This document shows, one piece after another, positions 1 through 64,000 of a DNA stretch of 64,000 nucleotides. Numbering within the stretch: the stretch's first letter is position 1; every line of letters begins with the position of its first letter. Source of the DNA: Candidatus Thiodiazotropha sp. (ex Myrtea sp. 'scaly one' KF741663) (GTDB lineage: Bacteria > Pseudomonadota > Gammaproteobacteria > Chromatiales > Chromatiaceae); NCBI GenBank assembly GCA_025655555.1, contig JAHXIQ010000001.1, forward strand, positions 558,001-622,000, given 5' to 3'. The position numbers and the translations under genes were made by a program. The notes beneath the pieces were generated by a model. It was not told where the DNA came from. It did no database searches and was given only the letters and a program-made list of their open reading frames with translations.

Positions 1-13
1 GACTTGTTATAAC
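1..13 (-). other. Truncated attC-like site (R box only)
   Basis: Directly after the stop of the VanX-like gene the leftward strand reads GGTTATAAC. The core GTTATAAC is its own reverse complement, and nearly the same word (ATTATAAC) begins that gene's cassette near base 705. This fits the first half (R'' box) of an attC recombination site whose remainder lies outside the window. Tentative because only one box is visible. Confidence 0.4.
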
Positions 14-14
14 C

Positions 15-683
15 TTACTCGATAATTGAATATGAGCTTCTTGCATCTTCTTTTTTCATGCCATTGAAGTGCCACCATTCATAAGAAAGCGGATAAAACC
101 CTGCCTTTAACATCGCTCGTTTCAATAGGGCTCGATTTTCCTTTTGTTTGGGAGATATATCAAAGCCAACCTTTTTAAGAAAGTATTGCCAGTAGATTTT
201 TGCATGGCTGCTATAAAAAGGGCTTGGCCCCATATCTAGTTTGTTGCCATTTTCATCGACAATCGTGATATCTACAGCAATACCATAATTGTGCATCGAA
301 CCTTTGATAGGATTGGCAACATACTTTTCAAAGCGAGTGCCTTTCATTTTTTCATACATGGCGCGAGAAACAGACCTTGGCCGAGCCGCATCAAGCACCT
401 GAAGTGAATACTTTGGCTTTTCGTTTTTCAAAACTTGCTGTGCCTTTGATAGCTTTACAGCAACTTCTTTTCTTAAAAATGCTTTATTAAGCCCGCTGTA
501 GAAATCTTCTTCAAAAAAGTTTTTATCTGAATCGGAATTGACAAGATCAACCTTGATTGAACTATCAATTTGATTTACATCAACAAGCTTTGCTTTGAGA
601 AACTTGTTTTCAATATCATTTGCCAGCACCCCACTAGAGTTGAGCAGGGCGACTATCACAATGAATATACTTAAATAACGCAC
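15..683 (-). CDS. Secreted D-Ala-D-Ala dipeptidase, VanX/DdpX-like (peptidase M15D)
   Basis: 222 aa, probably a zinc D-alanyl-D-alanine dipeptidase. Seen: signal peptide (residues 1-21, cleavage after VLA); SMHNYGIAVD at 129-138, supplying His131 and Asp138 as zinc ligands; EWWHF at 202-206, supplying catalytic Glu202 and His205; and LDAARPRS near 97-104, matching the VanX arginine region. Start is GTG with AAGGA about 6 nt upstream. In the family, secreted or periplasmic forms recycle peptidoglycan dipeptides, while cytoplasmic VanX gives vancomycin resistance; with a signal peptide the first role is more likely here. The gene is flanked by attC-like sequences in the same orientation as the next two genes, so it is read as a mobile integron cassette. 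AT-rich compared with the backbone. Confidence 0.85.
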   Translation of the reverse strand: MRYLSIFIVIVALLNSSGVLANDIENKFLKAKLVDVNQIDSSIKVDLVNSDSDKNFFEEDFYSGLNKAFLRKEVAVKLSKAQQVLKNEKPKYSLQVLDAARPRSVSRAMYEKMKGTRFEKYVANPIKGSMHNYGIAVDITIVDENGNKLDMGPSPFYSSHAKIYWQYFLKKVGFDISPKQKENRALLKRAMLKAGFYPLSYEWWHFNGMKKEDARSSYSIIE

Positions 684-697
684 CTTCTTCCTTTTTG

Positions 698-784
698 GTT
701 ATAATGCCCTGCATCACTGAGAAAATAAAGCTACAGAGCGTAGCGGCGTAGCTTTATTTTTTCCAGTGAACGCAATTGTTATGC
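698..784 (-). other. attC-like recombination site between cassettes
   Basis: On the leftward strand this runs from GCATAAC (R'' type, 784-778), which overlaps the stop codon of the upstream cassette gene, to ATTATAAC (705-698). Between them are nested inverted arms: CACTG/CAGTG (715-719 and 764-768) and AAAATAAAGCTAC/GTAGCTTTATTTT (722-734 and 748-760). Length (87 bp), folded structure and position between two co-directional genes fit an attC. The terminal R' box departs from GTTRRRY at its first base, so it may be degenerate. Confidence 0.65.
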
Positions 785-1135
785 CCCGCTTATACTTTCT
801 ACCCATGTCAAATACTCTTTCTCTTCTTTAACCTGAAATTTTTTATATTTTTCAGGATCTTTCTCTTGTAGCCCCCAGCGCCTTGATGAATGAGGATATT
901 CTGCCGCACAGAGCAAGTCTCGATAATCAGTACACGCAAGATCAATGAATGATTCCAGTTTATCTGGTTCTTGAGACACCAGATAAAGAATGCCAAGTCT
1001 TACCCTAGATTTTTCTCTATGAAATGTTTCGGTCCCGTACACTTCAAGCAGCTGTTCAACTTCCTTTCTTTTTTCCTCTTCCGGGTACATTACTCGAAGA
1101 GCAACCGGAACAAGTGATTGGTAATCAATATTCAT
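779..1135 (-). CDS. Hypothetical cassette-encoded protein, 118 aa
   Basis: Not recognised. The product beginning MNIDYQSLV is 118 aa, soluble, acidic and probably helical, with no signal peptide or membrane segment. It contains a basic-acidic stretch (PEEEKRKEVEQLL) and a tryptophan-containing C-terminus. The ATG at 1135 is chosen; another ATG at 1141 lies inside the attC R' box, and the longer open frame to 1195 would run into the attC stem and is rejected. The stop overlaps the R'' box of the following attC, as is common in gene cassettes. Neighbours and low GC indicate an integron cassette of unknown function. Confidence 0.65.
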   Translation of the reverse strand: MNIDYQSLVPVALRVMYPEEEKRKEVEQLLEVYGTETFHREKSRVRLGILYLVSQEPDKLESFIDLACTDYRDLLCAAEYPHSSRRWGLQEKDPEKYKKFQVKEEKEYLTWVESISGA

Positions 1136-1137
1136 AG

Positions 1138-1227
1138 GCATAACGCTTAAGATAACTTGACTACAAAAGTAGAGTGTAGCAAAGCGAAACGGCACTTTTG
1201 TTGGTCAAGTTAATCGCATTGTTGGGT
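1138..1227 (-). other. attC recombination site, well formed
   Basis: On the leftward strand: R'' ACCCAAC (1227-1221), then a long imperfect hairpin, then R' GTTATGC (1144-1138), matching the RYYYAAC...GTTRRRY layout with one deviation. The arms are AACTTGAC-TA-CAAAAGT (1154-1170) and ACTTTTGTTGGTCAAGTT (1194-1211), complementary apart from an unpaired central base, which is the extrahelical-base asymmetry typical of attC. 90 bp. This is the strongest evidence that 1-2040 is a cassette array. Confidence 0.8.
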
Positions 1228-1230
1228 ATT

Positions 1231-1955
1231 TTATTTGATTTCAATGTCGTCCAACCTGTAGTCTTTAACCAATTTTTCTGCTTTGCTTTTTATTTTAATT
1301 GCTGAGTCTCTATCATTTAATGCAATTGCTAAATTAATCAATTCTATCGCGTCTTCAACGAAGTTGTTTTCTGAAAGAGCTATTAAACGAACGCCGTATT
1401 CTTCATTGCTATAGCGATCAATACTCTCTTTGTAGTCAGCTTCTTTTAATGTGTACTCGCGTAGAACATTGCCTATATATACTCTCGGACAATGCTGTAT
1501 TCATTTTCTTTTATTAAAGTGTCTTTAGATATACGCCAAACATCCTTTGCAAGTTTCGGTTGATTTTTATGAAGGTATTTAAATAAATCTACTGTTTTAT
1601 TGTCATCAGATAATGTTCTGTTTATAGAAGAGACATCATGAAACAAATTGCGAGTTCCTTCACCTGATTTAATAATATTTGTCTTTTTATCTCTAATGTC
1701 TTTTAAAGCCGCTAATGCGGGTGGATATTTTTTGCCAAACTCATGCCATCTACTTAACTCGAATGATAGCCGAACACCATACAAACCAGGGCGATGCTCT
1801 AAAGCATGATTATGAAACCATATTGTTCTTTCTAGAGCCTCTTCATATTCATTCATTTCTATTAAATCAGCTGTTTCTCTCATGTACTCCCGCATATCTT
1901 TTGCATGTAATGCAGAAGATATTATTAAAAAAATGAGAATGCTAAATATTTTCAT
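1231..1955 (-). pseudogene. Secreted cassette protein split by a 2-bp frameshift in a TA repeat
   Basis: Frame one starts at ATG 1955, encodes a signal peptide (MKIFSILIFLIISSALHA) and 160 aa, and ends at TAG 1475-1473. A second open frame continues from 1500 to the TAA at 1233-1231 (about 80 residues, GNVLREYTLKEADYKES...) with no ATG or GTG start of its own. The junction is a (TA)4 tract at 1474-1481: removing one TA joins both frames into a single protein of about 240 aa (...SIVREYI-GNVLREYTLK...). The sequence is helical and TPR-like (NEYEEALERTIWFHNHAL). Function unknown. It could be a decayed gene, a phase-variable gene, or a sequencing error in the repeat. The TTG at 1970 lies in the recombination box and is not the start. 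Confidence 0.7.
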
Positions 1956-1964
1956 TGTTTTGAT

Positions 1965-2036
1965 ACCCAACAGTTACTTATATTGCTGGCACGAATAATG
2001 TGTTATGCCGCAAGCACAAATAACGACTTATGCCGC
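1965..2036 (-). other. Cassette insertion boundary: attC remnant or attI-like site with tandem repeats
   Basis: On the leftward strand the first cassette begins at GTTGGGT (1971-1965), a perfect GTTRRRY core. Behind it lie two direct copies of a 23-bp word with 5 differences (1989-2011 and 2014-2036, period 25), each containing GCGGCATAA. Two direct repeats next to the core resemble the integrase-binding repeats of attI. A weak hairpin (TTAT..TGC/GCA..ATAA) and GCATAAC would alternatively make it a short attC. No intI gene is adjacent. Confidence 0.45.
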
Positions 2037-2545
2037 AAAATGTTCTCATTTCTTTTCGCAAGCAGGTATTGCCTTGTGTTTCAGCAGAAGCCATGACTTG
2101 GTGATCCATGTTTTTGATTTGATGAGAATTAATTCCCCTTTCATTCCAAAGATGCCATATCGGTTCGTGGTTGTCTGTAGTCTTTTTCCTACACGGACGG
2201 GGCTGGGGCGCTATTGTTCATTTCGGGTTGGCGGTGTTGCTGCCGGTTGATGTCTTTGGGATTTCGCTGCATGCCGTCCGGTCAACGGGATATGGCCCAT
2301 TCCATCCTTTAGCCTGCCTGTTTTCCTGTCGCTGACAGGCTGGTGACTGGTCAGGCCGCTAGCCTGTGCTTGATTTGTTCACCTGTGAGCACCGTCAGGT
2401 TACCCATGCGTTTTCGGTGTGGGTGGGTGTCACGGTTTGGCCGATGGACTGACGGTGGCTATCGGACTTCATGCTTTTCGATGTCGCGCTTGTAGAGTCT
2501 GTGCTGCCATCCCTTGCTTTGGGGGTGCGGAGGTTATGTCTCCTC
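2037..2545. other. Gene-poor stretch after the cassette array, nothing recognised
   Basis: About 500 bases in which no convincing gene, RNA or mobile-element end could be identified. Short open frames lack plausible start contexts and do not resemble known proteins; I looked for integron-integrase or transposase remnants by eye and found none. GC rises here towards backbone levels. An inverted GCCTGTC/GACAGGC pair lies near 2313-2342. Confidence 0.4.
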
Positions 2546-2773
2546 TCACCCACAGTGGAGTTCTTTACCGTTAACGATGTTATTTGCTTCGTTAGCGATG
2601 CTTTTTTCTTCGCGTACGAGATTATTTACTCCGATGGTAATGCTATTTTCTCTGTGAGCGAGGTTATTGGCTTCGTTCACGTCGCCTTTCGTTTCGATCA
2701 TTATGAAAATAGCTTCGTTGGAGACCTGATGGATGACATCAAGGCAGTTTTTGGCTTCACTGGGGCTACCCAT
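2546..2773 (-). CDS. Possible small heptad-repeat protein (75 aa), low confidence
   Basis: An ATG-started frame whose product consists largely of seven-residue repeats (NEANNLA, HRENSIT, IGVNNLV, REEKSIA, NEANNIV), each coded by one 21-bp DNA repeat, with aliphatic residues in fixed positions as in a coiled coil. No signal peptide. No good ribosome-binding site is visible (AGGA lies too far upstream). The opposite strand is also open here because the repeat period is a multiple of three, so coding on either strand is unproven. Confidence 0.3.
   Translation of the reverse strand: MGSPSEAKNCLDVIHQVSNEAIFIMIETKGDVNEANNLAHRENSITIGVNNLVREEKSIANEANNIVNGKELHCG
2570..2716. repeat. Degenerate 21-bp tandem repeat, seven units
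   Basis: Seven consecutive 21-bp units begin at 2570, 2591, 2612, 2633, 2654, 2675 and 2696. The first two read GTTAACGATGTTATTTGCTT and GTTAGCGATGCTTTTTTCTT plus a final C. Later units diverge but keep the phase and the ending TTC or similar. An eighth, barely recognisable unit may follow. The period keeps a reading frame and gives heptads on either strand. Confidence 0.7.
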
Positions 2774-2981
2774 TGGCTGGCTAGTTCAAGCTTCCTGGTG
2801 ATACAGAGGGGTGTTTCGATACACCTATGAAGAGATTGTCTAAAGATGCGGGATGCTTTTCTTATACTTCTTTTCCAATAGCCTGCCGGTTGCCAAGCTT
2901 TTGTCGGTAGACGGCGCAGTAACGCGTCTGTATTCCGGCAAGTCTTGAATGACGCGGCCCTGTTGAGTCAGTTCTTCCCAA

Positions 2982-3419
2982 TCAGTAGCGAAACGACTCC
3001 ACCACTTCGTAGCCGTACTCAGGTTTCCAGCCCCAGGAGTAGTTCTGCAGATCATACAGTGCCGCCTGTCCAGCCTGGTTTTCTGAGCGGGCACTGTAGC
3101 CGCAGCCATAGCTGGTGCGGGTGCGGCCCGTCGCGGTGGTGTACTCGGTCTTTATAATCACCATGTAGCCATTGGGCAGTTCGGTAGCGGCCTGTGCATG
3201 AACATCCTGGCCCTTGGTCCGGTAGCCCTGCTCGATGAGTTTGCCTTCGGCCTTGCGCAGGGCGGACTCGGCACTCTCCTGTGGGGAGGCGACCCACTCG
3301 ATGGCCAGGGAGTGACCAAGACGCTTGGCCACCACGCAACTGGCACCCGCCAAGACCTCTTGTACCGGCACAGCCGACAGCAGCGCCAGCATCATCAGAC
3401 GACCGGTATTGTCACTCAC
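2982..3419 (-). CDS. Putative secreted protein of unknown function downstream of uup
   Basis: Not recognised. From the GTG at 3419 the product is 145 aa with a signal peptide (VSDNTGRLMMLALLSAVPVQ then EVLA, cleavage before GASC). The mature part begins with Cys-containing ASCVVAKRLGHSLAIEW, has an alanine/glutamate-rich helix (ESAESALRKAEGKLIEQG) and ends in aromatic-rich SWGWKPEYGYEVVESF. The overall look, a small exported protein with stress-type repeats of Ala/Ser, faintly recalls DUF4189 proteins, but I cannot assign it. The GTG overlaps the uup stop by 8 nt, suggesting translational coupling; ATG at 3455 or 3395 are alternatives. Confidence 0.6.
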   Translation of the reverse strand: MSDNTGRLMMLALLSAVPVQEVLAGASCVVAKRLGHSLAIEWVASPQESAESALRKAEGKLIEQGYRTKGQDVHAQAATELPNGYMVIIKTEYTTATGRTRTSYGCGYSARSENQAGQAALYDLQNYSWGWKPEYGYEVVESFRY

Positions 3420-5349
3420 CCGTTTTAAGAGATTCGAGATATTCCCAACGTTCATAGGCCTGATCCAGGTTCGCTTGTACATCGGACAGTTGTTGCTGAA
3501 GCGCCCCCACCCGCTCTCCCTCGGTTTGGTATAGGGCCGGGTCGCTCAACGTCGCCTGCACTTCGCTCAGTTGCGATTCCAGCGCTTCGATCTGCTGGGG
3601 CAGGTTGTCGAGTTCCCGTTGATCCTTGTAACTCAGCTTCTCTATCTTCTTTTTCGGCTTCTCCGGGGCAGACTTGACCCTCTCTTCACTGAGGGTATTC
3701 GGCACAGACGCTTGGTTGGTCTTGCGGTAGCGTTCCCAGTCGCTGTAGCCACCGACATATTCGGCCACCCGGCCCTCCCCCTCGAACACCAGGCAGCTGG
3801 TCACAGCGTTGTCGAGAAACTCACGGTCGTGGCTGACCAACAGCAGGGTACCCGGGTAGTCCGCCAGCAACTCCTCCAGGAGTTCGAGGGTCTCCACGTC
3901 CAGGTCATTGGTGGGCTCGTCGAGTACCAGGACGTTGGCCGGCTTGGTGAAGAGTTTGGCCAGCAACAGCCGATTACGCTCACCGCCGGAGAGGGCCTTC
4001 ACCGGGGTTCGCGCCCGCGCCGGTGTGAAGAGAAAATCCTGCAGGTAGCCGATGATGTGCTTGCTCCTGCCGCCGATCTCCACCTTGTCGCTGCCGCCGC
4101 CCACGTTGTCCTGTACCGAGCGTTCTTCATCGAGCTGGCTGCGCAGTTGGTCGAAATAGGCCACCTGCAGATTGCTGCCCAGTTTGATCTCCCCACTGTC
4201 GGGCTGCAGCCGGCCAAGCAGGAGATTGAGCAGGGTGGTCTTACCGGAACCGTTGGGGCCGATGATGCCGACCCGGTCGCCCCGCAGGATTGTGGTGGAG
4301 AAATCACGAATGACCGGCTCGTTATCCCATGCGTAGCCGACTCCCTCCACCTCGACCACCAGCTTGCCGGAGCGTTCGCCCGACTGTAGCTGCATCTGGG
4401 CATTGCCGGTTTCGCTACGGCGCTCCCGGCGCTGATCACGCATCGCCTTGAGCGCCCGCACCCGGCCCTCGTTGCGGGTCCTCCGCGCCTTGATGCCCTG
4501 ACGGATCCAGACCTCCTCCTCCGCCAGCTTTTTATCGAAACGCTCGTTGGCCAGCACCTCGGCATTGAGCCGCTCCTCTTTGCGGCGCAGGTAGTTGGCA
4601 TAATCACCCGGCCAGTCGGTCAGACCGCCCCGATCCAGTTCCAGAATGCGGGTGGCGAGCCGGCGCAGAAAAGCACGGTCATGGGTGACGAAGAGAATGG
4701 CCCCGGCATAACCGAGCAGGAACTCTTCCATCCAGTCGATGGCCTCGATATCCAGATGGTTGGTCGGCTCGTCGAGCAGCAGCAGGTCAGGGTCGGTGAC
4801 GAGCGCTTGCGCCAGCAACACGCGGCGCTTTAGTCCACCGGAAAGCTCGGCAAACTCGGCGTCCGCATCCAGGTCCAGTCGTGAGATGACGGTCTCTACC
4901 CGCTGCTCCAGTTGCCAGCCGTCAGCCGCCTCAAGATCGTGCTGCGCTCGGGAGAGGCTATCAAGCAGGGTCTCATCGCCGGTCTCTGCCAGCTGATGAC
5001 TGATGTGGTGGTAGGTCTTGATCTTGTCCGCCAGATGACCAATCCCATCCGCCACGACCTCGAACACACTGCCGCTCATATCGTGCGGGACTTCCTGGAT
5101 TAACCTGGCAATTTTTACGCCTTTACCGACCACCCGCTCTCCATCATCGGCTGTCAGTTCACCCAGCAGGACTTTCATCAAGGTCGACTTTCCCGCCCCG
5201 TTGCGTCCCAGCAGACAGATGCGCTCGCCCTTATCGATGTTCAGGTCGATGGCATCCAGCAGGGGGGCATCCCCAAAGCTGAGGTGGATATTTCTCAGGG
5301 TGATCAAGGGCACTGCGTTACCTGGTGTCGTGTTAATGATTTCGCTCAA
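3412..5349 (-). CDS. uup: ABC-F ATPase Uup
   Basis: 645 aa, close to E. coli Uup (635 aa). Two ABC domains: Walker A GRNGAGKST at 48-56 and GPNGSGKTT near 363; signatures ELSGGLKRR and ALSGGERNR; Walker B followed by DEPTNHLD and DEPTNDLD; linker rich in Arg/Lys between domains (KARRTRNEGRVRALK); C-terminal charged coiled coil (last 90 residues, with repeated LEALESQLSEVQ-type heptads), the Uup DNA/ribosome-binding extension. No membrane domain, so it is a soluble translation or DNA-structure factor, not a transporter. Divergently transcribed from trpB2, with 142 bp between. Confidence 0.93.
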   Translation of the reverse strand: MSEIINTTPGNAVPLITLRNIHLSFGDAPLLDAIDLNIDKGERICLLGRNGAGKSTLMKVLLGELTADDGERVVGKGVKIARLIQEVPHDMSGSVFEVVADGIGHLADKIKTYHHISHQLAETGDETLLDSLSRAQHDLEAADGWQLEQRVETVISRLDLDADAEFAELSGGLKRRVLLAQALVTDPDLLLLDEPTNHLDIEAIDWMEEFLLGYAGAILFVTHDRAFLRRLATRILELDRGGLTDWPGDYANYLRRKEERLNAEVLANERFDKKLAEEEVWIRQGIKARRTRNEGRVRALKAMRDQRRERRSETGNAQMQLQSGERSGKLVVEVEGVGYAWDNEPVIRDFSTTILRGDRVGIIGPNGSGKTTLLNLLLGRLQPDSGEIKLGSNLQVAYFDQLRSQLDEERSVQDNVGGGSDKVEIGGRSKHIIGYLQDFLFTPARARTPVKALSGGERNRLLLAKLFTKPANVLVLDEPTNDLDVETLELLEELLADYPGTLLLVSHDREFLDNAVTSCLVFEGEGRVAEYVGGYSDWERYRKTNQASVPNTLSEERVKSAPEKPKKKIEKLSYKDQRELDNLPQQIEALESQLSEVQATLSDPALYQTEGERVGALQQQLSDVQANLDQAYERWEYLESLKTGE

Positions 5350-5491
5350 ACATAGGCGGGATGCACATGGCGCTCACCGGCTCTATTTGTGTATATTTAC
5401 TTGCTGGCACTCGGGTTCGATGCCGAGGCCAGCGCGCTGCTATCAGAACACTATTCCAGCCCCGGGCCAAGCCCCAGGAGATTGTCAAAGC

Positions 5492-6841
5492 ATGAAGACC
5501 AAGATCCTGCTTAAAGAAGCAGATATGCCGACCCATTGGTACAACGTAGTGGCGGATATGCCCAATCCGCCGGCGCCGATTCTAGCGCCAGACGGAAGCC
5601 CTATCACCCCCGACGCCCTCGGTGCCATATTTCCGCCTGCAATCATCGAGCAGGAGGTCAGCAGCGAGCGCTGGATTCCAATCCCTGAGGAGGTGAGAGA
5701 GGTGTTGCGGTTATGGCGTCCCTCCCCGCTCTACCGGGCAGAGCGCCTGGAGCAGGCGCTGAAGACACCGGCAAAAATCTATTTCAAGAATGAGGCGGTC
5801 AGTCCGGCCGGTTCTCACAAACCCAATACGGCTGTCGCCCAGGCCTACTACAACAAGATACACGGCATCACGCGCCTGGCTACCGAAACAGGTGCCGGTC
5901 AATGGGGCTGTTCCCTGGCCCTGGCCGGGCAGCTGTTCGGTCTTGAGGTGCGGGTCTACATGGTCAAGGTCAGCTATGAGCAGAAACCCTATCGCCGCTC
6001 GATGATGCAGACCTGGGGCGCAGAGGTCTTTGCCAGCCCCACCGATATGACCCAGTCCGGTCGCCATATTCTCGAAAAGCATCCAGACTCGGCCGGTTCC
6101 CTCGGCATTGCGATTTCGGAAGCGGTGGAGGAAGCAGCCGGTCGTGCCGACACCAACTACGCCCTGGGCTCGGTGCTGAACCACGTACTGCTGCACCAGA
6201 CCATCATCGGTGAGGAAGCGAAGAAACAGCTGGCCTTGGTGGGCGACTATCCGGATATGATCTTCGCCCCCTGCGGCGGCGGTTCAAACTTCGGCGGTAT
6301 CGCCTTCCCCTTCTTCGCCGACAAAGCGAGCGGCAAAGAGATCGAACTGGTGGCGGTGGAACCGACCTCCTGCCCGACCCTGACCAAGGGTGTCTACGCC
6401 TACGATTACGGTGACACCGAAGGCCTCACACCCCTGACCAAGATGTATACCCTGGGCCACGATTTCATGCCGCCGGGTATTCACGCAGGCGGGCTTCGCT
6501 ACCACGGGGAATCTGCCCTGATCAGCCAACTCTATGATGAGGGATTGCTCAGTGCGGTGGCCATTCCCCAATTGGAAACCTTCGAGGCCGGTGTGCTCTT
6601 CTCAAAAACCCAGGGCATCATCCCCGCACCTGAGTCCTGTCACGCGGTGGCCGCAACCATCAGAGAAGCCAAAAAATGCGCCGAAACCGGCGAACCCAAG
6701 ACGCTGCTGTTTAACCTGTCGGGCCATGGACACTTCGATATGTCGTCCTACGACCGCTATTTCAAAGGGGAGCTGGAGGACTTCGACTATCCGGATGCAG
6801 CCATCAAGGAGTCCCTGGCCCACCTGCCGAAAGTGGGATAA
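5492..6841 (+). CDS. trpB2: Tryptophan synthase beta-like protein TrpB2
   Basis: 449 aa from ATG 5492 (AGGAG 11 nt upstream); the longer open frame back to 5201 overlaps uup and is not used. PLP lysine is Lys110 in SHKPNTA; phosphate-binding glycine loop is CGGGSNFGG; GAGQWG is the substrate loop. The N-terminal insertion (ADMPNPPAPILAPDG) and length of about 450 aa mark the TrpB2 type rather than the 400-residue TrpB1. TrpB2 enzymes condense indole and serine and may act as indole salvage enzymes; no trpA is adjacent, so it stands alone. Enzyme class confident, physiological role inferred. Confidence 0.9.
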   Translation: MKTKILLKEADMPTHWYNVVADMPNPPAPILAPDGSPITPDALGAIFPPAIIEQEVSSERWIPIPEEVREVLRLWRPSPLYRAERLEQALKTPAKIYFKNEAVSPAGSHKPNTAVAQAYYNKIHGITRLATETGAGQWGCSLALAGQLFGLEVRVYMVKVSYEQKPYRRSMMQTWGAEVFASPTDMTQSGRHILEKHPDSAGSLGIAISEAVEEAAGRADTNYALGSVLNHVLLHQTIIGEEAKKQLALVGDYPDMIFAPCGGGSNFGGIAFPFFADKASGKEIELVAVEPTSCPTLTKGVYAYDYGDTEGLTPLTKMYTLGHDFMPPGIHAGGLRYHGESALISQLYDEGLLSAVAIPQLETFEAGVLFSKTQGIIPAPESCHAVAATIREAKKCAETGEPKTLLFNLSGHGHFDMSSYDRYFKGELEDFDYPDAAIKESLAHLPKVG

Positions 6842-6879
6842 AGCGAGATCCCGACTGACCCCGCTGATCAGTTGGCATC

Positions 6880-7875
6880 TCAGGATGCCTGAGTACTGGA
6901 TTCCCAGACGCTGATCAGGTGGGTCAGGTGTGAAGTGGCGTGAGCCTGATCCATCTGCAGTTCCGGATCCTGCAGATGCTCGATCAGCTGGTTCAGCCCT
7001 TTGACCAGCGAATTCAGACCGGCTTGATGCAGGTGCATACTCTCGTTCTCCACCGCTGCCACGCAATTGTTGACGACCCCCACCAGTAAGGTGAGACTCT
7101 CCTTCCAGCGCCGGTAGCGATCGGCATCATGTACCGGCATGTTGCGCACCAGTACCGAGACATGATCGGCGTTGATCAAGGTCCGATGGCCGAAGTCGAT
7201 CAACCGACCCTTATCGTACATCGCCTCCATCATCTCCTGATCGAGTGCACCCACCTCGCCGGCATGGGAGAAGTAGTGTCCGTTGCCCAGCATGCGGACG
7301 ATGACTCTCAAACCGAAGTGGTCGAACGTCTCCAACAGTCGATCGCCCAAGGTTCTCAGATCCTGGCAATCAAAAGCGCCATTGATAAACTGACGCATGG
7401 CATCCAGTTCATTGCAGGTGGAGAGGGAGTCGGCCACACTGCCCAAATTCAGTGAAGCGCGCGCCTTGGCTGCTTCCAGATCATAACTGCTGTTGAGTGC
7501 AATGCGAATCTTTGCCAGCAGTTCATCCACATTGTAGGGCTTGGCCACATAGTCGTCCGCACCTGCGCGGTATCCGGCCAGTCGTTCCTCAAGGCGTGAG
7601 AGTGCCGATACGAAGATGATCGGAATCATGGAGGTGGTGGGATCGGATTTAAGCTTGCGGCAGACTGACAATCCGTCCAGCACGGGCATATCCACATCAA
7701 GCAGGATCAAATCAGGTGTAAGTTGCTTGGTAAGATCGAGACAAACCTGACCGTTTTCTCCCTTTGAGACCTGATAGGTAGTGCCCAGAATTTGTTCCAG
7801 GCTGTTCAGATTGGCCGGCTGATCATCGACGACGAGGATGTGCTGTAGCGAGCTTCCGTTTCCACTTTGATTCAT
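6880..7875 (-). CDS. Response regulator with uncharacterised C-terminal domain
   Basis: 331 aa from ATG 7875 (AGAGAGG upstream; the frame continues upstream to 7911 but that start has no RBS). Receiver domain at about 10-135: acidic pair VVDDQ, phospho-acceptor in LILLDVDMP, Thr/Ser position in IIFVSALS, Lys in VAKPY. The remaining 200 residues contain no DNA-binding helix or GGDEF/EAL signature; they look helical and include a DLRTLGDRLLETFDHFGL segment seen in two-component output modules of unknown activity. No kinase is adjacent. It converges on trpB2 with 38 bp between stops. Confidence 0.8.
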   Translation of the reverse strand: MNQSGNGSSLQHILVVDDQPANLNSLEQILGTTYQVSKGENGQVCLDLTKQLTPDLILLDVDMPVLDGLSVCRKLKSDPTTSMIPIIFVSALSRLEERLAGYRAGADDYVAKPYNVDELLAKIRIALNSSYDLEAAKARASLNLGSVADSLSTCNELDAMRQFINGAFDCQDLRTLGDRLLETFDHFGLRVIVRMLGNGHYFSHAGEVGALDQEMMEAMYDKGRLIDFGHRTLINADHVSVLVRNMPVHDADRYRRWKESLTLLVGVVNNCVAAVENESMHLHQAGLNSLVKGLNQLIEHLQDPELQMDQAHATSHLTHLISVWESSTQAS

Positions 7876-8106
7876 CTCGACCTCTCTTCTCTGGGATTCC
7901 AGATTGATCACCTGGAAGGAAGAATAACACCATTAATCACTGGTCAGAATGCCACATTATACCCCACAACCACAGCGATCCAGCGGGATTTTATAAAAAG
8001 AGGGTATTCTACTAAGGTATCTATCTGGTATTGTTCTGCATGGCTACCCGGTTAGGTCGCCAGTCCCTGATGGAACTATAAGCAGCAAGAATCCACAGAA
8101 GTAATC

Positions 8107-8814
8107 ATGGTCAAAAACGTCACATTCAAGGAAGCCAGAGACGGCACAGCAGATTGCCTCCAGTGCTCAATCAGAGAGTCGGTGCTCTTTGCCGGTGTGG
8201 AAGACTCTGCATTCGAGAAACTGCACGACCCGATAGACCAGTACACCCTGCCGGTGGGCGCCACGCTCTACCATGCAGGCGACATGGGTGAAAAGCTCTA
8301 CACCATCCGTTCAGGCATCATCAAACTGGTGCAATATCTGCCGGACGGCAGCCAGCGCATTGTCAGACTCATTCGCACCACCGACGTCACCGGTCTGGAA
8401 ATCCTTGTGGGTGAGACCTACCAGCACGACGCCGTGGTACTGCAGGAGACAGAGGTCTGTGCACTGCCGGTCAGAGTGGTGAACAATCTCAGTAGCGAAA
8501 ACCCCGGCCTGCATAAAGAGCTTCTCAATCGCTGGCAGCGTGCGTTGACCGAAGCCGATGCCTGGCTGACAGAACTCTCAACCGGCTCTGCCAAACAGCG
8601 TATCGCCCGCTTACTGCTTCGCTTGGTTAAAAACAGGGAAGAGAGTCAGTGCAGCCTGTTTGCCCGTGAGGACATGGGTGCCATGCTCGGCATCACCACG
8701 GAAACCGCCAGCCGCACCATCGCAGAATTCAAGCGTCAAAGCCTCTTGGTCGAAACCGCTCCCAACCAGTTTTTACTCGACATACCCAATCTCACGCGTC
8801 TCGCCGAAGATTGA
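8107..8814 (+). CDS. Crp/Fnr family transcriptional regulator
   Basis: 235 aa. Cyclic-nucleotide-type beta-barrel sensor domain (about 25-145), dimer helix, and winged-helix DNA-binding domain with recognition region MGAMLGITTETASRTIAEF near 190-208. A CxxC (Cys17, Cys20) at the N-terminus and one further Cys near 115 resemble FNR, but the third N-terminal FNR cysteine is absent, so an oxygen-labile 4Fe-4S cluster is uncertain. It starts a three-gene set with the following DUF-like and NifX-like genes; the next gene probably begins after a gap of about 83 bp. Confidence 0.9.
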   Translation: MVKNVTFKEARDGTADCLQCSIRESVLFAGVEDSAFEKLHDPIDQYTLPVGATLYHAGDMGEKLYTIRSGIIKLVQYLPDGSQRIVRLIRTTDVTGLEILVGETYQHDAVVLQETEVCALPVRVVNNLSSENPGLHKELLNRWQRALTEADAWLTELSTGSAKQRIARLLLRLVKNREESQCSLFAREDMGAMLGITTETASRTIAEFKRQSLLVETAPNQFLLDIPNLTRLAED

Positions 8815-8897
8815 TCATTTTCAATGCCCAGGCATTGGCTTCGGGCGTACTCTACTTGCCGTTCATTAGACTCCGACAGCGTCATGGAGAGCACACT

Positions 8898-9332
8898 TTG
8901 AAGCAGGAAATCGGGCAGATAGAACTCCCACTTATTACGCTGCAACTCAAACACTCAGAATGCCGTTTCGATACAGCGGATGCGATTGCGGCCTATTTTA
9001 AAGATAAGATCGAGTCCCATAAGGCAGCTTGCTACATCGCGACCTTTAACCACCTCGAACACACGGCAGGCTTACCTGAAGGACAAATTGCTGAAGAAAT
9101 CGAAGCTGCGCTCAATGTGGTCTTTTGCTTCGGATTTACATTGCAGGACCCGATACAGCTGGCAACCCGGCCGCGCTCCATCGGCATCTGCCAGGCTCAC
9201 ACCGGCTTTACGATCTCGTTCGTCGAGGCCCCGATGCCCGTGGTGAACGTATTGATGGAAGAGTGGGCCAATTCCCTGCATTGTAACGATACGGCGTCTT
9301 CCAATAGCCCGCATTCATCTGACGTCGCATGA
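8898..9332 (+). CDS. Conserved hypothetical protein, possibly DUF6858 type
   Basis: 144 aa from TTG 8898, preceded by GGAG seven bases upstream; the open frame reaches back to 8811 but overlaps the previous gene and has a poor start. Cytoplasmic, mixed alpha/beta, beginning LKQEIGQIELPLITLQ with a conserved-looking core HLEHTAGLPEGQIAEEIEAA. I associate this pattern with a small family found in sulfur-oxidising bacteria (annotated DUF6858), from memory and uncertain. It sits between a Crp/Fnr regulator and a NifX-like protein, all co-directional. Confidence 0.65.
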   Translation: MKQEIGQIELPLITLQLKHSECRFDTADAIAAYFKDKIESHKAACYIATFNHLEHTAGLPEGQIAEEIEAALNVVFCFGFTLQDPIQLATRPRSIGICQAHTGFTISFVEAPMPVVNVLMEEWANSLHCNDTASSNSPHSSDVA

Positions 9333-9360
9333 TGTCAGCACTGCAAGCAAAACACCTATC

Positions 9361-9738
9361 ATGAAAATAGCCATCACCAGCCAAAACTTCCGCAGTATTA
9401 CCCAGCATGCCGGAAAGACACGTCGCTTCCTTGTCTTTGAGCAAGATAGTTCCACGGGTAAAGCAGTGGAAACCGGCCGTCTCGATCTGCCTAAAGAGAT
9501 GTCGATGCATGAATTTCGGGGAGACGATCACCCCCTATTCAGTGCCGACATCCTGGTCACCGGCAGCAGTGGACAGGGTTTCGTCAATCGCATGGCCCGG
9601 GTCGGTGTCCGTGTCATCGTGACAAGCGAAACCGACCCGCAGACAGCGGCTGAAAAGCTATTCGCCGGACAATCCCTCCCGGCAGCCGAACCCCATAACC
9701 ACGAACACAGCCACGAACCTGTTATGCCCCGACTGTAG
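9361..9738 (+). CDS. NifX/NifB-type dinitrogenase cofactor-like domain protein
   Basis: 125 aa, a single domain resembling the dinitrogenase iron-molybdenum cofactor biosynthesis family: N-terminal MKIAITSQNFRSITQHAGK, central DILVTGSSGQGFVNRM and ARVGVRVIVTSETDPQTAAE. The C-terminus is histidine rich (EPHNHEHSHEP), suggesting metal binding. No other nif genes are in the window, so a general metal or Fe-S cluster carrier role is likelier than nitrogenase assembly. It follows the DUF6858-like gene by 28 bp and probably belongs to the same transcript. Confidence 0.82.
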   Translation: MKIAITSQNFRSITQHAGKTRRFLVFEQDSSTGKAVETGRLDLPKEMSMHEFRGDDHPLFSADILVTGSSGQGFVNRMARVGVRVIVTSETDPQTAAEKLFAGQSLPAAEPHNHEHSHEPVMPRL

Positions 9739-9761
9739 CCGGGCACAGCGATCCGATTAAG

Positions 9762-10262
9762 CTACATCGACATCTCCAGATCATCGATCACCTGATCGAC
9801 GCCGGCCTGGGCGCAACGCTCATCGGTCTCTCCCGAGGGTGCGCCACTGACGCCTACACCACCCAGCAGCTGGCCGCCCGCCTGGATCGGTAATCCGCCA
9901 GCCGACATCACCAAGCCGTCGATGCGACCGATCGGTGAATCGGCACGACTGGTCAGAGCCGAGGTGGCCGCATTGAAGTTAACTGCCGTAAAGGCTTTCT
10001 GACGGCTGATCGGAACCGTTATTTGTGCGGCGATGGTATCTCGCAAGACCACCTGTACTGTCCCATCTCTGTCCACCACGGTGACGCCGATCTGAATCCC
10101 CTCTTTGCGGCAGGCCTCGATGGCGCCGCGAGCAACTGCAGTCGCTGTCTCTAAAGAGAGACGTTTGAGGCTGACAGTCGGCGATGCCTCTTCCTCAGCA
10201 ACCACCGCTTGGGAGAAACACATGAGTGTCCCCAGAATCATTGGAATCATGCTTTTATTCAT
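9762..10262 (-). CDS. Exported GlcG/HbpS family heme-binding-like protein
   Basis: 166 aa with signal peptide (residues 1-22, cleavage VVA-EEE). The mature part matches the GlcG/HbpS fold: helical LSLETATAVARGAIEACRK, IGVTVVDRDGTVQVVLRD, then RQKAFTAVNFNAATSAL and GGLPIQAGGQLLGGVGVSGA. Family members bind heme or small ligands in the periplasm. RBS GGAGG lies 8-10 nt before ATG. It converges on the NifX-like gene; the next gene on its strand, ispG, lies upstream with an 81-bp gap. Confidence 0.85.
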   Translation of the reverse strand: MNKSMIPMILGTLMCFSQAVVAEEEASPTVSLKRLSLETATAVARGAIEACRKEGIQIGVTVVDRDGTVQVVLRDTIAAQITVPISRQKAFTAVNFNAATSALTSRADSPIGRIDGLVMSAGGLPIQAGGQLLGGVGVSGAPSGETDERCAQAGVDQVIDDLEMSM

Positions 10263-10343
10263 CTCTATCCTCCACCATGTTTAAGTTGGTATCGCGACTT
10301 TCTTGTTAGACGGGGATAGCCAGCCTGGTCTCTCCCCCAATAC

Positions 10344-11558
10344 TCAGCTCCCGTAATGTTGTTTCACGTAAGTATCCACCAGTTCAATGAACTGATCTGC
10401 AATATTGTCGCCCTTCAGGGTGACGGTTTTTTCTCCATCCACATAGACCGGTGCAGCAGGCGACTCGCCGGTACCCGGCAGACTGATACCGATATTCGCC
10501 TGCTTACTCTCTCCAGGCCCATTGACCACGCAACCCATCACCGCTACTGAGAGATTCTCCACACCCGGATAGACCGCTTTCCACTGAATCATCCGCTCTC
10601 GCAGATGCTGTTGCACCTGCTTGGCCAGATGCTGGAAGTAGGTACTGGTGGTCCTTCCACAACCGGGGCAGGCTACAACCATCGGGGTAAACGCGCGAAT
10701 CCCCATGGATTGAAGCAGTTCCTGCGCCACCACCACCTCCTGTGTTCTCGCCCCGCCCGGTTCCGGCGTCAAAGAGATGCGGATGGTGTCGCCGATCCCC
10801 TCCTGCAGCAGCACCGCCAGTGCGGCACTGGATGCCACCATACCCTTGGAGCCCATACCTGCCTCGGTCAGACCGAGATGCAGCGCATAATTGCAGCTTT
10901 GCGCCAGTGACCGATAAACCGCAATCAGGTCCTGTACCCCGCTCATTTTACAGGAGATCACAATACGGTCGGGACCCAATCCCAATGCTTCCGCCCGCTG
11001 CGCACTCTCCAGCGCAGACACCACCATGATCCGATAGGTCATGTGTGTGGCATCCAATGGATTGTCTGAGCGGGAATTCTCATCCATCAGCCGGGCCACC
11101 AGTCCCTTATCCAAACTGCCCCAATTAACACCGATTCGCACCGGCTTGTCATAACGGCAGGCGGTCTCGATCATGCTGGCAAACTGACTGTCGCGCTTTT
11201 CGCCACTGCCCACGTTACCTGGATTAATGCGATATTTCGCCAGCGCCTCGGCACAGGCGGGAAAGTCACTCAGTAAACGGTGGCCATTGAAGTGGAAATC
11301 ACCGATCAGGGGCACATCAACGCCCCGGCCCACCAAGCGATCCCGTATTTCCGGCACTGCCCTGGCTGCAGCCTCGTTATTGACCGTGAGGCGAACCAAC
11401 TCCGATCCCGCAGCGGCAAGCGCCATGACCTGCTCAGTGGTTGCATCCACATCAGCCGTGTCGGTATTGGTCATTGACTGCACCACGACGGGGGCACTAC
11501 CACCGACTTTCACACCGCCGATAAGGACGGCACGGGTATCCTGTCTCTCAATTGCCAC
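10344..11558 (-). CDS. ispG: 4-hydroxy-3-methylbut-2-enyl diphosphate synthase IspG
   Basis: 404 aa, GTG start (GTG GCA ATT GAG). Reductively converts MEcPP to HMBPP in the MEP isoprenoid pathway. N-terminal TIM barrel with conserved [18 protein letters not shown] and RINPGNVG; C-terminal 4Fe-4S domain with CPGCGRTT and GCVVNGPGE supplying the three cysteines and the glutamate ligand. Length is typical of the short bacterial form. In many gammaproteobacteria it lies upstream of hisS; here a GlcG-like gene follows instead. Confidence 0.97.
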
Positions 11559-11654
11559 GCTCTCGCTGCCTCACTCCAATCACTGGAGGTTGAGGATACC
11601 AAAATAGCCCTCTCGTGATTACCTGTGTTTTCAGGATAAATAATGTTTCCCGAA

Positions 11655-11681
11655 AAGAAAAAAGCCGCCCGAAGGCGGCTT
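11655..11681 (-). terminator. Rho-independent terminator of the 778-aa unknown gene
   Basis: Leftward strand: AAGCCGCC-TTCG-GGCGGCTT (11681-11662) followed by a T run (A run on the plus strand, 11655-11663). It lies about 20 bp beyond the stop at 11703. Confidence 0.85.
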
Positions 11682-11702
11682 AAAACCCTTAATGACTCTG
11701 GG

Positions 11703-14039
11703 CTATTCCGTTCGCTCTTTGACCAGACGGGCCTCTACTACTGGTTCAACTGACGAAGACAACACCCTCGATGGCGGGCAAGGGATGGGTTTCTTCATCA
11801 ACGCGAAAGCCGAGGTATCGTGACTCTCATATTGACGAATCCGGCTGAAACCATTCCGTGTCCGGGGATTGGCGTGGAGCTCAACCGCGAATGCACAACG
11901 GGTATAGGGTCCGTTGCTACCGATCTGGCGCAGCAGATGGTCCACCCCCGCATCCAGATTGGTCGGTGTGTGGGCAGGTGTGGTGGAACTATCACTCTCC
12001 ACCGTGGTACCCGAGATGCCTCGTTTGATCGACAGGCTGTAGCTGGCGAGGAAATCCCTTTCCGGCGGCAACTTATGGTAGGCCACATAGGTCACCCTCA
12101 CCTGGTCGGTGGTACCGTCGTTGTACTCGATGAACTGACATTCACCGGTGGGGGAACCGCCCAGACCCACTGACTGAATATCGGCAGTGGTGTCGGTATT
12201 GTCTACCCACAGATTAAAATGCACGCTGCCATCAGGTTGCACGTGAGGATTATCATCCACCGGCCAGATACCGCCGACCGCATCCGAGGTTGGCAGGAAG
12301 AAAGTCCAGTCAGTGCCCGGTGCTGTTGGGTCAAGACGATTACCCGCGGCATCGAACATTTCCAGACGCAGCACATAGCGGCCATCGGCAACCTGGGGTA
12401 CATAGCGGTTTAGATCAGCGTCCCACAAGGCGGTATGCCACAGTGCGAAGGCACGGTCGTTTCGATTGAGTGCAATCCAGTCCTTGGCGGGATCGGGCAC
12501 CTTGAACAGACTGGGTTCGCCTCCGACGGCAAAAGGTCCCAGCTCCTCTGGCACAATAAAGAAGTTGCTGCCGATCTGGGTCAGATACCGATGAGTGATG
12601 GGTGCATTCAGATAGCTCCAGCTCGATGTACCTTCCGGGGCAACCGACCAACGATAGTGGGCGACACCTTTGCTTGTCAGGCTGTCGTGGAACTGCATCC
12701 GCACATCCAGCCGGGTACCGTAGGGGTCGGTAGCATTGTAGAGTCCCCGGTCGGTATTCGGAATATCAGCCGGCTTCAGGTGGGCCTGCTCAATCTGGTA
12801 CCAGCCGTCGTCGCCAATACCCAGAGGCATGACATAAATCCCCGGCTTGTCGGTATCGTCGTTGGGATTACAGACGACGGTTTGCGCGTCATGGGTCAGC
12901 AGACTGACCAGTTTACCGCTGGGATGATTCCAGTAGGTATGACACAACACGGGATAGCGAGCGTAGATCACCCGATCGATGCCTTCAATGGACTGACGGA
13001 CCTTGAACCAGAGATCCGGCTGGTCCTTGCGACAGATAGACAGTGGGACCAGGGTTGAAAAACTGCCGTCCGACTGCAATTGCGCCGTGCCGAGTTTTTC
13101 CAGACCATAGAAGCGGCACCACGGCCACCACAGCCAATGAATCCAGGGATACCAGCAGAGCCAGAAGCGAAATGTCTGAAACTGCTCAACCAGGAGATGT
13201 CGAAACTGCTGGGTGTTTGTATAGAGAACCTTTGAGAGTTGCACATCCCCACTGATGGAGGAGTTCAACCAAAGCTGCTTCTCACTTGCCTGCATTGCAG
13301 CCAGATTTTGATCCAATCGCAAGCGGGCCGTATCCATGGCTGCCACGCGCTGAGTGGCGAACGACCAGGCTGGTGGCAGTTTGGCAAGTTTTGCCTGCAG
13401 ATCTTCGATAAAGGGCGGTCTGGGACGCGGCGGCGTGCCACACCAGTCGTCATCATCAATGTCACACCATTGGGGGAGTTCTTCCGGTTGCCGGATATCG
13501 AATGGCGGTGGATCCAACACCAGGTCGATAATTCCGTCACGGATGCGTTCAATCACAATATCCGGAATTTTCAGCAGACAGTAGACATCCACATCATAGA
13601 TATCCACCTCACCGACACAGACCGGATATTTTTTTCCATCTGCCCACTTGTCCACGGTACCCGTAACCAGATAGGGCACTTTGATCCAGCAGATCCAGAC
13701 GGGGTGTGGAAGTGTGATGGTTGGGATATCCGCCAACCTTGGCAGATCGTCGAGACGATGTGTCGACAGCTTCTGGCGGGCGATTTCCCTGACTGACTCC
13801 GTGCTGGGGCCAATCTTTACCGTCAAACTCTTCTCGTTACCGCTTTCCAAGCCTTCAAAAAGCGCACTTCCCATCCCAGACTTCCTGGGTTCCTGTTTTA
13901 CCGCCGCTTTCGCCAACAGGCGACCGGACTTGTGATAGAGATAAGCTGATATCTCCGGCCATGATTGCTTGTCATCTAACGCCTGAAGCTCAAGATTGAT
14001 CTTCAGACTGTTTCCCTTCGATTTCCTTGATGTCGCCAT
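11703..14039 (-). CDS. Unknown 778-aa protein, divergent from two other unknown genes
   Basis: Not recognised. ATG 14039 is chosen because AAAGGAGAAAGGAT stands directly before it. No signal peptide. Residues about 100-175 contain VTGTVDKW..KYPVCVGEVDIYDVDVY, resembling a carboxypeptidase-regulatory or transthyretin-like beta module; a second such feature, AQLQSDGSFSTLV...PDLWFKV, occurs near 320-350. Between them is an extremely Trp/aromatic segment (FWLCWYPWIHWLWWPWC, near 293-309). Pro-rich CGTPPRPRPPF and Asp-rich CDIDDDDWCG precede it. The C-terminal 300 residues look beta-rich and Asp/Gly rich, ending in a basic tail. It is divergent from the 434- and 195-aa unknown genes and closed by its own terminator, so the three may be one functional unit (inference). 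Confidence 0.8.
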   Translation of the reverse strand: MATSRKSKGNSLKINLELQALDDKQSWPEISAYLYHKSGRLLAKAAVKQEPRKSGMGSALFEGLESGNEKSLTVKIGPSTESVREIARQKLSTHRLDDLPRLADIPTITLPHPVWICWIKVPYLVTGTVDKWADGKKYPVCVGEVDIYDVDVYCLLKIPDIVIERIRDGIIDLVLDPPPFDIRQPEELPQWCDIDDDDWCGTPPRPRPPFIEDLQAKLAKLPPAWSFATQRVAAMDTARLRLDQNLAAMQASEKQLWLNSSISGDVQLSKVLYTNTQQFRHLLVEQFQTFRFWLCWYPWIHWLWWPWCRFYGLEKLGTAQLQSDGSFSTLVPLSICRKDQPDLWFKVRQSIEGIDRVIYARYPVLCHTYWNHPSGKLVSLLTHDAQTVVCNPNDDTDKPGIYVMPLGIGDDGWYQIEQAHLKPADIPNTDRGLYNATDPYGTRLDVRMQFHDSLTSKGVAHYRWSVAPEGTSSWSYLNAPITHRYLTQIGSNFFIVPEELGPFAVGGEPSLFKVPDPAKDWIALNRNDRAFALWHTALWDADLNRYVPQVADGRYVLRLEMFDAAGNRLDPTAPGTDWTFFLPTSDAVGGIWPVDDNPHVQPDGSVHFNLWVDNTDTTADIQSVGLGGSPTGECQFIEYNDGTTDQVRVTYVAYHKLPPERDFLASYSLSIKRGISGTTVESDSSTTPAHTPTNLDAGVDHLLRQIGSNGPYTRCAFAVELHANPRTRNGFSRIRQYESHDTSAFALMKKPIPCPPSRVLSSSVEPVVEARLVKERTE

Positions 14040-14295
14040 ATCCTTTCTCCTTTCTTCGACATGATCGGGCTCAAACACGAACCCATATGCATACAGTGAT
14101 CCACCAGCAACTACGGCGGAGCATGCCTTCACCACACATCACAATTGCGTGACTGCGATAACGAACACCACCTTTGTAACAGGGGAGACCCGTTGTGCCA
14201 TGTGAATAATTCACATCGACAGAGATAACTAATTCACTGTTTGACGAAGTACCGGCATCTACTCTGGCTACACAAACACACAAAGGAGAATTGAC
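14040..14295. promoter_or_regulatory. Divergent intergenic region of the unknown three-gene locus
   Basis: 256 bp between opposite starts, with strong Shine-Dalgarno sequences at both ends (AAAGGAG on the minus side; AAAGGAG 6-7 nt before ATG 14296). It must hold promoters for both directions if the locus is expressed. I see no clear operator palindrome. A start-like ATTCACATCG...CACTGTTTGACG area near 14207-14246 could carry a -35 element, unproven. Confidence 0.45.
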
Positions 14296-15600
14296 ATGGA
14301 AAACTCGTTAGCCTGCTGCCCCGAACTCCCAGATGGGAAGAAGTGCGACTACCTGGACTTCGTCTATCGTCTAACGCATCTGGCCACGGTTAGTGGCAAT
14401 GATCGAACTCACCGGGTACCGGTGGAGGTCGCGCTACATATCCGTCTGGAACGTTGTACAGGACCGATGGAGCTGGGGAACCTGGTCTACAGCACCACCC
14501 TGCTGCCCGGAGAAAAAGTCCGTCTGTTCAGTCTCGATCGACGTTCCCGTTTCACATTCGACAGTGAGACCCAGCTCTCCTACCGCCACGAGCGCATGGC
14601 CGAAGAGCAGTTCTACATGGATTCAGTGGATCGATTTATGTCAGATCTGGAATCCAGCGATCAAAGCTCATCCTCATCCAGCTCATCGGGTTCTGCTTCC
14701 AGCTCCGGTGGCACAAGCGGCATTTTTGAAACTATTTTCAGCGGCCCATCGGTCAGCGTATCCGGTAGCTACAATGCCCAATCGACCCACGCGTTCCTGC
14801 GTGAACTCAATGCGCATGCGGAGTCTTCCCATAACCGATCAGTACAGATGACCCGGGAATCGAGTTCAATCTCAATCGGTGAGGTCTCCTCCCGCCAGCA
14901 CGTGGAAGGGGAAAGTGAAAGCCACCTGGAAAGCAGCAGCCGCACCTTTTCGAATCCCAACCGATGCCGGGCCGTGAGCTACATGTTCTATCAAGTGAAC
15001 AAAGTCCAGACTGTTAAATTGACCATCCAGGCGGTACGCACACGGGTCATCGATCCTGCCGGTAACAACTCCGTGGTAAACCGCCCGATCGCCAGAGATC
15101 CTCAACTGACCACCATACCCGCAGGTGTCCTGGCTAACTCCAGCAAACTGCCGGAGTTGCAGGCCGCGTATCTGGCAACAGAACTGCAGACACCTCAATT
15201 GAGCAGCTTTCGGCGCATCAATGTCGCCTCATTGGGTGCGATTAACACCAATCAGGAACCTATCAGTCAGGAACTCAACACCAAGGCCATAAGCGCCGTA
15301 CAGGGTGACTTGCAGAAAAACGGCATCCTCGACGCCAAGGGGAATGTCACGAAAGAGATCCGTGCCGAAATGGAGTTTTCTTTCCGCACCAGCCTGCCCA
15401 CACCCGGCGTGGTCGTAAGAGGTTGCCTCGATGATTGCCAGACCTGCGAGCCTGCGCTTGAGGAGAGTATCAAGATCGAGCTGGAGCACCAGCGCCTACA
15501 GAATGAACTGCTGAAAAAGCAGATCGATCTGCTGGACAAATCACAAGAGTACCGTTGTTGTCCGGTGGATGAATCAGAAGAGGCGCCTTGCCCGGAGTAA
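14296..15600 (+). CDS. Unknown 434-aa protein with serine tract and cysteine-rich ends
   Basis: Not recognised. No signal peptide. The N-terminus has ACCPELPDGKKC; residues 45-100 form a well-defined block (RVPVEVALHIRLERCTGPME, LLPGEKVRLFSLDRRSRFTF). Residues about 122-142 are a serine/glycine linker (SSDQSSSSSSSSGSASSSGG). A second serine-rich, glutamate-rich stretch (SSSISIGEVSSRQHVEGESE) follows. The C-terminal quarter has RGCLDDCQTCEPALEE, then a helical coiled coil (IELEHQRLQNELLKKQIDLL) and finally YRCCPVDESEEAPCPE. Paired cysteines at both ends suggest metal binding or disulfides. It has an AAAGGAG start and a 99-bp gap to the next co-directional unknown gene. Confidence 0.85.
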   Translation: MENSLACCPELPDGKKCDYLDFVYRLTHLATVSGNDRTHRVPVEVALHIRLERCTGPMELGNLVYSTTLLPGEKVRLFSLDRRSRFTFDSETQLSYRHERMAEEQFYMDSVDRFMSDLESSDQSSSSSSSSGSASSSGGTSGIFETIFSGPSVSVSGSYNAQSTHAFLRELNAHAESSHNRSVQMTRESSSISIGEVSSRQHVEGESESHLESSSRTFSNPNRCRAVSYMFYQVNKVQTVKLTIQAVRTRVIDPAGNNSVVNRPIARDPQLTTIPAGVLANSSKLPELQAAYLATELQTPQLSSFRRINVASLGAINTNQEPISQELNTKAISAVQGDLQKNGILDAKGNVTKEIRAEMEFSFRTSLPTPGVVVRGCLDDCQTCEPALEESIKIELEHQRLQNELLKKQIDLLDKSQEYRCCPVDESEEAPCPE

Positions 15601-15699
15601 AGCACGCAGTCAGCGCACGCAGAAGGACCCGAATAGGACTTAACAGCTTTCGGGTCCTTCCCCAACCCGTGAAAAATACCCGTCAACAGGAGGCCTATC

Positions 15700-16287
15700 A
15701 TGGCTAAGAGACAGACAAACAAGGGCTACACCAAAGCTGTACACCAGTCACGACCGGACTGGGATTACTATCTGCCAAAGGTTGATAAAAGCATCATCAA
15801 GAAGCTGGAAAAGAAACCCATCTTCCCCAAAGTGTGCGATCGGCCCTGCACAAAGGTCATGACCCTGTTTCCAGAGGATTCGGTCAACGGTCACTCTGGC
15901 AAGGGCTACCATATGATTAACATCGACGGTTACAGAACCATCAATGCCTATGTCATATCAGATGCACTCAACAGTACCACTCAGCGGGGCTTCACGCTGG
16001 AACTGAGCTTTTCTGTTAACGACTTCGTCTATGGTGTCGGCGTGATTGGAGAAACCAGCCACTTCTTCAATTTCGACAGCTACTTCAATCCCGGTAACGC
16101 CAGCCACAAAACCATTCGGATCGAGACCAATGATCTCACCACAACGGGTGGGCTTCCCTGGATTGGGGGCACTGATTTGACCCATATCCTGCGCGTCCCT
16201 GTTCTGGGCCCCTATGTCCGCGCCAGCGTCTTCAATGAAGACGACACGGCACGCCGGGTTGAAGTCAAAGCCTATCTATCGACTTGA
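15700..16287 (+). CDS. Unknown 195-aa beta-rich protein, third gene of the unknown locus
   Basis: Not recognised. Strong AGGAGG RBS before ATG. The basic N-terminus (MAKRQTNKGYTKAVHQSRPD) includes KVCDRPCTKV; the rest alternates polar and hydrophobic residues as in a beta sandwich (TLELSFSVNDFVYGVGVIGE; VPVLGPYVRASVFNEDDTAR, then RVEVKAYLST at the end). The ending pattern, V-x-G-P-Y-V-x-x-x-V-x-N-x-D, is common in secreted or structural jelly-roll proteins, but there is no signal peptide. It is followed by a terminator at 16339-16367. Co-directional with the 434-aa gene, so probably in one operon. Confidence 0.82.
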   Translation: MAKRQTNKGYTKAVHQSRPDWDYYLPKVDKSIIKKLEKKPIFPKVCDRPCTKVMTLFPEDSVNGHSGKGYHMINIDGYRTINAYVISDALNSTTQRGFTLELSFSVNDFVYGVGVIGETSHFFNFDSYFNPGNASHKTIRIETNDLTTTGGLPWIGGTDLTHILRVPVLGPYVRASVFNEDDTARRVEVKAYLST

Positions 16288-16338
16288 GCGCAGAGATGAC
16301 ACATGATGTCGTTTCGTGTGGCTCACTAAGATTAGAAT

Positions 16339-16367
16339 AAAAAAAGCCCGGCACTATGCCGGGCTTT
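16339..16367. terminator. Hairpin terminator between the unknown locus and sqr
   Basis: AAAGCCCGGCA-CTA-TGCCGGGCTTT (16343-16367), a perfect 11-bp stem. The A run at 16339-16345 gives the U tract for the leftward sqr transcript; the TTT on the other side is short, so rightward termination is weaker. Confidence 0.85.
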
Positions 16368-16388
16368 CTGATGCGAGAAGCGTATCGT

Positions 16389-17657
<1,269 letters not shown>

Positions 17658-17922
17658 TTAAGCCCTCCAAATACTCTCCTACATTATATCTCTGTAACCG
17701 CTGAGGGCAGGAGAATTGCCTCATCGTCAGCTTTCAAACCCATGCACTTTACACACAACCTACTGATAACTAAAGTAATTTAATATATTTAGCATGTTCT
17801 AATACAGCGTGAATACTAAACCTTTCGTTTATTCTGGTTTTTGTCTGGACGGGAATTACCTCAGGCAAAATACAGTACATGCGCCAATTCCAGCCTATCG
17901 AATCATAGACTTAGCATTTTCC

Positions 17923-18693
17923 CTAAGAGAGTTCGAACCAGCGACTATGACAATCCTGCTCGGCAAAAAAGAGTGTATCCAATAGCCTGGGAGCTGCATC
18001 AGAGACGGAATCCCTGACCTTTTGAGGCGTGTTGTTCTTCTCGCTGAGGTGGGATGCCAGCAGATATTGCAGCTGTGATTCTTCAACCAGCTTCAGCAGG
18101 CCACTTGCCTGATGATTGCTTAGGTGTCCATGCAGTCCCCCTACCCGCGCTTGCAGGCTCGGCGGGTAGGGTCCGTTGGACAGTAACTCCAGATCGTGGT
18201 TGAACTCAAGAATCAGACTATCGCATGCACGTAGATTCTCTTGGATGTGCGGGGTGATATGCCCGGTATCGGTCAATAGACCAAGTCGAAAACCGGCTGT
18301 TTGAAAGAGAAACTGGCAGGGTTCTCTGGCATCGTGGGGTACGGGAAACGGGAGTAACTCGAGGTCACCCAGCGAGAGCCATCCACCGTGACAATCAATC
18401 CTGTTCAGGATCGGCAGATCACCATAGCGGGCGGCACGATAGGTACCATCCGTCATCCATACTGGCAGCTTATAACGTCTTGCCAGGGCGCCCACCCCGC
18501 GAACATGATCACCATGCTCATGCGTGACGAAGATACCGCTCAGGGTCTGTGGATCAACCGACAAGCCGGCAAGTCGCTTCTCTATCTCACGGGCAGGGAA
18601 ACCGCAATCGATCAATATCCTGACGTTTGCTGTCTCCAGCAACAGGGCGTTTCCCCGGCTACCACTCCCCAGCGAAGCAAAGCGAAGGGACAA
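17923..18693 (-). CDS. MBL-fold metallo-hydrolase, YycJ/WalJ-like
   Basis: 256 aa, TTG start immediately after the bamC stop (TAA at 18699-18697, TTG at 18693). Metallo-beta-lactamase fold: THEHGDHVRGVG supplies metal-binding His/Asp, FPVPHDAREPC and LLTDTGHIT later ligands, and LHGHLSNHQA and LASHLSEKNNTP complete the set. N-terminal FASLGSGSRGNALLLE is typical of the YycJ group, which includes 5'-3' exonucleases. Translationally close to bamC and dapA, so likely in one operon. Confidence 0.9.
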   Translation of the reverse strand: MSLRFASLGSGSRGNALLLETANVRILIDCGFPAREIEKRLAGLSVDPQTLSGIFVTHEHGDHVRGVGALARRYKLPVWMTDGTYRAARYGDLPILNRIDCHGGWLSLGDLELLPFPVPHDAREPCQFLFQTAGFRLGLLTDTGHITPHIQENLRACDSLILEFNHDLELLSNGPYPPSLQARVGGLHGHLSNHQASGLLKLVEESQLQYLLASHLSEKNNTPQKVRDSVSDAAPRLLDTLFFAEQDCHSRWFELS

Positions 18694-18696
18694 GAC

Positions 18697-19839
18697 TTAT
18701 CGAATCTGCTCGTTAATCAGTGTGAGGATACGCTGAGCAATCTCAGCATTATCCCGCTCTCCCGCCTGATCACGAACAATAACCTGGGTCTCGTCATCAA
18801 ATTCGGTTAGCTTGACCTGATATTGGACCTTATCATCGATTTCAGATTCATCGTCACGCCAGAAAGCGAGCTTGGAGAAAAAGCCCTTCTTCTCTGCCTT
18901 GTCACTCTCCAGCTGATTGTAGCGTACATAGTAGATACCAGCGCTGCGGTCCCTATCCTCGACGGCAAAACCAACACGATCGAGAGCAACACCTGTCAGA
19001 CGCCAAGCGCGGGCAAAACTCTCCCTGATATAGAGCTCGCTCACCTGTGCGTTCTTCACCAGTCTGGAACGTGGTTGTGCCTCTTGCTCCTGGGCAAGCA
19101 GGGTCTCAGCCTGCTCCTGGGTAACACCAAGATGTAGCATGAGGCTGCGCAACATGGCCGCCTCAATCCCAGGATCGTTGGGTCTCGGCGTCCAATAGGT
19201 GGTATCCGCTTCCCCGCTGACGTTTTCCACCAGTTTCTCTTCCATGCCTCGGTGGGTCAGGTAGAGCTCAGTAGTACCCGGCTGCAGTCCCGGTTCCAAG
19301 CGTACCCGGAACTGATCTCGGGTGGCTGAGGTAAAAACACCACCAACGGCCTTGCGGAAAAACTCGGTAATCGCACCCTGTTTAATATCGACCCGGCTCT
19401 CGAGCCAATCCGTTTTCATGACACCGATGGCTGGGTCCTGTTCCACCAACAACAGGCCGTTCTTCCGCCAGAAATCGACCACTTTGGGCCAGACTTGTTG
19501 CGGCTCACCTTGTATTACGAGCCAACGCTGATCACCATCACGTTGGACAGAAAGGTTCTCGAAATCGGGCAGTACCTCGCCATCAACGGCAACACCGGAT
19601 GCCACTTGTTTATCCCGCTGGGTGTAGGCCTCATAGGAGGCGCCGCCGGCACCCGGCACCACCATCGCATCCTGAATAGCGGAGCGGGTAAGATCTGGCG
19701 GCACTTCCAGATCCTGCACTGTCTCACGCTGCTTGCGATATTCCCGCTCCGAGTCAGAGAAGAAACCGCCATTGGAACTGCAGCCGGTCAACATGAGGAG
19801 CAGCAAGAGAATCGAAAAGGGGTAGAGAATAAACTGCAT
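18697..19839 (-). CDS. bamC: Outer-membrane assembly lipoprotein BamC
   Basis: 380 aa. Lipoprotein signal with lipobox LTGC (Cys20). The N-terminal unstructured segment includes LEVPPDLT, the conserved BamD-binding region. Two helix-grip domains follow (around LSVQRDGDQRWLVIQGEPQQ and KNAQVSELYIRESFARAWRL). It is a component of the BAM complex inserting beta-barrel proteins, such as the FadL-type porin in this window. Placed directly downstream of dapA, as in E. coli and most gammaproteobacteria. Confidence 0.93.
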   Translation of the reverse strand: MQFILYPFSILLLLLMLTGCSSNGGFFSDSEREYRKQRETVQDLEVPPDLTRSAIQDAMVVPGAGGASYEAYTQRDKQVASGVAVDGEVLPDFENLSVQRDGDQRWLVIQGEPQQVWPKVVDFWRKNGLLLVEQDPAIGVMKTDWLESRVDIKQGAITEFFRKAVGGVFTSATRDQFRVRLEPGLQPGTTELYLTHRGMEEKLVENVSGEADTTYWTPRPNDPGIEAAMLRSLMLHLGVTQEQAETLLAQEQEAQPRSRLVKNAQVSELYIRESFARAWRLTGVALDRVGFAVEDRDRSAGIYYVRYNQLESDKAEKKGFFSKLAFWRDDESEIDDKVQYQVKLTEFDDETQVIVRDQAGERDNAEIAQRILTLINEQIR

Positions 19840-19987
19840 GTCAGGATAGATCAGTCTGGTGGTGGTTATCAGTTCCCGCCTCTCGACGGATCGAATTTTT
19901 CACTTCTCAAGACAGGGCATTCCACCCTAGCTACATGCCAGAGTCGGACCTCCACTCTGCATGAAAAGTTGCAGTGGTTCACGCGCT

Positions 19988-20863
19988 TCAAAGAACACCG
20001 GCCTGCTGCATAGCGCCTGCCACATCAGCCTCGGCTGCAGGGCTCAACCAGGTCAACGGCAAGCGGATGCCAGTATCGCACAAACCCATTTTTGCCATCG
20101 CCCACTTGACTGGGATTGGACTCGACTCCACGAATAAAGCCTTATGCAACCCCAACAACTTGGCGTCTGTGGCTTCAGCAGCCTCCCGCTGGCCGGCCAA
20201 TGCCTGAGCCACCATCTCATGCATGAGTTTTGGCGCCACGTTGGCCGTCACTGAGATAACACCATGCCCACCCTGCAAGAGAAACTCACAGCCTGTGCCA
20301 TCATCGCCGCTATACAGCTGGAAGCCCTCGCCGCACATTGCTCTGAGACTGGTCAGCCGGGAGAGATCGCCGGTGGCATCTTTGATACCGATGATATTAT
20401 CGATCTTTGCCAGCCGGGCGGCGGTCTCCGGCAGCAAGTCGCAGGCAGTCCGGCCTGGCACATTGTAAAGAATCTGAGGGATATCCACTGCCTCGGCAAC
20501 GGCTTTGTAATGCAGGAACAACCCTTCCTGAGTTGGCTTGTTGTAGTAGGGCGTCACCAGCAGACAGGCATCCGCACCCGCTGCCTTGGCACAGCGTGTC
20601 AGGTCGATCGCCTCGCGGGTGGAGTTGGCCCCGGTACCGGCTATGACGGGTATGCGCCCGGCCACAGCACTGACCACCTGGCGAATCACATCGCAGTGCT
20701 CCGCCTCATCCAGGGTCGCTGACTCGCCAGTGGTGCCTACCGCAACGATGGCGTCACTTCCCTGCTCAATGTGAAATTCGACCAGCCGACCCAACGCGGC
20801 GGCATCTACGCTGCCATCCTGCGTCATGGGAGTGATCATTGCTACCATACTGCCGTGAAACAT
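19988..20863 (-). CDS. dapA: 4-hydroxy-tetrahydrodipicolinate synthase
   Basis: 291 aa from ATG 20863 ([17 protein letters not shown]), preferred over the upstream TTG 20878 because DapA proteins start at this point. TIM-barrel lyase condensing pyruvate and aspartate semialdehyde. Seen: [11 protein letters not shown] substrate loop, [10 protein letters not shown] with the catalytic-relay tyrosine, [11 protein letters not shown], and Schiff-base lysine in [10 protein letters not shown]. First gene of a dapA-bamC-MBL set; divergent from gcvR with 172 bp between. Confidence 0.96.
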
Positions 20864-21035
20864 TAGAATCGTACTCAATCTCTTGGCTCAATCGGCAATG
20901 GTATCCTGTGCTTCACAATTCTGACAAGTAAAGAAACCGGGGGCTTGCCGCACAACGCTTTTTCCGATAGATAGTGCCCCCAGATGTTACACTTGTCATA
21001 CGATCATTAAATTACCTAGCAACGGCGCACGTTTC

Positions 21036-21578
21036 ATGTCCTCAACACCCAATAACTATCTGGTCATTTCCGCACTCGGTAAAGACCGCCCGGGCATCGT
21101 CAAGGCCCTCTCAAAGAAGATCCTCGATGAGGGTTGCAATATCACCGACAGCCGCATGACTGTGCTGGGTGGTGAATTTGCCGTCCTGATCCTGACGGAG
21201 GGCCACTGGAATACCCTGGCCAAACTCGAAAATGCCCTGCCGGAGCTACAGGAAGAGCTGGATCTGACCATTATCAGCAGGCGGACTGAAGAGAAGGCGC
21301 CGTCGAGTAATCTCCTGCCCTATATGGTCGAAGTGGTCTCGATGGACCACCCGGGCATCGTCAACCAGCTGGCTGAATTCTTCTCCGGACGTAATATCAA
21401 TATCGAAGATATGATGACCACCAGTTATTCCGCGGCACATACCGGCACGCCGATGTTTTCCGTTCACATGAGTGTCGGCATTCCTGCAGATATCCATATC
21501 GCAGGACTGCGCGATGAGTTCATGGACTACTGCGACGGACTCAACCTCGACGCGGTCATCGAACCTATCAAGGGTTAG
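21036..21578 (+). CDS. gcvR: Glycine cleavage repressor-like double ACT protein
   Basis: 180 aa, two ACT domains and nothing else: LVISALGKDRPGIVKALSKK (about 9-85) and MVEVVSMDHPGIVNQLAEFF (about 94-170), each with the Gly-containing ligand turn. Same size and layout as E. coli GcvR, which binds GcvA to regulate glycine cleavage. Upstream of bcp, as in many relatives. Regulation of gcv genes here is by analogy only; no gcv operon is in the window. Confidence 0.85.
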   Translation: MSSTPNNYLVISALGKDRPGIVKALSKKILDEGCNITDSRMTVLGGEFAVLILTEGHWNTLAKLENALPELQEELDLTIISRRTEEKAPSSNLLPYMVEVVSMDHPGIVNQLAEFFSGRNINIEDMMTTSYSAAHTGTPMFSVHMSVGIPADIHIAGLRDEFMDYCDGLNLDAVIEPIKG

Positions 21579-21675
21579 ACCCGAGGTCACATAACCGGTT
21601 TGAGGCATTGACGGACCTCGTGATATCGTCAGTGTTAACAGGTCCTAGACAAAATTCCGGAGTATCCCGCAAGCC

Positions 21676-22161
21676 ATGAGCAAGATTGCTATCGGCAGAC
21701 CCGTACCCGACATCGAACTGCCCGCCACCGGCAATAAACAGATCAAACTCTCTGATTTCCGGGGCAAACCCGTCATCCTCTATTTCTATCCCAAAGCCAG
21801 CACCCCTGGCTGCACACAGGAAGGCCTCGATTTTACAGCTGCCATCGCCAAATTCCGGCGACAGTCCGCCGTCATACTTGGCGCCTCCCGGGATAGTCTC
21901 AAAGCGCAGGAAAATTTTAAAGCCAAGCAGGGCTTCCCTTTCGAGCTTCTCTCCGACAAAGAAGAGGCCCTCTGCCAAGCCTTTGATGTGATCAAGATGA
22001 AATCGATGTACGGCAAACAGGTCAGAGGTATCGAGCGCAGCACCTTCCTGATCGATGCCGAGGGCATCCTGCGGCAGGCTTGGCGCAAGGTAAAGGTCAA
22101 AGGGCACGTGGATGAAGTCCTGGATGCACTGAAAGCCATGCGTGCAGGTAACTCGCACTGA
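21676..22161 (+). CDS. bcp: Bcp/PrxQ-type peroxiredoxin
   Basis: 161 aa, thioredoxin-fold thiol peroxidase. Peroxidatic cysteine in PKASTPGCTQEGLDF (Cys near residue 46). The E. coli-type resolving cysteine five residues later is not present; the only other Cys is in EEALCQAFDVIKM, so it may work as a one-Cys or atypical enzyme. Conserved VILGASRDSLKAQENF and STFLIDAEG are visible. Follows gcvR by 97 bp in the same direction. Confidence 0.92.
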   Translation: MSKIAIGRPVPDIELPATGNKQIKLSDFRGKPVILYFYPKASTPGCTQEGLDFTAAIAKFRRQSAVILGASRDSLKAQENFKAKQGFPFELLSDKEEALCQAFDVIKMKSMYGKQVRGIERSTFLIDAEGILRQAWRKVKVKGHVDEVLDALKAMRAGNSH

Positions 22162-22281
22162 ACAAGCGCTTTAGACAGTATTTGGGGTCAATCCCTTTAC
22201 ACCTTTGGCGACGGTTCCGTTGGCTTAACGCCGGCACAAACCGCCCCAAATCCATCACTATCCCAGTTTTCGAGATATCAC

Positions 22282-23691
22282 ATGCCTGAAACAGCCCAGG
22301 AAAGACCCCGGCTTTTTGTTCTTGATACCAACGTGTTGATGCATGATCCCACGGCACTGTTCCGATTCAAGGAGCACGATATTTTTCTACCCATGGTAGT
22401 ACTTGAGGAACTCGACAAGGGTAAGAAGGGTATGTCAGAAGTGGCGCGCAATGTTCGCCAGACCAGCCGTTTTCTGGACGAGCTCATATCCCATGTGCCG
22501 CAGCACGACATCAGCCAGGGCATTCCGCTCAACACGCTGCAATTGAACGGTGCCGTTGAGGCTCTGTCCGGGCTGCTGTTCGTACAGACCAAACCCGTTG
22601 AGGTGGAGTTACCATCGTCACTGCCGGGCAATACCCCCGACAACAACATTCTGTCCACAGCCCTCAGCTTACAGACAGAGCATCCTGATAAGCGGGTGAT
22701 CCTGGTCTCAAAGGACATCAACCTCCGCATCAAGGCAACGGTGTTGGGTATCAAGGCGGAAGACTACTCCAACGACAAGGTCCTTGAGGATGTCAATCTT
22801 CTCTATAACGGGTTCGATAAACTACCGGATAGCTTCTGGGAGTTGCATACCAAGGAGCTGGAATCCTGGCAGGAAGAGGGTCGTACCTTCTACCGTGTCT
22901 CGGGACCCGATACCGAAGCCTGGTACCCCAGTCAATGCCTCTATATGCCGGGTGACGAGGGTTTTCACGCCATCGTGCGCGAAAAACAAGCCGACAATGT
23001 GATCATAGAACTGGCGGAAGATTACAGTAACCCCAAACACGCAGTCTGGGGCATCACGGCACGCAATCAGGAACAGAACTTTGCCCTCAACATGCTGCTC
23101 GACCCGGAGCTGGATTTCGTCTCACTTCTGGGCAGTGCCGGTACCGGCAAGACCCTGCTCACCCTCGCTGCCGGTTTGGTGCAGACCCTGGATCTCAACC
23201 TCTATCGAGAGATCATCATGACTCGCGTGACTGTGCCTGTGGGCGAGGACATCGGTTTTCTACCGGGTACTGAAGAGGAAAAAATGACACCCTGGATGGG
23301 TGCTCTGATGGACAACCTGGAGGTACTCACCCAGACAGAAGGTGGTGAATGGGGCCGTGCCGCCACAGAAGATCTGCTACGCAGCCGCATACGCATACAC
23401 TCCCTCAACTTCATGCGTGGCCGTACTTTTCTCAACAAATATATTATTCTTGACGAGGCACAGAATCTGACGCCGAAACAGATGAAGACACTGATCACCC
23501 GGGCGGGACCCGGCACAAAAATCGTCTGCCTGGGAAATGTGGCACAGATCGATACACCCTACCTGACGGAAACTACCTCGGGACTCACCTACGCCGTGGA
23601 CCGTTTCAAGGATTGGCCACACAGTGGCCACATCACGCTACAGCGGGGTGAGCGTTCCCGACTGGCGGACTTTGCTTCTGACAACCTGTGA
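22282..23691 (+). CDS. PIN-PhoH fusion ATPase (YlaK-like)
   Basis: 469 aa. N-terminal PIN nuclease domain (about 8-150): FVLDTNVLMHD with catalytic Asp, VVLEELD, DNNILSTAL and VILVSKDINLRIKA. C-terminal PhoH/RecD-like ATPase (about 250-460): Walker A GSAGTGKTLL near 284, Walker B IILDEAQNLT, and sensor region CLGNVAQIDTPYL. PhoH2-type proteins combine RNA helicase and nuclease activities. All key motifs are intact. No antitoxin-like small gene lies directly upstream. Confidence 0.92.
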   Translation: MPETAQERPRLFVLDTNVLMHDPTALFRFKEHDIFLPMVVLEELDKGKKGMSEVARNVRQTSRFLDELISHVPQHDISQGIPLNTLQLNGAVEALSGLLFVQTKPVEVELPSSLPGNTPDNNILSTALSLQTEHPDKRVILVSKDINLRIKATVLGIKAEDYSNDKVLEDVNLLYNGFDKLPDSFWELHTKELESWQEEGRTFYRVSGPDTEAWYPSQCLYMPGDEGFHAIVREKQADNVIIELAEDYSNPKHAVWGITARNQEQNFALNMLLDPELDFVSLLGSAGTGKTLLTLAAGLVQTLDLNLYREIIMTRVTVPVGEDIGFLPGTEEEKMTPWMGALMDNLEVLTQTEGGEWGRAATEDLLRSRIRIHSLNFMRGRTFLNKYIILDEAQNLTPKQMKTLITRAGPGTKIVCLGNVAQIDTPYLTETTSGLTYAVDRFKDWPHSGHITLQRGERSRLADFASDNL

Positions 23692-23759
23692 GACGACAGT
23701 GACTGGCATGATTACCGGGATTGAGGGTTAAAGGGAAGCACTGAACAAATCATGGCTGA

Positions 23760-26609
23760 TTAAACATCGCCCTTCTCTGCAATAACACGAAGTTCGCTCA
23801 CGGTCTTGCGAAAAATATCGGCTGCTCGATTGTAGCTGTTCACCAGATCACTGGAATCCGCCTCCCTTCCCTTGAATTCGAGATCCCTCGCCAACACTGA
23901 AAGCTCCATGGCGCCCACATTGGCACTGCTCGATTTCAACGGGTGCGCTGATTTCACCAGGGCATCCATATCCCCTGACTTAACCGCATCACGAATACCG
24001 TGCATCAAGCCTGGGGCACTCTTGAGATAGCTCTCAATGATAGAGACGAAATCCTCCTCCATGATCTCGTACAGCTCCTTGAGCACACTGCGATCGATGA
24101 CCCCATGTGACCCCATAATCTCTACTCCAAAATCGCTTGTTGCTTGTGTCACGTCTGCTGCGGCTTGATGGCTTTCAGGCACAGCTTCCACCATCGGCGC
24201 GGTTTGATCAACCACACCTCCCGGAAGAGCCTCCTCCATGGGCAACCACTGACGCAGCATATTTTCCAGTTGTGAGGGCTTAACCGGTTTTGACAGATAG
24301 TCATCCATACCCACTGCCAGACAGCGCTCCCTGTCTCCGGCCATGGCATTGGCCGTCATGGCGATCACAGGCAGCCGCATTAACCCCTGCTGGATCTCCC
24401 GCTCGCGAATGGCTTCAGTAGCCTCATAACCATCCATTCGCGGCATCTGGCAGTCCATCAGGACCACATCGAACTGCTCCCCACGCAGGATCTCCATGGC
24501 CTCAACACCATCATTGGCCGTGACAAGAGAAAGACCTGCTTTTTCCAGCATCTTTTTGACAACCGCCTGATTGACGGGATTATCCTCCACCACCAGTACC
24601 CTGCCGACAAGTTTTGTGTGTTGGACAGGCGGCTCATCTTGTACCATCGAGCCATCTTCCGACTCGGGCACCTCCCCGCCGGCCTGCTTGTCGAGCCAGT
24701 TCAGGTGGTCGTCCGGTAGACGCGGCACAGGCTCGTCACCCGGCGCCGTATGGACAGTCGAGCTCTGTTCCACATCCAGCATGCGCTCTATTCGCTGCTT
24801 GATCTCTTTCTGTTTTATCGATCCGGCCACAACATCAACACCCATGCTCTCCAGGCTTGCGAGTTCACTCTCTTTCACATTCATCACCAGAATATGAACA
24901 TCTCGCATGTGGGCTATTTCCCTGGCGTTGCCAATCAGCTGAAACAAACCGGAGGCATGCTGGGTGGCATCGATCAACATGAGCTCATATCGCCAGCTGA
25001 GGCCGAGATTCGCTGAAGTCTTAAGCTTGTTCAAAGCATCGTATTGATCGCTAGCGAATTCCAACAACATACCGGCATTGCGCAGAGTATGTGTCAACGG
25101 CTGAACCTCTGCAGATGATTCAGAGGCTAGTACCAGAGTTCGAATATCACGCAGGTTACGACGGCTTGAGGGCATGTCCTGCAACGATTTGCGCATGGGT
25201 AGAATAAACCAGAAGTAGGATCCCTGGCCTTTGTGTGACTTGACCCCGATTCGCCCTCCCATCAATTCCGTCAAGCGCTTACAGATAGCGAGTCCCAGAC
25301 CGGTACCACCATGTTTCCGGGTAGTCGAAGCATCGGCCTGTGAGAAAGGTTCGAATAGTCGTTGTACCTGCTCCTCTGTCATACCTAATCCTGTGTCCCT
25401 GACAGCAAATAACAGATCCACTTCGGTTCGAGACGACTGGCGAACCGACACCTCAACACAGACCTCACCCTGCTCCGTAAACTTGACCGCATTACTCACC
25501 AGATTGGTGAGAATCTGGCGCAACCGTATCGGGTCCCCCCTCACGTTCCTGGGTACGCCATTCTCGATCTTATACATCAGCTTGAGGCCCCGCCTGTCAG
25601 CGGCATTCTTCATCAGTGAAGTGACCTGCTCAATGATATTCACCAAGTTGATCTCGATAAACTCCAGATCCAGTTTCCCCGCCTCGATTTTCGAGAAATC
25701 GAGGATATCGTTAATAATGCTCAACAGTACCTGTGAAGAGTTGAGCGCTGTGGTGACAAAATGCTTCTGTTCACCATCCAGACGAGTCTCACGCAGCATC
25801 TCCAGAATTGGCAGGATACCGTTGAGTGGCGTGCGGATTTCGTGACTCATAGTGGCGAGAAATTCAGACTTCGCCATATTGGCGCCCTCAGCTGCCTCCT
25901 TGGCAAGAAACAGTTCTTGCTCCACCGTCTGCCGTTGATCATTCTCATCCGTGAGCCGATTACGCATCTCAGTAAGATTGGTTTCAGACGCCACCATCCG
26001 CTCATGCAACAACGCCCGGTTGGCAGCCATGAGCAGGTAGCCTTGCTGATAATAGGTCATCCAAGCAGAAAGAATGAGAAGCGCCAGGGAATAGGCGATG
26101 AGCCCGGTAATGAAGTCAGCCGATATGATATTGCCTTGAGCCGACAGATTTAACAGCAACAGGCTTATCGCTGAAAGCACGAAAACAATGCTAAAGAAAG
26201 TATCAACAGTTAACAGTAGCGTTGTCAGCAGAAAAATGGTGCCAACCAGGATGACATCCATCGTGGCATGCTCATCGTAAGCGGGATACTGCATGACATG
26301 CATCAACGCAGCACCCCAAAGAACGCCCAGCAGTAAAACACCGGGTAGAAAAGCGTATCGCCAGAGTTGCAATCTCACTAGCGAGACGTTGCGAACAAAG
26401 AGGGTAAGAATGGTCTGCCCCAATAGGACACTGGCGAGCAACCCTCCCCAAAAGAGTCCCAAGGGGGATGCCCAGCCCTGGTTTACATAGAAAAACAGTA
26501 GCCCGCCGATGATATTCGCCACAATTAGCGTAATACCATTGGTATAGAGAATGCGTACCCGCTCCTCTTTAACCTTTAGCTCTTCGTTGTGCAGATCAGA
26601 CATAATCAA
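23760..26609 (-). CDS. Membrane hybrid histidine kinase with receiver and HPt domains
   Basis: 949 aa. Five to seven hydrophobic segments in residues 20-190 form a membrane sensor with no large periplasmic loop. HisKA with phospho-His256 in [13 protein letters not shown]; ATPase with [22 protein letters not shown] and [13 protein letters not shown]; a degenerate receiver at 480-600; a canonical receiver with Asp719 in [12 protein letters not shown]; an HPt domain with His889 in [14 protein letters not shown]. The domain order matches BarA-type phosphorelays, but the sensor differs. No cognate regulator is adjacent. It converges on phoH. Confidence 0.9.
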
Positions 26610-26704
26610 ATACTTGCTGGTCTCACAGGACTACTGCGATATATTATGATGTTAGTTTGTATATCGGCCGAAACCCGCACCCTTGAGCACAAGCTCCAGA
26701 TGCG

Positions 26705-26749
26705 GTCCTGTCGATTTGCAAATGGCTTATCATGATACCCTGACAGGAC
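26705..26749. promoter_or_regulatory. Nested inverted repeat upstream of the Crp/Fnr gene
   Basis: Perfect outer repeat GTCCTGTC (26705-26712) and GACAGGAC (26742-26749) enclosing a perfect palindrome TATCATGATA (26728-26737). It lies 43-87 bp before the proposed TTG start of the Crp/Fnr regulator and between two divergent genes. Could be an operator; unproven. Confidence 0.4.
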
Positions 26750-26791
26750 GCCCTTGGCACCCAACACTGTACGCCTCCCGAAAACAAGACA

Positions 26792-27478
26792 TTGATCTCA
26801 GATACTCAGCAAATCTCAGCTATCCTTCGGCAGTTCCACTTTCTGCAGGAGGCGGATGAGGATTTCCGTGAAATATTCTTCAAGCACGCCACCCTGTCCA
26901 GAATCGATGCACCCCAGCCCATCTGTGATCAAGGTACACAATGCAGTCATCTCGCTTTGGTTCTAGAGGGGACGGCACGGGTTTACAAGTTGGGGGAAAA
27001 CGGACGCGAGATTACACTCTATCGCATAGGTCCTGGTGAGAGCTGCATCCTCACCGCCTCCTGTATCATCAGCGGCAAACCTTTTCCGGCCTTCGCCATC
27101 TGTGAAACGCCCATAGAAGCGTTGGTGATTCATACCGCAGAAGTCAAACGTTGGACAAATCAGTTCACCGTTTGGCGCAACTATATGTTCACCCTGATTA
27201 GTGATCGTCTTGGCGATGTGATCAGCGTAGTGGAAGAGATCGCTTTTCGGCGCGTCGACAGGCGGCTGGCAAGTTACCTTCTGCAGCGAGGCACCTCAAC
27301 CGGTGACGATGATATAAAAATCACACACCAAGCCATCGCCTCAGACCTGGGGACTTCTCGCGAGGTGGTAAGCCGCATCCTGAAAGACTTCGAGCATCAG
27401 GGACTGATATCGGTTGCCCGCGGCTTTGTACGTTTAAATGACGCCCAGGGGCTAGCCGAGAAAACCCATGAAAACTAA
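26792..27478 (+). CDS. Crp/Fnr family transcriptional regulator upstream of DUF2892 gene
   Basis: 228 aa from TTG 26792; no better ATG upstream. Sensor beta-barrel includes GPGESCILTASCIISG and AICETPIEALVIH; the conserved-looking GESCILTxSC cysteines could be the redox- or sulfur-sensing site. C-terminal winged helix with recognition segment AIASDLGTSREVVSRILKDF. It is followed by a small DUF2892 membrane protein gene, with a CRP-like palindrome in between, suggesting that gene is its target. Divergent from the hybrid kinase. Confidence 0.87.
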   Translation: MISDTQQISAILRQFHFLQEADEDFREIFFKHATLSRIDAPQPICDQGTQCSHLALVLEGTARVYKLGENGREITLYRIGPGESCILTASCIISGKPFPAFAICETPIEALVIHTAEVKRWTNQFTVWRNYMFTLISDRLGDVISVVEEIAFRRVDRRLASYLLQRGTSTGDDDIKITHQAIASDLGTSREVVSRILKDFEHQGLISVARGFVRLNDAQGLAEKTHEN

Positions 27479-27489
27479 ACTGGAATCTC

Positions 27490-27504
27490 TGTGACAATGT
27501 CACA
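27490..27504. promoter_or_regulatory. Perfect palindrome TGTGACAATGTCACA, probable Crp/Fnr-type operator
   Basis: A 15-bp perfect inverted repeat around a central A, with half-site TGTGACA as in CRP-family operators. It lies 12 bp after the Crp/Fnr stop and 112 bp before the DUF2892 start. A second short hairpin CTGAAG-TGATG-CTTCAG (27550-27566) follows and may act as a weak terminator. Confidence 0.6.
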
Positions 27505-27615
27505 TACACCCCATCTGACAACAAGTACCATTGAAATATGACTCATTGACTGAAGTGATGCTTCAGTTTCAATTTGAGACTTATCCAAAACGTGAATATT
27601 TTTTAGGAGTTAATC

Positions 27616-27804
27616 ATGGCACAGAATGTCGGAGGTATCGATCGCGGACTGCGTATCATTGCAGGCGCCGCACTGCTTGTATGGGGTTTTGTCATTAGCC
27701 CTGAGCCAGTTTGGTGGGCTGCAATCGGCGCTGTACCCTTGCTGACCGGACTGATCAGTTGGTGTCCGCTTTACCCCATCATAGGCTTCAGCAGCAAAAA
27801 GTAA
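27616..27804 (+). CDS. Small DUF2892 (YgaP-type) inner-membrane protein
   Basis: 62 aa with two membrane helices (about 13-30 and 32-56) preceded by the conserved NVGGIDRGLRIIAG, ending GLISWCPLYPIIGFSSKK. This is the membrane module that in E. coli YgaP is fused to a rhodanese; here it stands alone. Strong RBS TTAGGAGTT 7 nt before ATG. Probably controlled by the preceding Crp/Fnr gene through the palindrome at 27490. Confidence 0.9.
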   Translation: MAQNVGGIDRGLRIIAGAALLVWGFVISPEPVWWAAIGAVPLLTGLISWCPLYPIIGFSSKK

Positions 27805-27859
27805 TTGTATCGCTGAATTATTCAGGGTACCTGTTGCAATTTCAGTATATTTTATGGAG

Positions 27860-27881
27860 CAACCGGCCATATGGTCGGTTG
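27860..27881. other. Hairpin between convergent DUF2892 and perM genes
   Basis: CAACCGGCCAT-ATGGTCGGTTG, an 11-bp stem with one mismatch, located 56 bp after one stop and 31 bp after the other. There is no long T run, so it is only a possible weak bidirectional terminator. Confidence 0.4.
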
Positions 27882-27911
27882 TGAAAAAGGGAATAATCCA
27901 CCATTTGACCA

Positions 27912-28976
27912 CTAAGTCGGTAGCCCCTCATCTTCTGTTTTAGGCCAAGCTTCCAATACCGCCTGCACCAGCGTCGCCAGTGGGATAGCAAAGAAAACGC
28001 CCCAAAATCCCCAAAACCCGCCAAACACCAGAATCGCCACGATAATCGCTACCGGGTGTAGATCTACAACCTCAGAAAAGAGCAGCGGCACAAGCACATT
28101 GCCATCGAGCGCCTGGATCACCAGGTAGGCCACAGCCAACCAGACAAAATCAGGCCCCCAACCCCATTGAAACCAAGCCACAAACAATACCGGTATGGTC
28201 ACAACAGCGGCACCGATATAGGGGATGATAACCGATAACCCGACCATCACTGCCAACAGCAGCGCATAATTCAGGCCCAATAAGGTGAATGTTACCAGGC
28301 TGGCAGCCCAAACAATGACGATCTCCCAAAACTTACCTCGCACATAGTTGGCGATCTGCCGATCAACGTCTTTCCAGACAGTACCGGCAAAATTTCTGTG
28401 CCTGGGCATGTGCTGTACCATCCAGTCGATAATCAAGCGCTTGTCCTTGAGAAAGAAGAAAACCAGTAGCGGCATCAGAATCACGTAGACAATGAGCGTT
28501 ATTACACCCACCACCGAAGCTAACGACCAAGAAACAGCCTGTTGACCAAATGAGGCAATCTCATTTCTGATCTGGCCGATCAACTGATCCACTTGAGCCT
28601 GAGGTATCAACTCCGGATAGCGCTCCGGTAACTGCATCAGGGCATCCTGTCCCATTGATATCATGGCCGGTAATTGCTGAACAAAATCGGTGACCTGTCG
28701 AGAGAGTAGCGGCAACAACCCCAACATAAACAGCGCAACAAACAACATAAAAAGTATAAAGACAATGACCACAGAGAGCAGGCGGGGTATGGAACGCTTT
28801 TCCAACAGCGACACAATGCCTTCCAGCAGATAGGCAATCACGATACTGGCCAACACGGGGGCGAGCATATCCCCCATGGTGATAACCACCCCAAAAAATA
28901 TAATCAGGAAGAGTGTCAGAAAAACAATCTGCGGATCGGAGAAATAACGTTTGAACCAGTCGGTTATGACCTGCAT
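27912..28976 (-). CDS. AI-2E family transporter (PerM/YhhQ-type permease)
   Basis: 354 aa polytopic membrane protein of the AI-2 exporter superfamily: hydrophobic segments at about 18-50, 65-90, 150-180 and several in 210-330. Typical family sequence LVFFFLKDKRLIIDWM, LGLNYALLLAVMVGLSVIIPYIG cut into LSVIIPYIGA, and a C-terminal LVFGGFWGFWGVFFAIPLAT. Members export autoinducer-2 or act as Na+/H+ antiporters; substrate here unknown. The upstream gene at 29399 is co-directional, 39 bp away. Confidence 0.88.
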   Translation of the reverse strand: MQVITDWFKRYFSDPQIVFLTLFLIIFFGVVITMGDMLAPVLASIVIAYLLEGIVSLLEKRSIPRLLSVVIVFILFMLFVALFMLGLLPLLSRQVTDFVQQLPAMISMGQDALMQLPERYPELIPQAQVDQLIGQIRNEIASFGQQAVSWSLASVVGVITLIVYVILMPLLVFFFLKDKRLIIDWMVQHMPRHRNFAGTVWKDVDRQIANYVRGKFWEIVIVWAASLVTFTLLGLNYALLLAVMVGLSVIIPYIGAAVVTIPVLFVAWFQWGWGPDFVWLAVAYLVIQALDGNVLVPLLFSEVVDLHPVAIIVAILVFGGFWGFWGVFFAIPLATLVQAVLEAWPKTEDEGLPT

Positions 28977-29015
28977 CTTAAACTCTTAACAGATTAGTGT
29001 CTCAGGCGGTAAAGC

Positions 29016-29399
29016 CTATTGATTCTCCAAATAGCGCTGGTAGTGCTCACTAAAAATTACCTCTAATTCATCGATGACTGAAACGGCATCTCGCCCCTGC
29101 ATCACATGTGACATCATCAATGACGAGGTCTGATCCAGGAGATGTTCTCTCTCCAGCATATAGTAAGTTGCAGATAGGCGTTTGATCGCCTTAACAACGG
29201 ACTCCTGTCCTGGCCTTTCTATCGGCTTGGGTTCTTGAATTAAACTATCTTGAGTGGCAGCCGCACTATCAACTCGAGAAGCCAGGAACTGGGCAAATGC
29301 CAACAGTGAATCACGATTCTGGTCATCCAACTCGCCAAACAGCGCTAGCAACTGCTTCTGATCGGCACTCAGATTCTTCTGTTTTGGCACGAACTGCAC
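29016..29399 (-). CDS. Conserved-looking hypothetical protein upstream of perM
   Basis: 127 aa, GTG start. Soluble and helical; N-terminal LSADQKQLLALFGELDDQ followed by RDSLLAFAQFLASR resembles the short helical domain of DUF2281-like proteins, then a Gln/Pro linker and a helical C-terminal domain (VVKAIKRLSATYYMLEREHL). No enzyme motif. Ends 39 bp before the AI-2E transporter start, so the two are likely co-transcribed. Function not known. Confidence 0.75.
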   Translation of the reverse strand: MQFVPKQKNLSADQKQLLALFGELDDQNRDSLLAFAQFLASRVDSAAATQDSLIQEPKPIERPGQESVVKAIKRLSATYYMLEREHLLDQTSSLMMSHVMQGRDAVSVIDELEVIFSEHYQRYLENQ

Positions 29400-29512
29400 G
29401 GTCAGCGCTCCTTCATGATCAAACTACTTATTGTTTCATCTGATGAACAAACATCCAGACAACCCCGGTTAGGGCGGCTAAGCAGTAATTACCGATTTAG
29501 ATTCGGTATCTA

Positions 29513-30418
29513 TTACAGCGCTTCTTCGGCATGATCTTCACAGTAACTGCGAGCAAAATCGAGCAACTCTTCCATCGCGCGCAGGCGAAATTTTTGTTTC
29601 TGATGTACAAAGGAGAATGGACGCTCCAGCGTCGGTGACAGATTGATGGCCCTCAGGGTGTCCAGTTTCAGCTCCTTCTGTACCGTCGCACGGGAGACGA
29701 CGGAAACCCCCATGCCTGCCTCAACAGCACCCTTGACCGCCTCGGGGCTACCCAGCTCCATTGAGATATTCAGGGTCGATTCACAATGCTGGCTCAGATA
29801 TTCATTGATGACTTCCCGCGTGCCAGAACCCTCCTCACGACAGATGAAGGGATATTCCAACAACTCATCAATACTCAGTGATTCCTTTTCAGCAAGATCG
29901 TGATTGGGCGGTACGATTGCGACAAGGTGATCGAGACGGCAGACCTCTACCACCAGGTTTTTATTGCCCACAGGGGCCTCTACCACACCCAGGTCGATGG
30001 TGTTGTTCTCGACCATCGAGACGATGCCATCGGAGTTGGAGACTCGCAGGTGCATGGTTACCTCAGGATAACGGGTGCCAAAGTCACCCAGTAGGGCAGG
30101 TAGCATATACTCAGCGATTGTCGTGCTGGCTCCGATCGTGAGCGCTCCACGGATCTCACCCGTCATCTCCCTGACTGAATTCTCCATATCTGCATAGAGA
30201 TCGAAAATCCTGTCCGCGTACTCAAAGACGCGGCTCCCGGCCTCGGTCAGGCTGATTCTGTTATGCGTCCGGTCAAATAGACGGGTATTGAAATACTCCT
30301 CCAGCTGTCGCACCTGGAAGGTAACGGCAGGCTGGGTCATGTGGAGTGTTTCGGCCGCCTTGGTAAAGCTGAGTAAACGGGCTACGGTGTGGAAAACCTG
30401 TAATCTGCGATCCGCCAT
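29513..30418 (-). CDS. LysR-type transcriptional regulator
   Basis: 301 aa. N-terminal winged helix-turn-helix (LQVFHTVARLLSFTKAAETL with recognition helix TQPAVTFQVRQLEEYF) and a two-lobed ligand-binding domain (ALTIGASTTIAEYMLPALLG; ICREEGSGTREVINEYL). The EGSGTRE segment resembles CbbR/CysL-type sensors. Ligand unknown. A palindromic AT-rich site 36 bp upstream may be its own operator. Divergent from a FadL-type porin gene. Confidence 0.9.
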   Translation of the reverse strand: MADRRLQVFHTVARLLSFTKAAETLHMTQPAVTFQVRQLEEYFNTRLFDRTHNRISLTEAGSRVFEYADRIFDLYADMENSVREMTGEIRGALTIGASTTIAEYMLPALLGDFGTRYPEVTMHLRVSNSDGIVSMVENNTIDLGVVEAPVGNKNLVVEVCRLDHLVAIVPPNHDLAEKESLSIDELLEYPFICREEGSGTREVINEYLSQHCESTLNISMELGSPEAVKGAVEAGMGVSVVSRATVQKELKLDTLRAINLSPTLERPFSFVHQKQKFRLRAMEELLDFARSYCEDHAEEAL

Positions 30419-30753
30419 TTTTTAGAAGCCTAATTCAGTTGTTCTTTATAGTAATAAACTTAATTTATACCACAACTCCACAGGCTATGGCAGCAGAGTT
30501 CACAATCCGAATCCTGTGACGCCGCACTCAGCCTCAAGACTCTCCATATCCATATTCCCAGATACTTCTAAGTAAATTCGTGTGCCAAATTTATGGTAAT
30601 TCGATGAAATATCCTCTAGCCTGACAAAAATGTACCCATTGTGTTGCAGATGGGACAGAATAAATCATCACATGCAAGGCAAAGCTCGCCGATCAAATAA
30701 TATGGATTAATGGCGAGTTAACAATAATAGATATCCACGGCGGAGGTAAGCGG
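30419..30753. promoter_or_regulatory. 335-bp divergent intergenic region with a LysR-box-like palindrome
   Basis: No gene seen. ATAAA-CTTAA-TTTAT at 30454-30468 (in a T-N11-A context) lies just upstream of the LysR gene and could be its autoregulatory site. The rest presumably carries the promoter of the porin gene, whose start has a GGAGG RBS; no confident -35/-10 pair identified. Confidence 0.45.
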
Positions 30754-32037
30754 ATGCAACTTAAGAAAACCTTTCAACTCTCACGACTGGCACTATCCTG
30801 CGGTATTGCGATGCTGGCCATGAATCAATCGGTCCAGGCATCGGGATTTGCCGTACCTGAGCTGAACATCACCGGCCTGGCGCTTTCCAATGCCCTGGTG
30901 GCCAATCCTGATTCTCTTGCGGCCATCGCCTATAACCCGGCTGCCATGTCATTCCACGAGGGCAGTTCTGTCGCAGCTGGTGCTTTGCTGGTCAAACCTG
31001 ATCTGAGTGTCGACACAGGCTCCGGTAGTGTCGACAGCACGGCCAATGATGTTGTGGGTATACCGTCATTATCAGCACATTCGAAATTAACGGAGACCTG
31101 GTCTTTAGGCATATCAGTCAACGCGCCCTTTGGTTTAGAGACAGAGTGGCCAGCTGGAACTTTTGATGCCCAGTATCCGCTAGGGTCGACAATACCAACA
31201 CAGAGCAAATTGGAGATTGTGGCGTTTTCTCCCAGTGTCGCTTACAAAATAAGCGAGAACATAAGCTTTGCTGGTGGCGTTGATTACTACTGGATGCGGG
31301 AAGTCATTTTCAACGGCGTAGCGAATGCTGGCTCTCCTGGCTCAAATCCGGTGGCCAACCTGAAGGGTGATGGCCGTGGTGTCGGACTGAACCTTGGACT
31401 CATGATTGATCAGGGAAACTGGAGTTTTGGGGGCAGCTATCACTCTGAGGCCAACATCCCCATCGAAGGCACAGTTGACCTACCAGCCACCGCCCTACCT
31501 GCCTTTTTCTCAAACAACGTCCATGCTGACCTTAAGCTTCCCTACCGTCTGCAAGTGGGGGTAAGAAATCAGACCACGGACAAACTCGCCATCGAATTTG
31601 ATATTACCCGTACAGGTTGGAGTTCATTCGACAAACTTATCGTCGATCACGATCAGTATGGTGTCAACATCGTTACTAGCGACAATAATTGGGATGACGC
31701 CAACGCCTACCGGCTGGGTGCTACCTATGACATCAGTCAGGCGACTCAGTTAAGGATCGGTTACACATTTGATGAGACACCACAAGACGATGCTTTCTTC
31801 AGTCCACGTATCCCTGATTCTGACCGTCAGCTTTTCAGCTTCGGGCTAGGCCACACGCTGGGTAACGGCTGGACCATCGATGCGGGCTACATGTACGTTA
31901 AGTTCGATGAAAGAACGATAAACAGCACAACAGCAGCCGTTGCCGGTCAAGAGACAAACGGCACAACGGCGGTCAATGGCACCTATGACTCCAGCGTCCA
32001 CCTGCTCGGATTGGGTGTAACGAAACACTTCATGTAA
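30754..32037 (+). CDS. FadL/OmpP1/TodX-type outer-membrane transporter
   Basis: 427 aa. Signal peptide (about 1-29, ending VQA). After it SGFAVPELNITGLALSNAL, the FadL N-terminal hatch region, with the family motif IAYNPAAMS. The rest is beta-barrel (alternating hydrophobic strands ending GLGVTKHFM, C-terminal Phe-Met). The family takes up long-chain fatty acids or other hydrophobic compounds across the outer membrane. Substrate unknown. A strong terminator follows the stop. Confidence 0.92.
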   Translation: MQLKKTFQLSRLALSCGIAMLAMNQSVQASGFAVPELNITGLALSNALVANPDSLAAIAYNPAAMSFHEGSSVAAGALLVKPDLSVDTGSGSVDSTANDVVGIPSLSAHSKLTETWSLGISVNAPFGLETEWPAGTFDAQYPLGSTIPTQSKLEIVAFSPSVAYKISENISFAGGVDYYWMREVIFNGVANAGSPGSNPVANLKGDGRGVGLNLGLMIDQGNWSFGGSYHSEANIPIEGTVDLPATALPAFFSNNVHADLKLPYRLQVGVRNQTTDKLAIEFDITRTGWSSFDKLIVDHDQYGVNIVTSDNNWDDANAYRLGATYDISQATQLRIGYTFDETPQDDAFFSPRIPDSDRQLFSFGLGHTLGNGWTIDAGYMYVKFDERTINSTTAAVAGQETNGTTAVNGTYDSSVHLLGLGVTKHFM

Positions 32038-32064
32038 TCGCTAAAGCTTGCTGACTCGATAATG

Positions 32065-32097
32065 GAGGCTCCGCATCGTCCGGGGCCTCTTTTTTTT
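32065..32097 (+). terminator. Rho-independent terminator after the FadL-type gene
   Basis: GAGGCTCCG / CGGGGCCTC stem (32065-32073 and 32081-32089) followed by eight T residues (32090-32097). Confidence 0.9.
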
Positions 32098-32104
32098 CAG
32101 GCAT

Positions 32105-32132
32105 AAAAAAACGCCGCCCTTGTGGGGCGGCG
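32105..32132 (-). terminator. Rho-independent terminator of the rhd-tusA-dsrE2 cluster
   Basis: On the leftward strand CGCCGCCC / GGGCGGCG (32132-32112) followed by a T run (A run on the plus strand at 32105-32111), 24 bp beyond the dsrE2 stop. Confidence 0.85.
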
Positions 32133-32155
32133 CCGTGGCTGCATTTTACAAAGGG

Positions 32156-32638
32156 TTAGATGTAAAGGCAGATATCGCTTTCACCGGCAAACTCGAAGAA
32201 GCGAGCAGCACCGGCGTACTCGATACCGTCGATAAATTCCGCGGTATTGAGTTCAAACAGGTCAACGGTCATTTGACAGGCGATCAGTTTTACCTCGGCC
32301 TCCTGGCACAGCTCACGAAGCTCTGCGAGGTCAGCCACGCCTTTCGAGGCCATCTTTTTCTTCATCATACCGGTCATCATGCCCTGCATACCTGGTAAGG
32401 CAAGACCCAGTACGGGAAACCACTTATCCATGCCCATGGGCATCGGCATGCCTGGATTACCCAGCGGTGTCACTTCCAGCGCCAGATCTCTCTTCAACAG
32501 CTGCAGACCATAGAAAGTGAAGAAGATCTCGGTCTCGTAGCCAAGGGCAGCCGCAGTGGATGCCAGGATAAAGGGAGGATAGGCCCAATCAAGTGAACCC
32601 TTGGTGGCAATGATGGCTAACTTTTTTTCGTCCGGCAT
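32156..32638 (-). CDS. dsrE2: DsrE2-type DsrE/DsrF-like sulfur carrier protein
   Basis: 160 aa. DsrE/DrsH fold: N-terminal KKLAIIATKGSLDWAYPPFI, TEIFFTFYGLQLL, and the C-terminal CQEAEVKLIACQMTVDLF with the conserved cysteine (LIACQMT). The methionine/glycine-rich loop (GNPGMPMPMGMDKWFPVL) is characteristic of DsrE2 proteins from sulfur oxidisers, where they may be membrane associated. Works with TusA and the rhodanese as a cytoplasmic sulfur relay. RBS GGAGA. Preceded by tusA (35 bp) and rhd in the usual order. Confidence 0.92.
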   Translation of the reverse strand: MPDEKKLAIIATKGSLDWAYPPFILASTAAALGYETEIFFTFYGLQLLKRDLALEVTPLGNPGMPMPMGMDKWFPVLGLALPGMQGMMTGMMKKKMASKGVADLAELRELCQEAEVKLIACQMTVDLFELNTAEFIDGIEYAGAARFFEFAGESDICLYI

Positions 32639-32673
32639 CGTTTACGTCTCCTAAAAAGGTTCTGACCGAAGTA

Positions 32674-32904
32674 TCAAGCCTTCTTGATCAGAAATTCGAA
32701 TTTGCCACCCACTTCCTTGGACTCCATCAGCTCGTTACCGGTCTGATTGGCGAAAGCTTCAAAATCCTTCACAGAACCGGGATCGGTTGCAATGATGTGC
32801 AGCACTTGACCGGATTCCATACCATTAAGGGTTTTCTTTGCACGCAGGATCGGCAGGGGACAGTTGAGTCCGCTCGCGTCCAATTCTTGATCAAAATCTG
32901 CCAT
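32674..32904 (-). CDS. tusA: Sulfur carrier protein TusA
   Basis: 76 aa. Signature ASGLNCPLPILRAKKTL with the sulfur-carrying Cys near residue 15 in the CPxP motif; single small alpha/beta domain ending FEFLIKK. Carries persulfide sulfur between rhodanese and DsrE2 or downstream Dsr/Hdr oxidation enzymes in sulfur oxidisers, and also serves tRNA thiolation. RBS GGAGGTCATACC before ATG. Middle gene of rhd-tusA-dsrE2. Confidence 0.96.
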   Translation of the reverse strand: MADFDQELDASGLNCPLPILRAKKTLNGMESGQVLHIIATDPGSVKDFEAFANQTGNELMESKEVGGKFEFLIKKA

Positions 32905-33058
32905 GGTATGACCTCCAGCTATATCGATGTTTTAGTATGTTGGAAAAAACTCAGACGGGCTTTTATATGACAAGCGTCTCTGAAACGCAAGCAAACCCAC
33001 TACCGAGAACCTTTATGTTTCATTAAGCCCAAATTTCAAATTACCCATTATCAGACAC

Positions 33059-33388
33059 TTAGCTTGCAAGGCGTGTCTCCAATTGATACCCGGATCTGGC
33101 CCATCCCAAAATGCCGCCACGCAGATTGATGGTATTCTCATAACCCTGCTGTGCCAGGTAAGCACAGGCGTGGTAGGAACGTGCGCCACTGTGACAATAA
33201 AGAACGACGTCCTTATCCTTCGGCAACTCGCTGATGCGCAGAGGAATCAGGTGCATCGGTAAATGCTGTGCTTCAGGAAGCACGCCTTGAGCCAATTCAC
33301 CTTCGCTGCGAATATCCAGCAGTATCAAATCATCACCTTCAGCAATGCGAGACTGCAGATCGAAAGCGTCGATTTCTTTGATCATCAC
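33059..33388 (-). CDS. Single-domain rhodanese of the rhd-tusA-dsrE2 cluster
   Basis: 109 aa (GTG 33388, or ATG 33385 one codon later). One rhodanese domain: LILLDIRSEGELAQG, active-site loop CHSGARSYHA with catalytic Cys, and C-terminal NLRGGILGW. Transfers sulfane sulfur, in this context probably to TusA. The gap to tusA is 154 bp, larger than inside a tight operon, so tusA may also have its own promoter. Divergent from cysG with an AT-rich intergenic region. Confidence 0.93.
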   Translation of the reverse strand: MMIKEIDAFDLQSRIAEGDDLILLDIRSEGELAQGVLPEAQHLPMHLIPLRISELPKDKDVVLYCHSGARSYHACAYLAQQGYENTINLRGGILGWARSGYQLETRLAS

Positions 33389-33561
33389 GGGTGGGTAACC
33401 TTAAAAATAGAAAAATAAGGTTTATTAGTATATTAATGTGTTTAAATATTGCAACCAGGAATATCACTTTCCCTTCAAGTTTTTCGAGATGATTGAGCCG
33501 TGTTAAAGTCGTCAAAACTCAGAATCTCACCCAAAAGAATACAACTATCAGGCTGAATATC

Positions 33562-34986
33562 ATGGATTTTTTCCCCATTTTTCTTGACGTCAAAAATAAG
33601 CCATGTCTGGTCGTGGGTGGCGGATCTGTTGCGGAGCGTAAAACAGCTTCACTACTCAAATCCGGAGCTGACGTGGCGCTGGTAGCTCCGGAATTAACCC
33701 ACAACCTGACAACATGGCGGGATATGGGGCAGTTGACGCATCAGGTAAGGGAGTTCTCGGCCCAAGATTTGGACGGCTGCCATCTGGTCATCGCAGCAAC
33801 CGACCAACCCGCCGTCAATCGACTGATATCTGAGCTGGCAAATCAGCAGCGAATACCTGTCAATGTAGTCGACCAGCCGGAGCTCTGTAGTTTCATCCTA
33901 CCTTCAGTCATTGATCGCTCACCGGTCGTGGCCGCCGTCTCTACAGGAGGTGCATCCCCGGTACTGGCGCGCCTCATTCGCACCCGCCTGGAGTCGATGA
34001 TACCTGCCGGGTACGGCCGTCTTGCCGAGCTCTGCAACCGTTTTCGTCAGCGCGTCAAGGAGACCTTTGCCAAACCAGCCGACCGTCGGCTTTTCTGGGA
34101 GCGAACCCTGGAAAGTGGCGTGGCTGAGCGCATCTTCTCTGGACACGATGCTGAGGCAAACGAGTTGATGGAGAAGGCCCTGGCCGACACCCGACTTTCA
34201 CAGGATATCGGTGAGGTCTATCTCGTCGGCGCAGGTCCTGGCGACCCTGACTTACTGACCTTTCGGGCCTTGCGCCTGATGCAACAGGCCGACGTAGTGG
34301 TCTACGATCGTCTGGTGGCTAAACCCATACTCGAATTGACCCGGCACGAAGCGGAACATATCTATGTAGGTAAAGAGCGGGATAAGCACACCATGCGTCA
34401 GGAGGAGATCAACAAGCTCCTGGCCAGCCTGGCCAAACAGGGTAAGCGGGTACTCCGACTTAAGGGGGGTGACCCCTTTATATTCGGACGGGGAGGTGAA
34501 GAAATCGATACCCTGGCGGCGGAGGGCGTGCCTTTTCAGGTGATTCCCGGTATCACAGCGGCCGCGGGCTGTGCCTCATATGCAGGCATACCGCTCACAC
34601 ACAGGGATTACGCCCAGTCAGTTACTTTCGTCACAGGCCATCTCAAGGATGGCACGATGAACCTCAACTGGCCCATGCTGGCTCAACCCAACCAGACAAT
34701 TGTCTTCTACATGGGACTGGTAGGGCTGCCTGTTATCTGCAGGGAGTTACAACACCACGGCGCAGGTGGCGACATGCCCATCGCGCTGGTCCAGCAAGGT
34801 ACAACCCACAAGCAAAGGGTATTTACCGGCACGCTGGAGACCATCCAGCAGATTGTAGAAAAGGAGAAACCCAAACCACCCACTTTGATCATCGTCGGTC
34901 ACGTGGTGGAGTTGCAGGAGAAGCTGGCCTGGTTCGTGGCGCCACCTCATTCAGATCAAGGAGCCACCTCGCCGGTCGATTTTTAA
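33562..34986 (+). CDS. cysG: Siroheme synthase CysG
   Basis: 474 aa from ATG 33562; the frame extends upstream to 33493 without a good start. N-terminal precorrin-2 dehydrogenase/ferrochelatase (NAD motif CLVVGGGSVAERKTASLL; middle domain STGGASPVLARLIR) and C-terminal uroporphyrinogen-III methyltransferase (VYLVGAGPGDPDLLTFRALR, LKGGDPFIFGRGGEE, IPGITAAAGCASYAGIPLTH). Makes siroheme for sulfite reductase and Dsr-type enzymes, matching the sulfur-oxidation context. Length agrees with the trifunctional E. coli enzyme. Confidence 0.96.
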   Translation: MDFFPIFLDVKNKPCLVVGGGSVAERKTASLLKSGADVALVAPELTHNLTTWRDMGQLTHQVREFSAQDLDGCHLVIAATDQPAVNRLISELANQQRIPVNVVDQPELCSFILPSVIDRSPVVAAVSTGGASPVLARLIRTRLESMIPAGYGRLAELCNRFRQRVKETFAKPADRRLFWERTLESGVAERIFSGHDAEANELMEKALADTRLSQDIGEVYLVGAGPGDPDLLTFRALRLMQQADVVVYDRLVAKPILELTRHEAEHIYVGKERDKHTMRQEEINKLLASLAKQGKRVLRLKGGDPFIFGRGGEEIDTLAAEGVPFQVIPGITAAAGCASYAGIPLTHRDYAQSVTFVTGHLKDGTMNLNWPMLAQPNQTIVFYMGLVGLPVICRELQHHGAGGDMPIALVQQGTTHKQRVFTGTLETIQQIVEKEKPKPPTLIIVGHVVELQEKLAWFVAPPHSDQGATSPVDF

Positions 34987-35003
34987 CTGCCTGAGGCAGA
35001 TCG

Positions 35004-35471
35004 CTATGATTTCGGGCTCAGCTGATCATCCCGTAACATTGGTGTGAAGTAGTCATCTGCCACTTCGATATCAACCGGGTCGCCTGCCTCATTCACGAGC
35101 AGTTGCTCATAGTCGTTCCAACCGCGTAGACCGGTTTTCAGGGAGGCCACGTTCCCGAACCCGAGCAGATGCATGGAAAATGCCGCCAAAACACTACGAT
35201 AACCCGATCGACAGACCACCACGATCTCTCGTTCCCGGGCCTTCACCAGTTCGGGAATCGTCTCTTCGTAGTCCCATTCACAGGCCGATTCGAGGATTCC
35301 CCTGGGTGCAGCGATAGACCCCTCGATATGCATGGCATCGTATTCATAGGGCTCTCGAACGTCGACAACCATGAGTTCGGGATTCTCCGCCATACGTTCT
35401 TCCAGATCCCAGGGCATGATCTCCTTTACATTACCGAGGCACTCGCTGATCAAGCCGAGAAAATTTTTCAT
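35004..35471 (-). CDS. Rhodanese-domain protein
   Basis: 155 aa, one rhodanese domain at about 15-125: VVDVREPYEYDAMHIEGSIA, active-site VVCRSGYRSVLAA with the catalytic cysteine, and LKTGLRGWNDYEQ. The N-terminus (MKNFLGLISECLGNVKEIMP) and an acidic C-terminal extension (VDIEVADDYFTPMLRDD) are unlike the smaller rhodanese above. Convergent with cysG (17 bp between). Probably the third gene after the NarX/NarL-like pair on this strand. Sulfur-transfer partner unknown. Confidence 0.9.
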   Translation of the reverse strand: MKNFLGLISECLGNVKEIMPWDLEERMAENPELMVVDVREPYEYDAMHIEGSIAAPRGILESACEWDYEETIPELVKAREREIVVVCRSGYRSVLAAFSMHLLGFGNVASLKTGLRGWNDYEQLLVNEAGDPVDIEVADDYFTPMLRDDQLSPKS

Positions 35472-35513
35472 GTCGTTTAGTTCCGCTTACGGGAGAGAAA
35501 GCATCTCTACCCA

Positions 35514-36176
35514 TTAAATCGTATTATTTTGTGAGCCTCTTGAGCAGAGATTCTGTTCGACTGCGATAACTGCCGCCTCAACCCGCGAATGCACCTCCAG
35601 CTTACGCAAAATCGCCTTGACGTGGAGCTTAACGGTGCCATCGGAGATACCCAGATTTCGCGCGATGACTTTGTTGCTTTGTCCATCAGCCAGATGGCAG
35701 AGGATTTCCCGCTCCCGTGGCGTCAGGTCATCCAGCGATGACGTCTGCTTGCTGCTACTGGGCGGCTCTCCCTGTACTGCCTTGGCCAGTACACTGGTCA
35801 GCTCCTTGGCGACTACAGTATTACCCTTGACGATCTGCTGTAAGGCATCAATCAGTTCATTCGGTTCCATATCCTTCAGCAGATACCCCTGGGCACCTGT
35901 CTGCAGTGCCTCGATGACATCCGACTCCTCCCTGCTGGTAGTCAGCATACTGATCGGCATGTCGGGATAGTGCTTACGAAGCACCGACAGGACTTCCGTG
36001 CCGGTCATATCCGGCATGCGCATATCGAGCAACACCACATCCGGTTTCTCCTGAGCCACAATCTCTATGCCCTTCAGACAATCACCCTCGGCAACGACAT
36101 CAATCCCCCGCCGCTCCAGCAACTCCTGAAGCCCAATACGAAACAGGGCATGATCATCGATCAGCAGCACGCGCAT
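35514..36176 (-). CDS. NarL/FixJ-type response regulator
   Basis: 220 aa. Receiver domain with acidic LIDDHALFR, phosphorylated Asp in VVLLDMRMPDMTG, Lys in YLLKDME; C-terminal LuxR-type helix-turn-helix LTPREREILCHLADGQSNKV then IARNLGISDGTVKLHVKAIL. Strongly NarL-like. Starts 5 nt after the sensor kinase stop, so the two form a two-component pair. Target genes unknown; nearby sulfur and siroheme genes are candidates by position only. Confidence 0.92.
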   Translation of the reverse strand: MRVLLIDDHALFRIGLQELLERRGIDVVAEGDCLKGIEIVAQEKPDVVLLDMRMPDMTGTEVLSVLRKHYPDMPISMLTTSREESDVIEALQTGAQGYLLKDMEPNELIDALQQIVKGNTVVAKELTSVLAKAVQGEPPSSSKQTSSLDDLTPREREILCHLADGQSNKVIARNLGISDGTVKLHVKAILRKLEVHSRVEAAVIAVEQNLCSRGSQNNTI

Positions 36177-36181
36177 CTCAT

Positions 36182-37855
36182 CTACCTCTGCAAACTCGCT
36201 TCGCTCTTGGCGCTGCGAATAATCAGTTCAACCCGGGTTCCCTCTCCCGGTTCGCTCTCAATGGAAAAGTCACCGCCAATCCTCCTCGCCCGCTCCTCCA
36301 TGATTGACAGTCCAATATGCTCGCCCGGATTCCCTTTGGGTGCAGTGCCTTCGAAACCCACACCGTCATCCTCCACCAGAATCAGATAGCTGCCCGGACT
36401 GCGACAACGTAACAGGACGCGTACCGTATGCGCCTTGGCATGTTTACGTATATTTGCCAGTGATTCCTGCACAATTCTCAATGCCTGCATCTCTTGTGTG
36501 GTATCGAGATCTACCTTGATACAGTCCGGTTGGAAAAAAGCCGATATACCTGTCTCCTGCTGGAAACGCTCCACCAACTTTTCCAGGGCCTGGACCAAAC
36601 CCCGCTGATCCAATGGTGCACGAAAACTGTTGATCAACTCTCTCAGTTCATCATGCGCCTCATCCAGACCATTGTGGATTCGCTGTGCCTCAAACATCAG
36701 CTTCTCCGAGGCATCACCATCCTGCAGGGTGTCCTCCAACATACGGATCTGGAAACGCAGACTGGCCAGCGTCTGAGCCAGTGAGTCGTGCAATTCATGG
36801 GCCAGAGAGGTCCGCTCCTCGACAATGGATAGCCGTCGAGCCTCGGTATCTGAACGTTGTTTGGCCACCGCCATACCCAGGTGACTACCAATGGTATTCA
36901 GGATATCCAGCACATCCTCCCGGCCATCGTAGATGCCCGGTTTGTCGACGTAGAGATGGTAGAAACCCAACACATCGCCGTGATACCACATCGGTACGGA
37001 GACCCGTTCCACCTCATCGGGACCAAACATGCGACGATCATTTCTGCTCGAACAGATTCCGGCATCCTGTGAGCAGAGGATATCTCCCGGCGACAGCGCG
37101 ATACCACACTGGCAGAGCTTAATCGGTAACATCTCCTGCTCGTTGTAGAGTCTGCCGTTTTGATCAATACACCCGACCTGCCGCACCCGGTCGCCCTGAA
37201 GCACCAAATGAACTGTGGCGGAGCGGGCACTGACCATGCGCTTGAAGACGCCCATATATTGCAGCAGCAGCTCATCCAGATTTTCCGACTGGTTGATGCC
37301 GGCAGCCACATCGTATAGCACCTGAAGTGAGGTGGTCTTCTGCGCCAGGCGCCATGTCTGACGGGCCACACGCACTTCCATATCCTCATAGATATCAGTC
37401 AGCTCCTCGTTCAGGCTGTCGATATCTTTTGCCATTCCACTCAATACCCCGGTCTGTTCCGAGACCCGGTTGGCTACTGGTTCACCCTGGCAGACCTGAT
37501 TGACAGTCTGTTCCAATGACGCCAGCGGACGCAGCAGCTGGCTACGCAAACGTATCAATAACATCAGTAAAGAGAAAAGCGCCATCAGGCTGGCAACGAA
37601 GAGCAGCCCTTGTAGCAGTTGGCGACTCCCTTGCTCCGCAAGCAACATGAGTGCAAACAGCAGGCAAAAGAGGGTGCTCAGTCCTAACATCAGGATCGGA
37701 ACAAGCAGATTACCAGTAACCAAAATACGTAGACTCGGCCAGTGGCGGGAATCGATCATCCCCTCAAGCCAGGTCAACCAACCATGCTCGCGCTGATAAT
37801 CATCGCCCCTGGCGCTACCCGCCGTCAGGACCGTCCGTTTCTCTTCAACTTGCAT
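36182..37855 (-). CDS. NarX-like sensor histidine kinase lacking the nitrate-binding loop
   Basis: 557 aa. Two adjacent membrane helices (about 46-74 and 80-102) separated by only a few residues, so there is no periplasmic P-box sensor as in NarX/NarQ. Then HAMP, a GAF-like domain (about 180-330) with cysteines KLCQCGIALSPGD and ILCSQDAGIC, HisKA_3 with SLAHELHDSLAQTLASL, and HATPase (VEDDGVGFEG). The cysteine cluster may be the real sensor site. Pairs with the NarL-like regulator. Confidence 0.88.
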   Translation of the reverse strand: MQVEEKRTVLTAGSARGDDYQREHGWLTWLEGMIDSRHWPSLRILVTGNLLVPILMLGLSTLFCLLFALMLLAEQGSRQLLQGLLFVASLMALFSLLMLLIRLRSQLLRPLASLEQTVNQVCQGEPVANRVSEQTGVLSGMAKDIDSLNEELTDIYEDMEVRVARQTWRLAQKTTSLQVLYDVAAGINQSENLDELLLQYMGVFKRMVSARSATVHLVLQGDRVRQVGCIDQNGRLYNEQEMLPIKLCQCGIALSPGDILCSQDAGICSSRNDRRMFGPDEVERVSVPMWYHGDVLGFYHLYVDKPGIYDGREDVLDILNTIGSHLGMAVAKQRSDTEARRLSIVEERTSLAHELHDSLAQTLASLRFQIRMLEDTLQDGDASEKLMFEAQRIHNGLDEAHDELRELINSFRAPLDQRGLVQALEKLVERFQQETGISAFFQPDCIKVDLDTTQEMQALRIVQESLANIRKHAKAHTVRVLLRCRSPGSYLILVEDDGVGFEGTAPKGNPGEHIGLSIMEERARRIGGDFSIESEPGEGTRVELIIRSAKSEASLQR

Positions 37856-37867
37856 AATGGGACTCTA

Positions 37868-39034
37868 TCACGAACCACTCTCATCGGTGTTGGGCATTGC
37901 TCCGGCATTCAAGCGTTCACGCAGTTGTTCTTCCCGCCAAGTCTGCAGCGCCTGGCCCAAGGCTTTACCCTGCAATCCCTGCTGATAGAAGGATGCCGGA
38001 GGCTTGGCCAGAAGAACCTCGCTGGCCAGCATCATTCCGTCTTCCCGCTGCACTAGCGTATCTGGCCATAGTGCCTTTGCCGCAAGCATGAAGTGCTGGA
38101 AACGCTGTGGCTGTTGTTGTGGCTTCAACCGACCCACAAGTTCCAGCAGACCACGGAAATCCTGCGGCGACGGTAAGCCGTTACTAAAGGCCAGAAGGTC
38201 GTTGAGCAGTTGACGCTCATCCCGCCCGGCCCGCATTGATCCTAGCCAATCATCGATACCATCGACACTGACTGCAGCATCGTAAAGTGAGACCGAAAGC
38301 CGGACACTGGGATCGTCCGTCAGTGCGACAGCGCGCTTAAGTGCTGCCAAGCTTTCTATTTCAGGATCACTTTTGTGGGATCCGGGCAGGCCCAGGATAT
38401 GATCGACAGCGGGCATTAGATGCAGCAAGACACCACTGCGATGCAGGACCTCGAAAAAGCGCCAGGGCGTTGTCTCTGCCATGGCCCGACTCATCTCTCG
38501 CCAGACCCTTTCAGCCTTGAGATTGGTCAGATCCGGCGAAGCTGCCATCTGCTTCATCAGCCCATGAGTCCCGTGAGCCACACGAAAACCCCACTGCCCC
38601 AGCTTGGCGGCAAAACGGGCAATCCGCAGCAGCCGTACCGGATCTTCTGCAAAGGCTGGCGTTATATGACGTAAGAGACCATTATCCAGGTCCTCACGGC
38701 CGCCACAGACATCAATCAGGTTTCCGCCCGCATCCATGGCCAGAGCATTGATTGTCAGGTCCCTGCGTAACAGATCCTGCTCAAGAGTGACCCCTGGGCC
38801 AGAAGCGACGCGAAAGCCTTTGTAACCGGGCCCGGTCTTCTCCTCAGTACGCGCCAAGGCATATTCATCCCCACTCTCGGGATGGAGAAACACGGGAAAG
38901 TCTGCATCGATCGGACGAAAGCCCTGGGCCAGCATCTGTGCTGAGGTGGCGCCCACCACGACCCAGTCCCGCTCACGCACGGGCAACTCGAGAAGTTGAT
39001 CCCTTACCGCACCACCCACTAAGTAGACCTTCAC
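37868..39034 (-). CDS. cca: CCA-adding tRNA nucleotidyltransferase
   Basis: 388 aa from GTG 39034 (VKVYLVGGAVRDQLLELPV), which matches the normal N-terminus; the frame upstream to 39187 overlaps the ABC gene and is not used. Class II enzyme: GGAVRD, catalytic acidic DADFPVFLHPE region, RRDLTINALAMDAGG, and basic NLKAERVWREM. Shorter than E. coli Cca (412 aa), so the C-terminal phosphohydrolase region is reduced or altered. Adds and repairs tRNA 3' CCA. Downstream of the ABC exporter gene, 67 bp away. Confidence 0.94.
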   Translation of the reverse strand: MKVYLVGGAVRDQLLELPVRERDWVVVGATSAQMLAQGFRPIDADFPVFLHPESGDEYALARTEEKTGPGYKGFRVASGPGVTLEQDLLRRDLTINALAMDAGGNLIDVCGGREDLDNGLLRHITPAFAEDPVRLLRIARFAAKLGQWGFRVAHGTHGLMKQMAASPDLTNLKAERVWREMSRAMAETTPWRFFEVLHRSGVLLHLMPAVDHILGLPGSHKSDPEIESLAALKRAVALTDDPSVRLSVSLYDAAVSVDGIDDWLGSMRAGRDERQLLNDLLAFSNGLPSPQDFRGLLELVGRLKPQQQPQRFQHFMLAAKALWPDTLVQREDGMMLASEVLLAKPPASFYQQGLQGKALGQALQTWREEQLRERLNAGAMPNTDESGS

Positions 39035-39101
39035 CGTTTCAACCTCGCCACCTTGCAGAGACGGGCATGACCACCGGGCATAGGGAACTGATGCGCAGAG
39101 G

Positions 39102-40925
39102 TCATGTGGCTGGCACCTCCGGCGGTAAAGATGCCAGCTCCTGCTGTTCCTTTTGCTGCAGTTGCCACATCTGATGATAAACCCCACCCAACAGCAGCAG
39201 CTCGCTATGGGTACCCTGTTCGATGATGCGGCCCCTCTCCATCACTAGGATACGATCCGCATCCACAACCGTGGACAAACGGTGAGCGATCACCAGTGTC
39301 GTATGGTCTCTCGCCACCTCTCGCAGAGTCTCCTGTATCGCTTGTTCAGTCTTGGTATCCAGAGAGGATGTAGCCTCATCGAAAACCAGGATGCGTGGTC
39401 GCTTGAGCATCGCACGGGCGATGGCAACTCGTTGCTTCTCTCCGCCGGAGAGCTTCAATCCCCGTTCACCCACAACCGTCTGATAGCCGTCCGGCAGTTG
39501 TTCAATGAACTCAGCAATGTGTGCGATTCGCGCTACTGCCTCGATCTCTTCCTGGCTTGCTTCGGGTCGGCCATAGGCCAGATTGTAGAGAATGGTATTG
39601 TTGAATAGCACGGTATCCTGGGGCACGATGCCGATCATGGAACGCAGACTCCTGCGAGTTACTCTACGGATATCCTGCCCATCGATAGTGATTCGGCCAC
39701 CTGTAACATCGTAAAAGCGAAACAGCAGGCGCGAAAGGGTCGACTTGCCAGCACCACTGTGGCCAACGACGGCCAGCTTCTCGCCAGCACCGATATTGAA
39801 ATTCACCTTTGAGAGGATCTGGCGTTCCGGCTGATAGAAAAAATCCACCTGCTCGAAACCCACAACACCACCATCGAGTTTCAGCTCGCTTGCGTCCCGG
39901 GCGTCGGTGATCTCGGGTTTCTCCTCCAGCAACTTGAAGATCAGGTCCATGTCTGCCAAAGAGTATTTGATCTGACGATAGACGATGCCAAGAAAGTTAA
40001 GCGGGATGAACAACTGCAGCATGAAAGCGTTGACCAGCACCAGATCACCGATGGACATACTCCCTTCTACGACGCCATTGGCAGCAAAGATCATCACGAA
40101 GGTGACACCGACAGCGATAATGCCGCCTTGTCCGAAATTCAGCAGGGACATGGAGGTCTGGCTTTTTACTGCGTTTTCCTCCCAATCGGCAAGTGTATTA
40201 TCGAATCGCCTCAGCTCCAGGGGCTCATTACCGAAGTACTTCACCGTTTCATAGTTGATCAGACTATCGAAGGCTTGGTTGTTTGCCTGGGAATCAAGCC
40301 GATTCATGACATGACGATACTCCATACGCCATTCGGTGATAGCAAGCGTAAAGCCCACATAAACCGCAACTGTGCCGAAAGTAACCAGAGTGAAGATAAT
40401 GTCATAGTGGGTCAACAATACGACCGCTACCAGGGCGAATTCCACCAGCATCGGGATGATACTGAAGACCATATAGTTAAGAATCGTGCTGACCGAACGG
40501 GTACCCCGCTCCAGATCACGGCTGATGGCGCCGGTCTGGCGCTCCAAATGAAAACGGAGCGATAGTTCATGCAGATGATCCAACACCCGATTGGAAAGAT
40601 TGCGCATAGCCCGATAGCGGACCCGGGCAAAAATAGCATCGCGTAATTCGTTAAATAACGCACTACCGAGTCGCAGAAGCCCATAGCCAAGGAGGAGAAA
40701 CAGGGGCAGTATCAGCATCGTCTGCTCGCCCTTCTCGAGTCCATCGACTATCTCCTTGAGCACCAGAGGTATGCCCACATTGGCCAGTTTGGCCAACACC
40801 AGGCAACCCAGAGCGAATAGCGCCCGCCCCCGGTATTCCCAGAGAAAGGGCAGCATATTCCGCAGATTGTGAAAATCGCGCCGGTCCTTGTGCACCGGGG
40901 CCTGGGATTGGATATGGCGGACCAT
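39102..40925 (-). CDS. ABC exporter of the Atm1/heavy-metal type
   Basis: 607 aa from ATG 40925 (MVRHIQSQAP); a TTG four codons upstream is possible. Six transmembrane helices in residues 30-310, with Atm1-like RRYETVKYFGNE-type sequence (SLINYETVKYFGNEPLEL), then an ABC ATPase: Walker A VGHSGAGKSTLSRLL near 387, Q-loop, signature LSGGEKQRVAIARAM, Walker B ILVFDEATSSLD. The NYETVKYFGNE motif marks the Atm1/HMT1 group that exports glutathione-linked sulfur or metal compounds, which fits a gshB- and sulfur-rich genome (inference). Confidence 0.9.
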   Translation of the reverse strand: MVRHIQSQAPVHKDRRDFHNLRNMLPFLWEYRGRALFALGCLVLAKLANVGIPLVLKEIVDGLEKGEQTMLILPLFLLLGYGLLRLGSALFNELRDAIFARVRYRAMRNLSNRVLDHLHELSLRFHLERQTGAISRDLERGTRSVSTILNYMVFSIIPMLVEFALVAVVLLTHYDIIFTLVTFGTVAVYVGFTLAITEWRMEYRHVMNRLDSQANNQAFDSLINYETVKYFGNEPLELRRFDNTLADWEENAVKSQTSMSLLNFGQGGIIAVGVTFVMIFAANGVVEGSMSIGDLVLVNAFMLQLFIPLNFLGIVYRQIKYSLADMDLIFKLLEEKPEITDARDASELKLDGGVVGFEQVDFFYQPERQILSKVNFNIGAGEKLAVVGHSGAGKSTLSRLLFRFYDVTGGRITIDGQDIRRVTRRSLRSMIGIVPQDTVLFNNTILYNLAYGRPEASQEEIEAVARIAHIAEFIEQLPDGYQTVVGERGLKLSGGEKQRVAIARAMLKRPRILVFDEATSSLDTKTEQAIQETLREVARDHTTLVIAHRLSTVVDADRILVMERGRIIEQGTHSELLLLGGVYHQMWQLQQKEQQELASLPPEVPAT

Positions 40926-41074
40926 GTTATGAAACAATATCTGGACGGCAAACTGGAATCTTATCGGATTTCTGCCTGCCTTGCGCCTTTACACCTAAAA
41001 ACCTACGGGTTTGGTGCCGGGCCGATCAGTATAAATCGGTTACAATTGCCAACAAATTCACTCAGCGAAATACT

Positions 41075-41431
41075 ATGAATCAAGATTGCAGCTACAACGA
41101 ACTCTATCCCCTACAAGTGCTGGATGACAGCATGGAACCTGAGTTTCCCGAAAAGTGCATTATCGTCATAGAACCCTCTGACGTCTGTGCCACCGGCGCA
41201 TTTGTGGTGGCCGAGGCCCAGGGTGACCGCTGGTTTCGACAGTTCATCTCAGAAGGTGATACAGGGAAACGGCTGGTTGCACTAAAGGCAGGCTACCCTG
41301 ACATCGAACTGACCGATGGTGAGTACAAAATCATTGGTGTCATCGTGCAGCGAAATATTGGGCGCAAGGTCAAGCATTATCATCCATATGTACCCAATGG
41401 CGTTCCACCCAAGCACATCGAAATCAACTAA
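41075..41431 (+). CDS. S24-fold protein without DNA-binding domain, probably non-catalytic
   Basis: 118 aa. Resembles the C-terminal peptidase domain of LexA/UmuD: Ser19 in LDDSMEPEF, the beta segment FVVAEAQGDRWFRQF, then LVALKAGYPDIELTDG and KIIGVIVQRNIGR. In LexA the catalytic lysine sits in a V-K-R-L strand; the aligned site here reads F-R-Q-F (Arg55), so self-cleavage is doubtful. There is no helix-turn-helix. Followed by an HMA-like small gene 116 bp downstream. Alternative: uncharacterised signal-peptidase-fold regulator. Confidence 0.8.
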   Translation: MNQDCSYNELYPLQVLDDSMEPEFPEKCIIVIEPSDVCATGAFVVAEAQGDRWFRQFISEGDTGKRLVALKAGYPDIELTDGEYKIIGVIVQRNIGRKVKHYHPYVPNGVPPKHIEIN

Positions 41432-41547
41432 TGCTTTCCTGCCATTTCGGTCTATTCTCATAATGTGTCCTGAATAAAGACACAACCGGCCGCTAGAGCC
41501 GTGGCATGAAAATGACCGTTGAACGCCTATAAAAAGGAGAGGAACGC

Positions 41548-41781
41548 ATGAACATCGATCTCGCTGACGTCACTCTACATGTGGACGAAACACTCGACTC
41601 AGACGGATTATCTCAACTGGAAGATGCATTCCGCAGTCGCGAGGGCGTCGTATCTGTCCATGTGGATCAAAGGCGTCCCCATCTATTCGTCTTGGAATAC
41701 AATCCTAAGTTGGTGAATAGCAAAGACCTGGTAAAAATCCCTCAGTTTCAGGGATTGCACGCAGAGCTTATCGGTCTGTAA
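41548..41781 (+). CDS. Small ferredoxin-like (HMA-type) protein lacking CxxC
   Basis: 77 aa with the beta-alpha-beta pattern of heavy-metal-associated domains (DVTLHVDETLDSDGLSQLED, EGVVSVHVDQRRPHLFVLEY) but no CxxC metal site, so metal binding is not expected. Very strong RBS AAAGGAGAGGAACGC. Follows the S24-fold gene. Could be a small regulatory or scaffold domain; function unknown. Confidence 0.75.
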   Translation: MNIDLADVTLHVDETLDSDGLSQLEDAFRSREGVVSVHVDQRRPHLFVLEYNPKLVNSKDLVKIPQFQGLHAELIGL

Positions 41782-41846
41782 ATCCACTGCCTGGATTCAC
41801 CGGCAGATAACGAAACCCGCTCGGAATCTAAAGGTATTACCGCCTT

Positions 41847-42117
41847 CTAGTGCAGTGTCCTATATTGTTTGACGTTTTTAGAGGCCCACAAATGACTCAA
41901 GTCAAGGCACAGCCCGCAGTCAATGGTTGCCCCATTAACAAGGGCTGTAACGCAGGATTGAGTCATTTGCGGGCCTCCCTTCGGGCACGACGAGAAGCTA
42001 TCATCCGCGTTGTTGCATTCCTTGCAAAGGGCACGCCATTCCCTGCGGAACGCCGCCTAGCGGCTAATAGCTTCTCGTCACGCTAAAATCGTTAAACAAT
42101 ATAGGACACTACACTAG
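41847..42117. mobile_element. MITE-like non-autonomous element with 35-bp terminal inverted repeats
   Basis: 271 bp. Ends are inverted repeats 41847-41881 and 42083-42117 (CTAGTGCAGTGTCCTATATT... versus CTAGTGTAGTGTCCTATATT..., 3 mismatches in 35). CTAG at both outer ends may be the duplicated target. Inside are two further hairpins: GAGGCCCACAAATGACTCAA (41881-41900) with its complement at 41958-41977 (one mismatch), and GACGAGAAGCTAT (41989-42001) with ATAGCTTCTCGTC (42067-42079). No transposase is encoded; a 78-codon frame inside is a by-product. Confidence 0.8.
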
Positions 42118-42409
42118 GCACTGAACTACACTCCATTTTCAAAATGGTGTTGGCATGTCTTTATAAAATCAATCGGTTAGGGGCTTCAAGCATGCCCCCT
42201 GCCCCGCTTTTTGGCTCCTGCTAAGGAAATCGACACTGATTGCGAACAACGCCTTGATCAAGGGTGTGCTTGCAGCCCTGAAAACACCGTATTTTGTTGC
42301 CGAATGAATAGCACTTCACCACCTCCTTCGCCAGGAAGTGTAAACTACCCAGCAGATTTCAATCCCAGACAACCAAAAAAACAGAATTATGACGAACAGG
42401 AGCATGGGC

Positions 42410-43537
42410 ATGCAGAGAGTGACCATTGTAGGCAGTGGCTTCGCCGCGTTGACTGCTATCAAGACCCTTCGTTCACAAGACAGTTCGATAGAGATCACTG
42501 TCGTCAGTCCAAAAGCTGAGTTTCACTATCTGCCTGGTTCGATCTGGATTCCTTCCAAGATTCGGGAACCTGAGGATCTAATCATTCCACTCCAAAGCTT
42601 CTACGCGCGCATGAATGTCAGGCATATTGCCGGAGAGGCTACCGGTCTCAGCGATGATGGGCGCACGCTTAAAACCACCGAAGGAGATATCGAAAACGAC
42701 GGTCTGATTATCGCTTCAGGCGGCCGCTTTATAAAAAAGCTACCGGGGATCGAACATGCAATCACCCCCTGTGAAGGTATCGCTGCCACGATGAAGATCC
42801 GCGAGCGCCTTGCTTCACTGGAAAACGGCACCATCGCCATCGGTTTCGCCGGAAACCCCAAGGAACCCAGCGCGATGCGCGGGGGACCGATGTTCGAATT
42901 CCTGTTTGGTATCGACCGCCAGCTCAGACTCGAAAAGCGCCGTGATAAATTCAAACTGATCTTCTTTACTCCAGCTGAAAATCCAGGGCAAAGGCTTGGA
43001 CCAAAAGCAGTAAAAGGACTGGTTCGAGAGATGGAGAAAAGGGATATTGAGACTCACCTTGGGCATAAGATGGTGGCGTTCTCACCAACCCAGGTAACTA
43101 CCGAGGGGGGCGCCTTTGATACCGACCTTATTCTTTTTATGCCAGGTATGACTGGCAATCAGTGGTTTGATCAAACCAACCTGAAGCGCTCTCCCGGTGG
43201 TCTTATCAAAGCAGATGCCCTATGCAGGGTAGAGGGTATGGAACAAGTCTATGTAGCCGGAGATTCAGGCAGCTTTCCAGGACCTGAATGGTTGCCAAAA
43301 CAGGCTCACATGGCAGACCTGCAAGCCATTGCAGCAGCAAAAAACCTACTGACTGAATTTAAAGGCGGAACACCGACTGAGACTTTCAAGGTGGAATTGA
43401 TCTGTATTGTCGACAGTCAAACCAGTGGCATGCTGGTTGCCCGCACAATGAAACAAAATATCGTTTTGCCCAGCATGGTCGTTTTCCACTGGCTCAAGCG
43501 TTTCTTTGAATGGTGGTATCTGCGTCAATACCGCTAA
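42410..43537 (+). CDS. SQR-like FAD-dependent oxidoreductase
   Basis: 375 aa from ATG 42410 (AGGAG at 42398-42402, 7-nt spacing); in-frame ATGs at 42389 and 42404 are alternatives. FAD motif VTIVGSGFAALTAIKTL, FHYLPGSIWIP, and later VYVAGDSGSFPGP. Resembles sulfide:quinone oxidoreductases, but at the second catalytic-cysteine region it reads IGFAGNPKEPSAM without Cys. A cysteine is present in TPCEG at about 121 and in ELICIVDS, so normal polysulfide chemistry is unlikely. C-terminus WWYLRQYR suits membrane attachment. Confidence 0.83.
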   Translation: MQRVTIVGSGFAALTAIKTLRSQDSSIEITVVSPKAEFHYLPGSIWIPSKIREPEDLIIPLQSFYARMNVRHIAGEATGLSDDGRTLKTTEGDIENDGLIIASGGRFIKKLPGIEHAITPCEGIAATMKIRERLASLENGTIAIGFAGNPKEPSAMRGGPMFEFLFGIDRQLRLEKRRDKFKLIFFTPAENPGQRLGPKAVKGLVREMEKRDIETHLGHKMVAFSPTQVTTEGGAFDTDLILFMPGMTGNQWFDQTNLKRSPGGLIKADALCRVEGMEQVYVAGDSGSFPGPEWLPKQAHMADLQAIAAAKNLLTEFKGGTPTETFKVELICIVDSQTSGMLVARTMKQNIVLPSMVVFHWLKRFFEWWYLRQYR

Positions 43538-43588
43538 TATTAATCTGGCAAGGAAATAGAGTGCAGTGAAAATATTGTGGAGGACCAA

Positions 43589-44797
43589 GTGAGTCAGGGA
43601 AAAGATTCAACCGACTCGAATGCACAACTGAAAGAGTTGTTGCGGCACGAAGAGCAGAAGAGTGAGCGCTACGCCAACAACGTCAGGCTATTGTTTACTT
43701 TTCTCTATTTTGCGGTCGCCTTTGGCATTCAGAATGAACTGCCGGCACACTCATTTCAGGCGATCATCGTCGCCTCCCTGATGAACCTCTTTTATGCCAT
43801 AGCCGTCTACTTCATACTCAAAGACCAACAACCACCAACCTGGATAAAGTATCCTTCGATCAGCATCGATATTATTCTGCTTTCTGTGGTCATCTACAGC
43901 TTTGGTACTTTTCGGACCTTCAAAACCGAAGCCTTTCTTCTCTACTATCTCTGGATCGGTCTTTCTACCCTACGATTTTCTCCGCGGCTGACACTGGCAG
44001 CAGGCCTGCTGAGTATTGGCGCCTACCTGATAATTACCTTTGCTGCCATAGGCACCCAAAGTATAACGCTGGGTACGATTACCGATGAGTTTACGACCGA
44101 CCGGGTTAGCGCCATCAATATCGTTTTACGACTGGTATTCCTCTCCACATTCATTGCTTTGGCTGTCTATATTGCCAAGGTCTTCCGCATCGTTGCATCC
44201 AGGGCACTCACTAAACAATTACTTCAGGCCAGACATGATCGTGTGAGTGAAACACTAGATAAGTTAAGAGCCACACAAAAACAGCTTGCCAATAAAAACA
44301 GAGAACTGGCGACCCTGTCTGAAATCGATCCTCTCACACAATTATACAACCGTCGTAAGATAGACCAATTCATGTCCGAGGCCCTGGAAAACGCCGATCC
44401 GCCACTCTCTCAAGTAGCGTTGATTCTGTTGGATATTGACCGCTTTAAATCTTACAACGATCAATACGGGCACCAGGTGGGTGACAGAATCATACAAACT
44501 GTTGCAGACGTCCTGCGAAAGACCATACGCGGCAACGACAACATTGGACGCTGGGGGGGAGAAGAATTTATTGTTGTCTGCCGGGAAACTGATATCGAAG
44601 CCGCCATGGCACTTGCAGGTCGACTGAAAACATCAATAGAGTTCAGTGAAGTTGAAACTGATGAAAAAGTCACCTGCAGCTTCGGCGTTACCACTTATCG
44701 GGAAGGTGACACTGCAGACAGTCTATTGAAACGTGCAGATGAGGCGCTGTACATATCCAAGGAACAGGGACGAAATCAGGTTACTTTCGTAGCGTGA
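43589..44797 (+). CDS. Membrane-bound diguanylate cyclase
   Basis: 402 aa from GTG 43589, preceded by GGAGG at 5-6 nt; the earlier GTG at 43577 is less favoured. Six hydrophobic segments at about 28-210 form a membrane sensor, then a coiled linker (KLRATQKQLANKNRELATLS) and a GGDEF domain with active-site RWGGEEF and inhibitory RGND five residues before it. It should make cyclic di-GMP and be subject to product inhibition. Context: follows the SQR-like gene, so sulfide- or redox-linked signalling is possible but unproven. Confidence 0.92.
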   Translation: MSQGKDSTDSNAQLKELLRHEEQKSERYANNVRLLFTFLYFAVAFGIQNELPAHSFQAIIVASLMNLFYAIAVYFILKDQQPPTWIKYPSISIDIILLSVVIYSFGTFRTFKTEAFLLYYLWIGLSTLRFSPRLTLAAGLLSIGAYLIITFAAIGTQSITLGTITDEFTTDRVSAINIVLRLVFLSTFIALAVYIAKVFRIVASRALTKQLLQARHDRVSETLDKLRATQKQLANKNRELATLSEIDPLTQLYNRRKIDQFMSEALENADPPLSQVALILLDIDRFKSYNDQYGHQVGDRIIQTVADVLRKTIRGNDNIGRWGGEEFIVVCRETDIEAAMALAGRLKTSIEFSEVETDEKVTCSFGVTTYREGDTADSLLKRADEALYISKEQGRNQVTFVA

Positions 44798-44815
44798 ATA
44801 ACCCAAACATCGAGA

Positions 44816-45265
44816 TCACAGCCTTAGTCTTCGTTCCAGCTGATCAGCAATTAAGTCATAACCTTTAAATCGCATCTCAGCGATCTCTCCACTCTCTTCG
44901 TAGATACGGTTTAACCGCTCAAGGACAGCCGTCTCATCGGGCGAAAGCCTCTGCCGGGTGAAAGCCTCTGCCAGACCAATATAGATGCGATAAGCGTCGA
45001 TATAGGATCGATAATCTCTGTTTCCAGCATGGATCAGAGAACGCTCGAACTGTATGTATTTTTGCAACAACCGCTGGTGGTTCGCCCGGTTATAGTAGAG
45101 ATCGGATACTTCAGGCACTATACAGGAAGACGAGATAGACAACAGATCATCAACAGAATAGGTCTGTATGCTCGATCTTAAATCAAAGCAGGCCAAATGC
45201 TGTCCAACAGCATGGGATGAAAACCCTAGAAAAGTGACGGCTGTTGCGAGTACCCATTGCCGCAT
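44816..45265 (-). CDS. Secreted hypothetical protein
   Basis: 149 aa with signal peptide (residues 1-21, cleavage after VGQ or nearby: MRQWVLATAVTFLGFSSHAV). Mature part has two cysteines (ACFDLRSS and SSCIVPEV) likely forming a disulfide, and is helical (YYNRANHQRLLQKYIQFERS; IYIGLAEAFTRQRLS). No recognised domain. Convergent with the diguanylate cyclase gene; last gene before the chemosensory cluster on this strand. Confidence 0.75.
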   Translation of the reverse strand: MRQWVLATAVTFLGFSSHAVGQHLACFDLRSSIQTYSVDDLLSISSSCIVPEVSDLYYNRANHQRLLQKYIQFERSLIHAGNRDYRSYIDAYRIYIGLAEAFTRQRLSPDETAVLERLNRIYEESGEIAEMRFKGYDLIADQLERRLRL

Positions 45266-45388
45266 CGTTACCTGCCTTTATTGCCACCAATTTATTTCAA
45301 AGACATGACAATAACCTATAGACAAAATAGGAAAGACTGTAAATATTGGAAATGGGTTGGACCGGCAGAGATTATCGGTCTGGTGTGG

Positions 45389-45853
45389 TTATATCACCTC
45401 AGACAATCGACGTTCGATCTCGTCGAGACTGGGAATATAGGCAGGACTCAGGTCCAGCTCCACCGCTTGTCTGATCAGTGGATCTTCCTCTGCCGACGCC
45501 TCTGGCTTCGGCATGACATTATCTATTGATACCCTTACCAAACTGGGGATGGCCTGTACCACCATCCCGAAGTGGGAAAGCCTGGGATTGCCATTGAGCG
45601 CATTCATGATTGCGATTCTGCCACGGTGTCCGGGGGCAACGCCTTCACCGCCCAGCATAGCCTCGAAAGAGATCACCGGTATCAATACACCACGCCAGGC
45701 CATGTTTCCTAAATACCACTCAGACCCCTCCTCTACCGGCTCCGGCGGTTGGTAGCCCATCACTTCCGCTACCACCGCATTCGGCAACAAAAGCTGCCGG
45801 TCAGCCAGAGGAATAAGCACACTTCTGACTTCACTGACGACTGCACTATTCAT
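45389..45853 (-). CDS. CheW-like coupling protein at end of pil-chp operon (ChpC-like)
   Basis: 154 aa with CheW fold: IPLADRQLLLPNAVVAEVMG, GNMAWRGVLIPVISFEAMLG and the ending SPAYIPSLDEIERRL. Its ATG overlaps the chpA stop (ATGA), so it is translationally coupled to chpA. Takes the position of ChpC in Pseudomonas. Couples receptor PilJ to kinase ChpA in addition to PilI. Confidence 0.88.
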   Translation of the reverse strand: MNSAVVSEVRSVLIPLADRQLLLPNAVVAEVMGYQPPEPVEEGSEWYLGNMAWRGVLIPVISFEAMLGGEGVAPGHRGRIAIMNALNGNPRLSHFGMVVQAIPSLVRVSIDNVMPKPEASAEEDPLIRQAVELDLSPAYIPSLDEIERRLSEVI

Positions 45854-48800
45854 TGTCTCGTCTCCGCCAGCACCTCATTGATGCTATCGAGCAAATCTGC
45901 TTCCTGATAGGGCTTGCCCAAACAACGTTTGACTCCCAGATCGAAGGCCCGCTTGCGATGTTTATCGCCCACACGCGATGAGATCATGATAATCGGCAGA
46001 CCGTAGTAATCCACTGAATTATTGATATGTCTCGCCAACTCGAAACCGTCCATACGAGGCATCTCTATATCCAACAACATGATGTCGGGCACCTGCTCCT
46101 GCAGCATGGTGACCGCTTCGACACCGTCCTTTGCGGTAATCACATCCATATCGTTGCGTTCCAGCAGTCTGCTGGTGACCTTACGCACAGTAATCGAGTC
46201 ATCCACTACCATGACACGCAGGCGGTCCTCAGCACGCTTACGTTCACCGGCCCTGACGGCTTCGGAGCCGACTGCGTGAGTCGCATCCATGCGCACCAGG
46301 GCGGCCAGATCCAGAATCAAAGCCACACGGCCATCGGCAAGGATGGTGCCACCAGTGATCCAACGAACGCTACCTACCTGCTTGCCGAGGGATTTCACTA
46401 CCACCTGTCTGGTACCCAGTAGTTCATCCACCTGCAGTGCCACCTGGTGATCACCTGTCTGCAGCAACAGCAGAGGCAGCCATCGGGATGCGTCAGGCAA
46501 TTCATGCTGCCCCATACCCATCATGCGGCCAAGGTATTCGATCTTATAATTCTTACCGGCATAGTTGTAACCACTTTGCTCGCCGGCATAACAAGCCATC
46601 AACTCCTTGTGACGAATCCTGACCACACCGTCTACACTGCCATGGGGGATTGCACAGACTTCATCACCCACTCGCATCAGCAGCGCATCGGTAATTGCCA
46701 GTGTAAGCGGCAGGCGAATAATAAAACTGGTACCACGACCTGGCTGGGAATCGATCTCCAGAGAACCACCCAGTTGCTTAACCTCACTGGTCACCACGTC
46801 GAGGCCAACGCCACGCCCAGAGATTTGTGTGACTTCCTTAGCGGTACTAAAACCGGGAATCAACACACACTGAATCAGGTCATCATCACTGATCTCTGCA
46901 TTCGCGTCGATCATGCCCTGATCAATGGCTCGCCTACGGATAGCCTCAATATCGAGGCCCTTACCATCGTCGGACAAGGTGATGAGAACATCATTAGCTT
47001 CCCGGTCCACATAGAGGGAAATCCGACCGACATCCTGTTTACCTGCCTGCTCTCTATCTGCCGGCCGTTCGATGCCATGGGAGACGGAATTACGCAACAG
47101 ATGTTCAAAAACCGGGATCATCCGATTGAGGATACCGCGGTCCAATTCACCTTCAATGCCAAAGCACTCCAGATTGGCTTTTTTGTCCAGCTGACTTGCA
47201 GTCTGCCTCACCAACCGCTGCAGACGTGGCACGAGTTGGGCAAAGGGCACCATTCGTGTGCGTAACAATCCATCCTGCAGATCCGTCGAAATACGTGATT
47301 GCTGCAGTAGCAGGGTATCGGTTTCCCGCTGCAGGTCGTTCAGCGACTCATTGATGTTACCCAGGTCGTTAACCGTCTCGGCCAGCGCACGGGAGAGTTG
47401 CTGGATGGTGGAGAATCGATCCATCTCCAATGGATCAAACTCCGTTTTCTCAAGATCTTCCTTCTCATGATCCCTATCCCAGCGATAGAGAATTTGCGCC
47501 TCGGTTTCGATCTCGAGATTGCGTAGTTGTGTGTAGAGTCGGGAGACGGTCTGCTCCAGCTCCGAAAGGTTGAAGCCGAGCACACTGTTTTGCTGCTCAA
47601 GGCGTGCACGGTAGATACTGACTTCACCTGCATGATTCACCAAGCGGTCCATCAGTTCGCTGTTGACCCTGACCTGCTCCTTGCTGCGTTTGAAACCCTC
47701 TTTCTCTTCCTTATTTTCCTCACCGAGCAGTGCTTCAAGCCCTGGGGCTAGCGGGATGATATCGGCTGTTCTTTGCTCAGTTTCTTCAGAGACTTCATCA
47801 ACCTGATCAGGTTCTGTTTCAACAGGTTCGCTATCGTCAGACTCAGATTTGACCTGTATCGCCTCCACCATACCGCTCTCTGCAGTTTCGAGCTCACCGC
47901 CCAGCAGGGTATGCAGACCTGTCACCAATTCATCGGAGGCTGGCACTTTTCCAATGGAACCGATCATCTCCACCTGATGAGCCAGAAAATCGATCGCTTG
48001 ACGGGCAGCATCTGTCACCAGTGGGAGAGGGTCTACCTCTTCCTGTGCCAGGGCTGTCATCAGGGACTCAACCGCATGACTGAGATCACCAACCGGCATG
48101 ATACCCGCCAAACGTGAACTGCCTTTCAGGGTATGCAGATTCCGCTGCACGCCTTCGATCAATGAGAGATCATCGATCTGCTCCATCCAAGCCTGAAAGT
48201 GGGTCTCAATCTGCTCGACAAAGTCCTTAGCCTCCTCGACGAAAATCTGTACCAGTTCCTCGTCCTCGCCCACGTCGAGCAGGATATCCTCTTCCATGAC
48301 AACGAAGGAGTCGTCCACCTCGTCAGACAATTCCGCTTCCGAATCGTCAAGCGCTAAAACATCATCCGCAATGTTTAGGCTCTCATCGCTTAATATGGTT
48401 GCTGGAGGCTCAACTTCGTTGTCAGCGTCATCAGCAGGTGATGCCGACTCATCCAACTCTTCCTGTAAATGCGGATCGAAGGTCTCTTCCTGCTCCATAG
48501 CGGGTGAATGCAGCAAAGATTCAAGCCGCTGTATCAGCTCATCAGACACAGGAATACCACCCATGCTTTCCGCTGCATCAGTCTGCGTGGCGAGTAAATC
48601 TAGCGCCTCACGACTGGCATTGAGAACCGCTTCGCTGGGTTCCAGCTTAACCACTGAAATGCCGGACAGCAGCGATTCGAGGGCATGACTTAAATCACCG
48701 ACCGGTTCGATACCTGCCAGGCGGGAACTCCCCTTGAGGGTATGCAACGCCCGCTGCATCTCATCAAGTGGTCCATGATTTGCTAAATTTTCTGACCAAG

Positions 48801-51800
48801 CGGCATGGCTTTCATCAAGAACGCCGAGCAGCTCACGGGACTCTTCAATGAAGATCTCGACCAGTTCAGGATCACCCTCAAACTCGTACAAATCACCTTC
48901 GTGGATAAAACTTAATGGCTCTTCGTAGTAGTCAGAGGGAGTTTCATCATCGACAGCCGGCAACTCAACAGCTGTCGCCTCAGTTTCCTCCAGCTCCTGC
49001 TGCAGCAGAGGATCGATAGAATCCTCATCGGGCATCTCCTGCCCTTCTTCGGCTTGGCCTATCTGCTCAATCCGCTCAAGCAACTCGTCCACTTGCGCAA
49101 CCTGACCGGTTGCAGCTGTCTGATCGGTCTGACTGGCAAGTCGATCCAAAGCCTCTCTCACCACATTTTTAAGTGGTTGAGTGAAAGATAACTCTCCGCC
49201 TGTAAGTCGGTTGAACAGCGTCTCAAGGGCGTGACTCAGCTCTCCAACCGGCATAACACCGGCCAATCTGGAGCTGCCCTTAAGTGTATGCAAAGTACGT
49301 TTAATATCGTCTGTGATAGCACCATCGTCAGGCGACATGGACCATTTCTCGAAATCCTGGTCAAGGGTTTCCAGTAATTCCCTGGATTCCTCAACAAAGA
49401 TCTCAATCAACTCCTGGTCTTCATCTAATTCGAAAAGCGCATCTTCATCTGTAGAAACCGGCGCTGAATACGCGACATCCTCACTGACAGCTTCAGACTC
49501 CCCTGTCAGCTCAATAGACTCCTGCAGATCACTCAGATCCCAGGGTGTATCCTCCGCTTCATCAGTAGCAGGTATGGATTCGCCGTCAGTTTCAGGCGGT
49601 AGGATGACTTCAGATACGGTTGATTGTTCAGTATCAGTCGACTCGAGAATATCCTGAGATTCTTCATCAAGATCAGCCAGTGCACGCTGCATACGAGCCA
49701 GACAGGTCTCAAACGGCGGCTCAGGCAGCGTATCGCCAGGTAACCAGGCCAGCAATTCACGAATGCAACTCACGCCGCTGTTCAGCAGATCTGTGACCGG
49801 TGCTTCTGCCAGATGCTGTTGCTCATGCAGAATTCTCGTGTAACTCTCCATGGTCTCAGCCAGCCGGGCAATGGGCATAATACCAGCCATATTGGCACTG
49901 CCACGCAGTGTATGACAGGCTCGTGCCGCCTCTTCGCTCACCTGAATGGGAGGCTCCGTACCGGTTGCAAGTTGCAGGAAGCTCTCAATCTCCTGCAAGT
50001 GGGTTTCCGACTCCTCAGCAAAAATACTAAGCAGCTCACTGTCTACTTCGATATCCAGCTCGGAATCGTCGAGGCCCTGCCAATCATTCACGTCCGCTTG
50101 AGAGTCAGCTTCCTCAGCTCCCCCGGTTTCGGATGAAGCAACAGAATCTTCGGATAGTAACGAGAATCCAGAAAGCTCAGTATCAATGTCCAGTGACAAC
50201 TCATCATCACTCTCAAACTCATGAGGAAGCGGCTGATCCTCTATCTCGACGGGCAACTCCATCTCGATAAGGGCTTCCGACTCATCAAGTGATATCGAAG
50301 ACGGGGTTACCGGTTCTGGCTGCGGCTCATCAGCTGTAAGTTCGGGTACTTCTGCAGAATCTGCGGGTAATGCCTCCTCCACAGGAAGAGGCGCTGGTTG
50401 GGCGGTCGTTTCCTCTTCCAGAGTTTTCCCGTCCGCCAAGGCAAAGGCATCCTGTTCAAGCCTTGAGACATCGACAGTCGGCACTATCTCTTGTTCCTGA
50501 CAATCAATCAGCTCTGGTAGGGCATCGATCACCCTATCGAGAAGATTCATCATCTGCGGACTCGCAGATATAGTCCCTTCGATCATCCGGTTTAGCATAT
50601 TCTCCACTGACCAGGCGAGTTCGCCGATGATCTTGGCGCCAACCAGGCGACCGCTGCCTTTGAGAGTATGGAAAGAACGACGTATCGTGGTCAGTGCATC
50701 CTCATCATGTTGATTCTGACGCCACTGGGGGAAACGCTGTTGAATGGTTTGCAGTTCTTCCCGCGCCTCTTCGACAAAAATCTCCAGGATTTCCGGGTCG
50801 ATCTCCTCCAGAGCCGGCTTGTCGACCGATGCTGTTGGCATCTCCTCAACCTGACTGTCTGGCGCTGCAGGTGGTTCGGCTGCTTCAGTTGTCTCGGTTT
50901 CGAACGTTACCTCATCCGGCAGTTCAGGGGTATCAAAATGGAGACTGCTTTCACCGAATTCCAGGTCTGAGACAGCCTCTTCATCCAGCTCGATGCCTTC
51001 GGTTTGGTCGGCAGAGCCGCTCAGATCTATGACCTCAGCCGGTTCGGTGTATTCGGTAACCTCGCCGCCTTCACTCAATAAGCTGCTCAGCGAGGCATTG
51101 GCTATTGAGAGAATCTCCTGCCGATCGCCAGCTCCATCGACCAACGTCTCCAGGTAGTACTCAAGACTACTGATGACATCAGCCAGGTAGTTGAGTTGGT
51201 GCCGCTGGGGTGGCTCATTCTGCTCAATCAGTTGCGACTGAACAAAACTGCCGGTCTGCATCATGATATCAGCTGCATCAGACAAGTTGAGCATGCGCAA
51301 TGCACCCTCAACACGCTTGAATCCGTCTCGCACACTGACAAGCACTGTGGCGTCGTCAGTGGCTTCGGTGTAACCGATAATGACTTCCTTGGCCTTGGCA
51401 ATATCCACCTTGGCTTCACGTACGGTCTGCTTAATCAGGTTTTCGAGTTCACCCTCAGGCATATCAAGACCCCAGCCGTCCTCGGCCGCAAGTTCTTGTG
51501 TCGGTTGCGCTGTATGCAGGGTACTGAGAGAGGACTCAACAAAGAGGATGTCACCCGCCATCTCCATCAGCTCGAACTCTTCCGGCATACTGCCTTTACC
51601 GACAAATCCCTTGACCTTGTCAGCCTGTCGGTTGAGTCTTGAACGCAGAGCCCCCTGTCCGATCATGCCCAGCGTATCTGCCAGCTTGCGTATCGGTGCT
51701 TCCAAATGAGCCAACATCTCCATATCCGCTTTTTCATCGCGCATAAAGAGATCGAGAATATCTTTAATACGGGTCAGCTCGATACTGACTGCATCCCTGA

Positions 51801-52749
51801 TTGATTCAGCCAGCTCCGCATTGGAACCGGAAAGACCTTGTCTGCCTTGTGCCAACTGGTCTTCTGACGGCAATACCTGATCCAGGTTATAAGCCTCTTT
51901 GACCTGTCGTACCTGTTCGTCTTCACTCTGCGCGCGGGCGATATAGTAGAGTAAATTCTTCAGCAGGGCGGAGGATTGATCTTGCTGGATAGCATGTTCG
52001 CCACCATCGATGATCATCTTCAGCTTTCGGTCGATACGACTGAAAAGCTGTTTGACCGCGATGCCCGGTGCAATGGTCTTTTCCATGAGCCCGTGCATTA
52101 GGGCACCTGCCACCCAGAAGAGACGGTGTACTTGTTCTGTGCCCGCACTCTGCTGTATGGAATCGAAGACCTCTACCAACAGAGGCCAGGCCTGCTCAGT
52201 ATCCCGCTGACGGTACCAGCCCAGCAGGCCGAGATGAAATTTCTGTCGAATCCGCTTAACCAGTTCAGGCAGCGCTTCGTTGGGCTCACCCGTAATACGG
52301 CCGGTACCGCGGCCAGCCTCAATTTCAGGTTTGAAAAGAGCCGCCTCCGAGAGAAGAGGCGCATCCCTCACAGCACGCAGGTCATTGAGTAACGGCAGGA
52401 TGATCAGTGGAATATCCGCATCACCGCCTTGTAATTTCTCGAGATAATCCGGCAGCTGGATCAGGGCCAACATTAAGGCCTCTGCGGCATCTTCCTGCTG
52501 GCGTACACTCCCGTCCTGCATGTCGCGGACCACCAGCTCCATCTCCTCAGCCAGCATACTCGGACCATAGACCTGGACCATCTGCAAAACTCTGGCAATC
52601 TGGTGAAGATGATCACCACAGCTCTGTAGCGCACCGACGTCATCCGCCGACTCTACATATGCCTCAAGGGACTGACGGGCTTGGCGGATGGAGACATCAA
52701 GCTCATCCTTGACCCAATTCAGCGCACCAAAATCTTGGGCATTTGTCAT
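45850..52749 (-). CDS. chpA: Type IV pilus chemosensory hybrid kinase ChpA/PilL
   Basis: 2299 aa. N-terminal HPt-like domains without histidine, then five HPt domains with phospho-His at about 694, 945, 1154, 1335 and 1538 (HTLKGSGRL, HTLRGSANM, and three of HTLKGSSRLAG), each separated by acidic Glu/Ser-rich linkers. Next dimerisation domain (VNSELMDRLVNHAGEVSIYR), ATPase (NSVSHGIERPADREQ, near 1886), CheW domain, and a C-terminal receiver (VMVVDDSITVRKVTS with Asp near 2226 in LLDIEMPRMDG). Phosphorylates PilG and PilH. Repeated near-identical HPts indicate internal duplication. P. aeruginosa ChpA (about 2,470 aa) has more phospho-acceptor domains. Confidence 0.95.
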   Translation of the reverse strand: MTNAQDFGALNWVKDELDVSIRQARQSLEAYVESADDVGALQSCGDHLHQIARVLQMVQVYGPSMLAEEMELVVRDMQDGSVRQQEDAAEALMLALIQLPDYLEKLQGGDADIPLIILPLLNDLRAVRDAPLLSEAALFKPEIEAGRGTGRITGEPNEALPELVKRIRQKFHLGLLGWYRQRDTEQAWPLLVEVFDSIQQSAGTEQVHRLFWVAGALMHGLMEKTIAPGIAVKQLFSRIDRKLKMIIDGGEHAIQQDQSSALLKNLLYYIARAQSEDEQVRQVKEAYNLDQVLPSEDQLAQGRQGLSGSNAELAESIRDAVSIELTRIKDILDLFMRDEKADMEMLAHLEAPIRKLADTLGMIGQGALRSRLNRQADKVKGFVGKGSMPEEFELMEMAGDILFVESSLSTLHTAQPTQELAAEDGWGLDMPEGELENLIKQTVREAKVDIAKAKEVIIGYTEATDDATVLVSVRDGFKRVEGALRMLNLSDAADIMMQTGSFVQSQLIEQNEPPQRHQLNYLADVISSLEYYLETLVDGAGDRQEILSIANASLSSLLSEGGEVTEYTEPAEVIDLSGSADQTEGIELDEEAVSDLEFGESSLHFDTPELPDEVTFETETTEAAEPPAAPDSQVEEMPTASVDKPALEEIDPEILEIFVEEAREELQTIQQRFPQWRQNQHDEDALTTIRRSFHTLKGSGRLVGAKIIGELAWSVENMLNRMIEGTISASPQMMNLLDRVIDALPELIDCQEQEIVPTVDVSRLEQDAFALADGKTLEEETTAQPAPLPVEEALPADSAEVPELTADEPQPEPVTPSSISLDESEALIEMELPVEIEDQPLPHEFESDDELSLDIDTELSGFSLLSEDSVASSETGGAEEADSQADVNDWQGLDDSELDIEVDSELLSIFAEESETHLQEIESFLQLATGTEPPIQVSEEAARACHTLRGSANMAGIMPIARLAETMESYTRILHEQQHLAEAPVTDLLNSGVSCIRELLAWLPGDTLPEPPFETCLARMQRALADLDEESQDILESTDTEQSTVSEVILPPETDGESIPATDEAEDTPWDLSDLQESIELTGESEAVSEDVAYSAPVSTDEDALFELDEDQELIEIFVEESRELLETLDQDFEKWSMSPDDGAITDDIKRTLHTLKGSSRLAGVMPVGELSHALETLFNRLTGGELSFTQPLKNVVREALDRLASQTDQTAATGQVAQVDELLERIEQIGQAEEGQEMPDEDSIDPLLQQELEETEATAVELPAVDDETPSDYYEEPLSFIHEGDLYEFEGDPELVEIFIEESRELLGVLDESHAAWSENLANHGPLDEMQRALHTLKGSSRLAGIEPVGDLSHALESLLSGISVVKLEPSEAVLNASREALDLLATQTDAAESMGGIPVSDELIQRLESLLHSPAMEQEETFDPHLQEELDESASPADDADNEVEPPATILSDESLNIADDVLALDDSEAELSDEVDDSFVVMEEDILLDVGEDEELVQIFVEEAKDFVEQIETHFQAWMEQIDDLSLIEGVQRNLHTLKGSSRLAGIMPVGDLSHAVESLMTALAQEEVDPLPLVTDAARQAIDFLAHQVEMIGSIGKVPASDELVTGLHTLLGGELETAESGMVEAIQVKSESDDSEPVETEPDQVDEVSEETEQRTADIIPLAPGLEALLGEENKEEKEGFKRSKEQVRVNSELMDRLVNHAGEVSIYRARLEQQNSVLGFNLSELEQTVSRLYTQLRNLEIETEAQILYRWDRDHEKEDLEKTEFDPLEMDRFSTIQQLSRALAETVNDLGNINESLNDLQRETDTLLLQQSRISTDLQDGLLRTRMVPFAQLVPRLQRLVRQTASQLDKKANLECFGIEGELDRGILNRMIPVFEHLLRNSVSHGIERPADREQAGKQDVGRISLYVDREANDVLITLSDDGKGLDIEAIRRRAIDQGMIDANAEISDDDLIQCVLIPGFSTAKEVTQISGRGVGLDVVTSEVKQLGGSLEIDSQPGRGTSFIIRLPLTLAITDALLMRVGDEVCAIPHGSVDGVVRIRHKELMACYAGEQSGYNYAGKNYKIEYLGRMMGMGQHELPDASRWLPLLLLQTGDHQVALQVDELLGTRQVVVKSLGKQVGSVRWITGGTILADGRVALILDLAALVRMDATHAVGSEAVRAGERKRAEDRLRVMVVDDSITVRKVTSRLLERNDMDVITAKDGVEAVTMLQEQVPDIMLLDIEMPRMDGFELARHINNSVDYYGLPIIMISSRVGDKHRKRAFDLGVKRCLGKPYQEADLLDSINEVLAETRQ

Positions 52750-52828
52750 ACAGGTGCTCTCCAGGCCAAAGATGGATAGGGGTTTGACACTTGCTGATGT
52801 CGGTTGGACATAAGCCTCGCTCAGTTTC

Positions 52829-54868
52829 CTACGAAGGCAGGCGGAAGCCGGCTACCGACTTCTGCAACTGGTCGGAGAGATCAGCCAGGGCACCGATGGA
52901 GTTCGCCGTCTGATGAGTACCCTCAGATGTCTGATGGGTGATCTCCTGTATGACGCTCATGGTGTCTTTGACATTGACCGCTTCTTCAGCCTGTTTCTGC
53001 GCAGACTGGGCAATCTTGCCGGTCAGGTCATCGATGTACTGGGATACATTCTCAATTTCTTTCAGGGCTTCACCGGCGTCTTCCGCAAATTTGGCGCCCT
53101 TCACCACACCGGATGTACTCGCTTCCATGGAGGTGACGGCTTCGTTGGTATCGGCCTGGATTGTCTTTACCAGTGCCTCAATCTGTTTGGTGGCGTTGAT
53201 GGAACGCTCAGCGAGGCGCTGCACTTCGTCAGCAACCACCGCGAAACCACGTCCCGCTTCACCGGCCATGGCGGCCTGCATGGCTGCGTTAAGGGCTAGG
53301 ATATTGGTTTGGTCGGCAATATCGTCGATCAACTCAACAATGTCACCAATCTCCTGGGAACTCTCACCCAGGCGTTTGATACGTTTGGAAGTCTCCTGGA
53401 TCTGTTCGCGGATATCATCCATACCGGTGATGGTATTGCGTACAGTTTCCGCACCGGTAGTGGCAATCTCTACTGAGCGCCTCGCTACCTCAGCTGACTC
53501 GCTGGCATCCTGCGACATCTGATCAATGACGCCTGTCATCTCTTTGATCGACTCATTCGCCTGGGTTATCTGCTCCGCCTGATGCTCACTCGCTTCCGCC
53601 AGGTGCATAGCCGTTGCACGACTCTCCTGGGTCGCACCGGATACCTGTTCCGAGGTCTGGTTAATCGTGGTTACCAGTTCACGCAAGGCCTCGATCGCGT
53701 AGTTTATGGAATCAGCAATCGCACCGGTGATGTCCTCGGTTACACTGGCAGACACGGTCAAGTCACCGTCAGCCAAATCACCCATCTCATCCAGCAACTG
53801 CAGAATGGCCTTCTGGTTGTTTTCATTTTGCTGCTTACTCGCTTGCTCACGGCGTTGTGCGTCAACGATCAGCTGTCCACCGAGGAGTACGAGAAAAATT
53901 GCGGCGGCAGCACCGAAAACAGCAATCATAATAGGGCCGGCTTTGATCCCCAAAATAGCGAAGCGTCCCGGTGATTCACCAAACGCCGAGATCAGCGCCT
54001 CAGCGGAATCACTGGTTGCATCGGAAGAGGTATTAACCGTGGATGCGGCTTCCAGTGCCGGTAAAACATCGGGAATGTTTGAAATGATCTCAGCCGCATT
54101 GTCCTGAATAGTACTGAAAAGCGTGGTCACGTCTTGCAGCCGTTGCCTGGCGATCTTGTCGGTCACTTTCTGAATGCCCAGATCTTTGTCACCCGACTTC
54201 AATCCCTCAAGTACACGTCCAAACAGATCCGCGTCTCGACTAAACTGATCGATAGCTGCTGCAGTCTTCTGGCCACCCTCAAGCACCTGATTTACGTTGG
54301 AGTTGATACGCTGGATCAACATCTCCTGTTCAGCTGTGGTAAACACCTGACGGCTGGGTGCGCGGCTGTTGATCAAGACCTCTGCCAATTCAGACAAAAG
54401 TTCCTGCATCTGCGGCACAAACTCGGAAATCACGGCGGAGAACTCACCAATGGCTAGAATGTTCTCCTGAGACTTGATGATTTCGTCGATATTTTGGCGC
54501 AACTCCAGCCATTTGTTTTCCAGATCCCTAACAGCGGGCATCACATCATTGGGTGCAGCGGGCAGGTCATCCTTTTTCGCCCCATTCTTCAACTCCCACA
54601 TAATGGTTTCGAAGCGGTCGCGGGTCTGTTGCAGGGTCGAAAACGACTGCATTTCACCACGCGCTGATGAGAGGGCGTATTTAGCGATCCGTTGCGCCAA
54701 TACCTGCTGTTCAGCAACACGAATCAGATATTGTTCATCGTAGGATTCACGCTTGGTTGTGTGCAGAAAAGTCACCAGTGCCAAGATCAGACTCACCAGA
54801 ACCAGCACAGCCAGTGTAGTAATGACTTTATTTGAGGGCAGTGCACCACCCACGCCTTTACCTTTCAT
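52829..54868 (-). CDS. pilJ: Methyl-accepting chemotaxis protein PilJ
   Basis: 679 aa. Membrane helix at about 16-36, periplasmic PilJ-type helical domain to about 310, second membrane helix near 311-335, HAMP, then signalling domain with the hairpin tip [20 protein letters not shown] and [21 protein letters not shown]-terminus GFRLPS without a CheR-docking pentapeptide. Receptor for surface or pilus tension signals, coupling through PilI to ChpA. 79 bp before chpA. Confidence 0.95.
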
Positions 54869-54917
54869 TCTTCTTTCTCCCGAAAGCTTAAGCTCATTTC
54901 CCGAATCTCTTACCTAA

Positions 54918-55487
54918 TTAGACTGCGGCAATTCGAAACGCCGGATCCTCCGCCAATGCGGAGAGGCTAAATACCGGCCAAGTCATACCGTCCTGATCAA
55001 ACTCGAGCTTTACATATTTCTCGAATTTGCTATTCGTGGTTGTCATCTCCCTTGCTGTCTCTCTAGCAAAGTGACGCATGCCCACCATTTCACCCACCAA
55101 CACACTTGTGTAACCGTCTCCCAAATCAAATACCAGAACACGACTACGCCGTCCGCGCCGGGTCTTTCTCCCGATAAGAAACAATTGCAGATCGATAACG
55201 GGTATCAGTGTGCCGCGTACGTTAGCGACGCCAAGCATCCAGGGTTTTGTTCCTGGAACCGGCGTGAGAACAGAGGGGTAGTTGAGAATCTCCTTCACTG
55301 CACTCAGCGGCGCGACGAAGCGATTATCTCCAACATAGAACATCACACCTTCCCAGAAACTCTGAATCAGTTCCTGCTGCGGCAAACCTGCAGCACGGTT
55401 TCTGCTGCGTGTTTCCAGTTCGGCCAGCAGCGCAACGATGGCGTGCGGTGTATCGAGCACAGCCATTTGCAGGTTCTGCTCACTCAT
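54918..55487 (-). CDS. pilI: CheW-like protein PilI
   Basis: 189 aa. N-terminal extension (DTPHAIVALLAELETRSRNR), then CheW fold: FWEGVMFYVGDNRFVAPLSA, PGTKPWMLGVANVRGTLIPV, VLVFDLGDGYTSVLVGEMVG. Couples PilJ to ChpA. Overlaps the pilH stop by 8 nt, implying coupled translation. Same gene order as Pseudomonas pilGHIJ. Confidence 0.94.
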   Translation of the reverse strand: MSEQNLQMAVLDTPHAIVALLAELETRSRNRAAGLPQQELIQSFWEGVMFYVGDNRFVAPLSAVKEILNYPSVLTPVPGTKPWMLGVANVRGTLIPVIDLQLFLIGRKTRRGRRSRVLVFDLGDGYTSVLVGEMVGMRHFARETAREMTTTNSKFEKYVKLEFDQDGMTWPVFSLSALAEDPAFRIAAV

Positions 55488-55917
55488 TCAACAGTGCCTT
55501 AATCTTGTGCAGCAATTCCGCAGGGGCTACCGGCTTAACCAGATACTCATTCGCTCCCTGACGCATACCCCAGTTAATATCAGTTTTCTGGTCTTTGGTG
55601 GTCACCATAATCACAGGTATACCGGCGGTCTCTTCGTTGCTCTTTAGCTGACGCGTGGCTTGAAAACCATTCAGTACCGGCATCACAACGTCCATCAAAA
55701 TGAGATCCGGATGCGTCTCTTTGGCCAAATCCACGCCTTCACGTCCATCCTTAGCAACAACGATGCTATACCCCTGTTTCTCGAGAATTTTTTTGAAGAT
55801 ATGCACTTCGGTAGGTGAGTCATCCACCACCAAAATCGTGCCGGTCTGCCTGCTGCCCTCATGGACAATCGGCTCTTCAGTACCACTCGCTCCCTTGCGA
55901 AACAAATTCTTAATCAT
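55480..55917 (-). CDS. pilH: CheY-like response regulator PilH
   Basis: 145 aa, single receiver domain after a short N-terminal extension: TILVVDDSPTEVHIFKKIL, phospho-Asp in LILMDVVMPVLNGFQATRQL, VIMVTTKDQKTDINWGMRQG and VKPVAP with conserved Lys. The N-terminal 25 residues (MIKNLFRKGASGTEE...) are longer than a bare CheY. In Pseudomonas PilH drives pilus retraction via PilT. Second gene of the operon. Confidence 0.93.
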   Translation of the reverse strand: MIKNLFRKGASGTEEPIVHEGSRQTGTILVVDDSPTEVHIFKKILEKQGYSIVVAKDGREGVDLAKETHPDLILMDVVMPVLNGFQATRQLKSNEETAGIPVIMVTTKDQKTDINWGMRQGANEYLVKPVAPAELLHKIKALLNE

Positions 55918-55973
55918 CGACTTGGCCTACTCGCTGGTTAGAGATCATCCGGAATCGTGTCATTAAACACTGT

Positions 55974-56378
55974 TCATGCTGCCCGTTTGACATATCGCCT
56001 GATTGCTCCCAATAACTCATCCTTGGTAAAAGGCTTGGTAAGATACTGCTCGGAGCCGACAATACGACCGCGAGCCCTATCGAACAGGCCGTCTTTACTC
56101 GACAGCATGATCACGGGGATACTCTTGAAAACTTCATTGTGCTTAATCAACGCACAGGTCTGATAGCCATCCAACCTGGGCATCATAATATCGACGAAGA
56201 TGACATCGGGGTGGTGGTCGGCAATCATAGCCAGCGCTTCGAAGCCATCCGTCGCCGTAGTCACTTCACAACCCGCTTTTTTCAGTAGACTTTCCGCCGT
56301 TCGCCTGATCGTCTTACTATCGTCGATCACCATGACTTTGACGCCGGAAATATCCATTTCAGTCTCATCAGCACTCAC
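55974..56378 (-). CDS. pilG: CheY-like response regulator PilG
   Basis: 134 aa, GTG start with AGAGAGG upstream. Single receiver: VMVIDDSKTIRRTAESLLKK, phospho-Asp in IFVDIMMPRLDGYQT, IMLSSKDGLFDRARGRIVGS, and conserved Lys in LTKPFTKDELL. In Pseudomonas PilG promotes pilus extension via PilB. First gene of pilG-pilH-pilI-pilJ-chpA-cheW, so the operon promoter lies upstream in the 51 bp to the rhodanese gene or further. Confidence 0.94.
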   Translation of the reverse strand: MSADETEMDISGVKVMVIDDSKTIRRTAESLLKKAGCEVTTATDGFEALAMIADHHPDVIFVDIMMPRLDGYQTCALIKHNEVFKSIPVIMLSSKDGLFDRARGRIVGSEQYLTKPFTKDELLGAIRRYVKRAA

Positions 56379-56429
56379 GATATACCTCTCTGGTGACTGA
56401 CAGTTTCAGTTTCAACTTCCACGACACAA

Positions 56430-57152
56430 TCACTCTCCTGGTATCACAGTAGTCAAGCCCCAAAGCTGCCACATTTGCATACCGCCGCGATAGTAGAAAA
56501 CACTGTCTGTTGGATAGCCGACTTTTAACAGACCTTTGATCGCTCTTGGCGATTGACCACATGCAGGACCATTACACCAAACCACCAACTTCTTGGCGTT
56601 AGAAAAATCCCACTTCTCCGTCTTTCTTTCACCATCCATGAAGCCCATCTCTTCCAACTTGCGTGACATCGCGCTTACGTCTACCCGGCGTTTGGCGCCA
56701 AACAGCTGAAGCGTTTTCTCCATCTCCGGTGAATTTCCATCACCGAACTGAGTAAAGGGAATATTGATCGACCCGGGGATCGTGCCACGCTGGAACCATT
56801 CAGGAGTTCTGGCATCGATCATGATGCCTTTGTTGTCCCTCAATTCATTCTCCATGAAATTGAAGATCTCAATCTCTCCCACCGTGGAGACACGGGGATC
56901 AACCTGTTCAGGCTGAATACAGAAAGGGGGGCATTTCCGCGCTGTCTTGGCAAAATACCCCTTGAGTTCGTAATCGGGATCCTGCACCCGTTGAACTTTA
57001 ACCGAGCGGCCCTCATGAATAACATGCAGATAGGGCTTATCTGCCGTCAATCCAATAACATCACTTCCCCCTACAACTAGCTCTTCAGCCCCCGACTGGA
57101 ACGCTAATGCGAGAAGAGCGAGACTCAAATAAAGGCTAACGCCAGGCTTCAT
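56430..57152 (-). CDS. Periplasmic rhodanese-domain protein
   Basis: 240 aa from ATG 57152 (GAGGA 5 nt upstream); the frame upstream to 57173 starts at TTG. Signal peptide MKPGVSLYLSLALLALAFQS then GA-EE. N-terminal half unrecognised with CPPFC motif (KTARKCPPFCIQPEQVDP). C-terminal rhodanese domain: MIDARTPEWFQRGTIPGSIN, active-site VVWCNGPACGQSPRAIKGLL, YYRGGMQMWQLWGL. Two Cys in the active loop (WCNGPAC) could form a disulfide. Sits between pilG and gshB, an insertion relative to the Pseudomonas order. Confidence 0.88.
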   Translation of the reverse strand: MKPGVSLYLSLALLALAFQSGAEELVVGGSDVIGLTADKPYLHVIHEGRSVKVQRVQDPDYELKGYFAKTARKCPPFCIQPEQVDPRVSTVGEIEIFNFMENELRDNKGIMIDARTPEWFQRGTIPGSINIPFTQFGDGNSPEMEKTLQLFGAKRRVDVSAMSRKLEEMGFMDGERKTEKWDFSNAKKLVVWCNGPACGQSPRAIKGLLKVGYPTDSVFYYRGGMQMWQLWGLTTVIPGE

Positions 57153-57210
57153 GACTTTCCTCATTTTCTGCAACTGATAATTCCACTGTTAACACTATTT
57201 GGCACGTTAA

Positions 57211-57639
57211 TCACTGGTGTAAAAATCTGTCCATAATCATCTTTCGCACCTCATCGATAGAGGCTCCGTCGCTATAGACCTGAAAAACCTCTTCACGGGT
57301 ACGCCGGGGTAGTTTCTGGTAAAAGGTATAGCTTCCCTGATAACTCGCCTTCAGATCCTCCTCGAAGGCCTGTAAATCAATCCCACCCTCATCCATGGCC
57401 GGCTTCGCCCCGGGCGCTTCGAGAGTCGGCTGCTCACTAGAGTCCACTTTTGAAGCTTCGCTGGATATGGCTGACAAGTAGGGATCCTCTTCCGCCATCA
57501 CATTCATTGGGAGGGTGATGGAGGATAATAAAATACAGCTCATGCATCGAAACCCGTATTGAATCACATGGTTAAGACAAGAAGGTCGAACCTGCATAGC
57601 ACTATATCTCTGGTCGATTGGGTCAATTAAGCGTGCCAT
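57211..57639 (-). CDS. Putative exported hypothetical protein
   Basis: 142 aa from ATG 57639; ATG 57597 (MQVRPSCLN) gives a cleaner signal sequence (CMSCILLSSITLPMNVMA before EEDPY). Mature domain is short: acidic/disordered, then LQAFEEDLKASYQGSYTFYQ and LPRRTREEVFQVYSDGASID near the end. No known domain. Precedes the periplasmic rhodanese gene by about 58 bp on the same strand, so the two may act together at the envelope. Confidence 0.65.
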   Translation of the reverse strand: MARLIDPIDQRYSAMQVRPSCLNHVIQYGFRCMSCILLSSITLPMNVMAEEDPYLSAISSEASKVDSSEQPTLEAPGAKPAMDEGGIDLQAFEEDLKASYQGSYTFYQKLPRRTREEVFQVYSDGASIDEVRKMIMDRFLHQ

Positions 57640-57866
57640 TCAGACATCATCCCATATGCCGAGGCAGAAAATACGTCCGCGTACTCCGGGTCAATCCAAT
57701 AACCACATAAAACCCTCCCAAAATAGCAAGAGAGTCCCCCATCATCAAGAATACACTTCCCATTTTTTATCTTAATCATTGGTACTAAAGGCAAACCTAT
57801 CCATATGTAAGCCCTTTTAGCGGCATTTGTTCGAAAAACTTAACTCTGTTTTTTTTCCCAAGTAAG

Positions 57867-58826
57867 ATGGCAAACATGAGTATCAATATCGGCGTAGTGA
57901 TGGACCCAATCGGCACCATCAAGATTCATAAGGACAGCACCTTTGCCATGCTGCTTGCAGCACAGGCAAGAGGCTGGACACTCCATTATATGGAACAGCA
58001 GGACCTCAGCCTCAGAGATGGAACTTGTCTTGCTCGAACCCGGGAACTCAGGGTTGAGGACAATAAAGCGGATTGGTATAGGTTTGGCACATCCCGTCAG
58101 ATGGCACTCCATGAGCTGGATACCGTCCTGATGCGGAAAGATCCTCCCTTCGACATGGAGTACATCTATACAACCTATCTTCTGGAACAGGCTGAATCGA
58201 GAGGCTGTCTGATCGTCAACCGGCCAAGCAGCCTGCGTGACGCCAATGAAAAACTCTTCACCGCCCTCTTCCCAACATGCACGCCACCTACGATGGTGAC
58301 ACGCCGCGCCGAAGATATCCGCGCATTTCATGCTGAACATGGCGACATCATCCTCAAACCACTGGGAGGCATGGGCGGCGCATCAGTCTTCCGCGTACCA
58401 CCTCAAGACCCAAACCTGGGCGTCATCATAGAGACCCTTACTCAGCACGGCACCACCTACACCATGGCGCAGCGGTTTATTCCTGAGATCACCAAGGGGG
58501 ACAAGCGTATTCTAATGATAGATGGAGAACCCGTCCCATATGCCCTGGCCAGGATACCGGCAGAGGGAGAGACCCGGGGAAACCTGGCGGCAGGAGGCCG
58601 TGGGGAGGGCGTTCCGCTTAGCGAGCGTGATCACTGGATAGCTGCCCAGGTAGGCCCGGAGCTGAAGGCCCGTGGCATTCTGTTCGCGGGACTCGACGTG
58701 ATCGGTGATTATCTCACCGAGATCAATGTCACCAGTCCGACCTGTATCCGCGAACTTGATACCCAATTCGACCTGGATATCGCTGGCGACCTGATGGATG
58801 TCATCAGCGCCAAACTCACTACATGA
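57867..58826 (+). CDS. gshB: Glutathione synthetase
   Basis: 319 aa. ATP-grasp fold: N-terminal SINIGVVMDPIGTIKIHKDS, substrate residues VLMRKDPPFDMEYIYTTYLL, ATP-binding DIILKPLGGMGGASVFRV, AGLDVIGDYLTEINVTSPT. Makes glutathione from gamma-glutamylcysteine and glycine. ATG 57867 used; ATG 57876 is an alternative nearer the E. coli start. The stop overlaps the tonB start (ATGA). Confidence 0.96.
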   Translation: MANMSINIGVVMDPIGTIKIHKDSTFAMLLAAQARGWTLHYMEQQDLSLRDGTCLARTRELRVEDNKADWYRFGTSRQMALHELDTVLMRKDPPFDMEYIYTTYLLEQAESRGCLIVNRPSSLRDANEKLFTALFPTCTPPTMVTRRAEDIRAFHAEHGDIILKPLGGMGGASVFRVPPQDPNLGVIIETLTQHGTTYTMAQRFIPEITKGDKRILMIDGEPVPYALARIPAEGETRGNLAAGGRGEGVPLSERDHWIAAQVGPELKARGILFAGLDVIGDYLTEINVTSPTCIRELDTQFDLDIAGDLMDVISAKLTT

Positions 58827-59674
58827 ATACAATCGGCCAACAACCCGACCGCCTCGGCGTGACACTACTGGTGGCGGCGGCTTTCCATGCCTTTGTCATT
58901 CTTGGCATCACCTTCAAGCCATTCGACAGAGGCCGTCCCGATTTTCGCCAACAGAGCCTTGAAATCATGGTTGTCAACCAACCGGTCGAGGCCCCACCAG
59001 AAGACGAAAAACCCGATTTTCTCGCTCAAACCAGCCAACAGGGCAGTGGGGAGGAGAGAGAGCCGGTGAAACCTCAGCTCGAACAGATACCTGAGCCCAT
59101 GCCGTTACCGCAGCAGATTCAGCCCTCGCCGCTGCAACCGCCTAAAAAGGAGAGCCCCCTACTCACCACCCAGATCTCTCCTGTAAAGACCGAAATCGAA
59201 CCCCCGCCTGAGATGGCATCTCAACCCAGCGCCAGTCAGCTGCTGGCCAGCAAAAACATGGAGATTGCGAGACTTACCGCTGAACTGCAACGCAAGACCC
59301 AAGCCTATGCCAAGATGCCCAAGCGGAAAGCCATCAGCGCCAGTACCAAAGAGTACAAGTACGCGGCCTACCTTGATGCCTGGCGCCGAAAGGTAGAGCG
59401 TATCGGCAACCTCAACTACCCCGACCAGGCCAAGCGGGATAGGCTCTACGGCAATCTCGTGCTGCACGTGGCGGTGAAGGCCGACGGCAGTGTAGAGCGC
59501 ATTCGGGTGCTGCACTCCTCGGGGCACAAAATCCTCGACGATGCGGCCATGCGGATCGTGCGCATGTCGGCCCCTTTCTCGCCTTTCCCGGTAGAGATCA
59601 GCAAAGAGACCGATATTTTGGACATCACGCGCACCTGGCAGTTTCTGCGTAGCGGCCGGCTCGGTTCCGAATGA
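58823..59674 (+). CDS. TonB-type energy transducer (TonB3-like)
   Basis: 283 aa. N-terminal membrane anchor (LGVTLLVAAAFHAFVILGIT, residues 12-31), proline- and glutamine-rich spacer (PMPLPQQIQPSPLQPPKKES), then C-terminal TonB domain at about 190-275 (YLDAWRRKVERIGNLNYPDQ, VHVAVKADGSVERIRVLHSS). In Pseudomonas the gene at this locus (tonB3) is needed for twitching motility, agreeing with the pil-chp cluster nearby. Overlaps gshB by 4 nt. Confidence 0.9.
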   Translation: MNTIGQQPDRLGVTLLVAAAFHAFVILGITFKPFDRGRPDFRQQSLEIMVVNQPVEAPPEDEKPDFLAQTSQQGSGEEREPVKPQLEQIPEPMPLPQQIQPSPLQPPKKESPLLTTQISPVKTEIEPPPEMASQPSASQLLASKNMEIARLTAELQRKTQAYAKMPKRKAISASTKEYKYAAYLDAWRRKVERIGNLNYPDQAKRDRLYGNLVLHVAVKADGSVERIRVLHSSGHKILDDAAMRIVRMSAPFSPFPVEISKETDILDITRTWQFLRSGRLGSE

Positions 59675-59722
59675 GTGTAAACGGCTGTTGCAGCCGCCCG
59701 CTTGCGGTTGGATACTATAGCC

Positions 59723-60286
59723 ATGCCTTCTGAGACCAACTTAACCAATCACTTTCTCATTGCCATGCCAGGCCTTGAGGACCCCAACTTTTTCCACACT
59801 GTCACCTATATCTGTGAACATACCAGTGACGGCGCCATGGGGATTGTCATTAACCGGCCGATGGATCTGCATCTGGCGGATATCTTCGAACAGCTCGAGA
59901 TAGAGATAGCTTCTACAAATATCTCAGAGCAACTCGTCTACCTTGGCGGACCGGTGCAAAGCGATCGCGGTTTTGTTTTGCACGACTCCTCCACAGAATG
60001 GAACAGCACCCTCAGAATCACATCAGAAATAAGTGTTACCACCTCGCTGGATATCCTGGAGGCCATCGCCTCGGATAAAGGACCCGCTGAGAACTTGATC
60101 GCCCTCGGCTATGCCGGCTGGGGTGCGGGACAGCTCGAAAGCGAACTGGCGCAAAATGCCTGGCTCAGCGGTCCGGCAAAAAGCGATATCATATTCAATC
60201 GGTCCAGCCAGGAACGCTGGCAGGCGGCAGCCGATCTACTGGGTGTAGACCTCAACCTGCTCAGCAGCGACACCGGACACGCTTAG
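59723..60286 (+). CDS. yqgE: YqgE/AlgH family protein
   Basis: 187 aa from ATG 59723 (MPSETNLTNHFLIAMPG); the open frame back to 59702 begins at a poor TTG. Conserved pattern DPNFFHTVTYICEHTSDGAMGIVINRPMDL and LVYLGGPVQSDRGFVLHD. Role in alginate or other regulation is suggested for AlgH, but the biochemical function is unclear. Its stop overlaps the ruvX start by one base, so translation is coupled. Confidence 0.93.
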   Translation: MPSETNLTNHFLIAMPGLEDPNFFHTVTYICEHTSDGAMGIVINRPMDLHLADIFEQLEIEIASTNISEQLVYLGGPVQSDRGFVLHDSSTEWNSTLRITSEISVTTSLDILEAIASDKGPAENLIALGYAGWGAGQLESELAQNAWLSGPAKSDIIFNRSSQERWQAAADLLGVDLNLLSSDTGHA

Positions 60287-60684
60287 TGGGAACGCTATTG
60301 GGCTTCGACTACGGCACACGAAAAATAGGGGTGGCAGTGGGACAGACCCTGACCGGCACGGCTACGCCTCTGGAGACACTGCTACCGGTTAACCACAAAC
60401 CTGACTGGGCGCGTATCACGGCGCTGATTGAAGAGTGGCAACCCGAGGCGCTGGTGGTTGGATTGCCGTTGGATGTGGATGACAGTCAAACAGACGCCAC
60501 CGAACCCGCCAGGCGTTTTTCACGTCAACTGGCAGGACGGTTTCAACTCAAGGTACATTTGGCAGATGAGCGATTTACCTCATTTGAGGCCAGGGACAGG
60601 CTGGGACACAAGGCAAAGCGGATTGAAGCTTATGATGCCGTAGCGGCTAAACTGATTCTGGAAACCTGGTTAGATGAACAGTAA
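60286..60684 (+). CDS. ruvX: Holliday junction resolvase-like / pre-16S rRNA nuclease RuvX
   Basis: 132 aa, GTG start overlapping the yqgE stop by one base. RNase H-like fold: LLGFDYGTRKIGVAVGQTLT, VVGLPLDVDDSQT with catalytic acidic residues, VHLADERFTSFEARDRL and DAVAAKLILETWL. Processes the 5' end of 16S rRNA in E. coli (YqgF). Essential-type gene in many bacteria. Confidence 0.95.
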   Translation: MGTLLGFDYGTRKIGVAVGQTLTGTATPLETLLPVNHKPDWARITALIEEWQPEALVVGLPLDVDDSQTDATEPARRFSRQLAGRFQLKVHLADERFTSFEARDRLGHKAKRIEAYDAVAAKLILETWLDEQ

Positions 60685-61231
60685 CACGAAGAATTTTATG
60701 GATACCGAGGCTGTGGAGTCGCTGATCGACGTCATGGCGGGTAAGATCTGGACCCTGTTGAACGAGCGGGGTATCAGCGACCCACTGATGGTCGGTATCC
60801 GTACCGGTGGGGTTTGGCTGGCCGAGCTATTACACCAGGAACTCGGACTGAAGGAGCCCCTAGGAACCCTCGACATCTCTTTCTACCGGGACGATTTCAC
60901 CCGTATCGGCATGAATCCAGAAGTCCATCCTTCCGATCTGCCGATACCGGTTGACGACCGCCATATTGTACTGGTTGACGATGTCCTTCACACCGGGCGG
61001 ACCATCCGTGCCGCCCTCAACGAGATCTTCGACTATGGCAGGCCATCCTCGATCATCCTCGCCACCCTGGTCGATCGTCCTGGGCGGGAATTACCTATCC
61101 AACCGGATGTTGTCGGCCTCCACCCAGTCCTGGAACCAGATCAACACATCACCCTGATTGGACCCGATCCATTGGGCCTGGTCATCGGCACCAACACCAA
61201 TCGCAGTTCCCGCAATCCTGAACAAGAGTAG
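60674..61231 (+). CDS. pyrR: PyrR bifunctional regulator / uracil phosphoribosyltransferase
   Basis: 185 aa. Phosphoribosyltransferase fold with PRPP motif [38 protein letters not shown] and [23 protein letters not shown] 60674 overlaps ruvX by 11 nt; ATG 60698 (MDTEAVESL) is an alternative. In Gram-positive bacteria PyrR binds pyr mRNA; in pseudomonads it influences pyr operon expression differently. No PyrR-type RNA element is recognised here. Confidence 0.93.
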
Positions 61232-61236
61232 GACGG

Positions 61237-62226
61237 ATGAGCCGAAGTAACGCTGAACTACAACTCGATGAAGCAGGGCGACTGCTCCACTTCCTCACCA
61301 TTGATGGTCTTGGCAGGGAGATGCTGACCGAGATACTCGATACCGCAGAGGGCTTCACCGGCGTCTCGGAGCGCACTATCAAGAAGGTCCCGCTGTGTCG
61401 CGGTAAGGTGGTGGCGAATCTCTTCTTCGAGACCAGTACCCGCACCCGCACCACCTTCGAACTGGCTGCCAAACGTCTCTCAGCCGACGTACTTAATCTC
61501 AACATCAGTGCTTCGGCCACTTCCAAGGGCGAGACCCTACTGGACACCTTACGTAACCTGGAAGCCATGCACGTCGACATGTTCGTCGTACGCCATGCCA
61601 GTACCGGCGCCGCCCACTTTATCGCCCAACATGCCGACAGAGGCGTCGGCGTCATCAATGCCGGTGACGGTCGTCACGCCCACCCCACCCAGGCGATGCT
61701 CGACATGTTCACCATCCGTCGGCACAAGCGCGAATTCGTCGGCCTGCGGGTGGCCATTGTGGGAGATATTCTCCACTCTCGGGTGGCGCGTTCCCAGATC
61801 CTGGCACTCAATAGCCTCGGCGTCTCCGAGGTCCGCGTGGTTGCACCCAGAACGCTGCTGCCGGCTGACGCCCGCAGTCTGGGCGTGCATGTCTATCATG
61901 ATATGGATGAGGGTATCCGCGACGTGGATGTCATCATCATGCTGAGGCTGCAGAAAGAACGCATGAAAGGTGCACTGTTGCCTTCCGAGCATGAGTATTT
62001 CAGCCTCTTCGGTCTCACTGAGCGACGACTTGCACTGGCCGACTCCGAGGCCATTGTCATGCACCCCGGACCGATCAACCGCGGCGTGGAAATGGACTCC
62101 CAGGTGGCCGACGGATCCAAATCGGTGATTCTGCAACAGGTCAGCTACGGTATCGCCATCCGCATGGCGGTCATCTCCATGGTCATCGGCACCCAGAACC
62201 TTCGCATGCAGGATGTGGCGGTATGA
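61237..62226 (+). CDS. pyrB: Aspartate carbamoyltransferase catalytic chain
   Basis: 329 aa. Carbamoyl-phosphate motif [39 protein letters not shown] near the C-terminus, [15 protein letters not shown] for aspartate binding. First committed step of pyrimidine synthesis. Its stop overlaps the pyrC' start (ATGA), implying coupled synthesis and subunit assembly; 5 bp after pyrR. No pyrI regulatory chain is present, consistent with a pseudomonad-type ATCase requiring PyrC'. Confidence 0.96.
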
Positions 62227-63521
62227 AAAAGAAGAAAAATATCAGCATCCTGGGCGGCCGGGTGATCGATCCGGCCAATGACCTCGACCGGGTCACGGAC
62301 CTGCATATCGCCGGCGGCAAGATCCTCGCAGTGGGCGAAACCCCTGAAGGTTTTCAACCCGACCAGACCATCGACGCGACCGGCCAGGTTGTCTGCCCCG
62401 GCATTATCGATCTCTGTGCTCACCTGCGTGAGCCCGGCGCCGAACACAAGGCCACGATTGCCAGTGAGACTGCCGCCGCTACCAGTGGTGGTATCACCAC
62501 ACTCTGCTGCCCTCCCGACACACTTCCTGTGATCGACACACCGGCGGTTACCGGTCAGATCCGTCACAAAGCCCGCAAGGCCGGCTTCTGCAGACTTCTG
62601 CCCCAGGGTGCAGTGACCCATGACCTGGACGGTTCAAGGTTGAGTGAGATGGCCGCCTTAAAATCAGCTGGTTGTGTCGCCGTCACCAATGCCTACACCC
62701 CACTGGCCAATACACTGGTGCAGCGAAGGGCCATGGAATATGCAGCCACCTTCGGCCTATTGACCATCATCCGACCGGAAGATCAGTATCTGAGCAATCA
62801 CGGCTGTGCCCACGAAGGCAGAGTGGCTGATCGCATGGGACTGCTTGGTATCCCCGAGGCAGCGGAGACCGTCGCCGTTGCCCGTGATCTGGCATTGGCT
62901 GAAACCACCGGTGCGGTCATCCATTTTCACACCCTCTCCAGCGCCAGCGCCGCCCGCACTATGGCCTGGGCCAAGCGGGAGGGCAGGCGCGTCAGCGCCG
63001 ACGTCGCGATCCACCAACTGCATCTCACAGAGATGGACCTGGAGGGTTTCGACAGTAATTTTCATGTACGCCCACCCTTGCGTACCGACACCGACCGGGA
63101 TGGCCTGAGAGATGCCGTGGCAAATAACGTCATTCAGGTGATATGTTCCGACCATCAACCCCACGAAGCAGACGCCAAGGCCGCACCTTTCCCCGATACC
63201 GAACCTGGTATCTCAGGACTGGAAACGCTGCTGCCGCTGACGCTCAAGCTGGTGGAGCAAGATGTCATGGACCTGAGTAGCGCCATTGCCAGACTGACCT
63301 GTGGTCCGGCAGAGATACTGGGCTTGCCACTGGGCACCCTGTCTCCCGGCCGTGCGGCAGACATCTGTATCTACGATCCCGAGCAACGCTGGTTTGTTGA
63401 AGCTGACGCGCTTCTCAGCAGGGGGAAAAATACACCCTTTCAGGGCTGGGAGATGCCTGCCCGTGTCACCCACACTCTGCTCAAGGGCCGACTGGTCTAC
63501 AGTTTTGCAATAAACGAATAA
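62223..63521 (+). CDS. Dihydroorotase-like PyrC' with lost metal ligands (probable ATCase partner)
   Basis: 432 aa, amidohydrolase fold. In active type I dihydroorotase the metal site has D-x-H-x-H; here it reads [10 protein letters not shown] (Cys65-Ala-His67). The C-H-A-E-D motif appears as IRPED (R184), without His. DHQPH near the end is kept, as are [11 protein letters not shown] and IHQLHLTE. These losses match the inactive PyrC' of pseudomonads, which stabilises dodecameric ATCase. Catalysis is therefore doubtful; another pyrC must supply dihydroorotase (inference). Overlaps pyrB by 4 nt; 5 bp before the PyrK-like gene. Confidence 0.9.
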
Positions 63522-63526
63522 CACCC

Positions 63527-64000
63527 ATGAACAAACCCCATCGCGACACTATCTTTCTCGAGGATGCAGACATCCTTTCTCACCAGGCTTTCGAGGGCGA
63601 TCAGTTCGTCATGCGACTGCTGGCGCCTCACTGTGCTCAGAAGGCCCTACCTGGCAGTTTCGTACATATCACCTGTGATCCCCAGCTGCCTATGCGGCGG
63701 CCAATATCGATCATGCGCGTCTCACCCGAAGATGGCTGGGTCGATCTACTCTATAAGCGGGTTGGGCGGGGTACGACCCTGCTGGCAAAACGCCAGGCGG
63801 GTGAGAAAGTCAGCCTCATGGGACCTATCGGCAAACCATTCTCACCCTCCCCCGAGCGTGACAAGCCGTTGCTGATTGGCGGTGGGGTCGGGATGCCGCC
63901 GATGATCTTCCTCGCTGATGCGTTACACAAGGAAGCAGGTAAAGAACCGATGGTCATCCTCGGCTCAGAGGTCCCTTTTCCATTTAAACCTGCCCCATCC
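63527..64000 (+). CDS. Dihydroorotate dehydrogenase electron-transfer subunit-like (PyrK), truncated by window end
   Basis: At least 158 residues; the gene runs off the window. Ferredoxin-NADP reductase-type fold: N-terminal MNKPHRDTIFLEDADILSHQ, flavin motif PMRRPISIMRVS, phosphate-binding KVSLMGPIGKPF, nucleotide-binding PLLIGGGVGMPPMIFLAD. Follows pyrC' by 5 bp in the pyr operon. PyrK couples NAD to a class 1B dihydroorotate dehydrogenase; no PyrD is in the window. A cysteine-rich 2Fe-2S C-terminus would be expected outside. Confidence 0.85.
   Translation, partial: MNKPHRDTIFLEDADILSHQAFEGDQFVMRLLAPHCAQKALPGSFVHITCDPQLPMRRPISIMRVSPEDGWVDLLYKRVGRGTTLLAKRQAGEKVSLMGPIGKPFSPSPERDKPLLIGGGVGMPPMIFLADALHKEAGKEPMVILGSEVPFPFKPAPS

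What the first reader, a model, noticed from the sequence alone, without database searches (positions are those of the whole stretch)
11655..16367. Divergent three-gene locus of unrecognised proteins
Three genes (778, 434 and 195 aa) have no family I can name, yet each is well-formed with a strong RBS, and the pair of divergent transcripts is bounded by two clear terminators. They share no signal peptide, high Trp/Cys/Ser oddities and beta-rich segments. The compact organisation suggests one system, for example a structural, adhesive or injected complex, but the function is not visible in the sequence.
Basis: partly seen in the sequence, partly recalled or inferred. Interest (0 to 1): 0.75.

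Follow-up and report, generated by a model that had tools for sequence, protein, structure and literature searches.

The report
Small islet with unnamed gene pair
Three real but unnamed genes sit in a small insertion in a clam-symbiont bacterium; relatives of two of them lie side by side in several unrelated bacteria, so they may work together, but what they do is still unknown.

Summary
In detail: three intact genes (778, 434, 195 aa) with good ribosome sites, purifying selection (dN/dS 0.04-0.08), no signal peptide, and no family in Pfam, PHROGs, NCBIfam or PADLOC. The genome is Candidatus Thiodiazotropha-like. The locus is an islet between ispG and an SQR-type flavoprotein gene: of 19 genus genomes scored, 13 have the empty site, 3 the full islet, 2 only the 434-aa gene (P2), 1 another insert. 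'One three-gene system' is only partly right. P3 was found in 3 of 56 relatives. P1-like and P2 genes are neighbours in five lineages (Gammaproteobacteria, Bacteroidota, a Desulfurivibrio-labelled MAG), and a divergent P1/P2 remnant lies at another site in the genus. But each is often alone, and their presence is not correlated in the set I tested. P2 keeps 10 of 11 cysteines in 16-18 of 18 sequences, its tree mixes phyla, and a giant-virus protein matches its model. P1 has a conserved C-terminal part; two of seven groups carry other N-termini. Best reading: P2 is a scaffold or metal-binding base for modular P1-type partners. The function is not shown.

The parts
11662..11681 (-). intrinsic terminator after P1
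   Evidence: 8-bp stem, 6 GC pairs, then TTTTCTTTTC; fold -19.7 kcal/mol, z -3.1 for 11655-11705
11703..14039 (-). P1, 778 aa: N-terminal beta module, low-confidence middle, conserved beta-rich C-terminal part (about 440-735)
14040..14295 (.). 256-nt divergent intergenic region with the RBS of P1 and P2; its P2-proximal part is kept beside the P2 remnant in G006
   Evidence: the simple scan found no sigma-70-like promoter here
14296..15600 (+). P2, 434 aa: long strands (read as a beta-sandwich), a helical insert with a Ser/Gly-rich stretch, long C-terminal helix, ten conserved cysteines
15622..15660 (+). 12-bp hairpin without U-tract between P2 and P3 (possible processing or stability element)
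   Evidence: -29.5 kcal/mol, z -2.5 for 15597-15702; similar in L012 (z -2.9), no significant fold in L013 (z -1.0)
15700..16287 (+). P3, 195 aa, lineage-restricted
16341..16369 (.). strong hairpin shared by P3 (+) and the convergent flavoprotein gene (-)
   Evidence: 13-bp stem; -40 kcal/mol, z -6.6 for 16285-16375

Best explanation
Shown: the locus is a genomic islet, P1-like and P2 genes recur as neighbours, the P2 tree mixes phyla, and all three genes are under purifying selection. Inferred: P2 is a soluble scaffold whose conserved cysteines either bind metal or cross-link it, with a beta-sandwich, a Ser/Gly-rich helical insert and a C-terminal helix for assembly. P1-type proteins dock on P2 by their shared C-terminal part, possibly Ig/FN3-like, and present an N-terminal module that can differ. 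P3 is a local add-on, perhaps made from the P2 transcript. The particle would be made in the cytosol (no signal peptide) and either acts there or leaves by a route not visible here.
For: P1-like beside P2 in Thiodiazotropha, G055, a Desulfurivibrio-labelled MAG, Lutibacter and G412; 5 changes (gains or losses) of that state on the 18-row P2 tree. Divergent P1/P2 remnant at a second site in G006. What links window P1 to the MAG/G412/G346 group is the C-terminal part alone (hhalign prob 97.1 over 443-733), and Lutibacter joins through that group (94.9). Ten cysteines kept in 16-18 of 18 P2 rows. AU tests reject one clade for the gammaproteobacterial rows (p 2.7e-31) and for the Bacteroidota rows (p 1.6e-49). 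P1 model: 8 PDB matches at E<=0.001, 7 of them Ig/FN3 proteins such as RbmA (class names recalled). Selection.
Against: No contact between P1 and P2 is shown. Presence is not coupled: 10 of 24 against 8 of 15, in a set I chose. 12 of the 18 rows of the P2 tree have no P1 neighbour. Five groups of the P1 family align nearly along their whole length or from residue 104, so only two groups show another N-terminus. Models are weak (P2 pLDDT 63.8, pTM 0.54; P1 50.8, 0.36); the Ig/FN3 matches have query TM-scores of 0.11-0.15, rmsd 9.9-26.9, and the table does not say which part of P1 aligns. Lutibacter's protein matches window P1 directly only at prob 9.7.
Confidence: 0.37

Rival explanations
1. 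P1 and P2 are independent genes that merely travel in the same small islets; adjacency reflects shared insertion habits, not shared function.
For: Each is often alone; presence is not correlated; G001 and G003 carry P2 at the ispG site and a different P1-like gene elsewhere.
Against: Neighbours in five lineages with three different arrangements (divergent; P1 upstream; P1 downstream), although P1-like genes occur in about 6 of 369 sampled class genomes.
Confidence: 0.24
2. P1/P2 are parts of a conflict or effector system in which a hydrolase (protease or lipase) is the active agent and P1/P2 carry, gate or are cut by it.
For: Different hydrolases lie next to P1/P2 genes: Peptidase_C70 proteins in Lutibacter and G412, a trypsin-like protein (below Pfam cut-offs) by the P1-like gene of G346 and an S8 subtilase by that of G237, an LCAT-like protein by P2 in L018, a patatin-like protein (recalled motif, not searched) by P1-like in L015. 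A NACHT protein and a trypsin-like protein lie near the distant P2 of G234.
Against: No such enzyme in the window's islet. Proteases immediately adjacent in 4 of about 22 loci, a hand count in which most neighbours were judged by eye; binomial p 0.011 with an assumed 2% base rate, chosen after the fact. No PADLOC match for 7 proteins.
Confidence: 0.2
3. P2 is a cysteine/metal protein of sulfide or redox metabolism.
For: Ten conserved cysteines; C-x3-C-x2-C in 16 of 18 rows. P2 lies next to, or one gene from, an SQR-like flavoprotein gene in Thiodiazotropha and next to one in the G433/G594/G507 group; the SQR names are mine, from sequence.
Against: In Thiodiazotropha the flavoprotein gene is there with or without P2; I saw none by eye beside P2 at the other loci.
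Confidence: 0.12
4. P2 is a pore-forming or insecticidal-type beta protein.
For: The best but non-significant PDB matches include Cry78Aa, Tpp80Aa1 and aerolysin.
Against: Best E 0.34, prob 0.07, TM about 0.1: no better than chance.
Confidence: 0.05

Closest known systems
Ig/FN3 proteins such as Vibrio cholerae RbmA (biofilm scaffold; role recalled)
   Same: P1's model matches RbmA at E 4e-4 over 310 columns
   Different: Query TM-score 0.11, rmsd above 21 for RbmA; no Ig/FN3 family above cut-off; no signal peptide; low-confidence model
Uncharacterized 642-aa protein A0A5K0U6Q4 of Yasminevirus (giant virus)
   Same: Match to the P2 model at E 4.5e-16, prob 1.00, 23% identity over 330 columns: a likely P2 relative
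   Different: Longer, viral, no known function; TM-scores 0.40/0.28; only the listing row was seen
Carboxypeptidase-regulatory / Big_6 beta domains
   Same: Weak matches in P1 relatives (Big_6 E 0.013; CarboxypepD_reg E 0.19)
   Different: Below curated cut-offs; window P1 itself has none

Membership tests
Ig/FN3-domain proteins (P1) | profile match above curated cut-off | tested here: not met
   Pfam: 0 families for P1; relatives sub-threshold only
Ig/FN3-domain proteins (P1) | Ig-like beta-sandwich fold | tested here: inconclusive
   7 of 8 PDB matches at E<=0.001 are Ig/FN3 proteins, but query TM 0.11-0.15 and model pLDDT 50.8, pTM 0.36
Secreted adhesins | signal peptide or membrane anchor | tested here: not met
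   first 40 residues max KD11 0.57/0.93/0.06 against 2.09 and 2.78 for two controls; max KD19 1.2 or less (simple hydropathy only)
Aerolysin/Cry-type pore formers (P2) | significant fold match | tested here: not met
   best E 0.34
Phage or phage-tail-derived structures | match to phage proteins | tested here: not met
   PHROGs nothing better than E 1.8; P1 and P2 none in 50,697 phage records; P2 and P3 none confirmed in viral contigs. P3 in phages and P1 in viral contigs were not searched
Known anti-phage defence | PADLOC model match | tested here: not met
   0 of 7 proteins
P2 family (defined in this work) | significant profile match with the conserved cysteines | tested here: met

The most novel reading that the evidence does not exclude
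P2 founds an unrecognised protein family spread over at least three or four bacterial phyla and into a giant virus. It works with modular P1-type partners, whose N-terminal module some lineages have swapped, as a transferable, cytosol-assembled display or delivery device, in some lineages together with hydrolases.
Probability: 0.2. Interest if true: 0.75.

Novelty: new variant of a known kind. Interest (0 to 1): 0.5.

Why it matters
It describes two conserved families that the libraries used here miss, shows that one of them mixes across phyla and probably has a relative in a giant virus, and gives a concrete, testable pairing in symbionts of lucinid clams. If the pair proves to be a modular display or delivery device, it would be a way for bacteria to act on neighbours or hosts that I found no record of in four literature searches.

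Tried and rejected
Plasmid and phage origin: P1 and P2 in plasmids and phages and P3 in plasmids gave no match; two distant P2 relatives and one P1 relative in plasmids gave none. PDB sequence searches gave chance-level rows or none. No Rfam family in 11000-17000. Recent foreign origin by composition: rejected, GC3 of the three genes (0.62-0.64) equals the window mean (0.62), and their dS against L013 (1.1-1.2) equals that of the neighbouring flavoprotein gene (1.15), so the islet is older than that split. P3 relatives: three genomes only; the G036 hit holds four stops, and the 46-residue L014 piece (E 0.31) is not a P3 remnant by eye. A P1-P2 presence correlation failed. In the class sample 2 of 369 genomes carry both (hypergeometric p 0.002-0.003), but one is the window's own genome and both helped build the P1 profile, so I do not lean on it. 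Literature: four searches; I saw the listings with the first lines of abstracts and opened no paper; nothing in them on these genes, which does not show that none exists.

For this I lowered the best explanation from 0.40 to 0.37 and the novel case from 0.22 to 0.20, and raised the 'independent genes' rival from 0.22 to 0.24.

Full report
What is there. The three genes are real. P1 (11703-14039, -), P2 (14296-15600, +) and P3 (15700-16287, +) have good ribosome sites. Between the window and L013, dN/dS is 0.078, 0.044 and 0.042, with dS 1.1-1.2; the neighbouring flavoprotein gene has dN/dS 0.015 and dS 1.15. Terminator-like hairpins lie at 11662-11681 and 16341-16369; the second also serves the convergent neighbour. 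None has a hydrophobic N-terminus or TM-like segment by a simple hydropathy scan.

Where it is. The window lies in a genome of 3.98 Mb. Its closest named relatives in genome contigs are MAGs called Candidatus Thiodiazotropha (P2 99% identical in L012), symbionts of lucinid clams (host names in the record titles). No Pfam, PHROGs or NCBIfam profile names the three proteins, and PADLOC has none.

It is an islet. I searched the neighbouring flavoprotein (16392-17657; SQR-type by my reading) in 22 genus genomes: 19 had it at E<=1e-150; G011, G014 and G017 did not and are not scored. By tblastn on those 19 loci, 13 have ispG within 0.07-0.58 kb of it (empty site), 3 (G000, G018, G013) have P2 and P3 there, 2 (G001, G003) have P2 alone, and 1 (G006) has none of them within 1.5 kb; that P1 completes the islet in G000, G018 and G013 is seen. 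In G006 the site holds a TonB-receptor-like gene and others (by eye), and a divergent remnant of P1's 3' part (476 nt, 88%) and P2's 5' part with its upstream region (208 nt, 81%) lies at another site. So the divergent P1/P2 pair has existed at two places in the genus.

Distribution of P2, own or centre genomes counted. Relatives: 8 of 56, with G011 split and G006 a remnant. Gammaproteobacteria: 6 of 369, one marginal (G234, E 9.8e-4). Phylum of G403 (a Flavobacteriaceae record): 8 of 395, G507 in two pieces. Family of the Reinekea genome: 1 of 22, which is that genome itself. Phylum of the Desulfurivibrio-labelled MAG: 2 of 395, namely the MAG itself and a fused 886-aa protein in G981 (E 1.2e-6). 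A partial copy lies in a Caldithrix MAG. It is rare but wide. Its tree (18 rows; L012/G018, the broken copies, L022, L035 and L120 left out) mixes phyla: AU tests reject one clade for the gammaproteobacterial rows (p 2.7e-31) and for the Bacteroidota rows (p 1.6e-49). Long branches (G412 above all) and possibly mis-binned MAG contigs (L015 is a 6.4-kb contig) are caveats. A Foldseek search of the P2 model in BFVD gives one match at E<=0.001, an uncharacterized Yasminevirus protein (E 4.5e-16, 23% identity over 330 columns, TM-scores 0.40/0.28).

P2 anatomy. AlphaFold (18 rows; pLDDT 63.8, pTM 0.54) gives long strands, which I read as a sandwich, helices 102-116 and 164-189 around a disordered Ser/Gly-rich stretch, and a long helix 386-419. 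Ten of 11 cysteines are kept in 16-18 of 18 rows. No PDB fold matches significantly (best E 0.34).

P1 family and linkage. P1-like genes lie beside P2 in the full islets (divergent), in G055, G412 and Lutibacter (upstream, same strand) and in the Desulfurivibrio-labelled MAG (downstream). This state needs 5 changes, gains or losses, on the P2 tree; if the MAG and Thiodiazotropha inherited one adjacency, there were four gains and a loss. The G055 case came from a single-sequence search with window P1 (E 2.3e-9). Profile comparison ties window P1 to the solo Thiodiazotropha genes (prob 98.4), to G055/G371 (99.4) and to G077 (99.9) nearly end to end, to G237 (99.8) from residue 104, and to the group of the MAG, G412 and G346 through 443-733 only (97.1); Lutibacter joins through that last group (94.9), not directly (9.7). 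So the C-terminal part is the common core, and two of the seven groups carry other N-termini. The P1 model is poor (pLDDT 50.8); 7 of its 8 PDB matches at E<=0.001 are Ig/FN3 proteins (RbmA, E 4e-4), with low TM-scores and without a stated range in P1.

Evidence against a fixed system. P1-like genes stand at other sites in nine further genus genomes, two of which (G001, G003) also carry P2 (five of these loci inspected and one, three not), and without P2 in G371, G346, G077 and G237. 12 of the 18 rows of the P2 tree have no P1 neighbour (L068 is a 3.1-kb contig, so its far side is unseen). In the chosen set of 39 genomes, P1-like genes are found in 10 of 24 with a P2 hit (G006 remnant and marginal G234 counted) and 8 of 15 without. 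P3 is in 3 of 56 relatives plus one chance hit, no other fetched locus holds it, and it was not searched in the wider genome samples.

Context leads. Hydrolases lie next to several P1/P2 genes elsewhere: Peptidase_C70 (L017, L069), S8 (L131), a trypsin-like protein below cut-offs (L129) and an LCAT-like protein (L018); a NACHT protein and a trypsin-like protein lie near the distant P2 in L035. By hand and after the fact, 4 of about 22 loci have an adjacent protease; this is only a lead. P2 beside SQR-like flavoproteins in two lineages is another; in Thiodiazotropha that gene is there with or without P2.

Verdict. A confirmed islet with a recurring P1-P2 neighbourhood and a local third gene. 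The mechanism (P2 scaffold, P1 modular partner docked by its C-terminal part) is inferred, and I give it 0.37.

Noticed in passing
ispG to flavoprotein-gene site, window 11558-16389, and L121: This intergenic site is a variable insertion point in the genus: empty in 13 of 19 genomes, all or part of this islet in 5, and a TonB-receptor-like gene with others in G006.
   Followed up: partly
L016 (G011), L070 (G507), L022, L023/L026 (G006): P2 copies that are split, partial or reduced to a remnant, which suggests ongoing loss.
   Followed up: partly
L120:7877-10534: 886-aa protein of a genome in the phylum of the Desulfurivibrio MAG, with a P2-like region behind an N-terminal beta module that looks carboxypeptidase-regulatory-like by eye: a possible natural fusion (no Pfam match).
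   Followed up: partly
L120:99-947: 282-aa ORF that seems made largely of tandem GYPAGGVRM repeats.
   Followed up: no
L129:2409-4532: 707-aa trypsin-like protein with a long KEKPEPKEL-type repeat tail, next to a P1-like gene.
   Followed up: no
window 15622-15660: 12-bp hairpin between P2 and P3 without U-tract, similar in L012 but not significant in L013.
   Followed up: partly
L067, L068, L070: In another phylum P2 also lies next to an SQR-like flavoprotein gene.
   Followed up: no
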